DNA from: Verrucomicrobiota bacterium
Lineage (GTDB): Bacteria > Verrucomicrobiota > Verrucomicrobiia > JADLBR01
DNA length: 64,000 nt
Reading direction: 5' to 3'
NCBI GenBank assembly: GCA_029560585.1
Contig: JAKQKQ010000005.1
Coordinates: 62,001 to 126,000 of the forward strand
Under the pieces are notes generated by a model. The model did not search any database and was not told where the DNA came from. It worked only from the letters and a program-made list of their open reading frames with translations. A program made the translations under genes and the position numbers. Shown here piece after piece: positions 1-64,000 of this stretch. The first letter of the stretch is position 1, and each line of letters begins with the position of its first letter.

Positions 1-752
1 GAACGGACGTACAGTCGTTGGTCAATCCGGTCGTGGTCAAAGGCCGGCTGCGAGTGTTTGCGGTGGCGCGCGCGCAGGTCGCAGCGTACACCGCGGGCGC
101 GGAGTTCGGCCTGGAGGGCGTCGAGGGTCTGGGCGCAGGCGCCGCCCGTGAAGCCGTTGGCGTCGAAATGAATCTGAACCCCGCCGTCCTTCACCTTCGC
201 CACTTCGATCGCGAGGCTCTGGCGTGTTCCCGGCCTAGTGGCCACTAGGAGTCCGTCCCCTGGCTCCAGCACGGTGGGGGTAAACCCGACGGACTGACAC
301 GACTGCGCGATGATCGGAAGCAACTGCGCCTGCATCCGGGTCTGTCGCTTGACCACCAGTTCCCGAGCGACCACTTGAACACCAGCCCTGTCATTCCGGG
401 CAACTAGCGATTCCAGTCTGGCCGTGAGGGCGCTCGCCTCGGATTGGGTGACATCGAGACCCGAGTTCGTGGCGAGGGCAAGCACCGCATCCCTGGCGGT
501 TGCCGAGGATGCGATCGCCTCACGGATCTCGGGAAGAGACGCACGATGACGCGACTCCTGAATCGCCCCCGCCAGGGCCTTGCCGCCCCTGTATGCCAGG
601 ACACCCCCGACCACGGCCCCTTTCACCGCGAGCTTTGTTGCCTGAAAGGTGACCCAGCCGACAGCGCTGATGACTTCGCCGAGCGAGATCAAAGGCTCGC
701 TAGGGGGGACATCGATTTCCTCGATCGTTGTGGTGTTTCGGGTCTCGCTCAT
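1..752 (-). CDS. Unknown protein with DUF2997-like C-terminal motif (3' end outside window)
   Basis: Reading the minus strand from the ATG at 752 gives at least 250 codons open to the window edge. The N-terminal 120 residues are helical, with a glycine/alanine-rich stretch near residues 35-55 that could associate with membrane. Around residue 200 it reads VQIHFDANGFTGGACAQTL, which resembles the GFxGxxC signature of the small DUF2997 family; that match is from memory and tentative. It is the last visible gene of the 15-gene unit, 40 bp after the membrane protein gene. Function unknown; the C-terminus is not visible. Confidence 0.7.
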   Translation of the reverse strand, partial: MSETRNTTTIEEIDVPPSEPLISLGEVISAVGWVTFQATKLAVKGAVVGGVLAYRGGKALAGAIQESRHRASLPEIREAIASSATARDAVLALATNSGLDVTQSEASALTARLESLVARNDRAGVQVVARELVVKRQTRMQAQLLPIIAQSCQSVGFTPTVLEPGDGLLVATRPGTRQSLAIEVAKVKDGGVQIHFDANGFTGGACAQTLDALQAELRARGVRCDLRARHRKHSQPAFDHDRIDQRLYVR

Positions 753-792
753 GGTGGCTCCTGTGGGTTGTGTGTCTTGCTTCCTTTGGCGT

Positions 793-2067
793 CTAGACTC
801 GGCGTGCGGTCGGAAAGATGGTTTCCCAGTCGGCCGGCGGGGCTTCGTCGGACGGGGAGTCATCTGGGTCACTGTGGATGCCCTGATGGTAGCCCGCGAC
901 TGTCGCGCCGTTGCCGTTAGGACCAAACGGTTGCGTTGGGGAATCCGGGGGAGATTGGGGCACCCTCTCCTGGACCGCGTCGGAGGTGGTGGAAACTGGA
1001 TTCTGTGCATTCTCAGGGAGCCGGATGACATCCCTCTTGTACAGTTTGATGATGCTCGGGATGACCGGTTCGGCGGCGGCGATGAAATCCTGCTGGTATC
1101 CGTTCGGTGCCGTGCGAATGCGCTCATAGATTTCGCGCAAGACGTGGCCTTCTTCCCCGCGCAAGGCAGTGGCCCGAGCTTCCGCCGGACCACGTCGGAA
1201 CCTGGCCAGTTCCAGTTCCCTGGCGAAACCATTGGTGGGAAGCAGTAGGACCAGTGCATGCAGGAGAACGATCACTGCATAGAAAACACCCGTGGCCCCT
1301 GCCAGCCGTGTGGTTGAGGCCGCCGCCTCGGCATTCTCCGCCTTCGGTGCGCCTGCCTCATCCGCCTCGATGGCGCCCCCTTCAATTCTGATGCCGAGGT
1401 CGGTCCATTCGGCGGCCTGTTTCTGTTCCACCGCAAAGTCTGCCATGATCGCCGCGCGTTCTTGGGCAAACCCGAAAAGCCACAGGTAGAGGCTGGCCGC
1501 GGCGACGATATAGGCCACCCTGGCAAAGTGCATGCCCCAGATGCCGCAAGTCAGGCACCAATACCGAAGATCCTCACCGGCCATCAACGACGAGCGCGCC
1601 CTCTTAAAGACTCCCGAGAACCACGTGGTGGCCAGTTTCGTCAGGAGCGTCGCCACAAGCATTGACCCGATGAACCCAGCGCCCGCCACCCGCCGGAGCC
1701 AGATGGACATACCGCCGGTGGCCGGATCGAACCCAAAGTGCGGGGCCATGTTATATGCGAGAACATCGGCGATATCGCCCGAGCTGAGGAACTCCATCAA
1801 AGGAAGAAACAAGATCGCGCCCCAGAAGATCCATACCATCTTCCAATCGGCGCGATCTGCTAAGACACGCTGACGAAAACCGTCAAGGTCGCCATCATAC
1901 GCCACGATCCGGCGCTCGAGTCCACCCGCCCTGGCATCTAGATCGATTGCCGCTTCCACCTGATCGCGAAAGGCGCGGATCGTGCGCTGCCGTTCGCTGT
2001 TCCGGCGGGCCTCGTTCTGCTGCTGTAGCCGGTCGGCTTCGTACTGGGATGGCGTTGGGTTTGGCAT
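793..2067 (-). CDS. Four-helix membrane protein, unknown function
   Basis: 424 aa. The start is placed at the ATG at 2067 because an AAGGAAG ribosome site lies just upstream; an earlier in-frame ATG at 2118 would put a conserved intergenic box inside the protein. The first 70 residues are polar and coiled-coil-like. Hydrophobic segments follow around residues 75-95, 120-145, 165-195 and 270-292, with a charged loop rich in Glu and Ala before the last. The tail after residue 300 is long, cytoplasmic-looking and Pro/Asp rich. No family was recognised. It may anchor the neighbouring signalling proteins at the membrane; that is inference from position only. Confidence 0.7.
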   Translation of the reverse strand: MPNPTPSQYEADRLQQQNEARRNSERQRTIRAFRDQVEAAIDLDARAGGLERRIVAYDGDLDGFRQRVLADRADWKMVWIFWGAILFLPLMEFLSSGDIADVLAYNMAPHFGFDPATGGMSIWLRRVAGAGFIGSMLVATLLTKLATTWFSGVFKRARSSLMAGEDLRYWCLTCGIWGMHFARVAYIVAAASLYLWLFGFAQERAAIMADFAVEQKQAAEWTDLGIRIEGGAIEADEAGAPKAENAEAAASTTRLAGATGVFYAVIVLLHALVLLLPTNGFARELELARFRRGPAEARATALRGEEGHVLREIYERIRTAPNGYQQDFIAAAEPVIPSIIKLYKRDVIRLPENAQNPVSTTSDAVQERVPQSPPDSPTQPFGPNGNGATVAGYHQGIHSDPDDSPSDEAPPADWETIFPTARRV

Positions 2068-2097
2068 GGCTTCCTTCAGTGCTTGGTTGCTGGTATA

Positions 2098-2125
2098 GCG
2101 TGACGGGCCGAGTGGCATTCGTGAC
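2098..2125 (-). promoter_or_regulatory. Paired GTCACGC box upstream of the membrane protein gene
   Basis: On the minus strand GTCACG and GTCACGC start 21 bp apart (plus-strand positions 2119-2125 and 2098-2104). The downstream half ends 30 bp before the ATG at 2067. The same arrangement recurs at 3004, 18893, 23133 and 23384. This copy lacks the central TGACG element seen in the others, so it is the weakest member. Confidence 0.5.
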
Positions 2126-2136
2126 GCCTCCCGTCT

Positions 2137-2994
2137 CTATTTTGCCCCATCTGTCCCTCCTCCCTTGAGGGATGACGCGACAATCTCCATCGCGGCCCGC
2201 ATCGAATCGGCGTGATGGATGGGGTTGGGGACGCCGCGGAAAAGGGGGGCCTGGTCCGGCAGACCGCTGGTGTTGACGAAGATGAGTTCGATCCCCGGAT
2301 CGAGTTCCTGCGCGACCAGCGGGATGGTTCGCGGGGCACGATGCGCCGGAAGATCTTGCGCATCCGTGTTTAGGATTAGGAAGCGCCGTCCCGGCAGCGC
2401 CAACATGCGATTCGCCGTAGTGACGCAGCCGAAGATGTCGCTCCGATTGAAGTCTCGGCCATTCCGCGCGGCCAGCATTGCGTCAAAGCGCTCGGATACT
2501 TCAAGCTGGGTCACCATGACCCCTTTCAGGAACCTTTCGATCTCAGCGACCAGCGTCTTTCGGTACGCGAGGATGCCCTGCTGCCATGCCGCACGCTCCT
2601 TCTGGTAGGCCTGCTTCGCCTTCATGAGCTGGCCCAGCGGAAGCCCCAGCGAGGGCATCTTTGGCGGTTGCCCTCCCGCGTACGGGCGGAAATCCATCCT
2701 GGCCACCGCGTTATCGGCCGAATCCTCGTCCACGGCCTGGTGGAGCAGGCGGACGGGGGTGGAACCCATCAGGACCGCGTTGATCAGGCCCTCGACGTCA
2801 CCGACCGCCAAAGGCTGGATGCCGTGCTTCGCCGCCAGTTCCTCGCCCGTCTGGTCATCGACCAAAAAGACGGTGAACGACTCCGCCGTTTCGGGCGTCG
2901 TCGTCTCAGCGCAGACGACAGCGACGGCGAGGCAGCCGCCCACCGCGAGAATGAGGTTGTTGACGAGGGCTTCGCTCAGCTTGCCGGTGTTCAT
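2137..2994 (-). CDS. Unknown protein with hydrophobic N-terminus, possible vWA/Rossmann-like fold
   Basis: 285 aa. Residues 12-30 are hydrophobic and could be a signal or membrane anchor. The rest alternates predicted strands and helices: FTVFLVDDQTG near 42-52, RRFLILNTDAQD near 205-216 and IELIFVNTSG near 233-242. This is compatible with a von Willebrand A or other Rossmann-type fold, but no intact DxSxS metal site is visible, so the assignment is not firm. It is the only gene of the unit with a paired GTCACGC box both just before it (3004-3031) and just after it (2098-2125). The ATG lies exactly 9 nt after the upstream box, with no clear Shine-Dalgarno. Confidence 0.65.
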   Translation of the reverse strand: MNTGKLSEALVNNLILAVGGCLAVAVVCAETTTPETAESFTVFLVDDQTGEELAAKHGIQPLAVGDVEGLINAVLMGSTPVRLLHQAVDEDSADNAVARMDFRPYAGGQPPKMPSLGLPLGQLMKAKQAYQKERAAWQQGILAYRKTLVAEIERFLKGVMVTQLEVSERFDAMLAARNGRDFNRSDIFGCVTTANRMLALPGRRFLILNTDAQDLPAHRAPRTIPLVAQELDPGIELIFVNTSGLPDQAPLFRGVPNPIHHADSMRAAMEIVASSLKGGGTDGAK

Positions 2995-3003
2995 GCCAGC
3001 AAG

Positions 3004-3031
3004 GCGTGACGCGAGGCGTCAGGGGCGTGAC
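3004..3031 (-). promoter_or_regulatory. Paired GTCACGC box 9 nt before a start codon
   Basis: Minus-strand GTCACGC at 3031-3025 and again at 3010-3004, period 21 bp, with TGACG between them. The proximal half ends 9 nt before the ATG at 2994, the same distance as at 23160 and 23411. The gap between genes (3065 to 2994) contains little else. Confidence 0.6.
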
Positions 3032-3064
3032 GGCAGATCGCTTACCCAGCCGGCTGCACATCCA

Positions 3065-4495
3065 CTACTCCGTCAACCAAAATGGACAGAACTCCCGTTC
3101 GCTGGGCGGTCGATAGAAGAGATGTCCCCTGGCTGTCGGGCTGCGATCGATCCATTGTGTCATGTGGGCATCCAACTCCTTGAGCGCAGGACGTGCTTTG
3201 ATTTTCGCCTTGAAACGCTTCCAGTGCTGGCGTGCCAATTCCATTTCCGGCGTATCTTCGCGGAGAGCAACGCGGATTCCTTTCTTGCCTGCCTTCGCCT
3301 TTCCCTTGCCGCCAGCCTTCTTCCCGGCAAGCCACCGCTCCTTGATCGGGGCGAGAATCGGCTTTAGATCGCGCGCAAGGTTGGCAAGTTTTTCACTTGC
3401 GTTTGTGATGCTTAACTCAGCCTCGGCTTCCGCTCCTTTTCGCGCCCATTCCATTGCAGCTCCGGGGATTGCGAGCAAGGCCGCCTCATCGACCCCCATA
3501 TTGATAAACCCCTGAATCGTGTCACCTAGATCCAGTCGTCGTTGGTTGGCCGCCAGCAATCCGCCGATCAACGTCTCTATTGGAATTGTTCCTTCCTGAG
3601 TGTCTGCCGGCTCGTGGATTGTGCCGCTTACGCCGAACCCGTCCATTTCTCCCCAGTCGAGTCCATCCTCTCCGGAGACTTCATCGTCTTGATGGCCTCG
3701 ATACTCTGTGCGGTTGCCCTTGTTCTGAGACTTCCCGACAGGACTCGATTCCGAAGCGAATGCCTCAGGCAACACGACCGCTCCCGCTTTTCCGGAGGAG
3801 TGTGCTATCCGTTGTATCAACTCGGTGACTTTCAGCATCCGGTTCGGCTGGGCAAGCGCGCTTTGAATGGTTCTGAATGGGGCCTCAAAAGGCAATGTGA
3901 GACGTGGGCCACCGTTGAAACAGATCTCGAGCAAATTGGGATCGCCCGGCAAGGCCCGAAAGATGTTCCGCTCCAAACTGACGGAGCAGTACTGGTCCAG
4001 AGCCGAGTGGAGGTGCGGAATCAAGGACTCCACCGCCTTTTCGACCGAAATGGCCTCCGGCTTGTGCAGGATGCGAATGCGAGATGCCGGCATCTGTTTG
4101 ACCGCCTCATTCATCGCTCCGAGCCGGAGCAACTCCGCAGTATCCTTGCCGTAAACTCTCTCCAACGTCGGATCAGTCACCGCTCCCGTGACAATAATCA
4201 CGAAGTAGGCCCGGTTTCCCCGGGCGATGTCGCCTAGCAGATCGAGCCCGCTGATTCGCTCCTGTGCTCCCTTGCGCTTGGAACCCTCACCGAGGTTCAT
4301 GTCCAGCAAAACGAGGTCCCAGCCGCCATCCGCAATCAGATCATCCGCTTGCGCCGCAGTGTAGGCCGTTTTCCCACGGATCCTTGCGCTGGTGATTCGC
4401 TTTTCGTCCACGAAATACTCTTCGACAGCCTCCTTGAGCTGGTCGGCCCATTCGGTCACATCATCGACTGAGAGGAATTTCAGGTGGTCTTGCAT
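3065..4495 (-). CDS. Response regulator: receiver domain plus winged-helix-like segment
   Basis: 476 aa. A receiver domain occupies about residues 5-165, with acidic pair D11/D12, phospho-acceptor D65 in LVLLDM, T103 in IVTGA and K145 in LHKP, so all switch residues are present. An insertion of about 20 residues after D65 makes it larger than usual. Residues 187-232 read like an OmpR-type winged helix (NGGPRLTLPFEAPFR followed by LAQPNRMLKVTEL), which would make it the only plausible DNA-binding regulator in the unit; this is inference. The C-terminal half is unassigned, with a Lys-rich patch near 400. It lies 12 bp after the preceding gene. Confidence 0.8.
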   Translation of the reverse strand: MQDHLKFLSVDDVTEWADQLKEAVEEYFVDEKRITSARIRGKTAYTAAQADDLIADGGWDLVLLDMNLGEGSKRKGAQERISGLDLLGDIARGNRAYFVIIVTGAVTDPTLERVYGKDTAELLRLGAMNEAVKQMPASRIRILHKPEAISVEKAVESLIPHLHSALDQYCSVSLERNIFRALPGDPNLLEICFNGGPRLTLPFEAPFRTIQSALAQPNRMLKVTELIQRIAHSSGKAGAVVLPEAFASESSPVGKSQNKGNRTEYRGHQDDEVSGEDGLDWGEMDGFGVSGTIHEPADTQEGTIPIETLIGGLLAANQRRLDLGDTIQGFINMGVDEAALLAIPGAAMEWARKGAEAEAELSITNASEKLANLARDLKPILAPIKERWLAGKKAGGKGKAKAGKKGIRVALREDTPEMELARQHWKRFKAKIKARPALKELDAHMTQWIDRSPTARGHLFYRPPSEREFCPFWLTE

Positions 4496-4507
4496 GGAGG
4501 TTACAGG

Positions 4508-5209
4508 TTAACGGTTGGCAAGGGGTTCGATCAAATCAAAGCCGGTTTTCCAATCAGGCGTGAAGCCCGGCTTCACTGAGCCGAGCCACCTGCCAATGGC
4601 ATTCGCGTATGCGTGGTGATTGGGGAACGCTTGGGTTGGATGGCAGATCGAATCCCAATGCACGTTCTTGGCGAGGGGAATGACACGCTCGAGATCGGCT
4701 GCACACTTCTGCCGGATCGCGTCGAGTAGCAGCGGGATGCAGGAGGCATTTCGCGCTTGGCGGACCCAAAAGTCTTTGAGTAATGGCGACACTTCGGTCA
4801 CAGCAGCTATGACGCCCGAAAGGGTAATCGGGTGTCGGACGATGCAAATCGCGTTCGAATAGTCGGAGAATGTTGAGCCCGTAGCCTGCCTCCTTCCGAA
4901 TACGTCGCGAGCCGAGAGCCCTTTCGCGACCGATTGCTCTGGGACAACCATAACGACGCCGATCCGCGATGCCCCTGGGGCCGTCCAAAGTTCCGCATGG
5001 TGGCGTACTATTCGGCCTGCTCCAGAGTGTGGCGATGCGACCAGAATCAACTTGCTCCGGTCAGCAATGCCTCCTTTGGGCCAATCCCAGCCCGAGTCGT
5101 CGCAGCGGCGAGGCATTACCGGCACGCTGAGGATGGCCTTCAACGCGGCGGCGACGGCACCTTCGCCAAGAATGAGCAAGTTTGGAGGCGGTCTCGCCAT
5201 AATCAGCAT
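4508..5209 (-). CDS. Degenerate receiver-like protein
   Basis: 233 aa from the ATG at 5209, overlapping the upstream stop by 7 bp; a second ATG at 5200 is equally possible. The longer frame running upstream to 5503 is antisense-like extension over the OGFr_N gene. The first 140 residues show a receiver-like order of strands: LLILGEG, KLILVAS, IGVVMVV and AICIVRHP, but the acidic pocket, phospho-acceptor Asp and Lys-Pro are all missing. It is therefore read as a pseudo-receiver. The C-terminal 90 residues are helical with no family recognised. It lies among true receiver proteins, which supports a role as a partner in the same relay. Confidence 0.7.
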   Translation of the reverse strand: MLIMARPPPNLLILGEGAVAAALKAILSVPVMPRRCDDSGWDWPKGGIADRSKLILVASPHSGAGRIVRHHAELWTAPGASRIGVVMVVPEQSVAKGLSARDVFGRRQATGSTFSDYSNAICIVRHPITLSGVIAAVTEVSPLLKDFWVRQARNASCIPLLLDAIRQKCAADLERVIPLAKNVHWDSICHPTQAFPNHHAYANAIGRWLGSVKPGFTPDWKTGFDLIEPLANR

Positions 5210-5751
5210 GAGGGCACGGTTGGTTCCGCCTCCTCCCAGATGGCGAGGGTTCTTCTGGAGATTACCGTCGGATCGACCCCCGTGCCCGCGGTGACGCACT
5301 CGTGGAACGACCGCGTCAGTTCCTGCCGCCCAAGCAACACCATCGAACAAAGCATCCAAGTCGTCCACATGAAGTTGCGGTTTCCGTCGGTCAGCCACTT
5401 GTCCGCCCTGTCCCGCCATTCTCCCGTAGCCGACACATCCGTCGAGCCCGGACCGAAGCTGTATCCGTAGAACACCAGCATTCGGTAGATGGCCGATCCG
5501 CAATTCTGCTGAAGCACCACCCTGTCGGGATTTCCCGGATCGGTGAATGCCGCGCGAGTCTCGTCGGTCAGCAGGGGTGCGTTGGGATTGAACTGGATTT
5601 CAACGCACAGCGGGAACAAGCACTGGATGTAATCGTGCATCTCCTCTAGCCAGGGGTCTGACTTCTGAACAATCTGCGTCAGCGTCCGGCTTCGATGGTC
5701 GGTGCCCGTGCCACGGAAAGACTCGAGGATTATGTCAGTGTCGGTATTCAT
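5203..5751 (-). CDS. OGFr_N-like domain protein
   Basis: 182 aa. LEEMHDYIQCLFPL near residues 35-48, followed by NPNAPLLTDETRAAF, matches the conserved core of the opioid growth factor receptor N-terminal family (OGFr_N), which also occurs in bacteria as stand-alone proteins of about this size without known function. The upstream segment FRGTGTDHRSRTLTQIV also fits the family start. The second half (GYSFGPGSTD, W-rich WLTDGNRNFMWTTWML) is helical. The gene sits 39 bp after the receiver/DUF3800 gene and overlaps the next by 7 bp. The usual W of YIQWLFP is C here. Confidence 0.75.
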   Translation of the reverse strand: MNTDTDIILESFRGTGTDHRSRTLTQIVQKSDPWLEEMHDYIQCLFPLCVEIQFNPNAPLLTDETRAAFTDPGNPDRVVLQQNCGSAIYRMLVFYGYSFGPGSTDVSATGEWRDRADKWLTDGNRNFMWTTWMLCSMVLLGRQELTRSFHECVTAGTGVDPTVISRRTLAIWEEAEPTVPSC

Positions 5752-5790
5752 AACTAAAAACAGGTAGTGGCTTCAGCCAGTCACAGCAAT

Positions 5791-8700
5791 CTATTTGAAG
5801 GACTGTCTGACCGAGCATTTGACATTAAAGAGTTCAATGCCAGTTCGAAAATCCGACAAGATACGTCGCAAGTCGGCCTGGCCGACTTGAACTGTTGCAC
5901 ACTTCGTCGAACCCATAGGCCAGTAAGCCGTGATTTTGCCTCGGATTCCCATTGATTCCAGCTCACGAGAAAGCTCAATCTTGTGGCACCCGGGAGGTAT
6001 TCCACGGATAAATATTGTATCATCGAGAAACTCTTGCTTGGCTTGATTTCGTGCATTCTTCGGTGAACGTGATGAGGCGTGCATCGGCTGGCTTCTAGCC
6101 GTCGGGAGTCTTTGTCTATTAGCCCTGGCGATTCGTTCCGGAGTCTGGATTCGGTTTTTTCCTATCCATGAGGGCTGGTGAGCAAGGAAAACTACGAGGC
6201 GCAGCAAGTCTATGCCACGCAGTTTGGTCAACCGTTGCTGAAGCCGCTCAGCGAGGGCGAGATAGGCGAGGTCTTGCGCATGCTCATGATCGATTTGTTC
6301 GAAAACGGCAAGAGCTTCGCAATCACACTCTCCAACATCGAGCAACCGGTTCGCATTCAGGAGAGATAGGAGCCTGTGCCTGAATCCAACAGTGGCTCTG
6401 TGCGAGCAATCGTTGAATGGTTCGGAAGTGAGACAGACGCGTTCGGACCTAATGTCCGTATCGACCAGGCCCCCCGCCACGTCTGCAAGGTAATGCAAAT
6501 GACGGCATCGCGGGTCAGGTTGCTTTCCTTCTCCGTAAGCAAGGCTGACGCCCGAAGCACTTTCAATAGCCTTGCTGATAGTCGTGTAGTGAGCGGACTC
6601 TCTGCGCGCGAAAAGAATGTCTGCCACCAGCTTCCAGAAGGAATCTTCTTTTAGAGTTCGCCAGAAGAATGTGAATTTGGTTCCATTGCCTGGGTAGTTG
6701 GCAGTTTTGACCAAGGCATTGGTTCTCCGATCAATGAAACTAACAAACTGTCTTCGCTCATCGGTTACAAAGCACGCTTGGTAGTCACCCAGCAGGTTCA
6801 AACCCCAGTGCTGTCGGAGGTCGGAAACTAAATGGTTGGCCTCAGTGAGCGCACTTTGAGTGGAAGTGGCATTAAGTGGCACCGGTCGATATCGAGTTGC
6901 GCCGTAGAGACGGATTCTCAGATCGTCATCGGCAACGCGCTCCTGGAGCAGCGCCGGCAGGACATCGACAAGCAGGCATTCCCATTGCAGCGAAAGAAGG
7001 TCCCAATTGATATTGTCCAGACCAACCGGATCGAATATCGACATTGGATTCCCAATGTTCGATGTCTCGCGGTCGCGTGCAGCCACAGACAAAAGCACCG
7101 GGGGCGCCTCGTTTGCAAATGGCCCCCATATTTCATCCCGCCAGCGCTCTTTCTCAGCGGTCAAATAGTCTTCCGGGGAGGAAGGTTGTCCAGCAGCTCT
7201 CTTGTCCAAGCACCCGTGGCCGTAAAATCGGACGGGAAACTTCTCGTTGATTTCTTTCGCCAGATTATCGGAAGCAAATCCAACGAGTAGCGTGGAGACT
7301 CGGAAATAGGCCTTCTCGACCTCCCCCGACTCATCGTGGAAAAGCTCGATAGCTTTCGTGTCGGCAAATTGCCGCCTCGCTTGGCCGAGTGCTTCGAGTT
7401 TGGTATCTAATACACGCATGCAAACCGCTCGGGCCCGTAGCCATTTTCGCGCATTATTAACCGCATCTCGCAGGCAACGCTGTGTGGATGAAGGGATGCC
7501 GGGTCCGGCACTCCCGATGGCGGCATGCCCTCCAAGCCTCGGCTTTTCGAAGCTGGTGATTATGTTGCCGTAGGGCTTGAAGGGCTCGACCAGATCGCGG
7601 CGGCCGGTGGAGGAAAACAGGATAATCGGAAGCGACATGTCCGCCAGCGCAAGGACCTGCGGCAGCCAAGTCAGGGCCTCGTGGCGTTCGGTAGATTCCT
7701 CGGCAAATGCGATATTCTGATTGCCGGACCTATCCTCCTGAACCGACTCCAAAGCCGCCCTCGCCATCTTGAAGGCATCGTCGTCCGGATTGAAGCCAGG
7801 CCAAGCCAAGACGGAGCCCAAAAACCGCGTCTCTATCAGCTTCAAGAGTCGCTGGAAAAATGCGCGTTCGGCATGTGGCTTGCCGGAGAAAAGCCGGAGA
7901 TCCAGAAATAGCACCGGATTCGTGGCGTCCTCAATCCCGGGGAGTTGGAAGCGGAATCGTAAGTCCTTCGCCTTCGTCCCCTGCCTCGTCGTCATCGCCT
8001 CAGCGTCCGCTGCCGCAAACTGCTTTTCCAATGCATCGAGGAGATCGTTGGGATCGGTGCGATGTTCAAACCAAACGGGTTTGAGGCTCTTCTCCAGCCA
8101 CTCCTTCCATCCATGTTCAGCCTGATCGTCCACGAGCAGGATATGAAGGTCGTGACCGTGTCCGACACCCTCATCAGTTGAGCGTTTGTCGTCAGGGGTT
8201 TCGCTCGGTCCGCATAGCTCACACGCTTGGAGAAGCTTGAGAAGTGCGTCAGAGTGCGGAGTCTTTTGGACAGCATCTCCGAGAAGAACCATCGGGGCCA
8301 CGATATTTGAAATTGAATGGCGGTCGTAGTCGCCGATGGAGCGGACGTCGGTCAGGTTGAGGCGGATTTCGCGGAGGAAGCGGTCGAGGGCGGGTATGTT
8401 GCCCGTTTGGTTTTGGGTTCCGAGCCAGTTGAGAAGGTCAGCCAAGCTGGGGCGATTGAGGACGGTCAGCCAAGGAAGTTGTTCAGGGCGCAGGGTGTAG
8501 AAGTGCGCGAGCGTCGGCACGCAGAGGTGGGATTGAGAACTCGCGTCGATCACGAGAATCTGTGGCCAGTTCTCCGGCGATGGGGGAAGGTGCTTCACGT
8601 AGGCGGCGGCCCAATCGAGTGGGGAGAGGCAGTCGGCGGCGTTGATCGGGGCGAGACCGGGATCGGGTGCGGTCAGTGTCCAGGCGATTACAATCCGTTT

Positions 8701-8817
8701 CTCCGGTAACCCTTCAAACTTCCAGAGTTTCTTGAAGTCCGCAATAGAGGAATAGTCGAAGACGTTGTCCTTGAGGTCAGGAAGAATCTGAGGCAGCACT
8801 TGGGCGAGAACGCTCAT
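5791..8817 (-). CDS. Receiver - DUF3800-like nuclease - RRM-like fusion protein
   Basis: 1008 aa. Residues 1-150 look like a degenerate receiver. A true receiver follows at about 224-430: D230/D231, D306 in PVLFLD, SST at 402-404 and K425-P426. Residues 485-785 carry the two hallmarks of DUF3800 (RNase H-like fold): a DESG motif at 495-498 after a strand, and LADVAGG at 777-783 near the domain end. The last 75 residues (IFIRGIPPG, then KITAYWPMG and CATVQV) have the strand-helix pattern of an RNA-recognition motif. The likely role is a phosphorylation-controlled nucleic-acid-acting effector; this is inference. The start overlaps the upstream gene by 4 bp (ATGA). Codon use is richer in A/T than in Region 3. 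Confidence 0.8.
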   Translation of the reverse strand: MSVLAQVLPQILPDLKDNVFDYSSIADFKKLWKFEGLPEKRIVIAWTLTAPDPGLAPINAADCLSPLDWAAAYVKHLPPSPENWPQILVIDASSQSHLCVPTLAHFYTLRPEQLPWLTVLNRPSLADLLNWLGTQNQTGNIPALDRFLREIRLNLTDVRSIGDYDRHSISNIVAPMVLLGDAVQKTPHSDALLKLLQACELCGPSETPDDKRSTDEGVGHGHDLHILLVDDQAEHGWKEWLEKSLKPVWFEHRTDPNDLLDALEKQFAAADAEAMTTRQGTKAKDLRFRFQLPGIEDATNPVLFLDLRLFSGKPHAERAFFQRLLKLIETRFLGSVLAWPGFNPDDDAFKMARAALESVQEDRSGNQNIAFAEESTERHEALTWLPQVLALADMSLPIILFSSTGRRDLVEPFKPYGNIITSFEKPRLGGHAAIGSAGPGIPSSTQRCLRDAVNNARKWLRARAVCMRVLDTKLEALGQARRQFADTKAIELFHDESGEVEKAYFRVSTLLVGFASDNLAKEINEKFPVRFYGHGCLDKRAAGQPSSPEDYLTAEKERWRDEIWGPFANEAPPVLLSVAARDRETSNIGNPMSIFDPVGLDNINWDLLSLQWECLLVDVLPALLQERVADDDLRIRLYGATRYRPVPLNATSTQSALTEANHLVSDLRQHWGLNLLGDYQACFVTDERRQFVSFIDRRTNALVKTANYPGNGTKFTFFWRTLKEDSFWKLVADILFARRESAHYTTISKAIESASGVSLAYGEGKQPDPRCRHLHYLADVAGGLVDTDIRSERVCLTSEPFNDCSHRATVGFRHRLLSLLNANRLLDVGECDCEALAVFEQIDHEHAQDLAYLALAERLQQRLTKLRGIDLLRLVVFLAHQPSWIGKNRIQTPERIARANRQRLPTARSQPMHASSRSPKNARNQAKQEFLDDTIFIRGIPPGCHKIELSRELESMGIRGKITAYWPMGSTKCATVQVGQADLRRILSDFRTGIELFNVKCSVRQSFK

Positions 8818-9563
8818 TGGGTGCCTTTCTCCTGAGCAGCTGTGATCTCAGAAACCTTCTCCACAAACTTACCCGCAGGGCCGCTGATGTCGCTGTCCCC
8901 CCGAGCAATGGCGCGAGCCAAATCCATCGCCTCCTTGCCTGCATCACCCATCAACCTCCCGAATGCCGTAATTGCCGCTTCGTCCTGATCGTTCGCAGGT
9001 TTGGATGCGCCAATCAGATCAAACCAAGTGTCAGGATCAGGGCAGTGAACAGGAATCACTGCCACTCCTACCGCTTGTGCAGTGTAACTTTTTATCCCGA
9101 ATCTGATCGGAGGCAGCGAGTATGCCTCGCAGAGGAGTTTTAGGGCAAGGGCTTCGTCGCCGTCGGGTTCTAGTAGATTGAAATCAACCAACCCAATGCC
9201 GTTCGCATCCAAATACTCGATAAAGCGAGTAGCGGAACGCTTGAAGTTTGAATCGACCGGTGTCGCGACGATCGATTGCCGGAAGTAAAGCCGAGGGTGC
9301 GAAGAAGCGACATCTCCCACCTGCGCGGCCCCAGACACAACTACGGAAATAATTGTTTGCTCGGCTTCCAACGCGCTCAAAAGCCCACTCCAATCGTCCC
9401 CGATATAGGTTCGATGAACAAAAATCACACCGGAGGTTATCGACGTCTGAGGCGGATCGCGTAGGATAAAGCGGTTATTCTGGAGTTGGACGGCCTTGGC
9501 GTTCGCCAGCATCTCAGTCCATTGCCGTGTTGGCGTAGAGTTGTCGAAGTAGTAGACATTCAT
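8814..9563 (-). CDS. Pseudo-receiver protein, unknown function
   Basis: 249 aa. The N-terminal 130 residues have receiver-like alternating strands (VYYFDNS, GVIFVHRTYIGDD, TIISVVVSG, QSIVATPVD) but lack the acidic pair and Lys-Pro, so a phosphorylation-deficient receiver is the best reading. The C-terminal half has no recognisable family. It starts 2 bp after the stop of the upstream receiver gene and its stop overlaps the start of the 1008-aa gene by 4 bp, so the three are surely co-translated. Confidence 0.7.
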   Translation of the reverse strand: MNVYYFDNSTPTRQWTEMLANAKAVQLQNNRFILRDPPQTSITSGVIFVHRTYIGDDWSGLLSALEAEQTIISVVVSGAAQVGDVASSHPRLYFRQSIVATPVDSNFKRSATRFIEYLDANGIGLVDFNLLEPDGDEALALKLLCEAYSLPPIRFGIKSYTAQAVGVAVIPVHCPDPDTWFDLIGASKPANDQDEAAITAFGRLMGDAGKEAMDLARAIARGDSDISGPAGKFVEKVSEITAAQEKGTQ

Positions 9564-9565
9564 AT

Positions 9566-10870
9566 TTATACAAGAAGTGTGTATTTGAATCTGCCCTCAA
9601 TGCAAACAGTATGCTCTATGGCGGTAGCGACAAACTGCTCACCACAGGCCACCTTCTGTAGCTTATGACGCGCCAGAGTTGCCTGCCCAGGCTTTCCGTT
9701 GCGTCCCGTCATTGTCGCTCGCTGTATCGGGTCCATGTTTAACTGCTCTATAACCGCTTGCGCGTCGTCTGGCGAACTTGCAGTGCCTGTAAAGCTAAAA
9801 CATATTGCACTATTATTTTGACTCACGTCGACAGTGAACCTCTCTCCGTTTCGGTCGGATGCGGCCAACATTACCAAGGCAGAAAGAAGCTGAGCATTTT
9901 CCGAATCGTCGTTGCCTCTGAACATCGAACGGTAATCAGTGCCTGGTGTAGGCTTAAGGCCGAGTAGCCATTCGGCCAGGCGAACGGAGATCCATCCGTG
10001 TAGTATGCCTTTCGCTGCAGCTACTGGCCAATACTTCTGAATGCCACCATTGCCGCAAGGAAGTTGCGTGCCAGGCAGCGGCAAACGACCGACCAGGTTT
10101 AGAAACATTTGGTTAAGTTTGTCAGTAATCTCTGCAGGAATCACAGCGAGATTTTGCCAGCCGTCCCCGGTTACCGAGTGCCACTCAGCGTGATCGAAGG
10201 GAGTCCGTGTTGCATCTGGACAAGGCCACGGCCCATTACGAGCCAAGAGCTCTGAAAAAATGCTCCACTTCTCTTGGAAGTCGCTATAGGGGTCAATACA
10301 CGCTCTGATTACGGCGGCGTTGCCACTGAGAATTTCTCGTATGTGTAATGGAACTGATGAAAACCCATGAGGGCGTAAAAATAGAAGCATTTTCCGCCAC
10401 CACGCTCCCACGCCCGTCTGATCGGGCCACGGTAATCGCTGAGGTGGATTTATGCCTCGATGCTGCAAATATTCCAGGGCGCCAATCGATTTTGCCGGAT
10501 CCTTGATTGTCGATATGGTGAGTAATGGTGTGCGATGCTGAATGCACACTGCCATTAGATAGCATGCGAGACGATATGCTTCATCGTTAGCAACGGCGCG
10601 GAAAAACCCGTCTCCAATGGTTCCCTCAGTCGTACCACTAAGCTTCGACACCACGGTGGTCGCAATAGTTTTCTGACGCGGCATGTATACATCTAAAAGC
10701 ACTACACCTCCCGACCCCTTTCTTGCGGCGTCCAGAAGCTCATCCGCCGATTTTAGTGCATCTTCAGAGCTTTGAAATCCGGGAGTCCAGTCTGGGCCCA
10801 ACTCCTGCAACTGCGGATCAAGCCACGAACGCTTTAGTGGATCGTCATCAATCAAGTATAGCTTTGGCAT
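9566..10870 (-). CDS. Response regulator with novel C-terminal domain
   Basis: 434 aa. The receiver domain spans about residues 1-150: LYLIDDD with D8-D10, phospho-acceptor D60 in VVLLDVYMP, and LLTIST with T118 or S120 as the switch residue. The usual Lys-Pro is replaced by LPWPD. The remaining 280 residues match no family I know; a Gly-containing end (RNGKPGQATLARHKL) is faintly like an ATP-lid region, but this is weak. The start overlaps the histidine-kinase gene by 19 bp, the classical kinase-regulator arrangement. Confidence 0.8.
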   Translation of the reverse strand: MPKLYLIDDDPLKRSWLDPQLQELGPDWTPGFQSSEDALKSADELLDAARKGSGGVVLLDVYMPRQKTIATTVVSKLSGTTEGTIGDGFFRAVANDEAYRLACYLMAVCIQHRTPLLTISTIKDPAKSIGALEYLQHRGINPPQRLPWPDQTGVGAWWRKMLLFLRPHGFSSVPLHIREILSGNAAVIRACIDPYSDFQEKWSIFSELLARNGPWPCPDATRTPFDHAEWHSVTGDGWQNLAVIPAEITDKLNQMFLNLVGRLPLPGTQLPCGNGGIQKYWPVAAAKGILHGWISVRLAEWLLGLKPTPGTDYRSMFRGNDDSENAQLLSALVMLAASDRNGERFTVDVSQNNSAICFSFTGTASSPDDAQAVIEQLNMDPIQRATMTGRNGKPGQATLARHKLQKVACGEQFVATAIEHTVCIEGRFKYTLLV

Positions 10871-13062
10871 AAAAAAGTGGATGGAAGCGGAAGAATCGAG
10901 ATGAAGCGCCCATCTGCGTCAGGCTGGAAATCTGGAGAACCCGGCATCTGTAGTGCGGCTGTTTTGCGCTCTTCGGGCGTCAGATAATGAGTGACGTAAC
11001 GTGATACGGCACCAAATGTTCCGCCCTTTATGCTGGAATACTCTGCAAATCCTTGGCTGTTTGTTGTCATTCTGCCATAATTGGTAATTTGTAATGATCT
11101 TCGGTCGGCGGCGAGAGTTATGCCGACGGCGGGCCTTTCGCTGTCTCGATGCTTAAGTATATTGCGTAATGCACATACTAGAGCGCATCCAACCATCACT
11201 TTGGTTGGGTATGCATCACTCAATGAGAACGAATCCACAGAAGCTTTTAACTTAGTCAAATCGAAAGAATGGACAGCTTCGTCCACCCTTCGACGAAATG
11301 AACTCTCAAAGAAAGGAGCTGAAGCTGTCTCCAACTCCGCAAGCTCTTGTATCTCCGCTGCTTGATGGAGCATGGCCGCTACGAAAGCGTGTATATCCGT
11401 TTCCTCGGCAAACCGGCAATCCACCTGGAGGCGGACGCTTTCAGGTGTGATTCCCTTCCCAGAGGCTCGATCCGAAGGCGAATCCGATAGAAGCAGCGTG
11501 TATAGATAACGTCGCACGATGGTTAAGACATATGACCGTTCAGACTTTCGCACCCGGCGGATGATACGGCGAGCTTCGTGGGACATCGCTTCAAGATGTT
11601 CCTCCCAGCCTTCCCTTAGTCCTGAACGACGCTGCTGTTCAAGATGCTTGAGTCCATCCCAAAACGTCTTCGCCCATGAAGTAACGCGAAGCCCATAGGA
11701 TTCAGCATCCGGTGTTTCCAATTCCGGGAGTATGCTATCAAACTTCGGAGTCAGGAGAATCGTGTTCTCGTCGTCCAGTCGAATGGACAGCCGCCATTCC
11801 GTTGCTGGAATCGGGTTTGTGCTTGAGAGCAGCATCCCATTGGAATCCGTCCAAAAAAAGCGTCGTTCCGGCACTGGAAGAGAGAACGGTGCAGCCGCTG
11901 CAATCCAACCATCAATGTGATGAAACCGCTCGATAAAGTAATCGACAGGTGTGTTTTCGGTCGCATCTACAAACCCAGCCAACTCCTCATCCATCGTATG
12001 CTCAGAAATGGAGTCTGCGAAATCGTTCAGGTTTGCACGGAGTATCTCCCGATAGAGATGAGATGAGGCGTTTACTGTTAGCTTTTCAACGAAGGCATTC
12101 CTAATATCTGGCCGATCTACTTGGATAAAGAGCCAGCCAAGAAAGGCACCTATTAATCCATTTCGCTCCCATCGGTCATAAAGAGGAAGCACAATGCCTT
12201 TGAACGACGTAGCAGCATCAGCTGCCGCTTTCGGTCGCCTAAAGAAGCGGTCACACAGCGAGAAGAACTGTTTAAGGTCGCCAGCAAGTTCGCCATAGAA
12301 ATCAGCGACCTCGACGTCAAAGTCGGATGCAGGAATCGTATGAATATCGCCGTCAACGATGTCTTCGAAATCTTCAATGCGGGAGAGATCTGTCGGAGAG
12401 GGATCACAGGCAGTGAAGCGCTTTGCTTTGATCCAAGGAGGGTCAAGATTACTCTCGTAAATGTGGAAGAACGGGAAACAGCCGGGGTTATCGTGGAGAA
12501 ATTCTGACAGTCGGCGGTCGAGAACCGATGGGGTGCCGCCTGCATATTCCAGATGTGAATATGCGTCCACTAACCGCTCAAAAGCGTCCTTAGCATTCAG
12601 CCTTTGTTCCCACGAGTGGAGGTTGTAGGCCTTTGCTGTCGGAAGCAGGTGATTGAAGACCAAGCGAAGCCTTTCGGAGGAAAATGCTGCTTTAAACTGC
12701 AAAAGGTTCGCAGCATCTCGAATCCATTCGTAGAGGCTTCTTTTCCCTGTGCCATTGAAACTGAAGCTCTCGATAAAGCTTGGGTGGAAAAACCTCGGGT
12801 ATCTTTTGGAAGTGGAACGAGGGGCGTCTTTGTCTTCAGTAATTCCATCTCGTGCAACGAAAAGCACCTGCAAATGCTCTTTATTCGCTCCGGCGGCATC
12901 GTCTGTGATGTTTGGCCCCAGAAAAGTTTCTTCCAAGTCTTTCGCAAGGCGCTTGGACCGCTCGTAGTGATTGTAAATTGCGAGGGGGCCAAAGAGCTGA
13001 GAGTCGGACGGACCAGTTGGCATTATCTCGCCATTATTCCCGATGTTGTTTGCCAAAGTCAT
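10852..13062 (-). CDS. Divergent histidine kinase-like protein
   Basis: 736 aa from the ATG at 13062, 7 bp after the permease stop; ATG 13023 is an alternative. Residues 1-480 form a large soluble sensory region of no known family with no membrane segment. EAMSHEARRI at 491-500 matches the H-box of sensor kinases (H495 phospho-acceptor). Residues 610-695 resemble a reduced HATPase_c domain: N634 in ALRNILKH (N box), ITNYG at 659-663 instead of DxGxG, and GGTFGAVSRYV at 680-690 as the G2-like box. The missing Asp in the G1 box makes ATP use uncertain. It heads the signalling part of the unit and overlaps the next regulator gene. Confidence 0.75.
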   Translation of the reverse strand: MTLANNIGNNGEIMPTGPSDSQLFGPLAIYNHYERSKRLAKDLEETFLGPNITDDAAGANKEHLQVLFVARDGITEDKDAPRSTSKRYPRFFHPSFIESFSFNGTGKRSLYEWIRDAANLLQFKAAFSSERLRLVFNHLLPTAKAYNLHSWEQRLNAKDAFERLVDAYSHLEYAGGTPSVLDRRLSEFLHDNPGCFPFFHIYESNLDPPWIKAKRFTACDPSPTDLSRIEDFEDIVDGDIHTIPASDFDVEVADFYGELAGDLKQFFSLCDRFFRRPKAAADAATSFKGIVLPLYDRWERNGLIGAFLGWLFIQVDRPDIRNAFVEKLTVNASSHLYREILRANLNDFADSISEHTMDEELAGFVDATENTPVDYFIERFHHIDGWIAAAAPFSLPVPERRFFWTDSNGMLLSSTNPIPATEWRLSIRLDDENTILLTPKFDSILPELETPDAESYGLRVTSWAKTFWDGLKHLEQQRRSGLREGWEEHLEAMSHEARRIIRRVRKSERSYVLTIVRRYLYTLLLSDSPSDRASGKGITPESVRLQVDCRFAEETDIHAFVAAMLHQAAEIQELAELETASAPFFESSFRRRVDEAVHSFDLTKLKASVDSFSLSDAYPTKVMVGCALVCALRNILKHRDSERPAVGITLAADRRSLQITNYGRMTTNSQGFAEYSSIKGGTFGAVSRYVTHYLTPEERKTAALQMPGSPDFQPDADGRFISILPLPSTFLCQSYT

Positions 13063-13069
13063 TGGCTTG

Positions 13070-13885
13070 TCAGGCACGAGAGGAGGTTGGGATGGATCGG
13101 CTCCACAAGGCCGCGAGACCAAAGGCGGCAAGGGAGAGCAGTATGACCATGATGCATGGAGCGAAGCCGAGCCACGGGGCGGCATTCAGCCGAGACAGAC
13201 CCGCGTAAAGCAGACGCCCCAGCGTAGGAGTGGGCGGTTGAGCGCCAAGGCCGAAGAAGCCCAGGCCGACATCGAGACCGATGAGTTCGGGCATCAGCAG
13301 GAGGACAGCGGTGAACGCTGGAAGGAAGGCGACGGGGAGTGTCTGACGCAGCATAATCGTGGTGGCCGGAAATCCGAAGGCACGGGCAGCCAGCACATGG
13401 CGTGCGCTACGAAGCCGGATGAACTCAGCGCGGGCCAGACGAGCGGGAGCAGCCCATGCACACAACCCAACGATGACGAATGCCCCGAAGAATCCTGGTC
13501 GCCAGACGGCTGCCGCGACCACGACCAGCAGGAAAAACGGAACCGTATGAAGAAGCGCGATAAACCAGGAGATTACACGGTCGGGCCACTGGCCGTGATA
13601 CCACCCCGCCAAGCCGCCCATGATCAAAGCGAGAGCCAGCGCGAGCACTAGCGCGAGGCTGGCGGCACCGAGGGAAAGCCCACCGGCGAGAAGCAGCCGG
13701 GCGGAGAGGGATCGCCCGAGTTCATCGCGTCCGACCCATTGCCCGGCTCCCGGAGCTTCCAATGCGGACTCCGGCTGCGGTGTGAGCGGATCGAGGGAGT
13801 GCCCAAACCAAACCAAGCCAATCGGCAGAGCCACCAGAAAGGCAATGCTGAGGCAGGCAAGGATGGCGAGACGGGAGGGGGTCAT
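13070..13885 (-). CDS. Peptide ABC transporter permease (DppC/OppC type)
   Basis: 271 aa with about six hydrophobic segments. An N-terminal helix is followed by the periplasmic stretch that in this family precedes GRDELGRSLSARLLLAGG, the conserved entry to the BPD_transp_1 domain. The coupling-helix region reads RSARHVLAARAFG. The start overlaps the first permease by 4 bp (ATGA). The protein is slightly shorter than typical DppC (about 290-300 aa). It forms the channel with its neighbour for substrate delivered by the binding protein encoded at 14827-16452. Confidence 0.9.
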   Translation of the reverse strand: MTPSRLAILACLSIAFLVALPIGLVWFGHSLDPLTPQPESALEAPGAGQWVGRDELGRSLSARLLLAGGLSLGAASLALVLALALALIMGGLAGWYHGQWPDRVISWFIALLHTVPFFLLVVVAAAVWRPGFFGAFVIVGLCAWAAPARLARAEFIRLRSARHVLAARAFGFPATTIMLRQTLPVAFLPAFTAVLLLMPELIGLDVGLGFFGLGAQPPTPTLGRLLYAGLSRLNAAPWLGFAPCIMVILLSLAAFGLAALWSRSIPTSSRA

Positions 13886-14817
13886 GCCGAGATTCTTGGG
13901 TCGAGCAGCGGATTGACGGTTTCGGACACAAAATGGAGGGTGATGAAGACAATGGAGTTAACGATCAGGATTCCTTGAAGCATCGGGTAATCGTTTCCCT
14001 GAATCGCGGCCAGAAGCAGTGTGCCCAGCCCGGGCAGGCTAAATACGATCTCGATGACGAGGGATGCAAACAGCACGAGGCTGAGCTGGGCCACCACAAC
14101 GGCGATCACAGCCGACAACGATGGCGCCATGAGAGCATCAAAAAACAGCTTCCATCGGCCATGTCCGTAGGCCCTTGCCGACCTGTAGTGTGGTCCGGAG
14201 CGCATCGCTGAAAATCTCGACCCGAGCGTGGTGGTGAGGACCGATGCCGGGTAAATCGCCGCCACTAGGCTCGGAAGCAGGGGAGCGGCCAACATACCTG
14301 ATCCAGAAAAGATCAACCCCGGAAACCAGAGCGCCGCCGCGAGCGCAAGGAGCACCGCAGAAAGGAACGATGGAAGCGCGGACGGCGCACGGGACACCAG
14401 CAATAGAGGAGATGCAGCAGGGAAGAAATGCACAACCGCCAGGAGTAGGAGCGAAAAGCAGACGGCAATCACGACCGCCTGAAAACCAAGACTGAAAGTG
14501 AGGCGAAACTTCTCCCGGACCTCGGGTCCGACGGAGCGCCCATCCAATAGCGATTTGCCGAAATCGAGCCTCAGAGCGGATAGAGTATTGCCCCCGATGC
14601 GCTCGAGGAGCGGGCGATCCAGCCCCATCTTCTCGCGGAGTCGCCCCACGGATTCTTGGCTGGCGTAGGGCCCAAGCGCACGGCGGGCGGCATCGCCCGG
14701 CACGGCTTCAAACAGAATCTGGGCAAGCAGGAGCGCACCGAGAAACAGCGACGCCGCATAGCCACCGTGGCGCAAGAGCGCCCGGAGCATCGAGTTTCGT
14801 TCGGTTGTCAACTCCAT
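13882..14817 (-). CDS. Peptide ABC transporter permease (DppB/OppB type)
   Basis: 311 aa. It has an N-terminal transmembrane helix, then the long loop with PGDAARRALGPYAS and LGLDRPLLER-type residues typical of DppB, then several further helices. HYRSARAYGHGRWKLFF near residue 215 is the EAA-like coupling segment that contacts the ATPase. The C-terminus VNPLLDPRISA matches the family ending (YaxxDPRI). The gene lies 9 bp after the binding-protein stop. Together with the next gene it completes the membrane part of the importer. Confidence 0.9.
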   Translation of the reverse strand: MELTTERNSMLRALLRHGGYAASLFLGALLLAQILFEAVPGDAARRALGPYASQESVGRLREKMGLDRPLLERIGGNTLSALRLDFGKSLLDGRSVGPEVREKFRLTFSLGFQAVVIAVCFSLLLLAVVHFFPAASPLLLVSRAPSALPSFLSAVLLALAAALWFPGLIFSGSGMLAAPLLPSLVAAIYPASVLTTTLGSRFSAMRSGPHYRSARAYGHGRWKLFFDALMAPSLSAVIAVVVAQLSLVLFASLVIEIVFSLPGLGTLLLAAIQGNDYPMLQGILIVNSIVFITLHFVSETVNPLLDPRISA

Positions 14818-14826
14818 GGATTCGTT

Positions 14827-16452
14827 TCATGGAATCGTAACATCCTGAAACGGCAGGATGTTGTTGCCGCTGATCCAGACCCCCGCGGTTCCCGCACGGG
14901 CGAGGACGGCGGAGCGTTTCTGAAAAAGGAAAGCTGCGGGGGATTCGCCAACCAGGAGGTTCTCGGCGGTGCGCACCAGATCGAAATTTGGTTTATTCTC
15001 CGGAGTCGGCTTGGCCAGATCGCCGAGAAGCGCGTTGAAGCGATCATCCTTGAACCCAAAAAGATTCGGAACCGGAATAGCCTCTGGAGAGAAGAAGCCG
15101 CTCAAAATCAATTCAGGTGTAGAGAAGACGTATTCAAAGGAGAGCATGAACGCCTGAGCGTTGTTCTTCAGCACGCGGTCGATCACTCCGTTGAAATCGA
15201 GGCGGGTGATGGTTGCGGTGATTCCGACTGCGGCCAGTTGGCTTTGAATCAACTCCGCGACCTGCTCCGACGCATCCTTTTCATGGACGAGGATTTCGAT
15301 TGTCTTGGGGACATCGGGATTGTCGGAAAGATCCTTCTTCGCACCATCCACGGATTCCCAATCGGTTAGCGGAGAAGGCTGATAACCGCGCAAGCCTATC
15401 GGCAACGGTCCTGCGGCGGGTGTGCCAAGCCCCCCTGTTACGGTGGTGGCGATCTCGGCACGGCGGATTGCCTTGGAGACCGCGACGCGGAGCGGACGCG
15501 GCACCTGGGTATAGTTGAATCCAAGAAAGTGCGAGTTGAAGACCGGATGGACGGTGGCCGTGAAAGCGCCGAACGCCGGTTGGAGCCGGATGCTCGTTTC
15601 AGAAGGGCCGGGCTTCTGGACGGCCACTTCGCTGACCAGCGTGTCGGGAAGCCGCATCAAGCCGATTTTGCCTCCCCGGAGTTCGGCCAGGCGGATAGCA
15701 TCGTTCTTGATGACCCGGAATGCGAGTTCCGACACGTTCCCATCCGCTTTGCCCCAGTAGTCGGGATTTCGGAATAGCTTCACCTCATTGTCCTTCCGGG
15801 AGACCAGTTGAAAGGGTCCGGTTCCCACCAAAACCGTCCGCCCGAAAACGTCGGGACCGAGATTCACAGCCTCTCTTGGCACGACGGCGAACCAAGGTGA
15901 AGTGAGCCGGTAGAGAAAGGCCGGATCGGGCTTGGTGAGTCTCACAACAACCGAATCGCCCTCGACACGGACGCCGGAAAGAGCATCGGTCTTTCCCGCA
16001 TTGAAATCCGGAGCACCCTCGACAACCCCGACGAGCGCGAAGGCGGATGGTGAGCCCTGCGACAGAATCCGCCGCAGGCTGTAGGCGATGTCTTCCGCCG
16101 TCATCTCACGAGTGCGCGCGGTGCCAAAACAGTCGCTGAGGTGGAACTTCACCCCGCTTCGGACCTGCAGTTTCCATTCTGTCGAATCTGCGTTGCCGAT
16201 CCAAGACTCGATCAGGGCCGGCGCGAGTTCGTCTTTCTCGTCCAGCGTCACCAATCCCTCGACGACCTGTGCGGCGACCCTAAGAGTGAAGTTGTCCACG
16301 ATCTTGGCGGGGTCGAGGTTGATCAGGTCGTTCTCGACACCGACGACCAGTGTCTTGGAATCCCCCTGAGGTGCGGTTGGCCTGCGCAAGACCACGAATG
16401 CCGCAACAGCGGCGGAGAGGATGGCGGCGATGAGAAGGGTGCGTTTGCTCAT
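14827..16452 (-). CDS. Extracellular peptide-binding protein, SBP_bac_5 family
   Basis: 541 aa. An uncleaved anchor or Sec signal covers residues 4-22. The mature protein shows the family-5 signature TLVVGVENDLINLDPAK, later the LVGTGPFQLVS and LFRNPDYWGK blocks, and a C-terminal lobe with LFGFKDDRFNALL. This family binds oligopeptides or dipeptides and delivers them to Dpp/Opp permeases. It lies 15 bp after the radical SAM gene, which is an unusual neighbour for a nutrient importer; with the kinase downstream, sensing or retrieval of a modified peptide is a reasonable inference. The ligand cannot be read from sequence. Confidence 0.9.
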   Translation of the reverse strand: MSKRTLLIAAILSAAVAAFVVLRRPTAPQGDSKTLVVGVENDLINLDPAKIVDNFTLRVAAQVVEGLVTLDEKDELAPALIESWIGNADSTEWKLQVRSGVKFHLSDCFGTARTREMTAEDIAYSLRRILSQGSPSAFALVGVVEGAPDFNAGKTDALSGVRVEGDSVVVRLTKPDPAFLYRLTSPWFAVVPREAVNLGPDVFGRTVLVGTGPFQLVSRKDNEVKLFRNPDYWGKADGNVSELAFRVIKNDAIRLAELRGGKIGLMRLPDTLVSEVAVQKPGPSETSIRLQPAFGAFTATVHPVFNSHFLGFNYTQVPRPLRVAVSKAIRRAEIATTVTGGLGTPAAGPLPIGLRGYQPSPLTDWESVDGAKKDLSDNPDVPKTIEILVHEKDASEQVAELIQSQLAAVGITATITRLDFNGVIDRVLKNNAQAFMLSFEYVFSTPELILSGFFSPEAIPVPNLFGFKDDRFNALLGDLAKPTPENKPNFDLVRTAENLLVGESPAAFLFQKRSAVLARAGTAGVWISGNNILPFQDVTIP

Positions 16453-16467
16453 GGGTGTCAGCCTGGT

Positions 16468-17661
16468 TCACGTCACGGATTCAGCCACAATCCCGACCAG
16501 TCGGGGCAGCAGGGTTCTGTGGTATTCGCCGATGATCCGGCCCACGCGAGGCGAGTCTTGGGCGGCACGCATCATGGCAGGGAAATCGAATCCATTCTCA
16601 CGGGCGGTGGCAAGGATTCGCAATGGGTAGAGCCTGGTGTCGAAGATGTCATCGACCGACAGCACGCTGCCTTCCGGGGTAATCCGGACGGAGTGGTATC
16701 CGGCCCATGGGATCGGAAAGAACTTGAACTGCATCCGGAAACCGTTCGGGAACGCGTAATCGATCCACGGCACACGGCTGCGGTCCATTTCGATCCGGTC
16801 GAGCGAAAACCAATCGGAACGGAGGAATGCGGTGAGCGCCTCCGGGCAAAGCGTATCAACCTCGACGAACACGGTGAGGGGCCGGTCGAGTTGAGCCGCG
16901 CCCAGGCCGCGAAGCTCCCGGAAGAACCGATCATGGTCTTCGGCGGAAAGCGTCAGACCGGTGTCGTTATAGGGAGCCGGGTGATAGAAACTGACGCCGA
17001 CGTGCTGGATGCCCAGCCCATTCATGTGCAGGACGGCTTCGTTGAAGCGCGGCAGATTCCGCTTCTGGGCGGTGAGGCTGACAAACGCGCGCGGCCCGAG
17101 AATCTGGGCCGCCCATTCAAGGTTGGGCCGGACGGCGGCGAATGCGCCGGGCCCTCGGATCGCGTCGTGGTCTTCGGGCAGGCCGTCCACACTGATGTCG
17201 AGGAAGGTCAGGTGGGCACCCTCGATGAGTTGGCGATGCGGGGCGATAAGGGTGCCGTTGGTGATCACGCCGATGCGCTTTTCAGGAGCGATGCGGCGGC
17301 GCAGTTCGACCAGCTTGTGAAGGAGGCCGGGGCCCTTGGTGCCGAGGAAGACCTCTTTCCCATTGAGGGAAAGCATGGTGGTATCATCAGCGAGCGCGGT
17401 CGCGAAAACGCGCTCCCATTCCGCTTCCCCCAGAGCGCGATCTGCCAGGGTCGGGACCTGCAGGTAGCAATGGCGGCAGGACAGGTTGCAGGAGTTGTTT
17501 ACCACCATGCTCACATTTACCGGGGTCGGATGAGTCCGGAGATGCGCGTCGAGACACGGCAGATCAACCGCGCCAGTCAAAAGCGAGCGGTAGAACTGGA
17601 CGTTTTCTAGATCGGGGGCGGAGCCGTTTCGGCCGCCGGCTGTTCCGGTTACGGCTGGCAT
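16468..17661 (-). CDS. Radical SAM protein within a peptide transporter operon
   Basis: 397 aa. The radical SAM cluster motif is CNLSCRHC with C58, C62 and C65, followed by normal SAM-domain blocks (GVITNGTLI, LDISVDGLPEDHD). The C-terminal part has the SPASM-like layout (RITPEGSVLSVDDIF) but without the cysteine set needed for auxiliary clusters, so only the SAM cluster is expected. The start has a good GGGAGG site and overlaps the ATPase stop by 13 bp. No precursor peptide was found beside it. Possible substrates are the peptide made at 21.5 kb, or a transported peptide; both are speculation. Confidence 0.85.
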   Translation of the reverse strand: MPAVTGTAGGRNGSAPDLENVQFYRSLLTGAVDLPCLDAHLRTHPTPVNVSMVVNNSCNLSCRHCYLQVPTLADRALGEAEWERVFATALADDTTMLSLNGKEVFLGTKGPGLLHKLVELRRRIAPEKRIGVITNGTLIAPHRQLIEGAHLTFLDISVDGLPEDHDAIRGPGAFAAVRPNLEWAAQILGPRAFVSLTAQKRNLPRFNEAVLHMNGLGIQHVGVSFYHPAPYNDTGLTLSAEDHDRFFRELRGLGAAQLDRPLTVFVEVDTLCPEALTAFLRSDWFSLDRIEMDRSRVPWIDYAFPNGFRMQFKFFPIPWAGYHSVRITPEGSVLSVDDIFDTRLYPLRILATARENGFDFPAMMRAAQDSPRVGRIIGEYHRTLLPRLVGIVAESVT

Positions 17662-18545
17662 GGTGCCTCCCTCAGTTTAGCAGATCCGGGTTTCAAATTC
17701 TCCCCCATGTTGTTGTGACGGTTCGACGAGCTGCCGGGGCAGTCTATTCGAACATCCGATGAGTAAACAAGACGTCGTGTGTAGGGATGCGTTGGCTCGT
17801 GCAATATCGTATTTGGAACACCCGTCTCGACAATCTGCCCGGCGAGCATCACGGCGACCCTGTCGCACAGCGCGGAGACCGCGCGGATATCGTGGGAGAT
17901 GAAGAGGAGTGTCATTCCGAATTCATGCCGAACCTCGGCCAGCAGCGTCAAGATCTCGCACTGCGTGGTTACATCGAGGGCACTCGTGGGTTCGTCGGCA
18001 ATCAGCAGTTTCGGGCGGCAAGCGAGCGCCATGGCGATCATCACGCGCTGACACATACCGCCGCTGAGCTGGTGCGGGTAGCAGCGGTAGCAGCGATCGG
18101 GCTCTCGGAGGTGGACGGCATCCAACAGGCGAAGCACCTCCGCCCTGGCCGCATCGCCCACAAGGTTGCGGTGCAGCTTCAGCACCCATTCGACTTGGTG
18201 CCCTACCCGATAGACTGGATTCAGCGAGGCCTGGGGATCTTGAAAGATCATGGCGAGTTCTTTGCCCCGGATTGGGCGGAGGCTTTCTTCGGAAAGACCC
18301 TGTACTTGCCGCCCTTGCCAGGAAATGCGGCCTGAGACGATACGGCCATTTTGGGGCAGCAGGCCAAGGATCGAATGCGAGAGAACGGTCTTGCCGGACC
18401 CCGACTCCCCAACCAAGCCTAGCACCTCTCCTTCACCGATCGACAAGGAGACCCCGTCAAGGGCACGGTGGGACGTGGGCTTGCCCGCGTCGAAATCGAC
18501 GGTCAATCCTTCCACTCGAAGGAGGCTGTGGTTGTCTTCGGTCAT
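17649..18545 (-). CDS. Peptide ABC transporter ATP-binding protein (DppD/OppD type)
   Basis: 298 aa from the ATG at 18545, chosen because AAGGA lies 8 bp upstream; an in-frame extension to 18659 would run through the operator and promoter. It shows Walker A GESGSGKT, Q-loop IFQDPQASLNPV, signature LSGGM, Walker B LLIADEPTSALD and H-loop FISHD, then the oligopeptide-type C-terminus (HEPTHPYTRRL). Only one ATPase is present, whereas Dpp/Opp systems usually have two, so it may work as a homodimer. The final 35 residues lack the CxxxxxC metal-binding tail often seen in the family. First gene of the 15-gene unit. Confidence 0.92.
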   Translation of the reverse strand: MTEDNHSLLRVEGLTVDFDAGKPTSHRALDGVSLSIGEGEVLGLVGESGSGKTVLSHSILGLLPQNGRIVSGRISWQGRQVQGLSEESLRPIRGKELAMIFQDPQASLNPVYRVGHQVEWVLKLHRNLVGDAARAEVLRLLDAVHLREPDRCYRCYPHQLSGGMCQRVMIAMALACRPKLLIADEPTSALDVTTQCEILTLLAEVRHEFGMTLLFISHDIRAVSALCDRVAVMLAGQIVETGVPNTILHEPTHPYTRRLVYSSDVRIDCPGSSSNRHNNMGENLKPGSAKLREAPCQP

Positions 18546-18582
18546 TTTCGGTCCTTGGATAGACCTCTTCCTCAAAATATTG

Positions 18583-18603
18583 GCGTGACGGTCCTCGTCA
18601 CGC
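18583..18603 (-). promoter_or_regulatory. Palindromic GTCACGC operator upstream of transporter operon
   Basis: A perfect inverted repeat with 8-bp arms, GCGTGACG-N5-CGTCACGC, ends 37 bp before the ATG at 18545. Its arms are the same sequence as the half-sites in the five tandem boxes of this island. It would sit just downstream of the start point of the proposed promoter, a position typical for a repressor operator. Confidence 0.6.
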
Positions 18604-18618
18604 GGAACGCCCTCGTAA

Positions 18619-18646
18619 TCTGTATTCGTAACAATCTGACTGTCAA
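18619..18646 (-). promoter_or_regulatory. Candidate promoter of the 15-gene operon
   Basis: On the minus strand a perfect TTGACA lies at 18646-18641; 16 bp later is TACAGA (18624-18619), a weak -10 match. The expected start point is near 18612, just before the palindromic operator. The rest of the interval 18647-18892 shows no coding signal I can support. Confidence 0.35.
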
Positions 18647-18892
18647 CGAGAAATAGCATGATCGCTGCTTGCCGCTGTCGGAGCGCTCGGGCTCTGGACG
18701 AGGAGCGATGGTGTCATGTGGTGGGTTCTGGGGTCCATATGCGGGTTCTACGATGGTTCTCGGGGGCCGAGAACGCCGGGTCAGCCGGAGGCAAAGTCAA
18801 AGTGGCTCAAATTTGAGTGTCAGCAAGAGGAATAGGCGGTAGATCACGGGCCGCGGTTGACTTGTCCACGACACGACAGCGTGTCACCCCAT

Positions 18893-18920
18893 GTCATGCT
18901 CACGACGCGCGCTGTCACGC
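18893..18920 (+). promoter_or_regulatory. Paired GTCACGC-type box
   Basis: GTCATGC at 18893-18899 and GTCACGC at 18914-18920, period 21 bp, with ACGACG between them. An extra GTCACCC sits at 18883. The box faces right, 11 nt before the ATG at 18932. Confidence 0.5.
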
Positions 18921-18931
18921 CGTCATGGTTG

Positions 18932-19264
18932 ATGAACCCCACGACATCAGAATGCCATCAGGCGCCCCAAGAAAAACCCCACCCGCCCATCAGGACCGAC
19001 AACCGCTTCGAGGATGGAGCGGAGGAGACGGACGACTCTGGCCGAAAGACGGTTGAGTTCCGCGAAACTTCCGAACGATCCTTGGAAGTCGAAAACCGGA
19101 TCGAGAAGCCGCGACGGAAGTGGGGCTTCTCTTACCGTCTGATAGCGGTGCGTGCCGGCGGATCGGCAACTTCGGGGGCAGTGGCCCACGGGACTGCGGC
19201 AACCCGCACCCGAGAGATCCACGCCACAAGCGCCAAGAACAGCATCGAGAAGAAACTGCACTGA
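18932..19264 (+). CDS. Small hypothetical protein
   Basis: 110 aa, ending 10 bp before the GTG of the VirD4-like gene. The frame has strong G/C preference at third codon positions over its last 80 codons, unlike the other frames, and the product is charged (Glu/Arg rich) with no membrane segment or known motif. The start is uncertain; the ATG at 18932 follows a GTCACGC box. It may be co-transcribed with the ATPase gene. Confidence 0.4.
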   Translation: MNPTTSECHQAPQEKPHPPIRTDNRFEDGAEETDDSGRKTVEFRETSERSLEVENRIEKPRRKWGFSYRLIAVRAGGSATSGAVAHGTAATRTREIHATSAKNSIEKKLH

Positions 19265-19274
19265 GGCGACCACC

Positions 19275-21503
19275 GTGAACGCACCCGAATCTCAAATCCT
19301 GTCCGTTCTTCGACCAGGGGACACGATCCGATTCGCCCATCGTCCGGACGAAGACCGGCGAATCGATGTATCCATCGAAGGGTCTCCGGCCGAGGGAGGA
19401 GACGGGTTGCTTGAGGAACGGATGAGGCTCATCCTCGGTGAGTTGCGACGCCTGGGATATCTTTTCGGAGATCGAAGGCGTCAGCGGGCGGGTGCCACGG
19501 CTCAGATTGCGCGCCGACGGTCGCATCTCGGAAACTTGCAGCGGGTCCAGATACGCCCCGTTTTGAGCGAGTTTTCTCCGGTTCAGGACGCTGGCTTTGG
19601 CTTCGGCGCTGGCGAAGCATCCCATGCCATGTCCCCCCTGCGCCTTCCGAATCTGCTGAAGCCGGATACCGGGAAGGTCTTCGCATCCCTCACCGACCTG
19701 ATCTCCGGAGTCGAGGAGATCGCGGCGTTCGAGATGGAGTTCACCCGGTTCGATCTGGGGGCCGAATTTGTAAAACCGCTGGAGGATGCTCTTCGGCTTC
19801 ATTCTATCGCGAACCAGGTCGCGGGCTCGGCGTTAGGCAAGTCCAGCCTGCCCGAAATCATGATCGCTCTTTGGCTTTCCAGACGATCCGGCTGGCGTGT
19901 AACCATCCGGGCTCTCATTGAGCCAGGTGCATCGGTCCCTCATGCCGCGCTCGAGATGGCAGGTCGCGATCTGCTCTGTTGCGAATGTGAGGTGGTGAAT
20001 TGTGCCGATGGCGGACCTCGACGGGACGAATACGACCTCTCCGGCTGCTTCCCCAGGGGGTGGCCGTTTCCAGCCATCCTGCCGACCCCAGATTCGTCGG
20101 AGTCGCTCGTTGCCCGCCGCTTGCACAATCCCAGCATTCCGAACCTGCCGAAGGACGGTTTGGTGATAGGCGCGGCGGAAGGGGTCAAGGTGCGACTCCC
20201 CATCCAATCTCGCGACCGTCACACCTACATCGTTGGTGCCACGGGAACCGGCAAGAGCACGCTCCTGTCGCGGATGATCCGTGAGGACATCAAGCGCGGG
20301 GAAGGCGTCATCTTGCTCGATCCGCACGGAGACCTCTACCGGGAGGTCAGGGACACCGTCCCACCAAAGAGACGCAAGGACCTGTTCCTGATCGACCCAT
20401 GCGAGGAACGTGGCCTCCCGGGCCTCAACATCCTGGACATCCCGCCGTCGCGATTCCGCCACCGGCATGCGGCATTCCTGGTTGGCGAGCTGTTTCGGTT
20501 TTTCGACGAGATGTGGGACATGCGCGATGCAGGTGGCCCGATCTTCGAGATGTACTTTCGCAACACGCTGCTGCTGATGTGCCTCCAGGACGCCGGACCA
20601 TCAGTCCCGCGGGAGGGCGGACCCAAAATCACCGTTTTGAAATGGGAGGGTGCGGACGAACTGTTGCGCGAGATTCTTGGGAAAACACCCGCGACAAGTC
20701 CGGCAGAGTCCAGCGTGGTCGGCGACGAAGATTATCCATTGAACTTGGGCGACTTCACCAGGGTCATGACGGACGACAAGTTTCGCAAGGCACTGCTGAG
20801 GCGATGCCCTGAGAAGTCTGTTGTCCGGTTTTGGTCCGACGTGGCGGAAAAAACGACGGGCGATCACAGGCTGGCCAACTATGTTCCATATATCGTCTCG
20901 AAGATCAACGGCTTCGTCCAGACCGGCTTCGTCGCCGACATGCTCTGCTCGCGGAAAAACGACCTCCGGATCGGGGAGCGGATCGATCGCAAGGAGATCA
21001 TCCTGGTGAATTTGAACAAAGGACTGTTGGGAGCCTACGAGAGCCGGCTTCTAGGCACGATTTTAATGATGGAGCTCTTCGCGGCCGGCCTCGGACGGAG
21101 CGCCCGGCCGAAGTCGAAACGAACGCCGGTTAATGTCTACGTGGATGAGTTTCAGAATTTCGTCTCCGACAATGTAGCCGCGATGCTCTCCGAGGCCCGA
21201 AAGTTCGGGCTGCGTTTGACGCTGGCCAACCAGACGCTCGCGCAGCTCAAGGCCAACCCCGGCAAGCAGGATGTTCTCGAGACCGTTTTGGGCAACGTCG
21301 GGAACATCGTTCTTTTCCGGTTGGGCGTTCTGGATGCCGTCAGACTCCAGATGATTCTTGCGCCGTTCTCGCCGCAAGAGATGCAGGAGTTGCCCAACTA
21401 CCACGCCATGGTGAGGCTGCAGACGCGCGAGGGGCCGATCCGGCCCATTATCATGCGGGCCGCGACACCCCAGAAATGGAAGAAGGCGCACCGCTCGCGC
21501 TAG
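19275..21503 (+). CDS. VirD4/TraG-like DNA-transfer ATPase (HerA/FtsK superfamily)
   Basis: 742 aa from a GTG start at 19275 preceded by GAGG; a longer frame from 19152 would overlap the small upstream gene. Walker A GATGTGKST lies at about 321-329 and Walker B GVILLDPHGD at 344-353. The C-terminal half contains VNVYVDEFQNF and the arginine/sensor region ARKFGLRLTLANQTLAQL, as in type IV secretion coupling proteins. The N-terminal 290 residues are soluble, with no membrane helices, so it is not a classical membrane-anchored coupling protein. No relaxase or mating-pair genes are nearby. A DNA-translocating role in transfer or defence is possible. Confidence 0.85.
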   Translation: MNAPESQILSVLRPGDTIRFAHRPDEDRRIDVSIEGSPAEGGDGLLEERMRLILGELRRLGYLFGDRRRQRAGATAQIARRRSHLGNLQRVQIRPVLSEFSPVQDAGFGFGAGEASHAMSPLRLPNLLKPDTGKVFASLTDLISGVEEIAAFEMEFTRFDLGAEFVKPLEDALRLHSIANQVAGSALGKSSLPEIMIALWLSRRSGWRVTIRALIEPGASVPHAALEMAGRDLLCCECEVVNCADGGPRRDEYDLSGCFPRGWPFPAILPTPDSSESLVARRLHNPSIPNLPKDGLVIGAAEGVKVRLPIQSRDRHTYIVGATGTGKSTLLSRMIREDIKRGEGVILLDPHGDLYREVRDTVPPKRRKDLFLIDPCEERGLPGLNILDIPPSRFRHRHAAFLVGELFRFFDEMWDMRDAGGPIFEMYFRNTLLLMCLQDAGPSVPREGGPKITVLKWEGADELLREILGKTPATSPAESSVVGDEDYPLNLGDFTRVMTDDKFRKALLRRCPEKSVVRFWSDVAEKTTGDHRLANYVPYIVSKINGFVQTGFVADMLCSRKNDLRIGERIDRKEIILVNLNKGLLGAYESRLLGTILMMELFAAGLGRSARPKSKRTPVNVYVDEFQNFVSDNVAAMLSEARKFGLRLTLANQTLAQLKANPGKQDVLETVLGNVGNIVLFRLGVLDAVRLQMILAPFSPQEMQELPNYHAMVRLQTREGPIRPIIMRAATPQKWKKAHRSR

Positions 21504-21551
21504 CGGATCAAGGGTCGGTGGGCCTTAATCCCGATGAATGCGGCGTCTGCC

Positions 21552-21767
21552 CTACTCGCTGCCCGATGCCAAGGATCGGAATGCCTTGGCGATAGCTGCT
21601 TCGCCCTCCATTCCATCATCTGGGCGGTAGTGATTTGGGCCACAATCGTCGTCGCTGCAATCCGCACACTTGCACTGGCCGGCTTGGATGTCCGGGGATT
21701 CCTTAATTCCGACGGGCGTCTCGGATCTCGCAATTCCCGTTGTCTTTAGCTGTGGTGATGTGTACAT
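21552..21767 (-). CDS. Putative RiPP precursor: lasso-type leader with Cys-rich core
   Basis: 71 aa. AAGGAGG ends 5 nt before the ATG at 21767, the strongest ribosome site in the area. The start lies inside the last 22 bases of the radical SAM gene, so the two are translationally coupled. Residues 2-17 fit YxxPxLxxxGxxxxxT exactly (Y2, P5, L7, G11, T17), the leader pattern that RRE domains recognise in lasso peptides. A core CKCADCSDDDCGPNHYRPDD (residues 32-51) has four cysteines (C32, C34, C37, C42). A further 20 residues follow (EGEAAIAKAFRSLASGSE). No lasso cyclase or leader peptidase is in the window. The precursor role is inference. Confidence 0.7.
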   Translation of the reverse strand: MYTSPQLKTTGIARSETPVGIKESPDIQAGQCKCADCSDDDCGPNHYRPDDGMEGEAAIAKAFRSLASGSE

Positions 21768-22972
21768 AAGCACCTCCTTCTCATCGCCTCCTTATCATCG
21801 CGTTCTGTTGCTTGCTGCCATCCGGGTATCATGCATTCTCCGTCATAGATCGAATAGAATAGCGGGCAGCCACCCGCACACCATTTCTGCACCGGGCAAG
21901 ACATGCACTTGGTCGATGCATGACAATTTAGCGAATCGTAAAACTTATTAATCGGCTCACTATGAATATGGTCAAAAAGACTCATGCAGTCACCGAATTC
22001 ACTATCCATCATGCCTATCGGAAATCCGTATAGACTGTTGCAGGCTATGAGACGACCTGCCGGATCAAATACTAAGCCCGACCGATGCTGTAACTGGCAG
22101 GTGGTATTAAGCTGCTTTCGCTCGATAAGGCATGCGACGAAATCCTTAGGCCAAAGACATAGTGGCAATTTCAGTGAAAAACTGATTTGGCCGCCGAAGA
22201 GCGTATGCAATGGATGATAGGCGGCCAGGATGCCCTGGGCAAATGCTCTAGGATCGCTGGCGCGAGATCCCGAAGCGGTTCTGTTGTGGAAGGCTGGGGT
22301 GCTGGGGCTGATGCCAAGGTTTCTGGCACCGCAGGCAGCCGAGAATCGTGCGGTCTCGAGTAGGTCCACCGGATCGTTGCCGCTGAATACCACGCTTGCG
22401 CTGGAATCAGGAGCGTTCAAGGCACGCCGGAGCCCTCGCGCAACCTCCTCGAAATTCGAAGTCCCCGTCGCGTCGCGGAAGCTTTTCGGATTAAATGCCT
22501 TTATGGACACACTGATTCCGGAGCATGGTTGCGCCTTATAGGCCTCCCAAAATGGGTCTTCTGAAAAGCGGACCCCATTTGTGACAAGGGTCGTACGTAC
22601 ACCCAAGTCTTTGCAAACGCGGATGAATGAAAAGAGAGGCCGCCAGAGAGTCGGCTCGCCGCCGATCAAAATGACCTTCTTCACGCCAAGGGGTGTCGCG
22701 ATCTCAAGGAGCCGCGCCGCGGTTTCTAGTGACATTTCATCCCGATGGCTGTACTGGGCGCCTCGCACGTAGCACCAGGAACATCGGAGATTGCAGGCGC
22801 GATTAACATTCAACCATATCGCCCGGAGGCGGGCGCCCTGAGTTGGATGATCGAGGTGGGCAGGATGCGAGTCAAGCGGTGACGGGCTCGATTGGCGCGC
22901 GTGTTGGTCGAGAGCCCTCATTCGGTTAAATGCTCCCGCAAGTCGTGCAACACAGTCAAGCGCTTTCAACAT
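21746..22972 (-). CDS. Radical SAM/SPASM peptide maturase
   Basis: 408 aa from the ATG at 22972, which has GGAG 5 nt upstream; ATG 22987 is an alternative. CNLRCSWC near residue 60 binds the SAM 4Fe-4S cluster. The C-terminal 140 residues carry a SPASM-type set: a Cys pair bracketing LVFDPAGRLIAC, then a GDC, NC, KCMSCPVQKWCAGGCP and GEC series, enough for auxiliary Fe-S clusters. SPASM enzymes commonly install thioether or C-C crosslinks in ribosomal peptides. No PqqD-like RRE is visible at the N-terminus. It is isolated on the minus strand between two plus-strand genes and immediately precedes the Cys-rich peptide. A/T-richer codon use suggests separate acquisition. Confidence 0.88.
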   Translation of the reverse strand: MLKALDCVARLAGAFNRMRALDQHARQSSPSPLDSHPAHLDHPTQGARLRAIWLNVNRACNLRCSWCYVRGAQYSHRDEMSLETAARLLEIATPLGVKKVILIGGEPTLWRPLFSFIRVCKDLGVRTTLVTNGVRFSEDPFWEAYKAQPCSGISVSIKAFNPKSFRDATGTSNFEEVARGLRRALNAPDSSASVVFSGNDPVDLLETARFSAACGARNLGISPSTPAFHNRTASGSRASDPRAFAQGILAAYHPLHTLFGGQISFSLKLPLCLWPKDFVACLIERKQLNTTCQLQHRSGLVFDPAGRLIACNSLYGFPIGMMDSEFGDCMSLFDHIHSEPINKFYDSLNCHASTKCMSCPVQKWCAGGCPLFYSIYDGECMIPGWQQATERDDKEAMRRRCLCTHHHS

Positions 22973-23132
22973 CTCTACTCCGAGCATCTAGGCTTGGGAT
23001 TATTTGACGAGTGCCTCAAAGGTATTGGCTATCCTCGCTGGAAGGGTTCCGGTGGATTCGATGGCCGGGAGCGCGGGCCGAGTCAGTTCAGGTTCATGGG
23101 ATTCGTATCTGGCTGGAAACTCGACGAATATT

Positions 23133-23160
23133 GTCACGCGTATGACGACAACCGTCACGC
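23133..23160 (+). promoter_or_regulatory. Paired GTCACGC box 9 nt before a start codon
   Basis: GTCACGC at 23133-23139 and 23154-23160, period 21 bp, with TGACG between. The ATG at 23170 follows after 9 nt without a clear Shine-Dalgarno. The stretch 22973-23132 upstream shows no gene I can support; it probably holds the leftward promoter of the radical SAM gene. Confidence 0.6.
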
Positions 23161-23169
23161 CTCTGGGGT

Positions 23170-23424
23170 ATGGAAACCATGCCCACCACCGCCAGCCGGA
23201 CGAGCCCGAACACCCGCGTCCCAAATCCCGGCAAGCTCGCCTATTGGGCCAGCGTGAAGCGCTGTCTCGCGCGCCTGGATGAATCTGTAGAGATCCTCCA
23301 CGTAAACGGTCAGATCGAACGGTTTGTCGGCAGGGATCGCAGGATCGTCGATCTCCCCGAAGTCCGCGGGCGGGTCCTATGCCGTCACGCGGAGGACGCA
23401 CACCGTCACGCCATTGCAGCATGA
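23170..23424 (+). CDS. Small hypothetical protein, 84 aa
   Basis: Strong G/C preference at third positions supports coding. The product is soluble, with LAYWASVKRCLARLD and VEILHVNGQIERFVGRDRRIVDLPEV in the middle; no family recognised. The second paired box (23384-23411) lies inside its 3' end and there encodes the repeated RHAEDAHRHA. Its stop overlaps a following ATG (ATGA). Confidence 0.55.
   Translation: METMPTTASRTSPNTRVPNPGKLAYWASVKRCLARLDESVEILHVNGQIERFVGRDRRIVDLPEVRGRVLCRHAEDAHRHAIAA
23384..23411 (+). promoter_or_regulatory. Paired GTCACGC box 9 nt before a start codon
   Basis: GTCACGC at 23384-23390 and 23405-23411, period 21 bp, with GGACG between. It overlaps the end of the 84-aa gene and stops 9 nt before the ATG at 23421. 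It closely resembles the copy at 23133. Confidence 0.6.
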
Positions 23425-23486
23425 CCACGATCCGAAACAGCGAGCAGAGAGGGGGTGAAGCGACCATGGGCGATCTTGGAGGCTAA
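23421..23486 (+). CDS. Possible 21-aa microprotein
   Basis: ATG at 23421 overlaps the preceding stop (ATGA) and reads 21 codons to TAA at 23486. It could be a leader peptide for the operon beginning at 23608, or a chance frame; only its position after a conserved box argues for it. The rest of the interval to 23607 shows nothing recognisable. Confidence 0.2.
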   Translation: MTTIRNSEQRGGEATMGDLGG

Positions 23487-23607
23487 AATCCGAGAGGATT
23501 CCTGAGTCAGACTCGGGGCGAGGGCGGCCTGGCAACAGAACGGCCCTTATTGATAGACGACATCTCATGAAAGCAAACCTCCAGAAAGCAAAAAGAAACC
23601 GAAACTC

Positions 23608-23895
23608 ATGATGATCCTACTCCTACTCATTTTGCTCGGCTGCTGGTGCTGGTTTGGCGCCGGTCCCCTCTGCCTTCGCTGGCCGGTGATCGTGCTGCTG
23701 GTCCTGCTCACCTCGGACCACTGGGCGAGTCCGGCAGTGGCCGCCCAGCTCGATGCGCTCGCGGGACCCCTGCTGACGCTCGGTATCATGTTTTTCGGAC
23801 TGTGGATCATCGTCCGAGGGGCCTTCGGATGGCCCAGGTATCGGCGGTACTACGACCCCTACTACCGGAGGCGCTGGCATGACCGCCACTGGTGA
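23608..23895 (+). CDS. Small membrane protein
   Basis: 95 aa. Hydrophobic segments at about residues 2-16, 22-40 and 52-70 are followed by a very basic and aromatic tail (PRYRRYYDPYYRRRWHDRHW) that should face the cytoplasm. No family recognised. Two start codons lie in tandem (23608 and 23611). It overlaps the next gene by 17 bp, so it opens the plus-strand operon that runs to 29094. Confidence 0.65.
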   Translation: MMILLLLILLGCWCWFGAGPLCLRWPVIVLLVLLTSDHWASPAVAAQLDALAGPLLTLGIMFFGLWIIVRGAFGWPRYRRYYDPYYRRRWHDRHW

Positions 23896-24796
23896 GCCAG
23901 TAACGAATCCGGGTTTCGTCCGGTGCCCGACGTGCGGACGGCGGGCGGTCGCGAAAGGTGTCTGTTCCGCGTGCGGGACCCCGACAGAAGCCCCACTGCA
24001 TCAAATTGCTGTCGTCGAAGGGGGTCCCCTGGCTACAGCCTGCGCCCAAGCCGCCCTGATTTTTCCATCTCACGGAGCCGCTTCGATTCCACTTGCGTCT
24101 GCGGATCGGTGGCCCGTCGCGCCGGCGCGGGGAGTGAAGGAATCGGGCTTGCGATGCTCCAGGAATGAGGTCCGGGGCCGTGTGCTAATAGCCCGACAGG
24201 GTCCCCCAGAGCCCATGGACTTCGACCCATGGCGTTGGTTGGCCATACCGGTATGGGGACTCATCCTGCTCATCTCGCCGGTTGTTGGCGCTATCTGGAT
24301 CTGGCAATCCTCCGGATTCGTGCCGGCGCTTGGAATCGCCGTGGGTTCAATTGTGGTTTTGCGCTTCGTCTTCTCCGACCGACTGCTTCAGAGCTGGCAT
24401 TTGACTGCCGCGCTCAACGGCCAACATGTCGTCGAGCCGATGCCGGTGACGATGGTCAGGTTGCGATCTTGGGAAGGACACGAGGTGCAACTTCGGCTCA
24501 AGGGGCACAAGGCAGGAGGAACGATCTTCGAAGGAGACCGAATTCTAGCCACGGGCACATGGAGGGGGGGTGTCCTTCGGGTGCGCCTGATCAAGTGCGA
24601 GCGGACCGGCGCGACGATCATCCCGCGACAGCCAAGCGCCAAGACCCTGGCGCTGGCGGGCCTGTGCGTGCTGCTCGCGGGTGGTGCATGGCTTAGCTTT
24701 GTCGGAGTGCCTTGGGTCATCGGCGAGATGGGGGCATTTCGCAGGTCCATCGAACCACGCGTCCACGCATTTCGGCAACAGGATCGCGTCCCATGA
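23879..24796 (+). CDS. Zinc-ribbon membrane protein
   Basis: 305 aa. An N-terminal zinc ribbon has CPTC (C16, C19) and CSAC (C29, C32). Membrane helices are likely at about 120-142, 146-165 and 258-282. Between them lies a beta-rich domain (VEPMPVTMVRLRSWEGHEVQLRLKG, given here in part) of SH3/OB-like character. The gene ends in an ATGA overlap with the HerA-like ATPase. A membrane platform for that ATPase is plausible but not shown. Confidence 0.65.
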   Translation: MTATGEPVTNPGFVRCPTCGRRAVAKGVCSACGTPTEAPLHQIAVVEGGPLATACAQAALIFPSHGAASIPLASADRWPVAPARGVKESGLRCSRNEVRGRVLIARQGPPEPMDFDPWRWLAIPVWGLILLISPVVGAIWIWQSSGFVPALGIAVGSIVVLRFVFSDRLLQSWHLTAALNGQHVVEPMPVTMVRLRSWEGHEVQLRLKGHKAGGTIFEGDRILATGTWRGGVLRVRLIKCERTGATIIPRQPSAKTLALAGLCVLLAGGAWLSFVGVPWVIGEMGAFRRSIEPRVHAFRQQDRVP

Positions 24797-27252
24797 GCCT
24801 GATACTATCCAATTCGCTGACCGAAGCCTCCGCGATCATTCGGGGTGAGATCCCTTCGCCCCACAATCCCAGCGGTTTCGAGATTCCCCGCATGAGGGTC
24901 AGTTGGCTCGCCGGCTTTGAGGCCGCCCCCGGTCACCCGACACTGGATACCGATACTGCGTGGGAATCCGTGGTCCGGGCCTGGTGGGGTTTGGGCGCGA
25001 CATGGGGCCTCGCCATAAACGGAACGACCGATGGCAAAGTCGCGTGGAACCTTGCATTGCCGGCAATCCTTCCCGCTGCAACCGAAATAATCGCGGCACA
25101 CCTCACCGGGGCCAAGCTTGGAACAACAAGGGATTTCTCCGACATCACCCGGCGGCTGAGCCGGTTACCGGTCTGCGCCGCTATGGCAGGACATCCGGCT
25201 GTTGGGAAACTGGCGAGGTTAGAGCACGCCGTCCGCTGCCTTCTGGGCCGCGAGTTCCAGTTTCTCATTCTCGCCAGGTGCGTGACGCGTCCCGAAATCG
25301 AGGAGGAGATCCGACGCCTGGCAGGCGAAGAGCAATTCGTCCGGGACGAATTCCTGGCGCGGCCCGGCCTCGAGCAGGACAATCATTCATTGGCTAGGCG
25401 CTATCTCGAACTGCTCAGGGCCGCCAGCGGCCGGGCTGCTACTGGCATGCACGAAGGTGGATGGCTGACCCGCGTCCTGCTCGCCGCCAGCAGCGGAGAC
25501 GACCTGCAGAGGGCGCAGTCCTTGCTGCACTCGGCCTATTCCAAAGGAGGGGGAGACCCCGAGCCGCTACGCTGGCAACCCGCGGACGATCGGCGCAGTC
25601 TCACGTTCGTCAGAACCGCGGAATTGGCGGCACTGACGCGGCCCCCCCGAAGCGAGATGCCCGGTTTTCTCATAGAAACCCGAGTTCTCCAGACCAATGA
25701 CAGATGCTCCTCTTCCGAAGCACCACAGTTTGGAGTGGCGGCCTCGATCCTATCGGGTGTGCCGAGCATCGCGATCGGCCAGATCATCGATGACGCCAAA
25801 AGAACGAATGAGTGGCTCGAGATCCCTGTGTCGGACCTATGCCGGCACATGCTCATCGCGGGAATGACCGGGTCGGGCAAGACGGTCTCCTGTGAGCACA
25901 TCCTGCTCGAACTCTGGAGGGAGCACCGGATCCCATGGCTGGTCATCGAGCCAGGATTAAAGACCGGCTATCGCAGGTTGCTTAACAGCGAGATCGGGGC
26001 CGATATCCAGGTCTGGTCGGTCGGTGCTCCCGGAGCCCGGCGATTGGCGCTGAATCCGATGGCTGTTCCATCTGGCGTTGGTCTCTCGGAACACACGGAC
26101 GCGCTCTTTGCAATCATTTCAGCGGCATTTGAACTTGTGCCGCCCATGCCCGAGGTATTGGCCACCGCGATCGAACGGACCTACCTGGGGCGAGGGTGGG
26201 ATCTGGCGGACGTGGCGCCTGGCGGTGATCCGCCGCGCCTGATGGACTTGGTAGACGAGATCGATCGCACCACGAGGGACCTCGGCTATGGCGGCGAGAT
26301 CACAGCCAACATCAGGGCCGGACTTCTGCTGCGCCTTCGGCGCCTTTCCGATGGCCCGCTCTCGCCGGAGTTGAATGCGTCGGCCCGGCCGAATCCCGAC
26401 TCGCTCGCGGCACGCCCAACCATCATCGAGCTTTCCGCTCTCCCAACCGCAGATTCGCAGGCGTTCGTCATGGGATTGATCGCCCTGCAGTTTCGCCATC
26501 ACTGGCGGCTGCTCGGTCAGTCGGATTCCCTTCGCCATATTACGGTCATCGAAGAGGCGCACCGCTTGCTGCGCGCGGTCCCAGAAACAGACGCAAACGC
26601 CTCGCGCAACCGCGCCGTGGAGGACGTCGCGAATATGCTGGCGGAACTTCGCGCCTTCGGTGCCGGGCTCGCGATTGTCGACCAGATGCCTTCGGCGCTC
26701 GTTCCCTCCGCGATAGCAAATACCGGGACCAAGATCCTGCATCGGCTGGATCATCCGGCCGACCGGGAGATGGCGGGCCGGGCGGCAGGACTACCCGCAG
26801 GTTCGGTTGATCTTCTCGGCACAATGCGGCCAGGGGAGGCGGTGCTTCGCAGCGACCGGCATTCACGTCCCTTCCGCTTGCGCGTGCCCAACCCATCCGT
26901 CACCTACGCAAAGGGGGCCAATCCGACGCTGGCGCCGGCGGAAACAGCCACGAAGCCATCGAATTGTCCCATCTGTGGGACGACAGGCTGTATAGCCCGC
27001 ACGCTTGGCGGGCAATCCGAACTGATTGATGCACGTCTCCTCGCCCTGCAAGGGGCACTTCGAGCCGGCGGAGAGGACGCGGCATGGGATTGGGCGATTG
27101 AGCAGCTCCGGTCCTCAAGCATCGACGGGATGTTGCCCGCAGGGCCCCTCTGTTTTCTGATTTCTTTGGCCGGTGCCGCGAACCTCTCAGAGCCCACTCT
27201 TGACCGATTGAGAACCGCATTCGGACCACGAACCCGAAATTCCATGCCATGA
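24793..27252 (+). CDS. HerA-like ATPase (DUF87/TraG-type)
   Basis: 819 aa from the ATG at 24793 (4-bp overlap with the previous gene). The N-terminal 340 residues are family-specific. The ATPase core starts with Walker A GMTGSGKT (357-364), Walker B-like WLVIEPG follows about 25 residues on, and a second acidic motif ITVIEEAHRLL lies near 588; the P-loop spacing is that of HerA/VirB4 enzymes. The C-terminus has a zinc-binding CPICGTTGC and a helical tail. Such ATPases pump DNA in conjugation, repair with NurA, or anti-phage complexes; no NurA is present here. It is the second HerA/FtsK enzyme within 6 kb. Confidence 0.85.
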   Translation: MSLILSNSLTEASAIIRGEIPSPHNPSGFEIPRMRVSWLAGFEAAPGHPTLDTDTAWESVVRAWWGLGATWGLAINGTTDGKVAWNLALPAILPAATEIIAAHLTGAKLGTTRDFSDITRRLSRLPVCAAMAGHPAVGKLARLEHAVRCLLGREFQFLILARCVTRPEIEEEIRRLAGEEQFVRDEFLARPGLEQDNHSLARRYLELLRAASGRAATGMHEGGWLTRVLLAASSGDDLQRAQSLLHSAYSKGGGDPEPLRWQPADDRRSLTFVRTAELAALTRPPRSEMPGFLIETRVLQTNDRCSSSEAPQFGVAASILSGVPSIAIGQIIDDAKRTNEWLEIPVSDLCRHMLIAGMTGSGKTVSCEHILLELWREHRIPWLVIEPGLKTGYRRLLNSEIGADIQVWSVGAPGARRLALNPMAVPSGVGLSEHTDALFAIISAAFELVPPMPEVLATAIERTYLGRGWDLADVAPGGDPPRLMDLVDEIDRTTRDLGYGGEITANIRAGLLLRLRRLSDGPLSPELNASARPNPDSLAARPTIIELSALPTADSQAFVMGLIALQFRHHWRLLGQSDSLRHITVIEEAHRLLRAVPETDANASRNRAVEDVANMLAELRAFGAGLAIVDQMPSALVPSAIANTGTKILHRLDHPADREMAGRAAGLPAGSVDLLGTMRPGEAVLRSDRHSRPFRLRVPNPSVTYAKGANPTLAPAETATKPSNCPICGTTGCIARTLGGQSELIDARLLALQGALRAGGEDAAWDWAIEQLRSSSIDGMLPAGPLCFLISLAGAANLSEPTLDRLRTAFGPRTRNSMP

Positions 27253-27857
27253 CACAGCATCGGTCCACCGAACTTCGCGACGAGACCGGCGTGCGCGCTC
27301 CCGCCAACCGCACGCTGGAAACCCTCGACGACATACCGCGCGAGATTGCGGACCGCCGGCTCCATGCGGAGTTTGGCGAGCACATCTCGCCCCAAAAGTC
27401 CGAAGCCATTCGGGATCGACCGGATCGGATCGAAGGATCAGCGGAATTTCAGGAAGCGGCTAAGAGGGCAGGCATTGGGGGCACGGGAGATGTCCTCGGG
27501 TGGTCCACCGACATCGAGTCCCCCGCCCATGTTCTGAGGCAAGATATGGCTAAGGAGATCGCGACCTTGATTCATGAGGATTTGCATAGGATGACGGATC
27601 CGATCACCCGCGCCGAAATAACCTCAACGGATTCCGGAAGTCGCCTCTACGAGGGGATCACTGAGATGTACACGGAAAAGGCGGTTAAGGGGCTTCATGG
27701 GCACAAGCCGGGCGAATGCTACGCGGACAGCATGCGTCACGCAGAAAGGGTGGAGCAATTCGTCGGAGACGCGGAATTGAGACGTTATTTCTTCAAGCAC
27801 GAACTGCCAGAGAACATCGGGAGGGCGATTGATCAACTCCGGAGGGATCAGACATAA
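27249..27857 (+). CDS. HExxH zincin-like protein
   Basis: 202 aa. IATLIHEDLHRM holds a HExxH zinc site (H109, E110, H113), and LYEGITEMYTEKAV about 22 residues later supplies E135 or E139 as third ligand, the gluzincin layout. The first 90 residues are polar and Arg-rich without motif. There is no signal peptide, so it acts in the cytoplasm or is delivered by another system. It overlaps the HerA gene by 4 bp. Peptidase or effector-toxin roles are both possible; the sequence does not decide. Confidence 0.65.
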   Translation: MTQHRSTELRDETGVRAPANRTLETLDDIPREIADRRLHAEFGEHISPQKSEAIRDRPDRIEGSAEFQEAAKRAGIGGTGDVLGWSTDIESPAHVLRQDMAKEIATLIHEDLHRMTDPITRAEITSTDSGSRLYEGITEMYTEKAVKGLHGHKPGECYADSMRHAERVEQFVGDAELRRYFFKHELPENIGRAIDQLRRDQT

Positions 27858-27886
27858 ATCTGGGGAAGGCCATCTCCGATCCCCCA

Positions 27887-28198
27887 ATGGCAAGCGACCA
27901 GAACCGAGTGAACACCGTGAGACAGCAAAGAAACAGCGACATGACTCCGCCTCGCACCCCGCAACCCACGGGGAAAGTGAGACCGCACACCACCGGTTCG
28001 CTGGAGAAATTGCGCCGCGGGATTGAGTCGTTACGCTTGCGCGGGGGACGAAAACTGACTATGGACGAGGCAATCGCGCAACTTCTCACACTCAACGATC
28101 TGCTTTGTGAGGCCGACGAAACAGGGTTGTCCCCAGAACACGTCGTTCGACAGATCCAGCAACGGTCAGCCCCCACTCCACCGGCCACTAGCCCCTGA
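27887..28198 (+). CDS. Small hypothetical protein
   Basis: 103 aa, 29 bp after the previous stop. The first 35 residues are polar and Pro/Arg-rich; residues 38-92 form a helical region (SLEKLRRGIESLRLRGG, then MDEAIAQLLTLNDLL) that could be a protein-binding or antitoxin-like module. No family recognised. The start could instead be the ATG at 27941. Confidence 0.5.
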   Translation: MASDQNRVNTVRQQRNSDMTPPRTPQPTGKVRPHTTGSLEKLRRGIESLRLRGGRKLTMDEAIAQLLTLNDLLCEADETGLSPEHVVRQIQQRSAPTPPATSP

Positions 28199-28214
28199 AG
28201 GAAGGACCAGCGAC

Positions 28215-28766
28215 ATGTACATCGAATGCCTCCAGCGCCATCTGGCAGTGTGCGCCATGCGCGACCTGCCCCAAATTGCCAAACGCGACCCGAAGTTCTG
28301 GAACGTGGTTTCGCTCTTGGGGCCCGAGGCGCCCACCCCAGCGCGACTCGGGTTTCGCGACCAGCATCGGGCGTTTTTAAACGATGTTCGAGCCACGGCT
28401 GCCGGCACCGAGATGGACTTGCGGATTGTCGACGAGAACACCATGCGGGGCATCCTGGAATTTGTGGACGAGAGACAGGGACAACCGATCCTGGTTCATT
28501 GTGTGGCCGGGATCTCAAGAAGCCCCGCTGCGGCTTTGGTGTTCATCCTTCGCGGCCTGGTGGCCGCCGGTGCCGAGAGCCCGGCAGAAATGGGCATCGA
28601 CACCCTGTTGCAGATCAGGCCTCAGGCGCGCCCCAACCCGCTGGTGCTTCGGGCCGGCCTGCTTTGTTTTCTCCCCCAAACCGAAGCGGACGGCCTGCTA
28701 TCGGAGGTCATGGCCGATCCGCGCATGACCCGCGACAAGCGCAGAGAGGGATTTGACGAAGAATGA
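28215..28766 (+). CDS. Protein tyrosine / dual-specificity phosphatase
   Basis: 183 aa. The signature loop HCVAGISRS (95-103) contains nucleophile C96 and R102, preceded by the PILV strand typical of cysteine phosphatases. The overall length fits a small dual-specificity enzyme. The start at 28215 has GGA-type sequence (GAAGGACC) upstream; a frame from 28107 would overlap the previous gene. It is 16 bp from its upstream neighbour. Substrate unknown; a phosphatase beside ATPases and near a kinase cascade suggests signalling control of the island. Confidence 0.85.
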   Translation: MYIECLQRHLAVCAMRDLPQIAKRDPKFWNVVSLLGPEAPTPARLGFRDQHRAFLNDVRATAAGTEMDLRIVDENTMRGILEFVDERQGQPILVHCVAGISRSPAAALVFILRGLVAAGAESPAEMGIDTLLQIRPQARPNPLVLRAGLLCFLPQTEADGLLSEVMADPRMTRDKRREGFDEE

Positions 28767-28800
28767 ACCACCCCCGTTCCCAATCGAATCGAGGCAAACC

Positions 28801-29094
28801 ATGAAAAGCTCCAAAGACTATTTCGGAACCTACGCGCCAGGCGACCGCCCACCCGCGGACCTGCTGCTTGAACCCTTGGAGGATCCGCCTTCAATCGGGA
28901 GGATCTACTGTCAGCAGTGCGGCATGATATTCGAATTTCGTCCGGAACACCTGGAGCCACTGGTGATGATTAGCAATGCTTTTTCCAAGAATGCCTTCAA
29001 CATCGAGGACTTCGACGGACGAAAGCATTTCTTCATTGCGAAAGGGTGTTTGGCGTGCGCTGAAAACCCAATCTTCATCATTCAAGAAATATAG
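28801..29094 (+). CDS. Small zinc-ribbon protein
   Basis: 97 aa. YCQQCGMIFEF and GCLACAEN give two CxxC pairs 40-50 residues apart, a likely zinc ribbon. The rest is acidic. It is the last gene of the plus-strand operon, 34 bp after the phosphatase. Function unknown. Confidence 0.55.
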   Translation: MKSSKDYFGTYAPGDRPPADLLLEPLEDPPSIGRIYCQQCGMIFEFRPEHLEPLVMISNAFSKNAFNIEDFDGRKHFFIAKGCLACAENPIFIIQEI

Positions 29095-29218
29095 GACAGG
29101 TTCTTAGCCCAACGAGAGTTTTCATGAGCAACGTGACACGGCCCCATGACTGGGAGTGCGAGTGGTGACGTGGGCGAATCCCCATGAAATAGAAGGACTG
29201 TTTCTGATAGATGTTCTG

Positions 29219-29290
29219 AAAAACGAATATTTTATCTAGCAATGTAACGTATATTATTGGATACGAATATATTACGATATACGATAAACT
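29219..29290. other. AT-rich junction between island and repeat-bearing chromosome
   Basis: About 70 bp rich in TATT, ATACG and CGTAT words, with short inverted repeats, sit between the end of the island operon and the first composite repeat. No gene is visible in 29095-29565; this stretch and the repeat after it account for the gap. It could be an old integration boundary or a promoter-like relic. Confidence 0.3.
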
Positions 29291-29546
29291 GAATTTTCGA
29301 GTCAGCGCCAGCCCCGGCGCGCCGGGGCGGCGCCGGCCAGAGTCGTCCACGCGCCGGATTATTCATGATGTAACTTCTGGGGGCGGAGCCGTTTTGGACC
29401 GCGGTGGCAGAGCGAAGCGACGACACCGCTTTTGCCTCTGGCGGAGCCGAAGCCGATGGTTCCGGCTCGCGCTTCGCGCGCTGCCACCGCAGTCCAAAGC
29501 CCTCCCGGCCTGGATCCTGGATCGGGGCACGCGCCGCGCCCGCGAA
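29291..29546. repeat. Composite intergenic repeat (type 2)
   Basis: It begins GAATTTTCGAGTCAGCGCC and contains GGCGCCGGCC, CATTCATGATG-like sequence, TTCTGGGGGCGG and the block CTGCCACCGCAGTCCAAAG. It matches 59571-59776 over most of its length and 63709-63812 in part. It contains several GC-rich inverted repeats. Confidence 0.7.
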
Positions 29547-29565
29547 CAGCGCCCGAAGGTTCTGG

Positions 29566-32500
29566 CTAGCGAGTCCGCCCGAAGCCCTTCCAATGCGACG
29601 GTGGTCGCTCGCGGAAGCCGGGGGCCTCGACGATGGGCCAAGTGGCGCGGAGGGGGTCGGCGTATGGGCCGATGTGATCGATGGGGATGGGTTGGAAGCC
29701 GATGGTTGCCGCGGGTGAACCGGGTTTGAGGTGATAGTCATCTTTGGCGGGATCGACGAACATCGGATCGGCGACGATGGAATTCCGATCGAAGCCGTTC
29801 TTTTTCCACGACTCCCACTCGTCGAGGGCCTCGACTTCGTGGAGCGCGATCTCGTCAAACCAGGCCGTTCCGGGTTCCCCGCTGACCTCGAGGCGGACGC
29901 GGAGCGATTTCATCTGCGGCTTGTAGTCTTTGTCGGTTGTGGCGGGCATGCGGAAGACCAGTTCGGTCTCCTTCCAGTCCGCGGGGGCCTGCGCGGGCGC
30001 GGCCTTAATCCAGAAATAGACGTTGGCGACGTAGGACTGTCCCGCGATCGTGGCCTTGGTATTCGGATTGCTGGTCTTGATCCTCGCGGTGATGCGGTAC
30101 CCCTGGCCGGGTTTGGAGGGGATGTCGTCGCCCACGATGATCGGCGTGATGATTTTTCCTTTGGGATCCTTGGTTTCGCCGCGGTCGATTCGAAGCGCGC
30201 GCCTGCCGCCGCAGCCGGGCTCGGCTTTGCCGATCGCCGGTGGGGCGGGGTTGGGGTGCTGTTGCCAACGCCACTTCAGGGGCATCTTGCCCTCGCTGCC
30301 CTCCTCGAATCCTGGATTGGGAACGAGGTTGTCCGAGAGCGTCTTGCCGCAGGCGAACTGGCCGGTCTTGATCGGCATGCCGCCGTGCCAGACAAGGTTG
30401 CTGTCGGAGGCGTTGTGTTCGAATGAGAAGTTGCGGACCTTGAACAGCGCGGCATCGGGATCGTTGTAGCAGATGATGTTTCGGGCGAAGACATCGCCGG
30501 CCATGGTCGTGCCATCGGGCAGGCCCGCGTCCTTCGGGTGGAGATCCATGTGGCGCATGTGCCTCCATGCCGGTTGGCCCGCGACGGACTCGTAGCCCTT
30601 GACCATCTGCTGGAAGTGCTCCTCCCATCGCCCGCCGGTGGATTGCCAGCCGCTGCACTCGATCTGTTGCTGGGTGCCATCGATGAAGATGTTGTTCTCG
30701 ATGTGGCTGTCGCGTGCGTTGTGCAGGTGGACGAGCGCGCGGACGCAACGGGCGACGATGTTACCGATCACGTCGACGCCGCCGGTGTTGTCGTCGTGAT
30801 ACACGCCCCAGGCGTAATGGGGCGACTCGTAATGTCCGTCCTCCTGGCCGAATCCGATGACATCGGTGATAAAATTGTGGCGGATGATCGAGCCACGGGA
30901 GGAGATCCAGTCGCGGCCGCCGGTGTAGAATGCGCCGGTGTCGGCGGTCTCCAGGCAGAGGTGGCGGACACGGTTGTATTCGATGGCCAGGTTGTTGCCG
31001 GAGTACTGGACCGCGAAGCGCGGCATGTCGTGCATGAGGTTGTGGGCGGCGCGGAGACCGACGCCCGTCAGGGACACTCCGACGCCCTGCTTGTAATACA
31101 CGCCGACGTGATGGATGTAGTTGTTTTCGGCGCGGTGATTGGCGGGGGTCAGGGTGCCGCGGTCGCCGCCGGAGAGACCGATCCCATTGCGGCCGATGTC
31201 GTGGATGTCATTGCCGGCGGCAGCGCAATCGGCGCCTCTCGAGATCGCGATGGCGCTGCCGTTATAATCACCGACGTTGCGGATCGTGCAGGCCGCGATC
31301 AGGCAGCGGGTGGAATCCTTGATGGCGACGGCGTTGCCTTCGGCGCATTCGAGCGTGAGCCCCAGCAGGGTGATGTGCGATGCGTCGGGACCGATGGCGA
31401 CGAGGTCGCGGACCATCGGCGCGATGACCGCATCTTGGCCGAGGGGCCTGGGCGGCCAAAAATAGAGAGCGGCCTTTGCCTCGTCGAGGTACCACTCGCC
31501 GGGGGCATCAAGTTCCTCTCGCGTGCCCTGAAAGTAATAGCGGTCGTTGGGCCGGATGGGATAAGAGCAGTCGGATTTCAGCGTGACGGTGCGGGCCTTG
31601 GGGTCGACCGATTCCACCCGAACGATGTTGTTCCACCAATTGTAGCGTGGGAATACCATGATCTCGCCGTCCTGGGGCCTGGCCCACTTGCGCGCATCGG
31701 CCTCTTTGTAGTGGAGGGTCCGTCGGCTCTCTCCGTCGATGTCCTTGTACATTGGGATGGGCGCCCCATCGGCGTAGGCCCAGCCGCCGGCGATCGGATT
31801 GTCGGCATCGTAATTCGGGTATCGCGCCAACGGCTGGCGCCGCCCGTCGAGGAAGAGCTGGCGGAACTTCGCGCCCTTGAGGCCCTGCGAAGCGAGATCG
31901 GCCTTGAGGATTTTCCCTTCGTGCGGCTGAAATCTTGCGATGGGGTGCCCGCCGCTGATGATCGGATGTGCGCCCTCGGACGCCCGGTAGGCGACGGGTG
32001 CGTCGGCGGTCCCCGAGTCCGCAGCATCCAATTTGAATGTCTGATTCAGGAAATACGTGCCGTCCAAAAGGCACACGGTGGCGCCTCCCTTGGGCAGGGG
32101 ACCGGCGCCCTTGATCTTGCGGATCTCATCGCGCGCGCGCTCCAGCGTGGCGAAGGGTCCGTCGGTGCCGCCCGACTGCCGCCTCGGGCTGCGTCCCGAC
32201 CACTTGTCGTCGCCACCGGGAGCGACGTATAACGAGATCGCCGGGGTCGCGGCGGGGAGAACGATCGGGGGCGGCTCATCGGATGGCGCCGCTGCCGCGG
32301 GCGAAGGAGGCGTCGTCGGCGCTGGGGCGCCAGGCGCAGCGGCCGGGGCCCCGGCGGGCTTGTCGGTGGGTGGGGTTGGCGCCGCCTTCCTCGCGGGAAG
32401 GGGGGCTCCCGATTCTTGCGCGGGTCTCGCGACCTCGTTCTTTGGCCTCGGATGCTCGCGCTGTGGCGCGGGCGCGGGAACCTCTTTGGTCGGGGGCACC

Positions 32501-32580
32501 GTTGGGAACTCGGGGCCACAGGCGACCAGACCGAAGGTCAGGGCCACGGCGGCGATGCGGAGGGGAAGAGGACTCTTCAT
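29566..32580 (-). CDS. Right-handed beta-helix lipoprotein, probable polysaccharide-active enzyme
   Basis: 1004 aa from the ATG at 32580, chosen because it opens a lipoprotein signal (FGLVACG lipobox near residue 21); the frame extends upstream to 33057 without support. Residues 25-110 are a Pro/Ala linker. ISLYVAPGGDDKWSG then starts a parallel beta-helix with repeated NxI/NNI turns (IRNVGDYNG, AENNYIHHVG, IENNIFIDG) to about residue 690, as in pectate-lyase-like and DUF1565-type proteins. The last 280 residues include a carbohydrate-binding-like jelly roll (NPGFEEGSEGKMPLKWRW). It probably acts at the outer surface on a polysaccharide; reaction type unknown. Confidence 0.8.
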   Translation of the reverse strand: MKSPLPLRIAAVALTFGLVACGPEFPTVPPTKEVPAPAPQREHPRPKNEVARPAQESGAPLPARKAAPTPPTDKPAGAPAAAPGAPAPTTPPSPAAAAPSDEPPPIVLPAATPAISLYVAPGGDDKWSGRSPRRQSGGTDGPFATLERARDEIRKIKGAGPLPKGGATVCLLDGTYFLNQTFKLDAADSGTADAPVAYRASEGAHPIISGGHPIARFQPHEGKILKADLASQGLKGAKFRQLFLDGRRQPLARYPNYDADNPIAGGWAYADGAPIPMYKDIDGESRRTLHYKEADARKWARPQDGEIMVFPRYNWWNNIVRVESVDPKARTVTLKSDCSYPIRPNDRYYFQGTREELDAPGEWYLDEAKAALYFWPPRPLGQDAVIAPMVRDLVAIGPDASHITLLGLTLECAEGNAVAIKDSTRCLIAACTIRNVGDYNGSAIAISRGADCAAAGNDIHDIGRNGIGLSGGDRGTLTPANHRAENNYIHHVGVYYKQGVGVSLTGVGLRAAHNLMHDMPRFAVQYSGNNLAIEYNRVRHLCLETADTGAFYTGGRDWISSRGSIIRHNFITDVIGFGQEDGHYESPHYAWGVYHDDNTGGVDVIGNIVARCVRALVHLHNARDSHIENNIFIDGTQQQIECSGWQSTGGRWEEHFQQMVKGYESVAGQPAWRHMRHMDLHPKDAGLPDGTTMAGDVFARNIICYNDPDAALFKVRNFSFEHNASDSNLVWHGGMPIKTGQFACGKTLSDNLVPNPGFEEGSEGKMPLKWRWQQHPNPAPPAIGKAEPGCGGRRALRIDRGETKDPKGKIITPIIVGDDIPSKPGQGYRITARIKTSNPNTKATIAGQSYVANVYFWIKAAPAQAPADWKETELVFRMPATTDKDYKPQMKSLRVRLEVSGEPGTAWFDEIALHEVEALDEWESWKKNGFDRNSIVADPMFVDPAKDDYHLKPGSPAATIGFQPIPIDHIGPYADPLRATWPIVEAPGFRERPPSHWKGFGRTR

Positions 32581-32608
32581 AGACGGGCAAAGCCTGACGG
32601 CCGCAGCC

Positions 32609-32753
32609 TCAATTTTCGAGCAAGATTCCATGCCCCGGCCACCCGCCCGTCGCCGTGCATTCGGGGCACCACCGGGGGTGAAAACCAGACGTAGGAGTGC
32701 GCTTGCGCGCGATTCGCGCATGGCATCGCCTGCAAGCAGGCTCCTACTGCCCA
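32609..32753. repeat. Composite repeat with REP/BIME hairpin (type 1)
   Basis: GTAGGAG at 32691 and CTCCTAC ending at 32747 bracket two facing REP-like units (TGCGCTTGCGCGCGAT and ATCGCCTGCAAGCAGG). The flank TTCGGGGCACCACCGGGGGTG is shared with copies near 33.96 and 63.6 kb (shown in part). Confidence 0.75.
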
Positions 32754-32804
32754 CGAATCGGGCTCGCGGCACGGCCGTTCGCGGGGGGCGAGTCGAGCGA
32801 TGCC

Positions 32805-33746
32805 TTAACCGAGGATCGTGCCGGTTGGAAGATTGTAGCCGCGCGCGAAATCGGCGGCGTGGATGCGGCGTTTGCCCTCGAGCTGGACCTCGCGGAGCAA
32901 GAGCCCGCCCTTGCCGCAGGCGACGAGGATGCCGTGCTCGTCGGTGCGGAGCACCTCGCCGGGTTTGCCTTGGGCGCAGAACGAGTGGATTGTCGAGAAA
33001 ACCTTCAGCAGGCGCGGGCCCTCTGGGGATGGGATGAAGGTATACGCGCCGGGCCACGGGTTCATCGCGCGGATGTGCCGATCGACGCCGCGCTGGGGCT
33101 GGTTCCAGAGGATGTGGCCTTCCTCCTTTTTTAGTTTCTTGGCATACGTGGCCTGCGAGGGGTCCTGGGGGATTCGGATGGCTTTTCGGCTTTCGAGCAA
33201 GAACAGTGCTTCATCCAGCGCATCGGGGGCCATGTGGGCGAGGCGGTCGTGGAGTGTCTGTGCGGTATCGTCGAGGCGGATGACGGTCTTCTTCTGCAAG
33301 AGGATGTCGCCGGTATCCAGTCCCTCGTCCATCCAGATGAGCGTGAGCCCAGAATGTCGGTCGCCAGAACGGATGGCGGCCTGGATCGGCGCGGCACCGC
33401 GATGGCGCGGCAGAAGCGAGGCGTGGATATTGAGGCAGGCTCGCGTCGGGATGCCGAGGACCTCGCGCGAGAGGATCTGGCCGAAAGCGACAACCACGAA
33501 GACATCGGCGCGCAGGTAGCGCAGCTGGGCGATCGCCGCGGGGCGGTTGATGTCCTCTGGCTGAAAGATCTGAAGGTGGTGGCCGAGGGCGGCGCGTTTC
33601 ACGGGCGAGGGCTGGGCTTTAAGGCCGCGGCCGGCCGGGCGGTCGGGTTGCGTCACCACGCCTGCCAGCTCGTGCTTGCGACTGGCGGCGAGATGTTCCA
33701 GCGAGGGGATGCCGATCTCCCCGGTGCCTATGAATACCACGCGCAT
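32805..33746 (-). CDS. fmt: Methionyl-tRNA formyltransferase
   Basis: 313 aa. It formylates the amino group of Met on initiator tRNA using 10-formyl-tetrahydrofolate. MRVVFIGTGEIGIPSLEHL opens the formyltransferase fold, and HASLLPRHRGAAPIQAAI near residue 110 carries the catalytic Asn/His region (NIHASLLP) that is diagnostic. The C-terminal OB-like domain starts near residue 207. Length is typical. The ATG at 33746 is chosen from family alignment; the frame runs upstream to 33830. No def gene adjoins it, and it stands alone between repeats. Confidence 0.95.
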   Translation of the reverse strand: MRVVFIGTGEIGIPSLEHLAASRKHELAGVVTQPDRPAGRGLKAQPSPVKRAALGHHLQIFQPEDINRPAAIAQLRYLRADVFVVVAFGQILSREVLGIPTRACLNIHASLLPRHRGAAPIQAAIRSGDRHSGLTLIWMDEGLDTGDILLQKKTVIRLDDTAQTLHDRLAHMAPDALDEALFLLESRKAIRIPQDPSQATYAKKLKKEEGHILWNQPQRGVDRHIRAMNPWPGAYTFIPSPEGPRLLKVFSTIHSFCAQGKPGEVLRTDEHGILVACGKGGLLLREVQLEGKRRIHAADFARGYNLPTGTILG

Positions 33747-33935
33747 CGTCTCAATCTCTGTGCGGATCCGCGGGTGCGCGGATCCATCACAGATTATGAT
33801 AGCTGACTTCTCGGGGCGGGGGAAGCCCATCCGTGCGACCGGGGCGGGAAGGAGTCAACCCATGTCAATGAGCGGGAGAACCCCTGGCCCGGATATTTCA
33901 CAGCCTGCCGACTGTGAAATTCCAGACTGGATTCC

Positions 33936-34113
33936 ATGCCCCGGCCGCCCACCCGACGGCGGGCATCCGGGGCACCACCGGGGATGAAAATGGGACGTAG
34001 GAGCGCGCTCGCGCGCGATTCGCGCATGGCATCGCCTGCAAGCAGGCTCCTGCGATTCGGTGTCTGAATTTTCAAGTCAGCGCCGCCCCGATCCAGGGCT
34101 CTGCCACCGCACG
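33936..34113. repeat. Composite repeat (type 1 hairpin followed by type 2 fragment)
   Basis: The REP pair runs from GTAGGAG at 33997 to CTCCTGC ending at 34053. It is followed by GAATTTTCAAGTCAGCGCC and GGGCTCTGCCACCGCAC, a shortened type 2 unit. The interval 33747-33935 upstream shows no gene. Confidence 0.75.
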
Positions 34114-34363
34114 GATGGGTTTTCCGCCGGGCACGCGGATCCAGGCGCCATCGCCGACCTCGATCCAATCGCGCCCGTCCGCCTTGACCCTAAACCAGTT
34201 GAATTCGGCATCGAGATACTTGGGCGGGTTGTGGCCGTTGCACGGGCGATTGCCGATCGCGATCAGCGGCGTATTCGTGGAAGTCGTTCCCGTGCCGCAC
34301 GCCGTCTTTGCCGTACGCCCTGATCAGGGGAATCCAGCGCCACTTGTATCCCCGCTCGTTGTC
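34114..34363 (-). pseudogene. Fused remnant of a GH5-like gene related to the one at 48077-51604
   Basis: Minus-strand translation gives RGYKWRWIPLIRAYGKDGV, matching the large hydrolase around residue 363, and then in another frame TPLIAIGN and NPPKYLDAEFNWFRVKADG, matching it around residues 1022-1055. About 650 codons are missing between them and the frame is shifted, so this is a deletion remnant. The type 2 repeat lies immediately at its downstream end. Confidence 0.75.
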
Positions 34364-34383
34364 ATATCAGGCGGATTCCTTTG

Positions 34384-36396
34384 TCACGCGTAAACCAGCA
34401 CCGCGACCGACTGCGGAGGCACCATGTCGCCGGGATGCAGCGGCCCGGTCAACGTCGCGCCCTCGATGAATCGGAGGGACTGGCGCAATTTCGGGTCTAG
34501 CCGATGTTCGTGGGTGGTGAAATTCCACGCGACGATCGCGGCGCGCCCGCCGCCCGTGTAGCCCTTGGCCGCGAACGCCCCGGCGCCGACGTCGAAGAAA
34601 TCCTCGTCGACGAACTTCCCGGTCATCAGCAATTCGGGCCAGCGGTCGCGCAGCGCGATCAGTTTTGCCATGTAGGCGCCGTAGGCCGGGGCCTGCCGCA
34701 GGTCGCCACGGCAGCGCCAGATCTCGACGTCGAACCGCCAGCCATAGAGGAAAGCCCAGTTCATGCGCCGGACGTGGTCGGTCTCGTCGCGGATTTCTCG
34801 GGTGCTGTATAGCAATTCGGGAAACGTGTAGCGGAACACCTCCGGCAGCGCCTCGGCGCTCGGCGAGGCACCGAAGTTGGCCACGTGCACGAAATCGACA
34901 TGCCGATTGAGGCAATCCGACACGAGTTCGGTGCCGAGCGCGCGATCGGGATGTCCCTTGATCAGCGCCTCGCGCATCGCGGGGAGATTGGCGTTCTTGC
35001 CTGGGCCCTGGGCCATCGCCGGGCCCGCGTGCGGGTGGGACGGATCGAAACACAGATACGGTGTCTGGCCGCCCATCTGGTCGAAGAAAAGGCAGTCTGG
35101 GCCGAACGAGGCCATGTAGCGGCCGATCTCGATGAGGCGCTCGCGCCACTCCGGTGTGGACTGGCACGCGGCGACGAATTCCCGCGCCCCGAAATTGCGC
35201 AGGTACGTGCCGTCGCCGGCGAACTTGTATGCCTCGCGATATTCGCTCCCCTGGGATGTTTTCAGGCAGATGCGCTTGCCGATTTTCCGGTAGTACTCGG
35301 TATCCACGTCGATGAGGTGGCCATTGGCATAGAGGATCACGCGGCCGCCGCGGCGCTGGATCTCGGCGATCGCATGGCGCAGTCCAGCCTCGCCCCCGAG
35401 GGCGTCGTCGGCCTGATAGTCGGGATAACCGTTGTCCATGCCCCCGCGGAACCAGCCGAACACCATCAGTGTCGTGATGCCGTAAGGTTTGCCGCCCTCG
35501 AAGACGTCGACCAGATCGGCATAGCGGTAGAACACCTCGCCATACTGGTGCTTGAGGATGATGCGCTGCCAGCCGTGCATCTGATCGATCCACCGAGGGC
35601 GGGGCGCCTGGCTCCACCACGCGGCGTCGACCCAGTGTCGGTACGCGCGGGCATCATCGTGCCAGTCGCCCCGGTGCAGCCGCACCAGCGAGCGGGGCGA
35701 GCGCCACGCGCCGCGCTTCAGGAATGGGTACCTCACGAAACCCGCGGACAGGAGCCCCGTGGGCGTGTCGCGCGCGATGTTGTGACCCGTCGTTTGGAAA
35801 GAGTCGTCCAGCGACAGGAACGCGAGCGCCTTGTCGCCGCCGTAGAAACCGAACCAGCCCATCGTCATCTTGCCGCCCGGATAGTGGGAGCACGCGAGCA
35901 CGCGTTTCTGGTCCGGCGCCATGTAGGCGGTGTGATGCCTTGCCACGTACGCGGCGGGATTGCGCGCGCACCGGCCGAATCCCTCGGGCAGGATCAGGGT
36001 GTCATCGGCCGGATCTGGACCAAGGCCGCGGAACGGGCCCACCCACGGAAACCAGAATTCCTCGATGGTCAGGTCGGATCGGTTGTCCAGATTCGCCTCG
36101 CAGGCGAGGCCGTCGGCCTCCAGTGAAAAGCGCAACTCGAGTCGCACGTCGTGCTCGGCCGCGCCATGCCGGATTCTCCCGTAGCGGGCCACGAGCGCCC
36201 GTCCCTCCTCCGTCACGGTGGCCGCCTGATCCTCCTGGGCGATGCCCCACTCGTGCCGCTCGCCGAGGCAGACCATCATGTCAAACAGCCCGCGCTCGCC
36301 CGACAGGGTTGGCGCCTCACCGGTGAACCCGAGTTCGAACTTTCGCCCGTCGGGCGACAGTGAGAAGAAGGTGTTCCCATTTTCAATTCGGTTCAT
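34384..36396 (-). CDS. Glycoside hydrolase-like protein (DUF6259-type)
   Basis: 670 aa with no signal peptide, so probably cytoplasmic. The N-terminal 240 residues are beta-rich. From about 270 a TIM-barrel-like domain has HGWQRIILKHQYGEVF, GGMDNGYPDY and CLFFDQMGG, the last with a conserved Asp in a strand end. The same blocks occur in the secreted 766-aa paralogue at 40395-42695, which makes them family motifs. The family name DUF6259 is from memory. GGAGGA lies 8 bp before the ATG. It follows the (alpha/alpha)6 hydrolase gene by 37 bp and ends the operon that starts at 40179. Substrate unknown. Confidence 0.75.
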   Translation of the reverse strand: MNRIENGNTFFSLSPDGRKFELGFTGEAPTLSGERGLFDMMVCLGERHEWGIAQEDQAATVTEEGRALVARYGRIRHGAAEHDVRLELRFSLEADGLACEANLDNRSDLTIEEFWFPWVGPFRGLGPDPADDTLILPEGFGRCARNPAAYVARHHTAYMAPDQKRVLACSHYPGGKMTMGWFGFYGGDKALAFLSLDDSFQTTGHNIARDTPTGLLSAGFVRYPFLKRGAWRSPRSLVRLHRGDWHDDARAYRHWVDAAWWSQAPRPRWIDQMHGWQRIILKHQYGEVFYRYADLVDVFEGGKPYGITTLMVFGWFRGGMDNGYPDYQADDALGGEAGLRHAIAEIQRRGGRVILYANGHLIDVDTEYYRKIGKRICLKTSQGSEYREAYKFAGDGTYLRNFGAREFVAACQSTPEWRERLIEIGRYMASFGPDCLFFDQMGGQTPYLCFDPSHPHAGPAMAQGPGKNANLPAMREALIKGHPDRALGTELVSDCLNRHVDFVHVANFGASPSAEALPEVFRYTFPELLYSTREIRDETDHVRRMNWAFLYGWRFDVEIWRCRGDLRQAPAYGAYMAKLIALRDRWPELLMTGKFVDEDFFDVGAGAFAAKGYTGGGRAAIVAWNFTTHEHRLDPKLRQSLRFIEGATLTGPLHPGDMVPPQSVAVLVYA

Positions 36397-36433
36397 GACG
36401 ATGTTCCTCCGAATTCGATCCTCGCCGCGGGGC

Positions 36434-38719
36434 TCACTGGGGGCCCGCCACGACCACCTCGGATCGGCCCGCGAAGCAGACCGTGATGTGCCGGGTGTCG
36501 GCCCGTGCGGTCATGGCGGTGACTATATTCTGGTTGAGCGTCTGCCCCTGCAACAACCGTTCGGGTATCACCAGCGTGCGCTTCAACTCCGGCGCCGAAT
36601 CGCCGGGCATCAGAACCAGCTTCGTCAACCGGCCGCCCTCGACCGCGACCTCGGCGACCAGATTTCCGTGGCAGGCGAGATTGAACGCGTAGTCGGTCCA
36701 GGTTTCGGGCGCTCCCGCGGCGATCCGGATCTCATCCCCGCGGCATTGCAGGAGCATCTGGTTCATCGCGAATACGAAATTCCCCGAGGCCGTTGAGAAC
36801 CAGGGGCGCATGGACACCTTCGCCTCGTTGATCTCGAATAACTCGCCGAAGCAACCCGTGCCCCCGGCGGCCTCCGACATGAGTTTGGCGGGTTCAACCT
36901 TGTCGCCCAGTGCGGCGAGCGCCGCCGCCATCCAACCCGCGTACCACGCGCACACCGAGTTGCCCACCGGGTACATGTTGCCCGATGCCCGCCCGTGCTC
37001 GACAAAGTGATAGACGGCATTGCGCTGGCGCGCGTGGGTCTCATCGAACAGCGGATAGGGGAAGAGGCCGCCCAGGGATGCGATGCTCTCTTCCTGGCAT
37101 CCGGCGTACGGGATGTACCGATCGCCGTCATGCGGGAGTGACTCGCGCAGTTTCGCGGCGGCGCTCTTCCAGGCGGTTCGCTCTTCATCGTCTGACTTGA
37201 GAAGGGCCGCGGCCCGTTCGGCCGCCTCGAGGGTGAAGATGGCGCCGCAGGAGGTCATGAATGGGTTCTGCTTGGCCGGACCCAGTCGCTCCAGATCGGT
37301 GCACTTGCCGAGGAACATCCCGCCGTCAGGTGTCTCGTAGATCATGTACGCACGGAAGAACCGCGCGCACTCACGGATCACGGGATAGCCCGTCGTTTTC
37401 AGGTACGCGAGATCGTCCGTGTACAGGTATTGCAGCCAGGCCGCGAGCGCGATGTTCGACATATGGAACACGTGCTCCATCCAGTAGCCGGGAGGTGCCC
37501 CCTCCGTGCCGTCCTCGAGCGTTTCCCATGGGTAGCGTGCCCCGTAGGTGCCCATTCTGCCATAGTGGCTGGCCCTGCGAACCGCCTTCTCGAGCCCGGC
37601 GAACCGGAACTCGGGACAGCGTCGGGCGATGTTCCGATGGTTGCTGCTGATCAGCGCCTGATGGCAGAACATCTCGTCCCAGCCGAAGAAACGTCCCGCC
37701 CAGTGCGTGTTCAGAACCGCCACGGGGAAGGACCACTTCGTCGCGTTGGCACGGAGGTGATACTGCGCCGTGTGATACGCCTTTTCGATCTGTGGGTCGG
37801 GGAGGCGCACGTAAGACTCATCCCAATAGGCTCCCCACGTTCGCCGATGCGTGGCCACCAGGCTTTCGACGCCCTCCTGGCGGACACGCTCGCGCAACCG
37901 CGTCGCGCGTTCCAAGAAATCGGGCCCATCCATCGAATCCGCGAAGAGCAGGCAGAATGTCGCATCGACCGGCCGGCCCGGTTGGGCGGCGATGTCCGCG
38001 GTCAATGCGATCGCCTGGCCATCGTGTGTGGCCGCCACGGGTCTATCGGAGAAAACCGATACCAAACCCTGATACATGCGATGTCCGTCCACCTGATAGC
38101 GAGCGTCCATGCTCCGGGCGGAGTCATCCCACCCGGGCGTGATGATCGCGCGCCGCGGCGCCCGGTTTTCATTGCCGGGTGGGGTGAACATGTATTTGAA
38201 CACGAACCGCACGGGACCGGTGTTGGTCGTTTCGACGGAAACCCGTTTCCTGATCACGATCAGATCGTGATCCAAGGGGGTGAAGACAAGGCTCTCGACC
38301 GCCATGCCGCAGGCGTATTCGTTGCGGCATTCGACCGCCGCGTCTCTGGTGTTCAGGGTCTGGCTCCAGCGGACCGGGGCCCCGCATGGCTTGCCGGCGA
38401 CCGAGAGTTCCTGCTCAAAATGACCGAATGGGATCAGCTGATCGTTTGGTGGCCCATATCGGCGCCCGGCCCAATAGATCACCGGCGTCATCTTGCCGTA
38501 TTCGCGCTGGAACTGGCATCCTTGCCCGTCGATCAGCATGCAGAGACTGCCGTTGCTGATCAGCGGAGGGGCATATCGGTCCGGGTGCGACTCCCCAATC
38601 CCGCTCGCGGTGCTCTCGAATCGGGCATCTCCCGACGCGGGCGCATTGCTTGCGGCGATCAGCATCCACCCGACTATCCGGGCGAACGGCATTGCCGCCT
38701 TGGCTCTTCGCGGGTTCAT
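36434..38719 (-). CDS. Secreted (alpha/alpha)6-barrel glycoside hydrolase, GH65/GH95-like
   Basis: 761 aa. A Sec signal covers residues 10-28. The N-terminal beta-sandwich (to about 290) precedes a helical barrel with HWAGRFFGWDEMFCHQAL, GARYPWETLEDGTEG and NPFMTSCGAIFTLEAAERA, features of clan GH-L-type enzymes; the GWDE and PWET positions are like the acidic residues used by GH65 and GH95. The exact family is not certain. The start overlaps the upstream stop (ATGA). It probably cleaves a side chain or oligosaccharide in the periplasm. Confidence 0.75.
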   Translation of the reverse strand: MNPRRAKAAMPFARIVGWMLIAASNAPASGDARFESTASGIGESHPDRYAPPLISNGSLCMLIDGQGCQFQREYGKMTPVIYWAGRRYGPPNDQLIPFGHFEQELSVAGKPCGAPVRWSQTLNTRDAAVECRNEYACGMAVESLVFTPLDHDLIVIRKRVSVETTNTGPVRFVFKYMFTPPGNENRAPRRAIITPGWDDSARSMDARYQVDGHRMYQGLVSVFSDRPVAATHDGQAIALTADIAAQPGRPVDATFCLLFADSMDGPDFLERATRLRERVRQEGVESLVATHRRTWGAYWDESYVRLPDPQIEKAYHTAQYHLRANATKWSFPVAVLNTHWAGRFFGWDEMFCHQALISSNHRNIARRCPEFRFAGLEKAVRRASHYGRMGTYGARYPWETLEDGTEGAPPGYWMEHVFHMSNIALAAWLQYLYTDDLAYLKTTGYPVIRECARFFRAYMIYETPDGGMFLGKCTDLERLGPAKQNPFMTSCGAIFTLEAAERAAALLKSDDEERTAWKSAAAKLRESLPHDGDRYIPYAGCQEESIASLGGLFPYPLFDETHARQRNAVYHFVEHGRASGNMYPVGNSVCAWYAGWMAAALAALGDKVEPAKLMSEAAGGTGCFGELFEINEAKVSMRPWFSTASGNFVFAMNQMLLQCRGDEIRIAAGAPETWTDYAFNLACHGNLVAEVAVEGGRLTKLVLMPGDSAPELKRTLVIPERLLQGQTLNQNIVTAMTARADTRHITVCFAGRSEVVVAGPQ

Positions 38720-40179
38720 TGCATCAGGATCAGGGTCTTGTCGGCGATGATCGCCGGCGCGTCGTAGACCGGGATGTCCTTGAGCGTCAACTTCTCGCCA
38801 TCGCGGATGATCTTTTCGGCCGGGATTTCGTGGATGCCCCCGGTGATCAGATCCACCCAGACCGGTTCGTTGAAGGAACCTCTGCCGATGGTGAAGGTTG
38901 CGGAAACGGTATCATTGCGGTCGGATGGCACAGCGGTCTTGTCCCAAAACACCAGCGCCTGTTGGCCGCCCTTTTTGTTCCTGTAGGCGTAGAGGGCCGT
39001 CGCTTTCTCGCACTGGATCTCGCACGGAAAATCCCGCACCCGCTCCAGGGTGTCATCGAAGACCGCGACCACGTTCTGGACCGCGTAATAGGCCATCTTG
39101 ACCTTAAGCAGGCGGTATTGCTTGTCGGTCTTGACCAGGCCGTAACGGTCCATGTCGCCGAGGCGATAGCCGTCCCAGCGATTGTAATCCAGATCCGCGA
39201 TGCAAAAGACCAGCGACTCGACGTCATGTCCGAGGTCGCCGAGCATGCGGCGCGTGTCCCACTTGGCCTGCGTTAGCTCGGTCCACGGGTATTTGCTCAG
39301 GGCGCCGCCGAGGCAGTATTCCGACTGCGTTCCGGCCTCGCCCTGCCAAAGTTTGATCTCGGGGGCATACCGTTGGAACAACTCCTTCAGCTTCTCGACG
39401 TTCTCGTAGTGCCCCTCGTCGGGATTCCGCGTGTAGCCGTGGTAGATGAACCAGGTGAAGAGGGATGCCTTGTTCTGCTCGGTCACGCGCTTGAGCCAAC
39501 CCTCCGTGTATTCCAGATTGGGCGAGTTCAGCACCCCGCCCGCGATCCGCGCATCGGGGATCACGCGTCGGATGATCTCCGCGGTTCGGATATCGAAATC
39601 GGCGGTGATCTCCGGGGTGTGCGCCTTGTTGTTGTTGGGCTCGTTCCACATCTCCCAGTCGCGCACCCTGCCCTTGTAGCGCGTCGCCATGGCCTCGACC
39701 CATTTGTCCCATGCCGCCAGGGCCTCGTCGGATGTCGGGAAGCCCCCGGAAAGGTGGCGGCTGCCTCCGCCCTGGTAGATCGGGTTGCCGTAGTTGGTTT
39801 CCAGGAAAATCTCCAGCCCGCGGCCGAGGGCGTCGTCGATGATGCGGTCCAGCCAGCGCCAGTCGTACTGTCCCGGATCGCGCTCGGTGGCGGCCCACCC
39901 GCCCTGCAGCCGGATCTTCCGGATGCCCAGGGGCACCAGATAGTCCTTGTAGGAGTCGTATTTGGCGAAGGCGCGATCCAGCGTCTCGCAGCCGAGGGAC
40001 CAGTTCTGCCCCGAGATTTCGCCGACGCGCCGTGGTTTGATTGTGCCGATCCGCTTGAGTCCGGGGTCGAGCGTCGTCTGCACGCGTGTCTCCGAGGTGT
40101 CGATCACCTGCGCCGAAGCGGCGGACGCCCATCCGAGCATCGCGGCCATCATCCATGTTGTCTGATGTTTCAGGACCAT
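38716..40179 (-). CDS. Secreted clan GH-A hydrolase, GH39-like
   Basis: 487 aa from the ATG at 40179 (GGAGG 6 nt upstream), opening a Sec signal ending ASAQ near residue 24. The TIM barrel has IRLQGGW at 89-95, DWEMWNEPNN with acid/base E180, and KLWQGEAGTQSE with nucleophile E281, the two-glutamate plan of clan A. The C-terminal 120 residues are a beta domain. First gene of a three-gene operon; a 21-bp-phased AraC-type site lies 55-85 bp upstream. Confidence 0.82.
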   Translation of the reverse strand: MVLKHQTTWMMAAMLGWASAASAQVIDTSETRVQTTLDPGLKRIGTIKPRRVGEISGQNWSLGCETLDRAFAKYDSYKDYLVPLGIRKIRLQGGWAATERDPGQYDWRWLDRIIDDALGRGLEIFLETNYGNPIYQGGGSRHLSGGFPTSDEALAAWDKWVEAMATRYKGRVRDWEMWNEPNNNKAHTPEITADFDIRTAEIIRRVIPDARIAGGVLNSPNLEYTEGWLKRVTEQNKASLFTWFIYHGYTRNPDEGHYENVEKLKELFQRYAPEIKLWQGEAGTQSEYCLGGALSKYPWTELTQAKWDTRRMLGDLGHDVESLVFCIADLDYNRWDGYRLGDMDRYGLVKTDKQYRLLKVKMAYYAVQNVVAVFDDTLERVRDFPCEIQCEKATALYAYRNKKGGQQALVFWDKTAVPSDRNDTVSATFTIGRGSFNEPVWVDLITGGIHEIPAEKIIRDGEKLTLKDIPVYDAPAIIADKTLILMQ

Positions 40180-40233
40180 TGGCGCCTCCGATCGATCCTT
40201 AGAATGGCGCTCCACCCCCCGCGGCCAACTGGC

Positions 40234-40264
40234 AAATTGCGGCAGTTAACTGCGAAAATGCGAC
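40234..40264 (-). promoter_or_regulatory. XylR/AraC-type operator, direct repeats 21 bp apart
   Basis: On the minus strand GTCGCATTTT (40264-40255) and GCCGCAATTT (40243-40234) are direct repeats with a 21-bp period, as bound by AraC-family dimers. A 40-bp block around them is nearly identical to the site at 57845. GCAGTTAACTGC between them is a palindrome. The surrounding gap 40180-40394 holds no gene; a GC-rich hairpin lies near 40340. Confidence 0.65.
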
Positions 40265-40394
40265 AGTGCCCGAAAGCTCATGACACCCGTGTGGAGTCTC
40301 GTTCGGTTCGGACGCAGTCGCCGGGAGAGCCCGCGGCCCGCGGGTGGCGTTCGCGCGATTGGGCGTGCAGATGCACGCGCCTTCCCATCCGTGT

Positions 40395-42695
40395 CTATTC
40401 CTTCCCGTACACGAGCACGGCGATCCCGTCGCGCCCCGCCTGGATCGCCTGTCCGCCGTCCGGCGCGGCGCCGACCTTGATGTCGCCCACGCTGTCGGAT
40501 TCGGCGAACGCAAAACCCGGCACGCGGATGCGGGTCGTTGCCAACTTCTCTGAACTCTGCGTCACCACGACCGCCAGGCGGTCCCCGTTCGAGAACCCGC
40601 GCGCCAACACCTTCGGGTTGTCGTTCACGATGGCGTCGGTGTCGGTGTAGCGACCTAGGAGTAGCAGCTCTGGGTACTTGTCCTTCAGGAGGTTGACCTT
40701 GGCCAAATGATGCTGATAGTTCGGCGCATTGTCGATCAGGTCCCGGCAGCGGTAGATCTCGATGTCGCTGCGCAGGCCCTTCAGCATCGCGTGGTTCACT
40801 CGGCGCGGAATGTCTGTGTCGTCCCGGATCTCGCGATCGGAGATCACGACCTCCGGAAAGGTGTAGCGGCCCCACTCGGTGAACGCGCCGGGGCCTGTCG
40901 CGCCCGTGATGTTGTGGATGTAGTCCACATGCTGCGCCGTAACGTCCGTGAAGCACTCGGTGCCGAGCGCGAAATCCGGGTTGCCTCTGGCGTCGAGATG
41001 ATCGTGGATCGCCTTGAGCGTGTCGGCCTTGTCGGCGATGATCCGCGTGTTCGGAAGCGGGAACTCGCCGCTCGCGTCCCAGTCGGTCGAGGGCTCGCAG
41101 TAGCCCAGCTGATCGTAGAACACGCTGTCGGCGCCGAACGCGATCGCGCGGTCTGCCATCGCCGCCAGCCGTTTCCGCCACTCCGGGTGGCGGGTATTGG
41201 CGACCACGAACGTCCGCGCGTTGTAATGTCCCGTGAAGGTCCCCATGCCCTTGAACCGGTACTGCTCCGTGTACTGCGCGCCGCAGTTGTCACGGTAGCA
41301 GATCTTCTGGCCCTCGCCCGAGCGGTAGAACGGGCTCTCCTCGTCGATCAGCTTGCCGTTGAAGTAGAGCAGCAACCGACCCTTGTTCTTGCGGAAGTCC
41401 GCTATCGCCGACGTCCATCCGGCATCCCCGTTCTGCGCCGGATCGGTCACCCAGTAGGAGTCCGGATAGCCGTTGTCCATTCCGCTCTGCCACCACGCGA
41501 ACGCCAGCACGGCCTGCACGCCGACGCTCTCGCCCGCCTTTCTCATGCGGTCGTTCAGGTCGTCGAAGCGGAAGAAGCGCTCGCCGTACTGGTGCGTGAA
41601 GATGACCCGCTGCCAGCCCTTCATCAGCCGCACCCAGCGCGGCACCTGGCGCTGATGCCACCAAGTGTCCGCCCATTTCCGGTAGATCTTGGATGTGCGG
41701 TGCCAGCTCCCTGAGTAGGGCGCGATCACATTCGCGTCGCACGCCCACCTCTGTCCCGCCATGCAGTTCGGATATTTGTAGAGCCCCGCCTCCAGCAGCG
41801 TGAACTGGCCCGCCGCGTCGGGATAGACCCGCAGCCCGTGCCAAGTGTCTTGAAACGTCGGGTCGTGGCTGCCGAAGTACAGGCCCTGCGTCTCGCCGAT
41901 AAACGCGAAGCAGTTCCCCCACGTGTGGCTCGGATACTTCAGGTCCATCTGCCGGTAAAACTGAGAGGGCGCCATATAGGGAGGGCTGTTGCCGACCGCG
42001 ACAATCCGCTTCGTGGGCTCGGGGATGAGCTGCCCGCCGGCGAAGGTGGTCAGCAGCTTGTGGTCGTTGGCCAGGCGGCAGTCGCCCACCAGGGGATAGT
42101 GCAGTTCCCGAATAATCGTGTGTGGCTCCTCGTTTGCCACCTCCGAGCCGAATCGCACCAGTCCGCCGTCGATCCTGACCGTCAGCGCCAGCCGCATCTT
42201 CAGATCCGCCCCGCGCGCCCTGAGTGCGCCGTAGCGGAATTCGACCCGCCCGCGCTCCTGGCGCACCTCTGGGACGTTGTCCGTCGCCAAGACCTCGATC
42301 TCTTTCTCGCCGTCCTTGTGGTCGAAGTAGAGTCGCCACAGAGGCCACCCCGCCGCGTATTCCTGGCCGGTCTGAGCGTTCTTGAGCGACACCAGGTTTC
42401 CTTTTGCGTCCACCGACACCTCAACACCATCGTCCTTCAGCGCGAAGGTCTGCGCGCGCGTCTTCGAAGTGTCGACGACCTGTGCCGACGCCGTTACCGC
42501 AAGCCCCAGCATCGCGGCCACGGACTGCAGGAGGCCGCTTGTGCGCGATTGCGGACAGAGTCGACCCGAATGGTGAGAAGTTACGAGCGGGTTAGGGGTG
42601 GTGGCCCGGCCCTCTTTGGACAGCGGAAAGCGGGGTCGTCGCTGTGCCCTCCCGCCGCAGTCCAAGAGCCGTCCGGATGGTGGCCAATCGCTCAT
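40395..42695 (-). CDS. Secreted glycoside hydrolase-like protein (DUF6259-type)
   Basis: 766 aa as read from the ATG at 42695, which overlaps the upstream stop (ATGA). The first 54 codons, however, are made of repeat DNA, and a normal signal peptide appears only afterwards (GLLQSVAAMLGLAVTASAQ). The mature N-terminus VVDTSKTRAQT closely resembles that of the GH39-like neighbour. The catalytic region has MKGWQRVIFTHQYGERFF, GMDNGYPDSYW and SVFYDQLGY, shared with the paralogue at 34384. The true start may have been lost or replaced when the repeat arrived, or the odd N-terminus may be tolerated. Confidence 0.75.
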   Translation of the reverse strand: MSDWPPSGRLLDCGGRAQRRPRFPLSKEGRATTPNPLVTSHHSGRLCPQSRTSGLLQSVAAMLGLAVTASAQVVDTSKTRAQTFALKDDGVEVSVDAKGNLVSLKNAQTGQEYAAGWPLWRLYFDHKDGEKEIEVLATDNVPEVRQERGRVEFRYGALRARGADLKMRLALTVRIDGGLVRFGSEVANEEPHTIIRELHYPLVGDCRLANDHKLLTTFAGGQLIPEPTKRIVAVGNSPPYMAPSQFYRQMDLKYPSHTWGNCFAFIGETQGLYFGSHDPTFQDTWHGLRVYPDAAGQFTLLEAGLYKYPNCMAGQRWACDANVIAPYSGSWHRTSKIYRKWADTWWHQRQVPRWVRLMKGWQRVIFTHQYGERFFRFDDLNDRMRKAGESVGVQAVLAFAWWQSGMDNGYPDSYWVTDPAQNGDAGWTSAIADFRKNKGRLLLYFNGKLIDEESPFYRSGEGQKICYRDNCGAQYTEQYRFKGMGTFTGHYNARTFVVANTRHPEWRKRLAAMADRAIAFGADSVFYDQLGYCEPSTDWDASGEFPLPNTRIIADKADTLKAIHDHLDARGNPDFALGTECFTDVTAQHVDYIHNITGATGPGAFTEWGRYTFPEVVISDREIRDDTDIPRRVNHAMLKGLRSDIEIYRCRDLIDNAPNYQHHLAKVNLLKDKYPELLLLGRYTDTDAIVNDNPKVLARGFSNGDRLAVVVTQSSEKLATTRIRVPGFAFAESDSVGDIKVGAAPDGGQAIQAGRDGIAVLVYGKE
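42597..42683. repeat. Type 2 repeat fragment at the 5' end of a hydrolase gene
   Basis: The block with GGACAGCGGAAAGCGGGGTC and GCCGCAGTCCAAGAG resembles the CTGCCACCGCAGTCCAAAG part of the type 2 units. It lies within the annotated N-terminal extension of the 766-aa gene. Confidence 0.5.
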
Positions 42696-44791
42696 TTGTT
42701 GCCCTCACTGCGGATCTCGTACATGCGATAGCCGACCTCGCGGATGCCCGCGATGGTCTCGGGATACGGCGTGTCGCAAACATCGAGCAGTCCGTTCTGC
42801 AGATTTTCGCCGTCGAATCGGCCGGTGGTGGGCTGCTCGCCGAATTGATGCCAGTGTGCCCCGACGAAATTTGGGTGGCGCAGCGCGGACGTGATATAGG
42901 CGGCGTAGGCCTTGCCGCGCGCGGCCTGGTCCTCGACCTGAATCAGGCTGGGATGGAACATGCCGCGGTCGAGCGCGCCAAAATGGAACTCGCCGATCAT
43001 GACCGGCTTGTCCACGCCCTCGGGCAATTTGAAGTCATCCAACGTGTGCCGATATAAATTATAACTGATGACATCGCAGTATTTCGCGCCGATCTGAACG
43101 GCCGCCTTCGTGGAGCCCGCGAAACGGCAGCCCATGTACAGGGTGTTCGGTGCGGCTGCCTTGAATTCATCGCGGATATTCTTAAAATAGGCCTCGGTCA
43201 GGACGGCCGTGAACGTGGCGCAATCCGCCTTGGCGCCCGGGGGCGGGTCCTTCTGCGATTGGAGCAGCGCGTCCCAATCCGCATATTCGGCGCCCCACGC
43301 GGCGCAGAGTGGCGCGATCGAGCCATATTTCTCTTTGAGCCGCCTCACGAATTCTATTTTCGCGGGCTGGGTCGCGGGCGATTTCAGCGTCCATTCGGCG
43401 AGTGCGGTTTCGCCGCCCCAGCTGATCTCATTATCGACGAAGAAACCGAAGCACCACGGGTCATCCAATTCCTCCTTGCGCTGGATGAGCTGGCGGCGGA
43501 AATCGGTCTTGAACTCTGGATGGAAGGGATCCTTGAACTTCCACCATCCGAGATGCGCGCCCTCGATGTCGGGGGATTTCAGCTCGAATCGGTCGCAGTA
43601 GGGCGTCCGGCGAAGGGCGCATATCCGGGCGTCGGAGCTGTTCGCGATGGTGTTCATGCCCCAGCTCCGGAGCCGTTTGTGCGAGATATCGGCGTATTGG
43701 GAGAACCACTCCGGCCCATACTTTCGGAAGGCGTTGGCGGATGAGAAATCGTAGGTGCGCTTGATGCCGCGCGCCACGTAGTACGGCCAGAGCAGCGCAT
43801 CGCGCGTCGTGTAGAAGAGTGCGAACGGCGAGCCATCCTTCGGCAGATCCGTGAAATAGAATTCCCGGTCGTCGAGCGGTGTCACCGCCGATGAGGATGT
43901 GACCCGAACCGGGCCGTGAGACCAATACAGGCAACCCTCGGGATCGATCATCCACCACTTCCCGTTGATCTTCTCGACGCGGAAGCGTCCGGTGGCGGCC
44001 TGTTTCGGTCCCTTGGCCCACCCGCCGTACTTGTTCCAGCCCTCGGGGCCGGGATGGGCGGCGAGGTCGGCGCGCTCGATTTCGATCGCTTTCTTCAGGT
44101 CCTCGTCTGAGTGCGTCTTCCCCGGCCAGTCCTTGTGTTTGAATTGGCCATAGACATCGATGAAAGGGAAGAACTTCTCGGGTGGGAGCAGCATCCACGC
44201 GGGCAGGTCCTTGGCCGGTCCCTTGTGCGCCACGATGCGCCGCACGCCCCAGACCCAATCCAACTTGGGTTCCTTGATGTATACGGCTGCGCCGACGACC
44301 TTGGACATGTCGAGATCGGCCGTGATCCCTGTCGTCGCCAGGGGACTGCGCTTCATGCCCGTAAGTCTGGCGTTAAGCTCGCGCCCGTACGGCAATGGTG
44401 GCGGCAGCGCGATGGTGTAGGCAGTCGGCGTGCGGCCACGCGTCATGACGCGATCCACAAACATCCCCGTCGACTGCGGCCCCGCAGTGGGATTGTCCAG
44501 GCGGATGGTGATGGGGAGCTCGCCCTTGCGATCCAGATTCGCCAATTCGATCGTCAGCGAGTTGCACGCCGTGAGATCCCAGGAACCCTTGACGCGTACG
44601 CCGGGATAGCCCGTGCCGCCCCGGGTGGTGATCCGCACCAGGCCATCTTCCAATTCGAACTGGGCACCCGATTGGGGTGCGACGGCCGCCATCGGCGTGG
44701 TTGCGGCATCGAACAGGACGATCTCGTCCGGGGAACCGGATGCCGCGACCGCGATGGCAAGGATCCCAGATGTCACCATGATTCGTTTCAT
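42692..44791 (-). CDS. Secreted GH50-like beta-agarase family protein
   Basis: 699 aa. The ATG at 44791 (GGAAGG upstream) opens a signal peptide ending near residue 20. The N-terminal 230 residues are a beta-sandwich of the carbohydrate-binding type. The barrel carries GRFRVEKINGKWWMIDPEG, CFGFFVDNEISWG with E455 and MIGEFHFGALDRGMFHP with E601, motifs I associate with GH50 agarases and their relatives. The paired glutamates fit a retaining clan A enzyme. Agar as substrate is not established; many GH50-like proteins outside marine groups are uncharacterised. Confidence 0.8.
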   Translation of the reverse strand: MKRIMVTSGILAIAVAASGSPDEIVLFDAATTPMAAVAPQSGAQFELEDGLVRITTRGGTGYPGVRVKGSWDLTACNSLTIELANLDRKGELPITIRLDNPTAGPQSTGMFVDRVMTRGRTPTAYTIALPPPLPYGRELNARLTGMKRSPLATTGITADLDMSKVVGAAVYIKEPKLDWVWGVRRIVAHKGPAKDLPAWMLLPPEKFFPFIDVYGQFKHKDWPGKTHSDEDLKKAIEIERADLAAHPGPEGWNKYGGWAKGPKQAATGRFRVEKINGKWWMIDPEGCLYWSHGPVRVTSSSAVTPLDDREFYFTDLPKDGSPFALFYTTRDALLWPYYVARGIKRTYDFSSANAFRKYGPEWFSQYADISHKRLRSWGMNTIANSSDARICALRRTPYCDRFELKSPDIEGAHLGWWKFKDPFHPEFKTDFRRQLIQRKEELDDPWCFGFFVDNEISWGGETALAEWTLKSPATQPAKIEFVRRLKEKYGSIAPLCAAWGAEYADWDALLQSQKDPPPGAKADCATFTAVLTEAYFKNIRDEFKAAAPNTLYMGCRFAGSTKAAVQIGAKYCDVISYNLYRHTLDDFKLPEGVDKPVMIGEFHFGALDRGMFHPSLIQVEDQAARGKAYAAYITSALRHPNFVGAHWHQFGEQPTTGRFDGENLQNGLLDVCDTPYPETIAGIREVGYRMYEIRSEGNK

Positions 44792-44861
44792 TTCTGCCTT
44801 CCTTCTGTTTGTCGGCGCGCGGCAGCGCAGATGCAACGCGCGCACGATCTGCATTGTTCGC

Positions 44862-45988
44862 TCACTTGCCGAGGACGGCGCGCCGGATCGCTTTCAGGTA
44901 CTCGCCGTCGGGATCGTCTTTGCATGGGACAAGCCAGCCGCCCTCGCCGATCTCGTTCCAGGCATAGATCAGGCCTAGCCGGTCCCGCGTGACCTGATTG
45001 GGATTCGCGTCCATCCAATCGGCCATGCGGGTCATATAGCGTTCGAGTTCTTCGGGCGTGCCCCGTGCGAAATGGGGCGAAACCCCCGAGCCTTTCCCCA
45101 ATCCTTCTCCATTCTTGGCCTCCCATGGGCGCCGGTCCCAGCCTTGCGTCGCCACCGGGATGTAGGGCAGGGCCGGTCGGTCCTTGCGGTTCCACTCGGC
45201 GACATTCCAATCGACCAGCAGCTTGTACGGATAGATTTCCTCCAAACCGAGACCCTTCGATGGCTTCGTGTTATAGGCAGTCGCGATCTGAAATCCCTCT
45301 TCCGCCCTGACATTTCCGCAACCGGCGACCCAAACGCCAGCAAAACCCGCCTTCTTCGCCGCCCCCTGAAGATACGCCAGGCCGTCTTTGTTGGCGCCTT
45401 TGGGCGAGAAGATCATGATCACCGGCTTGCCTTCGGCTCGCAGATAGCGGGGATGGCTGAAATAATTCGCTATCCAATAGTCGGCGGCCTGCCTCCACGC
45501 GTCGGGGCCCACGATCTCGGCCCCGCCGTGGTTCGCTATCAGCAGGCAGAATTCCATCCGGTGTTATTCTTTGCGCCCATGAAGAGACGCATGGGCAGAT
45601 GCTTCGAGTCCTCCTCGATGGCCGCCGCGTTGAGGGCCTTCTTGTTGTCGTGCCAATACCAGCAGAAGGAGAAGTACGAGATGCCGTGATCGGCGGCCAA
45701 TGCGATCTGCCGTTCCATCAGCTCGGGCGTGTCGTCGCGCCATCCCCAGATGGGCGTGCGTCCGGCGAATTCGGTCGCGAGTTTCTTGGTGAAATGCGTT
45801 GGCATGCCCTTGGCCCACGCATTCGACACCGAGCCGTCGTCATAAGGGCTCTTTCCAGACCACCCGGCAAAATAGTACGCGCCAAGTTTCACTCGCGGCT
45901 TAGCCGCCGAGTCTGCGGCGCCGCAGGCTGCCGCGACGAGTCCCAGCAGGCCCGCCGACAGCGCCGCCCTGATGCAAGTTGCCTTCAT
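44862..45988 (-). pseudogene. WbsX/GH99-like protein, frameshifted near 45560
   Basis: Two frames make one protein: an N-terminal part with signal peptide (start 45988) containing VKLGAYYFAGWSG and HGISYFSFCWYWH, and a C-terminal part beginning EFCLLIANHGG and ending at 44862 (LIYAWNEIGEGGW). These are the blocks of the WbsX family (GH99-like fold). The break is at AATAACACCGG: removing one AC restores KNN-RMEFC. Either a real 2-nt insertion or a sequencing error. If intact, the protein would be about 375 aa and secreted. It sits between the DUF5696-like and GH50-like genes. Confidence 0.75.
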
Positions 45989-46023
45989 ATATGACCTCCT
46001 GTGAATCGATCGCCTTTCAGTCG

Positions 46024-48066
46024 TCAGTGTTCCAACAGCAGATAGCCGCGCGGCGGAACGGTCTCGCCGGGTGGCAGGGCGTATGGTTTCTCGCCATAGT
46101 TGACCACGACACGATGGCCGTTGCCATAAGTGGTTTCAAACACGTCGGCGCTTATCTGGCGATGACCCTCGAGGAATTCCATCTGGAGGTGTTTCAGGCG
46201 TTCGACATCGTCATAGACGCGGCGGAGGGTGGTGACGGTCTGTCTGAGGTCGGCCGGATCGTCATAGCGATAATCCCGCTGGCCGAGCCAGTTCTTGGAG
46301 GCATCCAGCAGGAAGTGGCCGTAGAAATACTCGAGGGGCAACGCGCCGTACTCGATGTTGCGGAGATAGGTGGGTTCACCAGGCTCGCTGTTGACCATGT
46401 CTGTCGATAAATTATAGAGCAGCACCCCATGATAGACGGTTTCATACAGGGGTACGCGGGTGTCCACATAGGGGCGTTTCATCAGCGGCAGCCACTTGTC
46501 GCAATCCACGTACAGCAGACGATCCAGCGCGGGTGCCGCGAAATCCAATGATGCCTCGGATTGTGCTCCGCCGAAAGTGGCCTGGGCCAGGGCGAGTATC
46601 CGCCTCGCGGCCTCGGCATCCTGGCGGCGGGTCTGGGGATGCCGCGGATCGTAGCAGGGACGCGGGCCGATGATGGAGAGCACATCGGAATAATGAACGC
46701 CCTGGAAGCCCAACGCACGGATACGGGGCAGGTCGCGCTTGGCGAACAGATTGAGGGCCCGGTCGAGGCAGATGTTATAGCTCTGTCCACCGCCCCAGAT
46801 GCCGCCCTTTTGAGGGCGTCCGTCGCGTTCCTTGCGGAGATATTCCTCGCTCCAATCCTCCGAGATGCGGTATGCGCCATAGTAGCAGTCGTGCGCCACC
46901 ATCTGGTAGCCGAGCGACTGCCCTCGGCGGATGGTCGCGCGCAGCTCGGCCTCGCCGCCCAACGCCGGTTCAACGGGGAACACCTGCGGGTAGCGGCCGT
47001 CATGGCCGCCGCGGTTCCAGCCCACCATGCAGAATTCGGCGCGCGCGATGCCCTGTCGGTGGCACTCGTCGAGGATGTCGCGGACGCGGCGGAAATCGCA
47101 GAAGACCCGCATGGGCGGTTCGTTCTCGGGCGTCTGTTCCTTGATTTCATGGGGCACGGGCTTCACGCCGAGGCGCACCCGCACCTCCATGGCGCCCGCC
47201 GAATATGCCAACCCGGGCGACGCCGCCGCCCGTTCTCGGAGCGGCCGGATGCCGCGCCGCGCGAAGTTGTACTGCCTGTAACGCTTGCCGATGCCCGGCC
47301 AATTTGCTTCTGTCGGCGGCAGAAAATGGTACTCCACCGTGACGTCATCCGGCAGGCGCGTCTCCTCCCGGAACGAGCGCAGCGTGAACCCCGGATCAAT
47401 CGCATACTGCCGCCCGGGGCCCCAGTTCACGCTCGCGCAAATCCGGGCGTCGAACTGTCCGCTCGTTATGATCCCCGCCACGGCCCCGTCGCCCCGGATC
47501 ATGCCGAACAGCGGCATCGGGCATTGGGATGAGCTCTGGTAGACGGATATCCAGTGTTCGCCCGGTTTCTTGTCGCGAAAGTGGCACAGCGCACCCGACT
47601 GCTGCGCGATGACCAGATAGCCGTCCTCGCCCTCCACGGCCGCGCCGAACCGGGGAAGCAGCCGGAGCGTCTTCAGCCGCGCCGGGCCGCTCTCCACGAC
47701 ATCCGCCGCGCACGCGCGGACCGTGAGCACGTCGCCCGTCGTCGTGAGTTCGAGCGTGATTGTGAAGCCCAATTCCTCCTGCCGGCACACGAGCCTGCAG
47801 CCCTTGTCGGCGGTCTGGCGTTCGATCCGCCAGCCATCGCCGGAGGTCAACGCCAGCGCGCGTTCCTTGTCGGCGGCATCCCAGCAGGTGACCTCCGCCA
47901 ACCGTTCGCCCCGCCACTCGAATCTTTCCTCTGCGCGGCGCACCGTAAAGAATCCCGTCTCCTCCCGCACCTGCCACGTCAGGGCGCCTCCTTCCCCGGC
48001 GGGCGCCGGGAAGACTGCGACAACCGTTAAAGACATCACGATCCACGGCCAAATGCGCCAACTCAT
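46024..48066 (-). CDS. Secreted protein of DUF5696-like type, probable hydrolase
   Basis: 680 aa from the ATG at 48066 (AAAGGA 6 nt upstream), opening a signal peptide ending near residue 24. The first 280 residues are beta-rich; from about 305 a barrel-like domain reads ARAEFCMVGWNRGGHDGRYP, QGVHYSDVLSII and LLYVDCDKWLPLM, the pattern of TIM-barrel proteins of the DUF5696 group (name from memory). Asp residues at strand ends (YSD) could be catalytic. It lies 10 bp after the 1175-aa hydrolase gene, in the same operon. Confidence 0.68.
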   Translation of the reverse strand: MSWRIWPWIVMSLTVVAVFPAPAGEGGALTWQVREETGFFTVRRAEERFEWRGERLAEVTCWDAADKERALALTSGDGWRIERQTADKGCRLVCRQEELGFTITLELTTTGDVLTVRACAADVVESGPARLKTLRLLPRFGAAVEGEDGYLVIAQQSGALCHFRDKKPGEHWISVYQSSSQCPMPLFGMIRGDGAVAGIITSGQFDARICASVNWGPGRQYAIDPGFTLRSFREETRLPDDVTVEYHFLPPTEANWPGIGKRYRQYNFARRGIRPLRERAAASPGLAYSAGAMEVRVRLGVKPVPHEIKEQTPENEPPMRVFCDFRRVRDILDECHRQGIARAEFCMVGWNRGGHDGRYPQVFPVEPALGGEAELRATIRRGQSLGYQMVAHDCYYGAYRISEDWSEEYLRKERDGRPQKGGIWGGGQSYNICLDRALNLFAKRDLPRIRALGFQGVHYSDVLSIIGPRPCYDPRHPQTRRQDAEAARRILALAQATFGGAQSEASLDFAAPALDRLLYVDCDKWLPLMKRPYVDTRVPLYETVYHGVLLYNLSTDMVNSEPGEPTYLRNIEYGALPLEYFYGHFLLDASKNWLGQRDYRYDDPADLRQTVTTLRRVYDDVERLKHLQMEFLEGHRQISADVFETTYGNGHRVVVNYGEKPYALPPGETVPPRGYLLLEH

Positions 48067-48076
48067 CACGGTCCTT

Positions 48077-51000
48077 TCATTCACGGGCGGGTTCCAGCGT
48101 GAACCTCATCTTAGCGCCAAACCAAGCACGGCCCTCGGCGGTCATCTGCAACTCGACCCGCGTTTCTTCCGCGATGCCGTCGGCCAGCGGGAACGAGTCG
48201 CCGAAATCCGCATCCTCTAACCGGGCCGTGTCCCGGCGTATGGCCCGCTTCAACGTGAGGCCCGACGCGGGCGTCGCCGCGAGACAGACGGCACCCGGTC
48301 GCCCGGCACAGCTCTCGGGCGTCAGCCAGGTCGCATCCTGAAGGTTGCCGACCGATGCCGCGGCGAGAAGGGGCGTGTTCGGGGGCACGCGGACGCGCCC
48401 TCCGTCGGCGACCTCGATCCAATTCCCGCCGGCCGCCTTGATCTTGAACCAGTTGAATTCGGCATCGAGGTATTTGGGCGGATTGCGGCCGTTATATGTC
48501 GTGTTGCCGACTGCTGTCAGCGGCGTGTCTGCGGATGTCGTGCCGGTGCCTGGCGTGCGGATGCCGAGTTGGCGACCTTGCGCGGCGGCCTCGCGAAACG
48601 CCTCGGCGCCTTCGTTGAATGCGATGCGCCAGTGGCCGCCGTTGTGCGCGTCGCGATCCATCGTGAACCACGTATCCGGCTTCGGATAGCTGCGCGGCGT
48701 CTTGAACTTCGCGGCATATTGTTTCAGCAACGCACCGCTCGGCCGCAACGTACCGTCGGGGTTGAGGATGCCAAAGTCGCTCTTCTCGCTGATGCGATAG
48801 CCGCCCGCGAGCCACCATGGCGCCGCGCCGTTCGCGCCGGTCTCGAACGCGGCCCGATAGATCAACTCGTGGCACTCGGCCTGATATGCGATCTCCTTCT
48901 CCCCGGGCCGCATGGCCTCACGGTCCCACGCGTTCGCGCCGAACTCGACCCACAGATATGGCTTTCCCTTGGTCGCGAAGTGAATGTAGCGGTTAATGAA
49001 ACCTGCGGCGTTGACCCCTGTCTCATCCGGTTTGAAGCCGTAGCCTTCCATCGCGAAGAAATCCACATGCTTCGGCGTCGCGGTGAGCGTGAAGTCCCAC
49101 GGCGGCAGGTTGCCCTGGCGGAAGCTGATGAGGTGATTCGGGTCGAGCCGGTGCAGCGCGCGCGTCACGTCGTTCCATTTCCGGCTCATCAGGTTGTCCA
49201 TGAAGCGGCGGTAGGCGGCGACCATCACGCGCGACGGGCCATCCTCCTTGAACTGCTGGTCCGTTGGCGATGTGACGCGTCCTTCCAGTCGCGGCGCAGG
49301 CACGCCCCAGTCGGCCTCGGCGTTCGCGAGGCTGCCGTAACGTTCGTCGATCCAGCGAGCCCAGTCGGTGTCCCACCGCTGGCGATAGGGAGCGGTCTCG
49401 GTCCATCCGAAGCTGTTATACTTGCCGCCAAAGAGCCAGCCCGCCGGTTCCCAGATGAGGTCCCAGCCCATGAGCGTCGGATTCTCCGCGATCCGCGTCG
49501 CGCGGATGAAGTCCGTCACGGCTTCCTCCTGGAAATGATGCGGCATCATGAGGCCCTGGAAGTAATGCGGATCGTCGGTGATGACGTGCGACTGCAGGAA
49601 GAGGAACGCGCGGATGCCATGGTTGTGGCAGCGGCGGAGGAAATCGAGCACCGTGCGGCGGTCATTCTGGTGATGCGCGCGTATGGCCACAAAACTGGCG
49701 CCCATTGACTCCAATTGCCGCAGATCCCGCTCGACCTCTTCGGGGTCATAGAAGCCGGGGGAGAGCCAGTGGAACGTGTAGTCCTCCTGCTCCAGCGCGA
49801 TGGCGCCGCGCGGCCAGTAATTGACGCCGACCGGATACCACTTCCGGCCTTCGAGCCAGAAGTCGCCGTCGCGAACTGTCACGAAAGCGTCGCGCGGCGC
49901 TTTCTTTTCCGGGAGCACGCCCATCTCGTGAGCGATGGTGTCGATCACCTTGCCGTCGCGGATCAACTCCGTCCTCACGACGTAGCTCCCGCCGGTGAGC
50001 TTCTGGGGCTCCCACACGAACGACGCCGTTCCCCCCGCCGGACTGCCCGGATCAATGGTAAGCTTCGACTCCTTCTCAAACACTGTGGTTCCGTCGCCTT
50101 CCGCGTGGACGAGGATGCGAACGGTGACGTCCGCCGGTCGCGCGCCGTGATTGACCACCACCGCGCCGAGCCGGATTGTTTCGCCCGGCCAATACGAAAA
50201 TTCACGCGTGCCGGCGTGCGAGAGAAAGACGCCATCCGAAATCCGCCGCGCCATGTCGCCGATGAAACCGGTGCGGGCGATTTCCTTCAGCGCGGCAGGG
50301 TCGCCGATCGTGCAGACAGCGCACACCGACCCCTCCGCCGCGACAGGCCGGCTTGGTATGTTTGGGCCCACTAGGCGCCGCACCGCATCCGCGAATGCCG
50401 GTCCCTCTGACAGCGGCGCTTGATGCAACAGCATCCATGCCGCCGTGCCGCGCTCGACGCCCTCCTTGTCGAAGGCCCGCACCAACGGAATCCACCGCCA
50501 CTTGTAACCGCGCTCGAATCCCTTGCCCGCCGGCCGCGCGTAGCATGACGAAGCCGCCGGAACAGCCGGCAGCCTCATCGCGTCGTTCCCGACAACCTTT
50601 AGGGATGCGATGTTCGTCAGTGGATACAACTTGAAAGCGGGCGACACCGTTTCGATCAGCGGGAACGGGTTGCCCCCCATGTCGCCGATGTCGGGGAAGG
50701 GATGTGCCGCAGTGCCGATCTGATCCACCCAGACCGTGTGTTTGCCGTCGGCGACGTGGGGGGTGATGTTGCGGTCGACCAACTCAAAGGAGAGGCGCCG
50801 CGCCTTGAACGGATCGGCGTGGCCCCGGGCGGAAAAATCCTCCGCGCGGAGCAGGTGATAGGTCCAGTTCTTGTTGATCGAGATGACCGCAATGCCCCGC
50901 TGGAGCGGCTCCATCTCCTCGATCAACCGCACGGCCAGCCGGGCCGTCTGCCCGTCGCCCTTGACCCAGAAGCACAAGAGGCCGCCAGATGCCGCGCCAG

Positions 51001-51604
51001 CTTGGGGCTTCACGGCCGCGCCCATGCCAGTCGGGGAGCCGCTCTCGTAATCAAAGGTGATTTTCAGGCAGCCCGTCGAGCCTTCCGCGCCGCCCGGCAC
51101 GATTTCGGCTGCGGTGTGTTTCCGGTAGGCACCGCTTTGCGCCCAATCGGCGGCCTTGCCCGGCGCCTCGTTGTCAAAATCGTAGAGGGTCCGGGCCGGC
51201 TTCAGGTTCTCCATCGCGTCGCGGACGAATGCGCCGTCCACCCAGCGGCCCTCGTGTTTCCAGATCGGTCTGTCGAACGGCGGCGTGCCGAGCACCATCA
51301 GGCTGCCTTTGCCGCCGAGATAGCGCGCCAGTGCCTCGGCTCCCGCCGCGGGATATGACGCCGCGCCCGGAATGACGTAGAGAAAGTGCTTCTGCGGCGA
51401 GAGGGCCACCGCATCACAGGCCGCCTCCGCCGAAAGAAACGTGACCTCGAACTTCTCGGACCGCAGCGCCTCTGCCACCGTCTCCGCCGCCACCGCGTCA
51501 ATTCCCACCGCCGCATCCTTGAGGATTGCCACTCCCTGTCGCGTTTCCCCCACCACGCCATGCGCGAGACACACCACTGCACCTGCAGCCAATATGTATT
51601 TCAT
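48077..51604 (-). CDS. Large secreted multidomain GH5-like hydrolase
   Basis: 1175 aa. The ATG at 51604 (GGAGG, 4 nt spacing) opens a signal peptide ending near residue 20. Residues 22-130 resemble a ThuA/glutamine-amidotransferase-like fold without catalytic residues. A carbohydrate-binding-like beta domain follows (150-290), then Ig-like strands (460-560). The TIM barrel starts FWLEGRKWYPVGVNYWP, with acid/base Glu in WDLIWEP and likely nucleophile in LWVEFGANAWD. A further beta domain closes the protein. A fused remnant of a sister gene lies at 34114-34363. Confidence 0.8.
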   Translation of the reverse strand: MKYILAAGAVVCLAHGVVGETRQGVAILKDAAVGIDAVAAETVAEALRSEKFEVTFLSAEAACDAVALSPQKHFLYVIPGAASYPAAGAEALARYLGGKGSLMVLGTPPFDRPIWKHEGRWVDGAFVRDAMENLKPARTLYDFDNEAPGKAADWAQSGAYRKHTAAEIVPGGAEGSTGCLKITFDYESGSPTGMGAAVKPQAGAASGGLLCFWVKGDGQTARLAVRLIEEMEPLQRGIAVISINKNWTYHLLRAEDFSARGHADPFKARRLSFELVDRNITPHVADGKHTVWVDQIGTAAHPFPDIGDMGGNPFPLIETVSPAFKLYPLTNIASLKVVGNDAMRLPAVPAASSCYARPAGKGFERGYKWRWIPLVRAFDKEGVERGTAAWMLLHQAPLSEGPAFADAVRRLVGPNIPSRPVAAEGSVCAVCTIGDPAALKEIARTGFIGDMARRISDGVFLSHAGTREFSYWPGETIRLGAVVVNHGARPADVTVRILVHAEGDGTTVFEKESKLTIDPGSPAGGTASFVWEPQKLTGGSYVVRTELIRDGKVIDTIAHEMGVLPEKKAPRDAFVTVRDGDFWLEGRKWYPVGVNYWPRGAIALEQEDYTFHWLSPGFYDPEEVERDLRQLESMGASFVAIRAHHQNDRRTVLDFLRRCHNHGIRAFLFLQSHVITDDPHYFQGLMMPHHFQEEAVTDFIRATRIAENPTLMGWDLIWEPAGWLFGGKYNSFGWTETAPYRQRWDTDWARWIDERYGSLANAEADWGVPAPRLEGRVTSPTDQQFKEDGPSRVMVAAYRRFMDNLMSRKWNDVTRALHRLDPNHLISFRQGNLPPWDFTLTATPKHVDFFAMEGYGFKPDETGVNAAGFINRYIHFATKGKPYLWVEFGANAWDREAMRPGEKEIAYQAECHELIYRAAFETGANGAAPWWLAGGYRISEKSDFGILNPDGTLRPSGALLKQYAAKFKTPRSYPKPDTWFTMDRDAHNGGHWRIAFNEGAEAFREAAAQGRQLGIRTPGTGTTSADTPLTAVGNTTYNGRNPPKYLDAEFNWFKIKAAGGNWIEVADGGRVRVPPNTPLLAAASVGNLQDATWLTPESCAGRPGAVCLAATPASGLTLKRAIRRDTARLEDADFGDSFPLADGIAEETRVELQMTAEGRAWFGAKMRFTLEPARE

Positions 51605-51673
51605 TTGCCTCCATTCGGAGTTTGATCGGCGTGTTTTCATGTGCATTCAGATCCTCCTGGCCCGCGACTCCAC

Positions 51674-53227
51674 CTACTTGGTCCCGATCACCGCGATTTC
51701 CCCGATCCTGTACCGTCGCGCGCTGTCACCGTTCGGAAGCGGCAGTGCGATCACCGGCGATCCGTCCCGTTTGCCGAGGGATACATAAAGCCCACAGGTG
51801 CCCGGTTCGACCGTCGGCACGTTCGCACCGAACGGATAATCCTCCGTCTGCTTCAGGTATTTGACCACACCGTCGTTGATGGCCGGAATCGCCGTCACAA
51901 TGCCGACCGTGCAAGCCGATGCATGCGAAACGACGCGTGCCTGGTCGGCTGGCGCGACCGGCAGAGAGCGCGCATCAAAGGTTTCGTCCGTACTGACCCA
52001 CACGGTCTTTCCGTCGCGATTCTTAAGGGTAAAGGCGAGGCTTCCACCCGCGTAGCACGGTGCCACGCCGACGTTCGCCCAAGACGTGTTTATGGTGAAC
52101 GGCTCGCCCACCCGGACCTCCCGTGGGAACGCGGCTTCCCGCAATTCCAGCCGGTAGCCCAGCCGCCGGTTGATCCGGTTGACCACATCGCGGTTCTCCT
52201 TGAGAAACGTGTCGGGCCACCAGTGAATCGACATGTAACTCGCGTGGTACTGCTCGACCGACTCCAACAGCAGTTCGGGATCCCATGCGTTCCGTTCCTT
52301 TGAAAGCCCGTAGTGCTCGTGCTCGAGAATGACCGGCAGGGTCGGCCAGAATTTCTGCGCCATGCCGGCATGAAACCATTGCTTGGGCGCCCTCCCCACA
52401 AGGATGCTGTCGTCCCGCAGTGTGACCCCCTTCGAGAACGCGTAATCCGTAGCCGGGAAGCTGTCGCCGGGGCGGGAAGACCCGGAGACGTCATCGCTGA
52501 TGCACAGCAGCGTGTCGGGAAAATGTCTTTTGTAGAGGTCGATCTGGACCTTCACCCGCTTGTCTGTCTCCTCCTGCGACAATTTGGATGTCCCGCCCGT
52601 GTGGCCTTCGCCCCACATGCCGAATGTGCCGATGTCGATGTACGCGACCGACGGATTGCCGTTATAACGTTTGGCCATCGCGGCCAAGAAACGGTCCAGC
52701 TTTTCAAGAAACACGGGATCCAAGTAATCCGGTTCCCACAGCGTCTCTTCCGCGGGTTTCCCGATCGTCGAAAATCGGTAGTCGAGTCCCTTTGCTCCCG
52801 CTTTCTGCACCCATTCCGGTGTGGCGTAGCGGAAGCGGTTTTCGCAGGCAGTCACCCGCAGCGCGATCATCTTGCCTTGGGCGACCCATGGCTGCGCATA
52901 GGAGTCAATCAGGTCCCAGCGGAATTTGCCCTCCTCGGGTTCGAGATAGCACCACGGCAGACGGAAATAGATGACCGACGCGCCCGGGAACCAGTCGAGC
53001 GTATCGCCCGGCTCCAGTCTGGGGCCGTACGCCCAGAGCCGGTTGGAGTAATAGAAACAGACCCAACCCATGCCGGGATTGATCAGTGCCTCCTCGGTAT
53101 TGTTCGGATGCACCACCACGCGAGCGTCGTCCGCACAAACGGACAACCCACTGCTCAACAAGCACGCGGTCACGCACAATTTGGTGGCCAGCCATGTGTT
53201 TCCCAACATTCTGCCATCCGCTTTCAT
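51674..53227 (-). CDS. Secreted DUF4832-type protein, beta-galactosidase-like barrel
   Basis: 517 aa. The ATG at 53227 overlaps the uxuA stop (ATGA) and has GGAGG upstream; a signal peptide ends near residue 36. INPGMGWVCFYYSNR near 56-70 and GFPTS-type barrel strands (VIYFRLPWCYLEPEEGKF) are characteristic of the DUF4874/DUF4832 pair. YIDIGTFGMWGEGH holds a Glu in the acid/base position. The C-terminal 150 residues are the DUF4832 beta domain. Exact activity unknown. Confidence 0.75.
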   Translation of the reverse strand: MKADGRMLGNTWLATKLCVTACLLSSGLSVCADDARVVVHPNNTEEALINPGMGWVCFYYSNRLWAYGPRLEPGDTLDWFPGASVIYFRLPWCYLEPEEGKFRWDLIDSYAQPWVAQGKMIALRVTACENRFRYATPEWVQKAGAKGLDYRFSTIGKPAEETLWEPDYLDPVFLEKLDRFLAAMAKRYNGNPSVAYIDIGTFGMWGEGHTGGTSKLSQEETDKRVKVQIDLYKRHFPDTLLCISDDVSGSSRPGDSFPATDYAFSKGVTLRDDSILVGRAPKQWFHAGMAQKFWPTLPVILEHEHYGLSKERNAWDPELLLESVEQYHASYMSIHWWPDTFLKENRDVVNRINRRLGYRLELREAAFPREVRVGEPFTINTSWANVGVAPCYAGGSLAFTLKNRDGKTVWVSTDETFDARSLPVAPADQARVVSHASACTVGIVTAIPAINDGVVKYLKQTEDYPFGANVPTVEPGTCGLYVSLGKRDGSPVIALPLPNGDSARRYRIGEIAVIGTK

Positions 53228-54315
53228 CCTGTGCCTCCACACACTCCGGCCCGGACCGCCGCGCGATCGAGACTCATGAGCTCCGCCCGCAGAAACCCGA
53301 GGGCGTGGGCCATGCCGGCGTGCCATGGGGCATCGCACGTCATCTGGGGCGCGTGATCCGGTATCACGACGCCATCAAATCCATGGCGGTGCAACAGCCC
53401 CAGAAGACGGGGCACATCCAGATCCCCGTCGTCGATGAACGTTTCGTGGTAGGCGGGCACTTTTCCGACGACGTTGCGGCAATGGACATAGGCGATCGCG
53501 CCCCGGTCCGCAAAGCGGGCGGCGGCCTCATACAGGTCGCCACCGGCCATCTCCTGAATCGTGCCTGCGCAGAATTCCAGTGCGTTCGCTCGGCTTGGCA
53601 CCAGATCTAAAAGTCGGTCCAGATGCCGGATCTCATGCAGCATGCGCGGCGTCTGCCTGAGCGCCGGCACGGGTGGATCGTCGGGATGCGCCGCGAGGCG
53701 GACACCCTCGTTCTCGGCGACCGGCGCCAGCTCTTTTAAAAACTCGATCAGGCGCGACCAGAGTTCCGCTCGCGTGACCGGCGCGATGTGGCCGCGCGCA
53801 TCGGCATCATAGACGATATTATTCAACTGCCCGGAGGGTAGTGGCTGATCCTGGAGCGGATGGCCTTCGGCGAACGCGGGCGCCAGGGCGGCACCGCGCG
53901 CGATGGGGGCGAGCGTCCGTCCCCAGACGCCGGCGAGGCTGAAATTGTAGCCGAGGATGGGGATGCGCAGGCGACCCATGTCGCGGATCAGGCCCTTGAT
54001 TCCCTCCAATTGTTGCATTTTTCTTGGGCCGTCCAGCAGGATGTCCGACCAGAACGAGGGATCGATATTCTCGAGCGCCTCCAGTTCCAGGCCTTCGTCG
54101 TTGGCCAGGCGTTTGACACCCTCCAGTTCTTCGAGACCCCAGACGGCGCCCGCTGCCCGAGTCCGGCCAAAACAGAATTCGTCCGCAAAGGCCGGAAGAT
54201 CCTCGCGCAACCGTTCCACGAGGTGCACGACGGCGTGCGTGCAGCCGGCCTGCCTCGCGAAACGAAAGTTCTCCCGCGAGATCATGCCGCGGTGGAATCC
54301 GAGTCCGAGCTTCAT
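53224..54315 (-). CDS. uxuA: Mannonate dehydratase
   Basis: 363 aa. It converts D-mannonate to 2-keto-3-deoxy-D-gluconate. Family features are the N-terminal MKLGLGFHRGM, the strand PILGYNFSLAGVWGRT, VRLAAHPDDPPVPAL with metal-binding His, LEFCAGTIQEM, and YVHCRNVVGKVPAYHETFIDDGD (shown in part). Length is slightly under the E. coli enzyme. The start is the ATG at 54315. It lies 13 bp after the MFS transporter stop and overlaps the next gene by 4 bp, placing it inside the utilisation operon. It implies that uronate-derived sugar acids feed the pathway. Confidence 0.88.
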   Translation of the reverse strand: MKLGLGFHRGMISRENFRFARQAGCTHAVVHLVERLREDLPAFADEFCFGRTRAAGAVWGLEELEGVKRLANDEGLELEALENIDPSFWSDILLDGPRKMQQLEGIKGLIRDMGRLRIPILGYNFSLAGVWGRTLAPIARGAALAPAFAEGHPLQDQPLPSGQLNNIVYDADARGHIAPVTRAELWSRLIEFLKELAPVAENEGVRLAAHPDDPPVPALRQTPRMLHEIRHLDRLLDLVPSRANALEFCAGTIQEMAGGDLYEAAARFADRGAIAYVHCRNVVGKVPAYHETFIDDGDLDVPRLLGLLHRHGFDGVVIPDHAPQMTCDAPWHAGMAHALGFLRAELMSLDRAAVRAGVCGGTG

Positions 54316-54328
54316 CGCTGCGCCTTGG

Positions 54329-55615
54329 TTAGCATGCGGGATTTGCCCTCCCTCCATCCTCCGTGATCCGGTCTTTGTGGAATGTCCACTTGAGGGCGGC
54401 GAGTATCGCGAGCGCGCCGAGAAGGTATGCCGCGGCCAGGCCCGCGAAACCGTAGGATAGGCCGCGCACCTGGCCCAAGGATTGGGCGCAGACGCCCAGG
54501 AGCCATGGCGATAGCGAGCCGACGAGAAATGCCATCATGGTCATGACGGCCATGGCCGACGCGCGAAACCGTGGCTCTATCACATCGAAGAGCGATGTGT
54601 GCATGCTGCATTCGTAGAGGCCCCGGCACAGGCCGAACGCGGCCATCGCGATCAGCGTCGCGCCGAGGCCGGGCGCGAGCCCCACGGCGACGATGGTGGG
54701 CACGCCAAGCGCCATCGCGGCCGACTGGATCCGCAGGCGCGCCTTCGGCCAGCGCCGGGCCCACCGGTCCGAAAGGTGGCCGCCGACGATCACGCCGAGC
54801 AGCGCGAGCAAATGGTGGAAGAGCATCGCGTAACCGCCCGCCTCCGTGAGCGAGAGCGAGAACTTGTCCTTCAGGAAAGCCGGCGCCCAGACCACGTAGG
54901 CGTTGTTGACCGTGACGATGGCCGTGAAACCGATCGTGAGGAGGATCGCGGTCGGCACGCGGAAGAGTTGTCCCAGTGCATGGAGGGGATTGACCCATGT
55001 CGGGTGGGGGGCGATGGCGCCGTCGCCGGACAAGACCCTCGGGGCGTCCTTGAGGCGAAAGATGAACACGGAACCTAGGAGTATCCCGCATCCGCCGAAG
55101 ATGTAGAACGCCGACCGCCAGCCCCACCGCTGCGCGATCCATCCACCGAGGAATCCGCTCGCGATGACGCCGATGTAGAGGGCGGCCTGGTGGACCGACA
55201 TCGCGAGCGCGCGCGTCTCCCGATGGTACGTCCCGATCAACGAATAGGCCGCCGGCGCATAGAAGGACTCTCCCCCGGCGGTCGCCACGCTGCGCAGGAG
55301 GATCAGGCTGACAATGCCGCCCGCGAAACCCGTGAAGAGGGTGGCGCAGCTCCAGAATACGAGGGCGCCCGTGATGAGCCACTTGCGGCTAAGGACGTCG
55401 CCGAGATACCCGGCGAATGGCATGAGCATCGCCAACGTCGCGAACAGGACTGTGCCCACCAGCCCCACCTGTGGGTCGCTCAATCCGAGGTCGGCCCGGA
55501 TGCTGGAGAGCACAACGCCGAAGATCGCGCGGTCGCCCTGGTGGAAGAAGAAGGCGAGGCAGAGAAGAGCAAGGAGCTCCCACTTGTAATGCCGGGCTGT
55601 GGGATGTTGATTCAA
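54329..55615 (-). CDS. MFS transporter, sugar acid (hexuronate)-type
   Basis: 428 aa with 12 predicted helices. The only reasonable start is the TTG at 55615, since the frame continues upstream over the SDR gene without another start near the first helix. The loop 2-3 motif reads GYLGDVLSRKWL and the loop 8-9 repeat GGHLSDRWARRW, both classical MFS signatures. Similarity in style to ExuT/anion:cation symporters (FFHQGDRAIFGVVLSSI at the N-terminus) together with neighbouring dehydratases suggests uptake of uronate or aldonate. Confidence 0.85.
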   Translation of the reverse strand: MNQHPTARHYKWELLALLCLAFFFHQGDRAIFGVVLSSIRADLGLSDPQVGLVGTVLFATLAMLMPFAGYLGDVLSRKWLITGALVFWSCATLFTGFAGGIVSLILLRSVATAGGESFYAPAAYSLIGTYHRETRALAMSVHQAALYIGVIASGFLGGWIAQRWGWRSAFYIFGGCGILLGSVFIFRLKDAPRVLSGDGAIAPHPTWVNPLHALGQLFRVPTAILLTIGFTAIVTVNNAYVVWAPAFLKDKFSLSLTEAGGYAMLFHHLLALLGVIVGGHLSDRWARRWPKARLRIQSAAMALGVPTIVAVGLAPGLGATLIAMAAFGLCRGLYECSMHTSLFDVIEPRFRASAMAVMTMMAFLVGSLSPWLLGVCAQSLGQVRGLSYGFAGLAAAYLLGALAILAALKWTFHKDRITEDGGRANPAC

Positions 55616-55631
55616 CCGCTTAGATCTCTTG

Positions 55632-55748
55632 GAGTGAGGCGGCAAAGCGACGCAGGAGCGGCGACGCCGCTTTTGCGTCCCGCCAAAGGTGGGCGACCGG
55701 CGTTCCTCAACGTTCCAAAGCGGTGGCGTGGCCACCGCAGTCCAAAGG
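55632..55748. repeat. Type 2 repeat unit inside the utilisation operon
   Basis: It contains GGCGACGCCGCTTTTGC and TGGCCACCGCAGTCCAAAG, matching units at 29.4, 42.6 and 59.7 kb. It fills the gap between the SDR stop and the transporter start. Confidence 0.6.
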
Positions 55749-55764
55749 CGGGTGGGCGCATATC

Positions 55765-56541
55765 TTAAACCTCCGCATCCGGCGGGACGAGCGGCACGGA
55801 GCATCCGCCATCCACGACGAGGCGCGCCCCATTGATGCGGGCCGCCTTGTCCGAGGCCATGAAGAGCACGGCGTTGGCGACATCCTCTGGCGACGATTCG
55901 ATGCCGAGCGGGACGTTCATGCGCCGGCGCGCGACCTGTGCGTCGTCGAGGACGTCCCAGCGATTCGTGTGGATATAACCTGGCGCGACGCTGTTGACGC
56001 GGATGCCATGTGGTCCCAGCTCGACCGCCATCGAGCGGGTCAGGGCATCGACCCCGCCCTTGGACGCGCAGTAGGAACAGCGATTGCGGATCGGGCGCTC
56101 GGACACATTGGACCCGATGTTGATGATGGCGCCGCCGCTGCCCCCCGCGATCATCATGCGCGCGGCGAGCTGCGAGCATTGAAAGACGGCCACCAGGTTC
56201 ACGCGGACGGCCTTCTCGAATACATCGGGCGGGGTATCGACGAACGAGTACCCGATCGCCTGGAACACGGCGTTGTTGACCAGCACGTCCAGCCCCCCGC
56301 ACTCGCGCCCGACCAGCTCGAACATCGACTCGACCTGCGCGGGATCCGCAAGATCGGCCGGGGCCTGAATGATCCGGCCGGGCGCGACCGGCCGGAGGGC
56401 CTTGGCGGCGTTGGCCACGCCCTCCGCGGTGGAACTGCTCATGGCGACGACGGCGCCGGCCTCGGCGAAGAGGCGCGCGATGGCGAGGCCCGTGTTGCGC
56501 GAAGTGCCGGTGACCAGTACGCGTTTGCCCTCGAAGTTCAT
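55765..56541 (-). CDS. Short-chain dehydrogenase/reductase
   Basis: 258 aa, classical SDR. TGTSRNTG (11-18) binds NAD(P), NNA lies at 89-91, and the catalytic set is S144, Y157 and K161 (YCASK). The C-terminus GARLVVDGGCSVPL is typical of 3-oxoacyl-ACP reductase-like and sugar-acid SDRs. The start overlaps the enolase-family stop by 4 bp. From context it probably oxidises or reduces a sugar acid intermediate (for example a uronate or aldonate), not a fatty acid; this is inference. Confidence 0.85.
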   Translation of the reverse strand: MNFEGKRVLVTGTSRNTGLAIARLFAEAGAVVAMSSSTAEGVANAAKALRPVAPGRIIQAPADLADPAQVESMFELVGRECGGLDVLVNNAVFQAIGYSFVDTPPDVFEKAVRVNLVAVFQCSQLAARMMIAGGSGGAIINIGSNVSERPIRNRCSYCASKGGVDALTRSMAVELGPHGIRVNSVAPGYIHTNRWDVLDDAQVARRRMNVPLGIESSPEDVANAVLFMASDKAARINGARLVVDGGCSVPLVPPDAEV

Positions 56542-57785
56542 GACTCTGCCCTCCGGCGCGGCGCGGACTTTTTTGCTCGCGGTCCGGGGTTGTCCGCCTT
56601 GTGGCCCCGAGCCTGCTCTTGGGTATTGAAGTATGACGTGGCATCGGGCGGGCGTATCTGCGTCAGCGCCCCGGTGTAGTGGCGGAGGTCGCGTGGCTCA
56701 TAGGGGTGCTTTGCGATCGCCTCCTCGCATATGTCGATGCCCAGCCCGGGCGCGGTGGGGATGTGCATGCAGCCATCCTCGAAGCGGACGGTCTCGGTGC
56801 TGACGTCGCGCCGGTGCGTGACATCGGAGGCCATCGTCTCCAGGAGGAAGAAGTTGGGCGCGCACGCAGCGATCTGGAGCGTGGCGGCGTTGGCGACGGG
56901 TCCCGACGGGTTGTGGGGACAGACCGGGATGTGGTGGGCCTCGGCCATTGCGGCGATCTTTCGCACCTCCCCGATGCCTCCGGCGTGGCTCACGTCCGGC
57001 TGGATGAAATCGGCGCAACCGAGCCGGAGATAGTTGCGATAGTCCCAGCGGCTGTACAGTCGCTCGCCGCCGGCGATCGGCACCTTGACCCGCCGCTTGA
57101 TCTCGGCGAGGGCCTCGGGGTCGTCGGGGGGGATCGGCTCCTCAAACCACGTGACGTCAAAATCCTCGAGCGCGTGGGCGATGCGGACCGCGGTGGGCAC
57201 GTTGAAGCGGCCGTGCCCCTCGACGAGGATATCCACTTCAGGGCCGACCGCCGAGGCGACCGCGGCGATGCAGTCGAGCGCGCGGCGCAGCTCGCGCTTG
57301 CCGATGTTCATGTACGCGCTGCCGAACGGATCCCACTTCAGCCCGCGGAATCCTTGCGCTACCGCGGCCTTGGCCTTTTCGGCAAATTCGTCCGGGCGCA
57401 CCGCCGGCGCGAACCAGCCGTTGGCGTAGCACGGGACGCGGTCCCGCACCTTCCCGCCGAGCAGTTGCCAGACCGGGACGCCCAGCGCCTTGCCCTTGAT
57501 GTCCCACAGCGCCATCTCGACGCCCGCCAGCGCGCTCATCAGCACGGGCCCGCCCCGCCAATATGCGTCGCGGTACGCGTCGTGCCAGAAGGCCTCGATG
57601 TCGTGCGGGTCGCGGCCCACGAGATAGCGCTCCAGCTCGCGGCAGGCCTGCGCGACCGTCGGCTCGCGCATCTCGAGCGTGGCCTCGCCCACGCCGTGGA
57701 GGCCGCCGTCGGTCGTCACCTTCACGAACACCCAGTTCGTGCGGTACGCCTGGCATAGGAAGGTTTGTATTGAGGTGACTTTCAT
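56538..57785 (-). CDS. Enolase-superfamily sugar acid dehydratase (galactonate dehydratase-like)
   Basis: 415 aa from the ATG at 57785. Mandelate racemase fold: capping-domain start MKVTSIQTFL, metal ligands E189, E215 (FEEP) and E241 (GGER), H191 in VEGHGRF and H291 in CPHNPSG as candidate acid/base residues. This His arrangement fits the galactonate/mannonate dehydratase side of the superfamily, yielding a 2-keto-3-deoxy acid. The last 45 residues are an unusual basic tail. It is the first gene of the long minus-strand utilisation operon; an AraC-type site lies 60-90 bp upstream. Confidence 0.85.
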   Translation of the reverse strand: MKVTSIQTFLCQAYRTNWVFVKVTTDGGLHGVGEATLEMREPTVAQACRELERYLVGRDPHDIEAFWHDAYRDAYWRGGPVLMSALAGVEMALWDIKGKALGVPVWQLLGGKVRDRVPCYANGWFAPAVRPDEFAEKAKAAVAQGFRGLKWDPFGSAYMNIGKRELRRALDCIAAVASAVGPEVDILVEGHGRFNVPTAVRIAHALEDFDVTWFEEPIPPDDPEALAEIKRRVKVPIAGGERLYSRWDYRNYLRLGCADFIQPDVSHAGGIGEVRKIAAMAEAHHIPVCPHNPSGPVANAATLQIAACAPNFFLLETMASDVTHRRDVSTETVRFEDGCMHIPTAPGLGIDICEEAIAKHPYEPRDLRHYTGALTQIRPPDATSYFNTQEQARGHKADNPGPRAKKSAPRRRAES

Positions 57786-57844
57786 GGGAGCATAAAACTT
57801 TCTCGTGCCAAGGCTGCGGCGCCTCGGCATCACCGCCAACTGGC

Positions 57845-57875
57845 AAATTGCGGCAGTGAATTTCTAAAATGCGAC
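57845..57875 (-). promoter_or_regulatory. XylR/AraC-type operator, direct repeats 21 bp apart
   Basis: Minus-strand GTCGCATTTT (57875-57866) and GCCGCAATTT (57854-57845), period 21 bp, embedded in a block nearly identical to that at 40234. It lies between the divergent enolase-family and regulator genes, so it could serve both. The rest of 57876-58217 is GC-rich with small inverted repeats and no gene. Confidence 0.65.
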
Positions 57876-58217
57876 ACAGTCCCAGACTCCGAAACTCGAA
57901 TCGGCGTGCCGATTTGGCGCGCAGGCCTAAGGTCCTGGTCCTAGGGCCCGCGGCCTGAGTCTGTCTCAGAACTCCAGACCATCACCTCGATGTTGGCGTC
58001 ACACAGACACGCCGCACAGCATTTGTCGCCCGTATGAGCTGGGAGGGACGCCGGCCCCGGCGTCCGCGATTCACCAGCCACCCGACACCTGGACCAACCC
58101 GGCCCGCGAGGCCGCGGGCCCTCCCGAGGATGTTTCCGGGGCGCCTCTTCAAGTCGGGCGTCAGACAGTCGCCAGTCGAGAGGGTTTCCATGATTGCGGC
58201 CCCGCGGCGACGTTGAC

Positions 58218-59408
58218 ATGATAGGCCAAATGGCTTCGAAAATGCGTCGTGTGGCGCGCGGTGGTTCGCGCGGGTCTGAGGCCGGGGCTCCCTCGGTGGC
58301 GGTGTGCATCGATTCGCGCGATGGGCCGGGGCGCGAGCGACTGCTGGGGGTGTACCGGTTTGCGGTGGAGCGGGGGTGGCGGCTGTACCTCCTGCGGGGC
58401 GAGGAACCCGCGGTGCTTGGCCGGCTGGGGCGGCTGCCTTTGGATGGCGCGATCCTGTACGACAAGCCGGCGTCTTTCCACCGGGCCCTGCGGGCGCGCC
58501 GGGTGCCCTGCGTGGAGACGGCGGCGCGGAATCTCGAGTTCGACGATCTGGCGGTCTTCGTGGATGACGGCGCGCTGGCCCGACTGGCCGTGGAGCACCT
58601 CGCGGGCCTGGGGTTGAATAACTATGCCTATTGCGGACTGGCGCGGCGGTTACCGTCGGTGCGTCGCGCGGAGTCTTTTGAGAAGCACGTGGCGGGGCGG
58701 GGCCCTTGCGTCGCGATGTTTGAGGAATCGGTTTCCGAGGGCGAGGCTGGGCTGGACCGGCTGATACGCTGGCTCCGGCGGCTCCCTAAACCCGTGGGGC
58801 TGCTGGCCTATGACGACAAGATGGCGGAGCGGGTCCTGGCGGCCTGCGGTTGGGCGGGGATCCCGGTCCCCGACGATGTGGCGGTGCTGGGCATCGGCAA
58901 CGACGAGCTGATGTGCCAGCTCGCGCACCCGGCGCTGTCGAGCGTGGCGTTGCCCACCGCCGAGATCGGACGGCGCGCCGCGGAATCGCTGGATCGTTTC
59001 CTGCGCGGGCGCGCGCCGAAGTGCCGGCTCCAGGCGGTGGTCCCGACCGAGGTGATCGCGCGCGCCTCCACGGATCGGTATCCGACCTCGGATCCGTTGG
59101 TCGCCGGCGCGATCGCCTTCCTCGTCGGGCGGGATTCCACGCCAATCGGGACGGATCAGGTGGCGGCGGCGCTGGGCCTCTCGCGCCGGACATTGGAGCG
59201 GCGCTTCCGCGCGGTGATGGGGCGCACCGTGCATGATTTCCTGACCGAGAGGCGCATGCGGCGCGCGGCAGAACTGCTGCGGCTGCACCCGCATTCCCTG
59301 TCGGAAGTCGCGGCCCGCTGCGGATACGGGGCGCTTTCCGCGTTCATCCGCGCCTTCAATCGCGCGATGGGCTGCCACCCGCGGGAGTATCGCGCGCGGT
59401 ACCGGTGA
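58218..59408 (+). CDS. XylR-family transcriptional regulator (LacI-like sensor plus AraC HTH)
   Basis: 396 aa from the first ATG in frame (58218); ATG 58230 is an alternative. Residues 30-290 form a periplasmic-binding-protein-like sugar sensor (SVAVCIDSRDGPGRERLLGV, then VAVLGIGNDELMCQLAHPALSSVALP, both shown in part) as in LacI/XylR. Residues 300-396 are an AraC helix-turn-helix pair: LGLSRRTLERRFR and LSEVAARCGYGALSAFIRAFNRA ending GCHPREYR. Such regulators activate sugar-use operons when ligand binds. It is divergent from the enolase-family operon, with the direct-repeat site between them. Very GC-rich codon use. Confidence 0.9.
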   Translation: MIGQMASKMRRVARGGSRGSEAGAPSVAVCIDSRDGPGRERLLGVYRFAVERGWRLYLLRGEEPAVLGRLGRLPLDGAILYDKPASFHRALRARRVPCVETAARNLEFDDLAVFVDDGALARLAVEHLAGLGLNNYAYCGLARRLPSVRRAESFEKHVAGRGPCVAMFEESVSEGEAGLDRLIRWLRRLPKPVGLLAYDDKMAERVLAACGWAGIPVPDDVAVLGIGNDELMCQLAHPALSSVALPTAEIGRRAAESLDRFLRGRAPKCRLQAVVPTEVIARASTDRYPTSDPLVAGAIAFLVGRDSTPIGTDQVAAALGLSRRTLERRFRAVMGRTVHDFLTERRMRRAAELLRLHPHSLSEVAARCGYGALSAFIRAFNRAMGCHPREYRARYR

Positions 59409-59447
59409 GGAGTCCCGCGCGCGACCGCGCCGCTTTTGAGGGCAGAC

Positions 59448-59776
59448 GGAGTTCTCGGGTCAGACATCATCCCCGCCGCGGCGGGCACCGGCGGAGGTGA
59501 AAATGGGACGCAGGAGCGCGCTTGCGCGCCATTTGAATCGCCTGCAAGCAGGCTCCTACGATTCGGTGTCTCAATTCTCGGGTCAGCGCCGCCCCCGGGC
59601 GCGCCGGGACGGCGCCGGCCAGAGTCGTCCACGCGCCGGATCATTCATGATGAAACTTCTGGGGGCGGGGCCGAAGCCGATGGTCCCGGCTCGCGCTTCG
59701 CGCGCTTCCAAAGCGGTGGCGCCGTCCGGCTGTTGCCGGACTCTGCCACCGCAGTCCAAGACCCTCCCGGCGGAAT
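59448..59776. repeat. Largest composite repeat: type 1 hairpin then type 2 unit
   Basis: GCAGGAG at 59511 to CTCCTAC ending at 59560 form the REP pair; from 59572 a near-complete type 2 unit matches 29291-29546, including GGCGCCGGCCAGAGTCGTCC and the CTGCCACCGCAGTCCAAG block. No gene is visible in 59409-59826. Confidence 0.75.
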
Positions 59777-59826
59777 CGGGCCACACGCGCCATCAGGGGG
59801 AATCGATGGCGCTTTTCAACGGGCTG

Positions 59827-60117
59827 CTAGCCCCGGTTGCGCTGGCTGCGGGCGGCGATTCGGAGCGGTGGTGCGGTGGTGGTGGTGGCCGCGCGCTGGG
59901 CCATGGCCCTCCGGCGACGGCTGAGGGCGACCTGGGCCATGTGGGCCTCGCCGGCAGAGACCTCCCGCGTGCCGAGGGACGACGCGCATCCAGTGCACAG
60001 GTAGTCGTAGATCTCCTTGTCGGGGAGCACCAGGAGGAGGCGTTCCCGGACCTCGCGGGGGCCGCCACATTTTGGGCAATAGAGTTGCGCGGCGCGGAAA
60101 TTTTCGAATTGCTGCAT
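59827..60117 (-). CDS. Small zinc-ribbon cytoplasmic protein
   Basis: 96 aa from the ATG at 60117, preceded by GGGAGG with 7-nt spacing. YCPKCGGPREV and YLCTGCASS form a zinc ribbon. The tail is Arg/Ala/Thr-rich. The frame continues upstream through the adk gene in another phase, which is a shadow. It lies 4 bp after adk and is probably cotranscribed; function unknown. Confidence 0.6.
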   Translation of the reverse strand: MQQFENFRAAQLYCPKCGGPREVRERLLLVLPDKEIYDYLCTGCASSLGTREVSAGEAHMAQVALSRRRRAMAQRAATTTTAPPLRIAARSQRNRG

Positions 60118-60121
60118 GCGA

Positions 60122-60715
60122 TCAGCCTCCCCGCTCGACCCGTTCGAAGGCATCGAGTATGGAGCGAAGGACCTGGAACGGCTTTTTCGCTGCGTCAATC
60201 GGGACGACGCGGTCGCGGTAGTGGTCCAGCACGGGCATGGTCTCCTCGTCGAAGATGCGGAAGCGGCGCTGGATGGTCTCGTCGTGGATGTCGTCGAGGC
60301 GGTTCTCGTGGAGGGAGCGGCGGCGGATGCGCTCGGCGAGTTTGGAGCGATCCGTGCAATCGAGGTGGCAGACGAGGCGGACGTCTGTTTCGGGTTCCAT
60401 GAGCTTGGCCTGGGCCACGCTGCGCGGGATGCCATCGAGCACCAGGAAATGTTCCTCTGGCCGGAGTTCGCCCATGATGGAGAGATTGCGGAGGTGCTGC
60501 TGCCACAGCCGTATCGTGAGATCGTCGGGCACCAGCTGGCCCTTGGAGGAATAAGAGATGAACTCGCGTCCCAGTTCGGAGCGCGGGTCGAGGGCGCGGA
60601 AGACCTCGCCGCACGCGACGTGGAAGAAGCCGGGGACCGAGCCGAGGATTTTCCCGACGGTGCCCTTGCCGGCGCCGGGGGAGCCAATAAGTAGTATCGA
60701 TTTAATTCGTGTCAC
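60122..60715 (-). CDS. adk: Adenylate kinase
   Basis: 197 aa. It catalyses AMP + ATP to 2 ADP. P-loop GSPGAGKGT at residues 11-19, AMP-binding LVPDDLTIRL, FLVLDGIPRSVAQA (the usual DGFPR has I instead of F), and RRFRIFDEETMPVLDHY. The LID is the short form, giving the short overall length. Start ATG at 60715, 6 bp after the glcF stop. Confidence 0.92.
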   Translation of the reverse strand: MTRIKSILLIGSPGAGKGTVGKILGSVPGFFHVACGEVFRALDPRSELGREFISYSSKGQLVPDDLTIRLWQQHLRNLSIMGELRPEEHFLVLDGIPRSVAQAKLMEPETDVRLVCHLDCTDRSKLAERIRRRSLHENRLDDIHDETIQRRFRIFDEETMPVLDHYRDRVVPIDAAKKPFQVLRSILDAFERVERGG

Positions 60716-60721
60716 GATAAC

Positions 60722-62053
60722 TTATAATCTGGCCCGGCGATACGCTTGCGCAAGCAGGGAAATGGGGTGGACGACGGGGCGCCCGGGATGGGCGGAGGCG
60801 GCGATGCCGGTCTCCAGCTGGATGGTGCAGCCGGGGTTGGAGGTGACGACGGTTTCCGCGCCGGTGCGGTCGATGTGGCCCAATTTTCTCTTGAGGAGTT
60901 TTCCGGACATCTCGGGCTGCGTGATGTTGTAGACGCCGGCGCTCCCGCAGCACCATGTGCTCTCGTTGAGTTCGACGAGTTCCAATCCGGGGATGGCGCG
61001 GAGGATCTGGCGCGGCTGCTGGGTGATCTTCTGCCCGTGGCAGAGGTGGCAGGCCTCGTGATAGGTGACCCTGCCGGGGCCGCCGTTGGCGCAGCAGGAG
61101 GCCGGGGGCGCGGGTTTCTTGAAGTCGATCTCGACGAGGAATTCGTGGATGTCGCGGGCCTTGCGGTCCCAATCCTCGGCGCGGGCGCGGTACTGGGGGT
61201 CGTCGTGGAGGAGGTGGGCGTAGTGCTTGAGATGGGAGCCACAGCCGGCGGCGTTGATGATGATCGCGTCGAGTTTTTCGGGTGCGAAGGCGTCGATGTT
61301 GCGGCGGGCCAATCGCTTTGCCATTTCCCATTCGCCGTTGTGACCGTGGAGGGAGCCGCAGCAGGCCTGGCCGCGGGGCGTGAAGACCTCGCAGCCGTTC
61401 TCGAGCAGGACGTCGACGGTGTCGCGGTTGACGTGCGAGAAGACGAAATCGGCGACGCAGCCGGTGATCATGCCGACGCGGCGTTTGGGTGGGCCCTGGG
61501 GCCGCTCGGTCTCGCGGATGAGGTCGAAGGAGAACTTCGCCTGTACCTTGGGGGTGAGGGGCTCCAGTTCGCGGAAGCGTTTTGGGGCGAGGGCCATGAG
61601 GCCGAACTGGCGCACGACCCACTGGAGTCCGGTGACCTGATAGAGCCACATGAGCCTGCCGATGAGCCGGAGAAGAGGCGGGTGGCAGAAGGCCATTTCG
61701 ATGAGCGTCCAGCGGATGAGGCGGCGGAAGAGGGCGTCGGAGACCTTCGTGCGCTCGACCTCGGCGCGGCCCATCTCGAACAGTTCCGCGTAATTCACGC
61801 CGGCGGGGCAGGCGGTCATGCAGGCGAGGCAGCCGAGGCAGAACGACATCTCCTTGGCGAACTCCCGGGAGACCCCGAGGCGGTCGTCGGCCAGGGCCCG
61901 CATGAGCGCGATGCGGCCGCGGGGGCTGGAGCGCTCCATGAGCGTGGCGTCGTAGGTCGGGCACGTGGGCAGGCACATGCCGCAGTGCATGCACTGCTGG
62001 AGGACCGAGTAATCGAGGCCCTTGAGGTAGCTGGCTTGGGTGGCGGGGCTCAT
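60722..62053 (-). CDS. glcF: Glycolate/lactate oxidase iron-sulfur subunit
   Basis: 443 aa. Two 4Fe-4S motifs, CMHCGMCLPTCP and CLGCLACMTACP, lie in the first 110 residues, followed by two cysteine-rich CCG domains (QACCGSLHGHNG and TWCCGSAGVYN). This is the electron-transfer subunit that partners the FAD subunit encoded just upstream (10-bp gap). No separate glcE is present, so the complex is the two-gene form. It feeds electrons from a 2-hydroxy acid to the respiratory chain. Confidence 0.92.
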   Translation of the reverse strand: MSPATQASYLKGLDYSVLQQCMHCGMCLPTCPTYDATLMERSSPRGRIALMRALADDRLGVSREFAKEMSFCLGCLACMTACPAGVNYAELFEMGRAEVERTKVSDALFRRLIRWTLIEMAFCHPPLLRLIGRLMWLYQVTGLQWVVRQFGLMALAPKRFRELEPLTPKVQAKFSFDLIRETERPQGPPKRRVGMITGCVADFVFSHVNRDTVDVLLENGCEVFTPRGQACCGSLHGHNGEWEMAKRLARRNIDAFAPEKLDAIIINAAGCGSHLKHYAHLLHDDPQYRARAEDWDRKARDIHEFLVEIDFKKPAPPASCCANGGPGRVTYHEACHLCHGQKITQQPRQILRAIPGLELVELNESTWCCGSAGVYNITQPEMSGKLLKRKLGHIDRTGAETVVTSNPGCTIQLETGIAASAHPGRPVVHPISLLAQAYRRARL

Positions 62054-62063
62054 CGCGGCGGCC

Positions 62064-63428
62064 TCAGAACATCTTTCCCGGATTGAGGATGCCGTTGGGG
62101 TCGAGGGCGGCCTTCACGCGCTTGTGGAGGCCGATGCTGGCCTCGCCGAGCTGGCCGGGGAGGAACGGCTTCTTCGCGACGCCGACGCCGTGCTCGCCGG
62201 TGATCGTGCCGCCGAGATCGATGGCGTAGTCGAAGATCTCCTTCATCGCGCCCTCGACCTTATGGATCTCCTCTTTGTTCCTCTCGTTGGTCAGGAAGGT
62301 GGGGTGGAGGTTGCCGTCGCCCATGTGGCCGAAGGTGCCGATCTTGAGGCCGTATTTCTTGGAGATGGACTGGATGAAGGCGACCATCTTGGCCAGTTCG
62401 CTGCGGGGCACCGTGGCATCCTCGAGGATGACGGTGGGGGCGATGCGGGCCAGCGCGGAGAAGGCGGTGCGCCGGGCGGCGGCGAGCGTGGCGGACTCGA
62501 TGGCGTCGGCGGCGATGCGCACGTCGCGGGCGCCGTTCTTCCGCGCGATGTCGGCCATGGCGGCGGCCTCCTCCTCGACGACGGCGGGGTGGCCATCGGT
62601 CTCCATGAGCAAAATGGCCTCGGCGTCGCGCGGCAGCCCAATCTTCGCGTAATCCTCGACGCAGTTGATGGTGACCGAGTCGAGGAATTCCAGCGTGCAG
62701 GGGATGATCTTGGCCGCGATGATCGCCGAGACGGTCTCGGCCGCGTCGGTCATCTTGCCGTAGGTGGCCAGCAGCGTTTTCTTCGCCCTTGGTTTGGGGA
62801 TGAGGCGCAGCAGGACCTCGGTGATGATGCCGAGGGTGCCCTCCGAGCCCACGAAAAGGTCTTTCATCGTGTAGCCCGCGACGTCCTTCACGCACTTGTT
62901 GCCCGTGTCCAACACGGTGCCGTCGGCCAGCACGACCTTCAGGCCCATGACGTAGTTCCGCGTGATCCCGTACTTGAGGCCCCGGAGGCCGCCGGAGTTG
63001 TAGGCGACGTTGCCACCGATCGTGGAGATCTTCATCGAGCCGGGGTCGGGCGGGTAGAAAAGCCCCGCCTTCTCCGCCGCGTCGCTGATCGCCTGCGTGA
63101 GCGTGCCGCACTCGACCCGCATCGTCAGGTTGCGCGCGTCCACCTCCAGGATCCGGTTCATCTTCACCGTGCAGAGCACGATGGAGCCCTTCGAAGGAAT
63201 GCTGCCGCCCGACAGGCCCGTGCCCGAGCCCCGCGGCACGACGGCGATCTTCCGCTGGTTCGCCATGCGCAGGACCGCGGCCACATGCTCGGTGGATTCG
63301 ACCATCACCACGCACAGCGGTCGCTCGTTGAGCATCGCGGTCCCATCATACGAATAGACCGTCAGCTCCTCATCCTTCGTCAGCACGTTCGCGTCGCCGA
63401 CTATGCGTTTCAGTTCCTCGATCGCCAT
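62064..63428 (-). CDS. glcD: FAD-linked glycolate/lactate oxidase subunit
   Basis: 454 aa from the ATG at 63428 (AAGG upstream). FAD-binding PCMH domain: PRGSGTGLSGGSIP near residue 70, PPDPGSMKISTIGGNVAYNSGG, and GSEGTLGIITEVLLRL (shown in parts). The C-terminal FAD-oxidase domain has GHMGDGNLHP and GEHGVGVAKKPFL. It oxidises glycolate or D-lactate to the keto acid. First gene of a glcD-glcF-adk-zinc-ribbon run. Confidence 0.93.
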   Translation of the reverse strand: MAIEELKRIVGDANVLTKDEELTVYSYDGTAMLNERPLCVVMVESTEHVAAVLRMANQRKIAVVPRGSGTGLSGGSIPSKGSIVLCTVKMNRILEVDARNLTMRVECGTLTQAISDAAEKAGLFYPPDPGSMKISTIGGNVAYNSGGLRGLKYGITRNYVMGLKVVLADGTVLDTGNKCVKDVAGYTMKDLFVGSEGTLGIITEVLLRLIPKPRAKKTLLATYGKMTDAAETVSAIIAAKIIPCTLEFLDSVTINCVEDYAKIGLPRDAEAILLMETDGHPAVVEEEAAAMADIARKNGARDVRIAADAIESATLAAARRTAFSALARIAPTVILEDATVPRSELAKMVAFIQSISKKYGLKIGTFGHMGDGNLHPTFLTNERNKEEIHKVEGAMKEIFDYAIDLGGTITGEHGVGVAKKPFLPGQLGEASIGLHKRVKAALDPNGILNPGKMF

Positions 63429-63567
63429 GGTAGACCTTTCTTGTGAGAGGTTGGATTTAAGCGCGGGGCCGATCAAAAAGGCAAGCGGGGAAGGATGGCA
63501 TGCGGGAGGCGCGTCGGCGGGCGATTCCGGTCGCCCGTCTGGAGGCTCTTGCGATTTTTGGCGCGAG

Positions 63568-63812
63568 TCTTCGGGTCAGACATCATGTCCAGCCGCCCGC
63601 CCGACGGCGGGCATTCGGGGCACCACCGGGGGTGAAAATGAGACGTGGGAGCGCGCTGGCTCGCGATTCGCGCATGGAATCGCCTGCAAGCAGGCTCCTA
63701 CGGCCCGGCATCTGAATTCTCGGGCTAGCGCCGCCCCGATACGGGGCTCTGCCACCGCACATAAGACCTTTCCAGCCCGTATCTTGGGTCGGGGCACGAT
63801 CCGCGCGGCGCA
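63568..63812. repeat. Composite repeat: type 1 hairpin plus type 2 fragment
   Basis: GTGGGAG at 63644 to CTCCTAC ending at 63701 form the REP pair, followed by GAATTCTCGGGCTAGCGCCG and GGGGCTCTGCCACCGCAC. It fills most of the gap between pheS and glcD; nothing else is seen there. Confidence 0.75.
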
Positions 63813-63833
63813 CGAAAGCGCCTTATTCTCAGC

Positions 63834-64000
<167 letters not shown>

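Follow-up and report, generated by a model that had tools for sequence, protein, structure and literature searches.

A putative radical SAM/SPASM maturase and precursor peptide with a lasso-type leader motif in a Verrucomicrobiota bacterium

Background

A small open reading frame with a leader of the type known from lasso peptides is joined to a radical SAM/SPASM gene in the genome of a Verrucomicrobiota bacterium. This raises the question of whether the two genes form a RiPP-like pair and, if they do, whether a lasso-type leader in the absence of lasso enzymes implies a new product class, as had been proposed in an earlier note on this DNA. The window referred to throughout is the whole stretch of DNA that was analysed, 64,000 nucleotides of contig JAKQKQ010000005.1.

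The enzyme gene and the overlapping peptide gene

The features of the two genes are as follows (window coordinates).

21746..22972, minus strand: radical SAM/SPASM enzyme, 408 aa from M6 (PF04055, E=1.1e-24; motifs; GGAG 5 nt before M6)
22772..22795, minus strand: CX3CX2C radical SAM cluster motif CNLRCSWC, residues 65-72 (motif)
21833..22099, minus strand: SPASM cysteines C297 to C385, CX13GX4C - CX2CX5CX3C - C (motif; alignment with plasmid enzymes)
21773..21779, minus strand: AAGGAGG, Shine-Dalgarno sequence for the peptide, located within the enzyme gene (sequence)
21552..21767, minus strand: putative precursor peptide, 71 aa, MYTSPQLKTTGIARSETPVGIKESPDIQAGQCKCADCSDDDCGPNHYRPDDGMEGEAAIAKAFRSLASGSE (open reading frame; no family match and no relative)
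21717..21764, minus strand: lasso-type leader motif YxxPxLxxxGxxxxxT, residues 2-17 of the peptide (sequence)
21642..21674, minus strand: four-Cys segment CKCADCSDDDC, residues 32-42 of the peptide, the presumed modification site (sequence)

The reading frame of the enzyme extends back to 22987 (413 aa). Its second in-frame ATG, M6 at 22972, was preferred as the start because a GGAG lies 5 nt upstream, and the gene end given as 22972 in the earlier note was thereby retained as the better start. The identification as a SPASM radical SAM enzyme was borne out by the PF04055 match together with the CX3CX2C motif and the SPASM cysteines. The pattern applied for the latter was CX9-15GX4C - CX2CX5CX3C - C, and a complete set of seven was found: CX13GX4C (C297-C316), CX2CX5CX3C (C361, C364, C370 and C374) and C385. 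C316, C361, C364, C370, C374 and C385 were invariant in comparison with six plasmid SPASM enzymes, which are actinobacterial and share 21-26% identity with the enzyme.

No curated family cut-off in NCBIfam was reached by the enzyme, for which the MoaA models scored best. The top peptide-maturase model was that of PapB (NF047865), with 66.4 bits against a cut-off of 340, and the scores for StsB (53 bits, cut-off 625) and PqqE (41 bits, cut-off 381) were lower still; these family-model scores mostly reflect the generic radical SAM core. Among the three top structure alignments shown, only that with 5wgg spans both the radical SAM and the SPASM parts, in one stretch from residue 34 to 376 of the query and 79 to 418 of the chain, and the same is true among the best stretches of the chains listed. 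We take 5wgg to be CteB, the thioether-forming SCIFF maturase, the N-terminal part of which is presumably an RRE. As chain residue 79 would follow that part, the alignment starts where the RRE would end. A single-sequence AlphaFold model had a pLDDT of 37 and was unusable.

The peptide gene shares 22 nt with the 3' end of the radical SAM gene, and its ATG lies 5 nt from the AAGGAGG, an arrangement that agrees with the description in the earlier note of a peptide that starts in the last 22 bases of the enzyme gene. The fit of residues 2-17 to YxxPxLxxxGxxxxxT, also claimed there, holds at every fixed position (Y2, P5, L7, G11 and T17), and the four cysteines of the proposed core are present as C32, C34, C37 and C42. 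A tail of 29 residues follows the Cys segment, which is located in the middle of the peptide. Profile searches with the NCBIfam and Pfam models gave no match of the peptide to any family or precursor model, so that the search with precursor HMMs that had been suggested for the 71-aa peptide turned out negative. No match was found in Rfam.

Significance of the leader motif

The occurrence of the motif by chance was assessed with 1e6 shuffles of residues 2-31 of the peptide. The full five-position motif was recovered at any offset in 2.6e-5 of the shuffles and starting at position 2 in 2e-6, figures that are generous because the motif was picked after the sequence had been seen. The short core [YW]xxPx[LIVFAY] alone was present in 2.1% of the shuffles. 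Among the 419 starts in the window that are preceded by a Shine-Dalgarno sequence, 15 had the loose core and one, that of the peptide, had the full motif. The short YxxPxL-type core consequently carries little weight by itself. The single full-motif open reading frame compares with about 0.01 expected in the window, a value that is uncorrected for the many leader motifs that a reader could have recognised.

At the DNA level, a pattern of GGAG plus YxxPxLxxxG had 15 matches in the whole genome versus 46 in a reversed control and hence was not enriched; as judged by eye, the match of the peptide was alone among the 15 in having a well-placed in-frame ATG. A pattern combining the leader with CxCxxC gave six matches in 388 genomes, one of which was the peptide under study, versus four in the control. 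The view that the lasso-type leader of the coupled peptide is a non-random pattern is supported for the full motif by the shuffling result at any offset. The case rests on the combination of features within one open reading frame that is joined to the SPASM gene.

Relatives of the pair

No relative of the enzyme was found in samples of 388 genomes from the phylum, 384 from the class and 141 closer genomes (including the sole genome of the same genus), where the matches were at the level of generic radical SAM proteins or MoaA (59 bits or less). No relative of the peptide was detected in the genome samples, plasmids, phages, viral contigs or genome contigs. The scans of genome contigs and viral contigs yielded nothing for the pair, and plasmids and phages gave only matches of about 22-37% identity. 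Since the phylum, class and closer samples overlap, the genome collection is incomplete and the contig scans detect close relatives only, these searches show rarity and not uniqueness. The tblastn matches of the peptide (E of about 0.002-0.1) were not next to radical SAM genes at any of the loci fetched. Accordingly, the pairing of a SPASM gene with an overlapping peptide gene was seen in one genome, with no homologues for comparison, and a single pair without known relatives is a lead, not a discovery.

SPASM enzymes act on non-peptides too, and the nearest full-length plasmid relatives of the enzyme lie next to nucleotidyltransferase and gltX genes and have no annotated precursor peptide. 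It is possible, albeit rather doubtful, that the substrate is a small molecule or another compound and that the small open reading frame encodes a short protein unrelated to the enzyme (a metal-binding one, for instance) or is a chance one with a fortuitous Shine-Dalgarno sequence. The non-peptide look of these plasmid clusters, the lack of any peptide homologue found and the frequency of the short leader core in shuffled sequences would all agree with such an explanation. A chance open reading frame does not readily account for the 22-nt overlap, the good spacing of the Shine-Dalgarno sequence, the five-position leader match and the Cys cluster being united in one SPASM-attached reading frame.

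Recognition elements and the search for lasso genes elsewhere in the genome

An RRE that is fused to the enzyme or encoded in the cluster is common for radical SAM RiPPs, but not universal. The PqqD domain had no match in the enzyme or the peptide at E<=1, a search that divergent RREs could escape, and the three PF05402 loci of the genome are on three contigs other than that of the window. The statement that no RRE is visible was therefore upheld, both for a fused domain and for the contig. No protease, exporter or RRE was found in the cassette itself.

The lasso-type PqqD/RRE proteins considered here are located as follows.

L039:1294-1887 and L040:1324-1752, both minus strand: lasso-type PqqD/RRE proteins with a C-terminal tail (YERPVFEKFTDMRELLLLDPIHELDEMGWP and a relative)

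The best matches of both proteins were lasso PqqD chaperone models, with scores under the family cut-offs. The L039 protein adjoins an HprK-related gene and the L040 protein a similar open reading frame, and their YxxP-like C-terminal tails carry a YERPVF or FGTPVM motif. The two loci may encode a system, related to phosphorylated RiPPs, in which recognition element and substrate are fused. One of the two proteins might read the leader of the 71-aa peptide, the enzyme then acting in trans on the RRE-bound peptide. This would be a sub-case of the precursor/maturase explanation given below, and the presence of three PF05402 loci, two of them closest to lasso chaperone models and set beside HprK-related or similar genes, speaks for it. 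We consider it unlikely, as these RREs lie on other contigs, score under the family cut-offs and are fused to what looks like a partner motif of their own.

A further locus, L041:1159-3071 (plus strand), has a gene for an RRE-like 185-aa protein that overlaps a SPASM radical SAM gene. The SPASM enzyme of this locus scored above 100 bits with the nif11, PapB and SCIFF maturase models, and the locus is another candidate RiPP locus of the same genome.

The reading of the pair as a lasso system was rejected. The genome, which is 95.7% complete, had no match to the Transglut_core3 lasso peptidase at E<=0.01, in keeping with the absence of a lasso peptidase noted earlier. No lasso cyclase is encoded beside the gene either, and the Asn_synthase matches in the genome are proteins of 600-700 aa on other contigs. 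A lasso precursor with its maturation genes elsewhere would fit the leader, including the penultimate Thr, since a cut after P18 would put T17 at position -2 and make D26 residue 8, a permissible distance for the ring. Residue 1 would then be Val, the adjacent gene encodes a SPASM enzyme and the peptidase family is missing from the genome, which leaves this explanation largely refuted and very improbable.

Proposed function and comparison with known systems

The pair is probably a RiPP-like precursor/maturase cassette of the radical SAM type with a putative Cys-core substrate. The enzyme and the peptide would be encoded on one message, with translation of the peptide coupled through the observed overlap and strong Shine-Dalgarno sequence. 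The N-terminal third of the peptide would serve as a leader for its delivery to the SPASM enzyme, either directly or via an RRE encoded elsewhere; the leader may also not be read at all. The enzyme, with SAM, the CX3CX2C cluster and two auxiliary Fe-S clusters, might then abstract a hydrogen, and the Cys thiols of CKCADCSDDDC might be joined to nearby residues, most simply through thioethers like those of ranthipeptides or sactipeptides. As neither leader removal nor export is encoded next to the pair, both functions would be supplied from elsewhere. The production of the peptide, its role as the substrate and the chemistry are all predictions from the gene arrangement and the motifs. A more specific version, in which a stand-alone SPASM enzyme reads the leader directly without any RRE, the Cys residues in the middle of the peptide are crosslinked and the C-terminal tail is kept, would constitute a RiPP class of its own and seems distinctly improbable to us.

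PqqA is linked at Glu-Tyr, not at Cys. The PQQ pathway (PqqA/PqqD/PqqE) resembles the pair in having a SPASM enzyme and a small precursor whose motif for RRE binding is lasso-like (PMC13381572), but it includes the RRE PqqD, whereas no RRE was found on the contig of the pair. In the StsC sactipeptide system of the Actinomycetota, a W/Y/LxxP-type leader is used together with a discrete RRE, StsC (PMC12710340). The maturase StsB is a radical SAM/SPASM enzyme by its NCBIfam name, and the YxxP-type leader is shared with the peptide studied here, but this system has its own RRE and its maturase model falls far short of its cut-off with our enzyme. A YxxPx[VL] leader is also found in the linear polyphosphorylated peptides (LPPs), a family of RiPPs other than lasso peptides; they differ in relying on a kinase, an RRE and a signal-peptidase-like enzyme, and the paper that describes them makes no mention of 'radical SAM' (PMC13381572).

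The ranthipeptide pair PapA/PapB is similar in its SPASM maturase and in its Cys/Asp-rich core, and PapB was the best peptide-maturase model for the enzyme. PapB forms links between Cys and Asp or Glu across 0-6 residues, and binding of its leader by an RRE is presumed (PMC9413430). The core of the 71-aa peptide offers Cys-Asp pairs of the kind that PapB joins, with two CX3D pairs that involve two of the four cysteines, but 41% of the shuffles did as well. The bond type is thus a guess, because the count of CX3D pairs is at chance level; six such pairs are present in PapA, and the 66 bits of the model remain well under the cut-off of 340. With 5wgg, taken to be the SCIFF maturase CteB, the likeness is the alignment across the radical SAM and SPASM parts, and the differences are the start of that alignment at chain residue 79 and the fact that the peptide fits no precursor model. 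Lasso peptides share the leader motif YxxPxLxxxGxxxxxT and differ in their peptidase, which the studied genome lacks, and in the RRE and cyclase, neither of which is beside the gene.

Leaders of the YxxP type outside lasso peptides are therefore documented for PQQ, the StsC system and the LPPs (PMC13381572, PMC12710340), two of which (PQQ and the StsC system) use SPASM enzymes. Given these precedents, the proposal to take a lasso-type leader in the absence of lasso enzymes as the sign of a new product class was not sustained, and a shared leader with a different product is already known in principle. The literature search returned these YxxP precedents and nothing on exactly such a pair. As SPASM enzymes with YxxP leaders outside lasso peptides are already on record, the pair is best filed as a new and as yet unassigned candidate of a known general kind, chiefly notable for the missing RRE. 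If it is real, the radical SAM RiPPs would gain one further product line from a poorly sampled lineage, and the pair would allow a test of whether a lasso-type leader is read by a radical SAM enzyme with no local RRE or via RREs borrowed from other loci.

Genomic context and possible origin

The pair interrupts a block of genes that the relative G405 has without the pair.

16468-21503 and 23879-28766 of the window, and L053: seven-gene block, conserved in G405 (homology)

All seven neighbouring genes have homologues close together in G405, in a different order, and the SPASM enzyme and the peptide are missing there. The block encodes a Zn-ribbon protein, a HerA-like ATPase, a 202-aa protein, a phosphatase-like protein, a TraD-like ATPase, an oligopeptide-ABC ATPase and a second radical SAM enzyme, which is without SPASM cysteines and is 75% identical in G405. 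The GC3 of the enzyme gene (0.58) and the peptide gene (0.61) is lower than that of the genes directly around them (0.67-0.75), and other genes of the window are also low. The two values are consistent with a common origin. The absence of the pair from the G405 block and its lower GC3 relative to the adjacent genes would fit a later acquisition of the two genes together; a search for terminal repeats bordering a mobile unit found none.

At 9566-13185 of the window, two genes with no Pfam match have a GC3 of 0.50, much of the window being at 0.7-0.85. The ATPases of the conserved block gave weak HerA and mads_8 matches in PADLOC.
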